A DNA stretch of 7,179 bases from an uncultured Verrucomicrobiota bacterium. GTDB lineage: Bacteria; Verrucomicrobiota; Verrucomicrobiae; Opitutales; Opitutaceae. Each line of letters opens with the position of its first letter. Position 1 is the first letter of the stretch. A program made the position numbers and the translations under genes. The notes beneath the pieces were generated by a model, which did no database searches, was not told the DNA's origin, and saw only the letters and a list, made by a program, of their open reading frames with translations. The stretch lies in assembly GCA_946482165.1 (NCBI GenBank), contig CAMLQS010000264.1:1-7179 (forward strand). Reading direction: 5' to 3'. Positions 1 to 7,179 of this stretch are shown here, in pieces.

Positions 1-13
1 AGGCGGCGCCTTA
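1..13 (-). other. Early stop of jetC and trailing bases at the window edge
   Basis: The minus strand reads TAC (Tyr), TAA, GGC GCC GCC T to the edge. The family normally continues here towards Walker B (a hydrophobic run ending in Asp-Glu). Reading through TAA in frame gives Gly-Ala-Ala; skipping one T instead gives Lys-Ala-Pro-Pro. Either could be the original continuation, so the stop may reflect a substitution or a one-base shift. Too few bases remain to decide. Confidence 0.5.
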
Positions 14-3000
14 GTAATGCGCGTCCGCGGCGGCGAAACGAGGGAGGGTCAAGGCCAGCGCCTGCCTGCCTCCCGAGCCGGTGCCATAGGTCGTCTTGTT
101 GAGGCGTCGCCATTGGCCTTCCTGCTGGCGCTCGATGACGAAACGATGCCAGCGCCGGTAGTCGAGCGCGCGGGCGAGGTGATCGCGCCACGAGCCGGAT
201 TCGTCGGCGGTTTGTTCGGCGGCGATGCGACCCTGGAGAAACGCGGCGACGGCGGCGCGTTCGGCGGGCGTCCATAGTTCGCCTTTTTTTAGCAGGATCG
301 GGCGCACTTCGTGGAAACGGATCTCGGTGTCCGCCTCCCACTGGAAGCGGAAGCGCACGCCGGTGCTGGTGGGGCGGGAATAAAGTTCCTCGTTGGCGGA
401 TGCGCGCCAGAGCTCGGCGGCGCGGATCAGCTTTTGAAGTTCGACGGCCGCCTCGGCGAGCAGATGGTTTTCGATGATCTCCCGCTCGCGCTCCTGAAGC
501 AGGCGGCCGCGCGCCTCGATCTCGGAGGAAAAGGCGGCGTGCAGTTCCGTCATGGTCAGCACGCGCGCCTGGAAGACGCACCGCACGAGGACGACGTCCT
601 GCACCTGGTGCGTTTCGGCGGCGTGGCCGTGCGAGGTGAGGCGGTCTCGCAGGTCTTGGATGTGCCCGTGGATCTGGTCTTGGCGCTGTTGCCAGCCGGA
701 GTCGTCGGACGGGACTTCGGAAAGCCGGGTTTCGATGTCGCGGGCGATCTCGACGGCGCCGGAGACGCTCCACTCCTCTTCGAAATCGTGCGCGGCTAGC
801 GCGGAGTCGGCGTCGACCAGCAGGCGCTGGGCGGCGAGCTGGCGCAGCCGGGTGATCGCCTCGCCACGCAGGGCTTCTTGATCGGTTCGTTTCTGGTTCG
901 CAGTCGTTTGATTCTCCTGCGCGCGGGCGTGGGCGGTCGCTTGGTCCACGCGTTGCGTGTCGTTGTCGCGAAGTTCCTTTTTCAGGCTTTCGACCAAGGT
1001 CTTCGCGGCTTGGTGTTTTTCCAAAATCGCTTTCACGGACTGCCCGTGGCTTTCCTCCAGCGTCTTGAAATGTCGGAGCGCGGCCTCGGCCTTGAGCGCG
1101 GCGGACAAGCGACGCTCTTCGCGACCGGTAAATTCGGTTTCGGCCGCCGCGGTCTGCTCCCGCGCCTGCGCGAGCTGGCTGGCGATGGTCTCGGCGTGGC
1201 CGAGCGTGGGCCAAAGCGTGGCGAGCGAAGTGGCGTAGTGCTGGGTGGCATCCGTCAGCGCCGGCAGGTGGCCGAGCCAGCCGGCGAGCTTCAGGTCGGC
1301 GGCGTCCTGCTGAAGCCGGGCGCGCTTTTGTTCGGCCTCCGCGCGGCGGGCGTCGGCCGACTTGGCGGCGTTTTCGAAGGCGACAAAGGCTTGCGTGGTC
1401 TGGCGGACCGCGGTCCCGAGTTGGTAACCCGCGAGGAGAACGGGCTCCTCGGACGGGGCCGCCTCGAATTCGGCGGTCGCGACGACGCGGTCCTCCGCCA
1501 CGGACGCCACCAACGCCTGATTGGCGCGAAGCGCGGCTTCGGCCTCGGCAAGACTCGCCCGCAGCAGCGCCAGTTGCCGGCGGCGCGCAGCGGCCCGCGT
1601 GCTTTCGCCGATGAAGTCCGCATCCGGCTTGGTCCAGCGGCCTGACATCGGCCCGAGACGCCACGCACCATCTACGGACATCCAGTGTTCGCTTTCTCCG
1701 GGCGCGGAACCGATGCGCTCGAGCAGGTGGGAGATGGTCTGAGCGGAGAGTTGTTTCGCGGCGACGGATTCCGGATCTATGGCAGGAACCAGCAAGTTCC
1801 CCAGGTGGCGGCAGAGAGGGGCGGAAGGGGCGTTGATTCCGGCATGAGGAGGCGGCGGGACCAGAAAGGTATCCTCCTCGCCGCCGAGGACGCCTCCGTC
1901 AGGCAGGATCCAGGCGTCGAGAAGTCCCGAAGACTGAAGCGCGGCCTCCATGCCGGCGCGCGCCGCGGGCTCGACTTCGGGCCGGAAATCGCAGACGCGC
2001 CACAACGGCGCCCCGGGACGCCCCGACCGATCGGATCCGCGAGTCGCGGGTGGCGGGGGGGATCGTGTCTCCCCGGTTTCAAGGAGATCGATCTCCGTAT
2101 TCAGTTTATCGATATTCCGGGCGAGCTCGCCGGCGGTCTGCCTGAGATCGGTTTCGCGCGCGGCAAGGGCCGAGATGGCCTGTTGATGCGCGGCCTGGGC
2201 CGCGAGGCGGAGCGGACCGGGGCCTTCCCGTCGATCCAGCCAGGATGCGAAGTTGTCGGCCAGGGAGGACGGAGGAATTGGCCGAAGCAGACGGGCGGCG
2301 GCCTGCCAGGCGGTGTAGCGTTCGATCAGGCCGGCGCCCGCCGCAGCGAGATTGTCGCGCGCATTGTGTTCTTCGAGCCGGGCTTCGCCGGCTTTGGCCT
2401 CGGCCTGACGCAGCTCCCCTTCCGCTTGTGCAAGGGCGCGCCCGGCTTCGGTCGCCGCGTCTTCCAGTTTGACGAGCAGGCGGAGGCTTTCGAGTCGTTT
2501 GGCGATCGTCTGCTTCAACGAGACCTCGGCGGCTTTGTAGGCGCGCGGCGGTTGATCGTCGGAGAAATGCTCGCGATGCGCGTCGTCCAGCGCGGCGGCG
2601 TTTGCGGCGCTGGCGGCGGCGCGAAGGACGCCCGCCAGATTTTCCTCGAAGGCGGCGAACTGCTCTTCGATCAGGTTTTGCCGGGCCTGGGCCAACTGGA
2701 GTGCGCCGGCGGCTTTTTCCTCGTCGGCCTTGGCTGCGACGAGGGCGTCCGCGGCGGCTTGGGCGGCCTCGCCCGCGAGGCGGATTTCGTCGGCGGTGCG
2801 CATTTCGGGACTGTTGGCGAGGGTGCGTTCGTCGGCCTCGGCTCCGGCAAGGCGAGTGTCGAGTTCCTCCCGCTGGCGTTGAAGCGAGGCGAGCGCGGCT
2901 TCGGCGGCTTCGAGGCGTTTGGCGGCGTCCTTGGCCGCGCGCTGGGCGCCTTCGTAGGCGGAGTTGGCGGTGCGAACTTCGGCCGCCCTCCGGCGCACGG

Positions 3001-3859
3001 CGATGCGCACATAGACGGCGTATTCGCGGAGAAACGCGGCGACGGCTTCCCTCGCCGCAGTGAAGTCGCGCACGGTGTCCTTGTCGGCTTGCAGGCCGCG
3101 GAAGGACTCCGCCACCTCCTCCACGATGGTCGCGGCGAGAGTGGGCAACGCGTCGCCGAGGGCGTCGGGCAGCTCGTTTTCGTCGAGCTTTCGCGTGAGC
3201 TGCGGACGGCGCAGGCGGATGAGCAGCTCGATCAGCGCACCGTAGCGCGGGCCGAGCCCGAAAAGCGTTTGATCGACCACCTGCCGGTAGGCTTCGGCTT
3301 TCTGATAAACCTGGCCGGAAGCGCCGATGACTTCGGCGAGTCGTTCGCGACCGAGCGGCGTGCGCTGGTGGTTTTGCAGGAAGAGGTCACGTCCGATGCG
3401 GAGCGTGGTGGTGAAAAACCAGCGCGTGTGGAGCCCGGTGTGGCCTTCGACGGCGCGCAGGCCGCAACCGAGCGTGAAGAAGTGGTCCACCCCGTGCGCG
3501 TCGCGACGGCCGAACTCTATCCATGTGTAGCCGGTGCGATCCTTGTGCCGGCCCATGAGCAGATTCCACTCGATGCGCTTGGCGGCGTCGCCATCCGGTT
3601 CGACGCGGGCGGGCGAGACCTCGCCGTCGAGGAGGAAGGGGAGTTGCAGCGCCAGCACGCGGGATTTGCCGCTGCCGTTGTTGCCGCGCAGGAGCAGCCG
3701 ACCCTGCTCGTAGTGGAACTCCTCGTAATCGTAGCGATAGAGGTTGAGCACGCCGCTGCGCAGGGGCTGCCAGCGTTCGCGGCCCGGAGCCGGCAGGGCG
3801 GGGCCGCCGGAGTCGGAATGCGCCTTGACCTCAAGGATGGGTGAGTGAGGGGCGGTCAT
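11..3859 (-). CDS. jetC: JetC-like SMC ATPase of a Wadjet system (TIGR02680 family), C-terminally truncated
   Basis: This is the SMC-like motor subunit of a Wadjet anti-plasmid complex, 1282 residues from the chosen start. Visible parts: the N-terminal ATPase lobe with Walker A GNNGSGKS at residues 59-66; a family-typical segment with RRPQL at 217-221 (Q-loop candidate); Ala/Glu/Gln-rich coiled coil at about 300-605; a globular hinge-like region at about 615-755 containing LWRVCDF (619-625), GLLDAW (645-650) and FIGES (749-753); a returning coiled coil to about 1130; and a C-terminal lobe with RPTSTG (1162-1167), DYRRWHRF (1233-1240) and the signature-like SGGRQ (1262-1266). The ATG at 3859 was chosen because it overlaps the jetB stop as ATGA and sits the expected distance before Walker A. 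The open frame continues upstream to 4216, but that stretch is Arg/Pro-rich, out-of-frame jetB sequence. The protein ends at a TAA (11-13), 16 residues after SGGRQ, so the Walker B and D-loop segment usual in the family is absent. It may therefore be a pseudogene. Family assignment is firm; activity is doubtful. Confidence 0.93.
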   Translation of the reverse strand: MTAPHSPILEVKAHSDSGGPALPAPGRERWQPLRSGVLNLYRYDYEEFHYEQGRLLLRGNNGSGKSRVLALQLPFLLDGEVSPARVEPDGDAAKRIEWNLLMGRHKDRTGYTWIEFGRRDAHGVDHFFTLGCGLRAVEGHTGLHTRWFFTTTLRIGRDLFLQNHQRTPLGRERLAEVIGASGQVYQKAEAYRQVVDQTLFGLGPRYGALIELLIRLRRPQLTRKLDENELPDALGDALPTLAATIVEEVAESFRGLQADKDTVRDFTAAREAVAAFLREYAVYVRIAVRRRAAEVRTANSAYEGAQRAAKDAAKRLEAAEAALASLQRQREELDTRLAGAEADERTLANSPEMRTADEIRLAGEAAQAAADALVAAKADEEKAAGALQLAQARQNLIEEQFAAFEENLAGVLRAAASAANAAALDDAHREHFSDDQPPRAYKAAEVSLKQTIAKRLESLRLLVKLEDAATEAGRALAQAEGELRQAEAKAGEARLEEHNARDNLAAAGAGLIERYTAWQAAARLLRPIPPSSLADNFASWLDRREGPGPLRLAAQAAHQQAISALAARETDLRQTAGELARNIDKLNTEIDLLETGETRSPPPPATRGSDRSGRPGAPLWRVCDFRPEVEPAARAGMEAALQSSGLLDAWILPDGGVLGGEEDTFLVPPPPHAGINAPSAPLCRHLGNLLVPAIDPESVAAKQLSAQTISHLLERIGSAPGESEHWMSVDGAWRLGPMSGRWTKPDADFIGESTRAAARRRQLALLRASLAEAEAALRANQALVASVAEDRVVATAEFEAAPSEEPVLLAGYQLGTAVRQTTQAFVAFENAAKSADARRAEAEQKRARLQQDAADLKLAGWLGHLPALTDATQHYATSLATLWPTLGHAETIASQLAQAREQTAAAETEFTGREERRLSAALKAEAALRHFKTLEESHGQSVKAILEKHQAAKTLVESLKKELRDNDTQRVDQATAHARAQENQTTANQKRTDQEALRGEAITRLRQLAAQRLLVDADSALAAHDFEEEWSVSGAVEIARDIETRLSEVPSDDSGWQQRQDQIHGHIQDLRDRLTSHGHAAETHQVQDVVLVRCVFQARVLTMTELHAAFSSEIEARGRLLQEREREIIENHLLAEAAVELQKLIRAAELWRASANEELYSRPTSTGVRFRFQWEADTEIRFHEVRPILLKKGELWTPAERAAVAAFLQGRIAAEQTADESGSWRDHLARALDYRRWHRFVIERQQEGQWRRLNKTTYGTGSGGRQALALTLPRFAAADAHY
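62..76 (-). other. ABC signature-like motif of JetC (SGGRQ)
   Basis: These bases encode SGGRQ, residues 1262-1266, where SMC-like and ABC ATPases carry the signature that contacts ATP on the opposing head. The Ser-Gly-Gly core is intact, but the usual acidic residue of SGGE is Arg. It is followed by ALALTLPRFAAADAHY, the expected helix, and then the stop codon. Confidence 0.75.
3662..3685 (-). other. Walker A (P-loop) of JetC
   Basis: These bases encode GNNGSGKS, residues 59-66 of JetC, matching the GxxGxGK[ST] nucleotide-binding loop. The preceding GRLLLR and the GNNGSGKS form are typical of SMC/SbcC-like ATPases. All key residues are intact, so the N-terminal half of the ATPase looks functional. 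Confidence 0.95.
3856..3859 (-). promoter_or_regulatory. ATGA stop-start overlap of jetB and jetC
   Basis: On the minus strand the jetC start ATG (3859-3857) and the jetB stop TGA (3858-3856) share two bases. This arrangement is typical of translational coupling, where the ribosome ending jetB re-initiates on jetC, and would keep the two subunits in related amounts. It also fixes the jetC start. The preceding bases are pyrimidine-rich with no Shine-Dalgarno, which fits dependence on coupling. Confidence 0.85.
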
Positions 3860-5202
3860 GAGGAGAGAGCGGGGGCGTCGGATTCGTCGATCGGGGCGAG
3901 GGCGGCGCTGGCGCGCAGCGCGAAGCGGCCAAGCGCGGGCAGGGGGCGGAGGGCATCGCCGGAACGCACGATCAGCGAGAGGCCCGCGAGGCGGTCGAGC
4001 ACGAGCTCGGCGAGGGAGATTTCCGCACCGCGCAGCTCCACCTCTTTTTTCCAGTGGTGACGATGCTGACGGATCAGTCGCGCGATTTTCTGACGCACGG
4101 CCTCGACGGTCAGTCCGGCGGCTTCGCCTTTGCGGAGAAGATCCGCCAGCCAGGTCGCGATGAGAAGCGTGAGGTGGCCCTCGGTGCCTTCTTCGGGGAG
4201 GCCGGAGTCGGTGCAATCGCCGTCGAGATCGACCAAGGCGATGCCTTCGGCGCGCACCTCGGCATGGAGGCCGCTCGCGGACGTCAGGGCGTCGAGCAAG
4301 AACGAGCGCTGGCGGTCGAGGTAGGCTCGGGCCTCGTCGTCGAGCGTGTCGTAGTAGAGCACGGGATCGTCGAGCAGGCGGCCGACGAAGCGGGAACGCA
4401 GGGCGCGGTTGCGGGCGTCGGGCGTGTCGGGAAGCGCGGAATCGAGCAGGGCGTCGAGCCGCGCCTGGAAATCCGTGGCCGTGATGAGCGAGGGGCTGCG
4501 GTGGGCGAGGAGGATCAGCGAGAGGACGGGTCGGCTGACGTTGTAGAGAACATCCGACTGGCGGTCGCGCAGCAGGTGTTCCTCGTCGCCTTGGACGCGG
4601 CGGAGAACGCCGAGCGAGACCAGCAGCCTCAGCGCGTGGACGAAATCGCGCCGGCCGGACTGTTCATCGAGCGACCAAACGAAGCCGGCCGCCACGAAGG
4701 TCGGTTCGGCCGCGATCGCCAGCTCGATGCTTCCGGCCAGATGCCCGAGGGTGACCTGGCGGTCGCCACGCTCCAGCGCCGCCAGCGCCAGACAGAAGAG
4801 AATGTAGCGCGCCCGGTTGAACGGTTCCTCGCTGCGTGGATCGAGCGCGGGACGGGTGGCGTCGTCCGAGAGCGCGGGGCGTTTGCGCAGGCGGGCGGCC
4901 TCGGCCGTGACGACCAGGGACCATTCGGCGTGGTGCGCGAACCAATCGGACAACCACTCCCGGTGCCGCCGCACCAGCGTGAACGCGGAGGCGGTGGCGC
5001 CGTCGGGAACGAGCAGCGGAGTTTGGAGCAAGGCGCGCAACGCGGTCCGGCGTTCCTCCGCCATGAGGGGCTCCGCCTCCTCGCGCAGGCGGGCGAGACG
5101 CGCGCGCCGGGAATTCGGCCGGAAACCGGCCCCCGGCGCGGCAGGTGGAGTCGGCGCTGGAACGGGAGGACGCGGGGGAATCGGCGGAGTGGGCGTGCTC
5201 AT
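3856..5202 (-). CDS. jetB: JetB-like subunit of a Wadjet system (TIGR02678 family, DUF2398)
   Basis: This 448-residue protein is the DUF2398 partner of the condensin-like complex. By analogy with type I Wadjet it should be the small winged-helix (KITE-like) regulator that binds the JetA kleisin and the JetC head; that role is inferred. Residues 1-30 are a Pro/Ala-rich, probably disordered tail. The conserved family pattern follows: RRTALRALLQTPLL (51-64), LVRRHREWLSDWF (76-88), ARLRKRP (103-109), a hydrophobic helix YILFCLALAALERGD (133-147), and TLGHLAG (151-157). No signal peptide or membrane segment is evident, so it is cytoplasmic. The start follows the jetA stop by 30 bases and has no Shine-Dalgarno sequence; the stop overlaps the jetC start by 4 bases. 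A later start is possible because the N-terminal tail is not conserved-looking. The family call rests on recognising motif order, not on a search. Confidence 0.92.
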   Translation of the reverse strand: MSTPTPPIPPRPPVPAPTPPAAPGAGFRPNSRRARLARLREEAEPLMAEERRTALRALLQTPLLVPDGATASAFTLVRRHREWLSDWFAHHAEWSLVVTAEAARLRKRPALSDDATRPALDPRSEEPFNRARYILFCLALAALERGDRQVTLGHLAGSIELAIAAEPTFVAAGFVWSLDEQSGRRDFVHALRLLVSLGVLRRVQGDEEHLLRDRQSDVLYNVSRPVLSLILLAHRSPSLITATDFQARLDALLDSALPDTPDARNRALRSRFVGRLLDDPVLYYDTLDDEARAYLDRQRSFLLDALTSASGLHAEVRAEGIALVDLDGDCTDSGLPEEGTEGHLTLLIATWLADLLRKGEAAGLTVEAVRQKIARLIRQHRHHWKKEVELRGAEISLAELVLDRLAGLSLIVRSGDALRPLPALGRFALRASAALAPIDESDAPALSS

Positions 5203-5232
5203 GACCGGAGGAAGGGCGGCGGGGTGATCGGG

Positions 5233-6753
5233 TCAGAGGGTGGATTCGATCGTGACCCAGTGGTCGGGGCCGGTGAAGGCGCCGTCGCGCGTGACGAGGG
5301 TGGCGAGCGCCCCGCCGGGCACGGGTTCGAGCCGCACGCGCAGGGTGCCGTCGGCGGACTCGGCCTCGACGGGCCCCGAGTTGCCGGCGCGTCGGGTGAG
5401 CGCATGGCCCAGCAGGTCGAGGAAGAGGCGGAAGGAATCGTCGTTGAGCGGACCGAGCGCGGCGAGCCGGCGACGGCCGGCGTCGATGAGATGGTGGCGG
5501 GCGCGCTCGATCTGCGCCGCCTGCTCGCGGGCGAGGGCGCGCAGACGGGCTTTTTCAGCCGAGTGGTCGATCACGGCGGGCGCCGGGCCGCGCGGGGCGG
5601 AGCGCCCCTGCTGGCGCAGACGTGGCGACAACCACACGGGAGCGCCGTCGAGCCAGCTGGTGCGCGGCGTTTCGCCCCGGGAGGAGCGTTCGGCGAGGGT
5701 TTCGGAGTTGATGCGGAGGTGGCGAGCAGGGGAGAGGGCGAAGGCCGAGCGCCAGAGCCGGTGGCACGCGGACTCGTCGGGCGCCTCGGCGAGCCAGCGG
5801 GCGAGCGTGGAAAAATCGGCGGCGCGGTCGGCGCGGCTGGTGCGACGATCGTTGATCTGGGAGACGGCGGTGAGCAGCGCCGGGATGGCCGCGCGGGCGC
5901 GGGACCGCAGCATCTCGGCCTGCGAAGGCGTGTCGCCCGCGATGAACCAGCGGCGGAGGCCCTGCCACGCCTGCCGCCAGCGCGCGGTCGCGAGTTCATG
6001 GGCGTCCGGAGCCGGGTCGAGCATGTCGACGAGATCGCGACGCGCGGCGGCGGCGAAGGCGAGATCCACGCCGCATTCCTCGAGGAGGAGCAGCGCCTCG
6101 GTGATGCGACTGGTGGCGACGACGAGTTCGCCGATGAATTTTTCCAGGTAGTCGATCAGCTTCTCCTTGTAGGCGATGAACGCGTCGATGCCGATGCCGT
6201 GCAGTTCGAGCGTGCTGTGCAGGCCGCGCATGAAGGACTGGGCGCGGGAGGTGAGCTGTTCGAAACGGGCGACGAGACTGGACAGGATCTGGTGGAGTTT
6301 GGCGTCGTCGAGAGGGTCGTCGGCGAGGCGCGGGAGAAGCGCGTCGAGGAGTTCGCCGATGTCCTGAAGGGCGGCGGTCTGGAGTTCGCCGGGGCGGTGC
6401 AGGTATTCGTCGAAGACCGAGAGGGCTTGCTCGGCGGCCTCGCCGGCGGCGCTGAGCTGGTAGAGGCGACGGCGCTGGTAAAACTCCTCGATGGTTGCCG
6501 CGTCGGCGTTGTCGGCGGTGTCGTCGAGGTTGCCCCAGGCGCGGAGCTGCTGGAGCGCCGACGAGAGGGCATCGAGGTCCGCGGAGAAGGAGGTGGCGAG
6601 AGCGGCGTGGATTTCGGAGGGGCGAAGGGAAATGACGAAGCGGGCGCGCTCGGCGACGAAGAAGGAGAGGATGGCCCGATAGAGCGGGGTTTTCTCGACG
6701 TTGAGATGGGCGAAGACCGCGTAGGAGGCGGAGGTGTCGGGGGAGGCGCTCAT
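5233..6753 (-). CDS. jetA: JetA-like subunit of a Wadjet system (TIGR02677 family, DUF2397)
   Basis: This 506-residue protein is the first gene of the Wadjet core. In the type I system JetA is the kleisin-like subunit bridging the SMC heads, and the same role is inferred here. Family features seen: an N-terminal helical, winged-helix-like region with LYRAILSFF (24-32) and SLRPSEIHAAL (42-52); a segment LRAWGNLDDTA (70-80) followed by TIEEFYQRRRLYQLSAAGEAAEQAL (starting near residue 87, given here as the DUF2397 hallmark); a long mostly helical middle; and WLDGAPVWLSPRLR (367-380), then a charged helix rich in Ala, Arg and Glu. The C-terminal 60 residues read like a beta-rich small domain. The ATG at 6753 gives a normal N-terminus for the family; only CT-rich sequence and no Shine-Dalgarno precedes it. 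A 30-base gap separates it from jetB, so co-transcription is likely. No membrane segment or signal peptide is seen. Confidence 0.92.
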   Translation of the reverse strand: MSASPDTSASYAVFAHLNVEKTPLYRAILSFFVAERARFVISLRPSEIHAALATSFSADLDALSSALQQLRAWGNLDDTADNADAATIEEFYQRRRLYQLSAAGEAAEQALSVFDEYLHRPGELQTAALQDIGELLDALLPRLADDPLDDAKLHQILSSLVARFEQLTSRAQSFMRGLHSTLELHGIGIDAFIAYKEKLIDYLEKFIGELVVATSRITEALLLLEECGVDLAFAAAARRDLVDMLDPAPDAHELATARWRQAWQGLRRWFIAGDTPSQAEMLRSRARAAIPALLTAVSQINDRRTSRADRAADFSTLARWLAEAPDESACHRLWRSAFALSPARHLRINSETLAERSSRGETPRTSWLDGAPVWLSPRLRQQGRSAPRGPAPAVIDHSAEKARLRALAREQAAQIERARHHLIDAGRRRLAALGPLNDDSFRLFLDLLGHALTRRAGNSGPVEAESADGTLRVRLEPVPGGALATLVTRDGAFTGPDHWVTIESTL

Positions 6754-6801
6754 CGTGGACGGGGCCTGGGCGAGTATGGGGCGGGAGCGGAGACCGATGC
6801 G

Positions 6802-6831
6802 GTTATATTACTTTCCAGCGCTCGATGTCGC
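6802..6831 (-). promoter_or_regulatory. Possible sigma-70-like promoter for jetA
   Basis: Within the end of the small gene, the minus strand carries TATAAC (6807-6802, 5 of 6 to the -10 consensus) inside TAATATAAC, the most AT-rich patch nearby. An 18-base spacer precedes it, with GCGACA (6831-6826, 4 of 6 to the -35 consensus). Transcription would begin near 6795, leaving a leader of about 40 bases before the jetA ATG. The AT-rich patch also encodes the last codons and stop of the small gene, so chance is a fair alternative. Confidence 0.25.
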
Positions 6832-7105
6832 GGGAGCTGAAGTCGCAGCCGGCGACGCGGAGGGCGAGGGGCTCGTGCGGGTCCCACGGATAGCGGGCGG
6901 GATCGGAGCGGAGTTCGAGCAGGCCGTTGACGGCCGGGACGGGGAAGGCGGGACGGAAGGTGATTTCGACGCGCTCGCCGAGCGGCAGGCCCCAGACGCG
7001 GGCGATCTCGTCGCGGAGCTGTAGCGGCGTTTGTCCCGTATCGGCCCGTCCAAGCTTCGGCGCCCCCGGGGCGCCGAAGGAGAAGGCGAGTTGATCGGGT
7101 GGCAT
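6803..7105 (-). CDS. Small hypothetical protein upstream of jetA
   Basis: This is an unrecognised 100-residue protein. It looks like real coding sequence rather than a shadow: after a Gly/Ala/Pro-rich start (about residues 1-25) it has an amphipathic stretch QLRDEIARVWGLPLGERVEI (29-48), a middle rich in Pro and Leu with YPWDP (72-76), and a hydrophilic end SSRDIERWKVI. No cysteine cluster, signal peptide or membrane segment is visible. It lies in the same direction as jetA and ends 49 bases before it, so it may belong to the operon or may be the last gene of an unrelated upstream unit. The frame remains open to the window edge upstream of this ATG and no Shine-Dalgarno is present, so the start could lie further 5'. 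A minus-one overlapping frame of similar extent is Ser/Pro/Arg-rich and was judged a shadow. No function is proposed. Confidence 0.65.
   Translation of the reverse strand: MPPDQLAFSFGAPGAPKLGRADTGQTPLQLRDEIARVWGLPLGERVEITFRPAFPVPAVNGLLELRSDPARYPWDPHEPLALRVAGCDFSSRDIERWKVI
7055..7079. repeat. Perfect 12-bp inverted repeat with 1-base centre
   Basis: The arm CTTCGGCGCCCC (7055-7066) is matched exactly by its reverse complement at 7068-7079, with a single C between. As RNA it would form a very stable GC hairpin of about 10-11 pairs once a loop opens. It sits in codons for the Gly/Ala/Pro-rich start of the small hypothetical gene. There is no T-run on either side in either direction, so a classic intrinsic terminator is not supported. 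It could be an operator-like palindrome, an mRNA structure limiting translation, or a dispersed palindromic element. Confidence 0.6.
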
Positions 7106-7148
7106 GGGGAGGGCGGGCCGGCGCAGGACAGGGGCGTTGGAGCAGTGG

Positions 7149-7179
7149 TTATGCCGGTCGGAAGAGCCCGAGGCCGAAG
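7149..7179 (-). CDS. Possible 3' end of an upstream gene
   Basis: Read from the window edge on the minus strand, one frame gives FGLGLFRPA followed by TAA (7149-7151). This would be a believable C-terminus of a gene transcribed in the same direction, 43 bases before the small hypothetical gene. Nine codons are too few to identify a family or to exclude chance, and another frame, continuous with the small gene, is also open here. Confidence 0.25.
   Translation of the reverse strand, partial: FGLGLFRPA

Follow-up and report, generated by a model that had tools for sequence, protein, structure and literature searches.

Gene content of the window

The window, by which we mean the whole stretch of 7,179 nucleotides analysed here, carries jetA, jetB and the 5' portion of jetC, all on the minus strand. 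The features are listed below, with P0001 denoting a database relative of the window's JetC that is described in a later section.

5233..6753, minus strand: jetA (kleisin subunit), intact; TIGR02677 / DUF2397
3856..5202, minus strand: jetB (KITE subunit), intact; TIGR02678 / DUF2398; jetB stop and jetC start share ATGA
11..3859, minus strand: jetC (SMC/MukB-like ATPase of type II Wadjet), 5' 1282 codons; TIGR02680; TAA at 11-13 closes the frame
3662..3685, minus strand: Walker A of JetC, GNNGSGKS, residues 59-66, intact, as read from the translation
11..67, minus strand: aberrant tail holding four of the six residue-level codon differences from P0001, including the stop, as seen in the alignment with relatives

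JetA matches TIGR02677 with 434 bits (cut-off 166) and is also recognised by Pfam PF09660 and PADLOC JetA2; JetB matches TIGR02678 with 284 bits (cut-off 125), along with Pfam PF09661 and PADLOC JetB2; and JetC matches TIGR02680 with 898 bits (cut-off 463) across profile positions 1-1272 of 1356, with PADLOC assigning it to JetC2. All three proteins thus fall into the families expected of a type II Wadjet system, since we take the set TIGR02677/02678/02680 to denote that type, in agreement with the '2' in the PADLOC labels. Within JetC, six of the eight Walker A columns are invariant or nearly so among aligned relatives. The match to Pfam PF13558 (SbcC_Walker_B), on the other hand, covers profile positions 2-54 of 90 and ends there, so that the part bearing Walker B is absent from the window's jetC frame.

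Upstream of jetA lies a 100-aa open reading frame on the minus strand (6803-7105) for which Pfam, NCBIfam and PADLOC gave no match; a longer version of the frame reaching to 7177 has none in Pfam. It may belong to a gene extending past the window's edge.

The jetC frame ends shortly after an altered ABC signature

From its ATG at 3857-3859, jetC runs for 1282 codons to the TAA at 11-13. The motif SGGRQ occupies residues 1262-1266 (window 62-76) and lies ahead of the position of Walker B, 16 residues before the stop, a placement given in the preliminary description that both translation and alignment with P0001 bear out. Only 10 bases follow the TAA, so that absence of Walker B from the genome cannot be read from the window.

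The same description had the gene matching its family throughout, up to a stop before Walker B. The extent of the match stands (TIGR02680 positions 1-1272), but the match is not clean, as the last 18 codons carry an Arg, a Gln and an Asp at near-invariant sites. To locate these we aligned the window with all 120 listed relatives (alignment A1; a second alignment, A2, of 34 of them served for two collection scans), 119 of which cover the tail; the remaining one, P0090, is gapped there because it ends upstream of the signature. At residues 1265-1266 the window has Arg-Gln where all 119 covering relatives have Glu-Lys, and its Asp at residue 1279 replaces an Ala found in 117 of 119. Of the elements of a functional SMC head, then, Walker A is in place, whereas the ABC signature, SGGEK in the family, is already aberrant as SGGRQ, given that both residues after SGG are changed.

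A near-identical protein continues past the stop

A search with the whole JetC scored the 7993 best candidates and returned 1381 matches, the best 120 of which were used. Among them is P0001, an ENA metagenome protein of 1421 aa encoded on a contig of 8715 bases and belonging to a cluster of six member sequences. BLASTP aligns all 1282 residues of the window's JetC to P0001 with 1277 identities (99.6%), five mismatches and no gap. P0001 then extends past the window's stop through PRLVMLDEAFAGID; its continuation, ...SGGEKALALTLPRFAAAAAHYKGAASTAPRLVMLDEAFAGIDPTMR..., includes the Walker B motif, catalytic Glu and D-loop.

When the stop and the three codons following it are counted in, window and P0001 differ in 6 of 1286 codons; note that these are residue-level counts in which synonymous differences are invisible. 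Two of the six differences, at residues 5 and 16 close to the N-terminus, fall in variable columns and are the only residue changes in the first 1262 codons. The other four, at residues 1265, 1266, 1279 and 1283 (the stop), are packed into the last 24 codons, a concentration expected by chance with P = 1.4e-6 (at least four of six; hypergeometric test).

The contig of P0001 exceeds the window by about 1.5 kb, which would roughly accommodate the rest of jetC plus a jetD of the size found in the Opitutus locus described below, and the two contigs appear to cover the same locus. They do not represent an identical strain, as the two differences on the N-terminal side attest. For JetB, a further search for relatives (best 120 of 1346 matches used) yielded P0121, an ENA protein on a different contig of 3365 bases, which is identical to residues 47-448 of the window's JetB at 401 of 402 positions. 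Since both P0001 and P0121 differ slightly from the window, some real variation exists. Nevertheless, jetB, together with jetC up to codon 1262, is very close to other sequences, and a clustered departure is seen only in the last 67 bases; this closeness to database proteins was compared for jetB and jetC, with jetA assessed by family scans alone.

Conserved columns are broken only in the tail

To establish whether the tail stands out independently of P0001, we considered the 198 alignment columns kept in at least 97% of relatives, 21 of which lie in residues 1259-1282. The window departs from the conserved residue three times, and all three departures fall within those 21 columns (hypergeometric P = 0.001). 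Across the same 198 columns P0001 does not depart once and the median relative departs once. The control is slightly noisy, with 11 of the 120 relatives showing at least one departure in these tail columns and two of the 11 showing three; the Glu-Lys pair after SGG, however, is unchanged in every relative that covers the tail.

Neither SGGRQ nor AAADAHY occurs in any of 137 JetC proteins fetched (257 proteins were searched in all), even though one search, which gave 79 proteins, had taken its words from the tail of the window itself. Signature plus Walker B could be picked up by a regular expression in 123 of these 137 proteins. Among the 14 that it missed, P0090 is the fragment already mentioned and the other 13 are 750-1552 aa long, with the usual C-terminal part visible in their last 40 residues.

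The reading frame is probably unchanged across the stop

A one-base insertion, which the preliminary description had offered as an explanation and which would shift the frame to Lys-Ala-Pro-Pro, does not agree with the bases beyond the TAA. In the original frame these encode Gly-Ala-Ala, as in P0001; of the 119 relatives, 31 have Gly at the first of these columns, 118 have Ala at the second and 48 have Ala at the third. The shifted frame would place Ala in the first column, where every one of the 119 has Ser, Gly or Thr, and Pro in the second. Because Gly-Ala-Ala fits both P0001 and the family, it is simplest to assume that one frame runs through the stop, and we reject the insertion.

Other jetC loci

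Might jetC naturally end at this point in some lineages, with the remainder of the head encoded by a following frame, as had also been suggested? We scanned all frames of 114 loci (open reading frames of at least 100 aa, E up to 1e-10) with a profile built from relatives excluding the window, having found an earlier survey by regular expression too narrow (23 of 85 loci recognised). A JetC match was obtained in 102 loci, and not one of these matches ends between profile positions 1250 and 1300, that is, between signature and Walker B. One hundred reach beyond Walker B; the two that fall short do so elsewhere, one (L093) stopping at position 636 and the other (L085) contributing a stretch that ends at 1020. 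Restricting attention to loci above 300 bits, 91 of 93 reach beyond Walker B. For the loci examined we therefore reject both a split head and a natural TIGR02680 terminus here; relatives ending at this site, which the preliminary description had named among the observations that would speak against its reading, were looked for and none was found among those examined. Note that the locus set leans towards intact genes, as loci were selected by a Walker A or Walker B peptide and the best 80 of 330 kept, that L081-L085 repeat L001, L007, L009 and L017, and that L094-L114 lie below the family cut-off and are probably other SMC-like proteins.

Among 387 genomes from the phylum of L001, searched without Walker-peptide selection and with two candidates scored per genome, nine scored above the cut-off and 53 at E up to 0.001. 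Eight of the nine match to profile position 1355-1356 and one (G135) stops at 619. In a smaller set each of the four genomes gave a match, that of G004 being broken into two segments (1-464 and 563-1356). When viral contigs were scanned for relatives, 71 pattern matches came up, none of them confirmed, and a literature search, mostly at the level of abstracts, found no description of a JetC cut at the window's stop site.

The locus most useful for comparison is L001, from Opitutus sp. GAS368, whose best segment is 60% identical to the window. Its genes follow the order TIGR02677-TIGR02678-TIGR02680-TIGR02679 and its jetC is unbroken (1371 aa); the 415-aa TIGR02679 gene, which we take to be jetD, starts before jetC ends. 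In Lentzea aerocolonigenes (L012, 7356-19371), two long JetC-like frames are found in one 20 kb locus.

Broken jetC genes do occur. The minus strand of L115 (contig C2 of G135; 4963-12842) carries jetA, jetB and then a jetC that is cut after profile position 636 of 1381, leaving a frame of 694 aa. Beyond it come an open reading frame resembling ParB_N (under the Pfam cut-off) and a MobA/MobL relaxase. The cut lies inside a contig, and the 3' half of jetC was not found in the 16 kb fetched. The arrangement suggests that a mobile element truncated the Wadjet locus, which would make it a better case of real Wadjet loss than the window. In L116 (777-8883, minus strand, on G004:C45, the contig of L017), jetC breaks into two frames within its coiled coil. 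jetD, too, is split over two frames, and the one with its 5' part continues into Cas4 and Cas1 domains. The resulting open frame of 1139 aa resembles a JetD-Cas4-Cas1 fusion but is probably not a real one.

What explains the stop?

We consider it probable, at roughly 88%, that the window carries an ordinary type II Wadjet operon whose jetC is intact in the organism, the stop lying within some 67 erroneous bases at the end of the contig. The stop is thus very probably not a biological truncation. Sequence errors at contig ends do occur, and an error of sequencing or assembly, one of the options in the preliminary description, is favoured both by the cluster of changes at near-invariant residues and by the near-identical, intact P0001. 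On this account the window would be one contig end, with position 1 as the presumed terminus, carrying jetA-jetB-jetC of what is probably an Opitutus-like verrucomicrobium; jetD would be expected beyond position 1, and the terminal bases may be wrong because they derive from low-quality or low-coverage read ends. Judging by its relatives, the intact JetC would act as a Wadjet SMC ATPase, in a complex (JetABC) that would, as known from those relatives, extrude DNA loops with ATP and pass small circular plasmids to the JetD nuclease. Plasmid cleavage by JetABCD requires ATP and a working JetC ATPase, according to a review (PMC10586767) that names type I systems in this context; by analogy the requirement may extend to the type II system of the window.

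A different scenario is that jetC was really and recently inactivated in one strain. Loss of Walker B, catalytic Glu and D-loop would abolish ATPase activity and with it plasmid restriction, and intact (P0001) and broken (window) versions would coexist. Losses of Wadjet are known: according to PMC12287153, a Clostridium cellulovorans mutant had lost jetABCD through a spontaneous 23-kb deletion, and targeted deletion of jetABCD in that species raised plasmid uptake. Together with the jetC cut short inside a contig in L115, this deletion makes a real inactivation of jetC possible. A pseudogene may, moreover, gather clustered changes of its own, and truncated or split jetC genes are represented by L115 and L116. 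However, a recent nonsense mutation in otherwise clean coding sequence, as the preliminary description envisaged, is unlikely, because it leaves unexplained how 18 codons came to hold three more changes at near-invariant residues while the first 1262 codons hold two changes in all. Real inactivation would also require relaxed selection to be limited to the window's terminal 67 bases. We rate real inactivation as improbable, and equally so the picture of one environmental population in which strains with intact jetC live alongside strains whose SMC head was newly disabled by a burst of signature-helix changes plus a stop before Walker B. Were it true, the window would be a snapshot of a natural population losing an anti-plasmid system, caught in the act.

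It is also conceivable, if very improbable, that the tail is chimeric, its last ~70 bases stemming from a second, degenerate jetC copy or from another strain and joined on by the assembler. Such a join would account in one step for several changes grouped at the very end, and two JetC-like frames in one locus occur elsewhere, as in L012; yet neither tail motif was seen among the 137 JetC proteins, and a chimera is in any case a form of artefact, here indistinguishable from read errors. There is next to no prospect that Walker B resides in a following frame or is reached by frameshift or recoding: the sole point in favour is that the window, with just 10 bases beyond the stop, cannot speak against it, while none of the 102 loci with a JetC match has one ending between signature and Walker B, the original frame continues after the stop, and recoding would leave the altered signature residues unexplained.

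An artefact at the contig end carries no more than a word of caution: stops less than about 70 bases from the end of a sequence should be checked before gene loss is called, and comparison with near-identical copies together with the conservation of neighbouring residues are suitable means of doing so.

Comparison with known systems

Set against type II Wadjet (JetABCD; TIGR02677/02678/02680/02679), the window shows the same order jetA-jetB-jetC, family matches far above the cut-offs and a jetB/jetC ATGA overlap. It differs in being without jetD and in having a jetC that breaks off close to where the window ends and bears an aberrant tail of 67 bases. P0001, in contrast to the window, has an intact signature, Walker B and D-loop, besides the two other substitutions near the N-terminus. 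In a wider comparison, P0001 matches both head halves of the JetC chain in PDB entries 9qe0 and 9qe1 (query 29-359 and 1084-1366; whole-sequence E 3.5e-73), the middle stretch being aligned too, albeit not significantly on its own. That JetC is a distant relative, and its own segment from signature to Walker B is complete.
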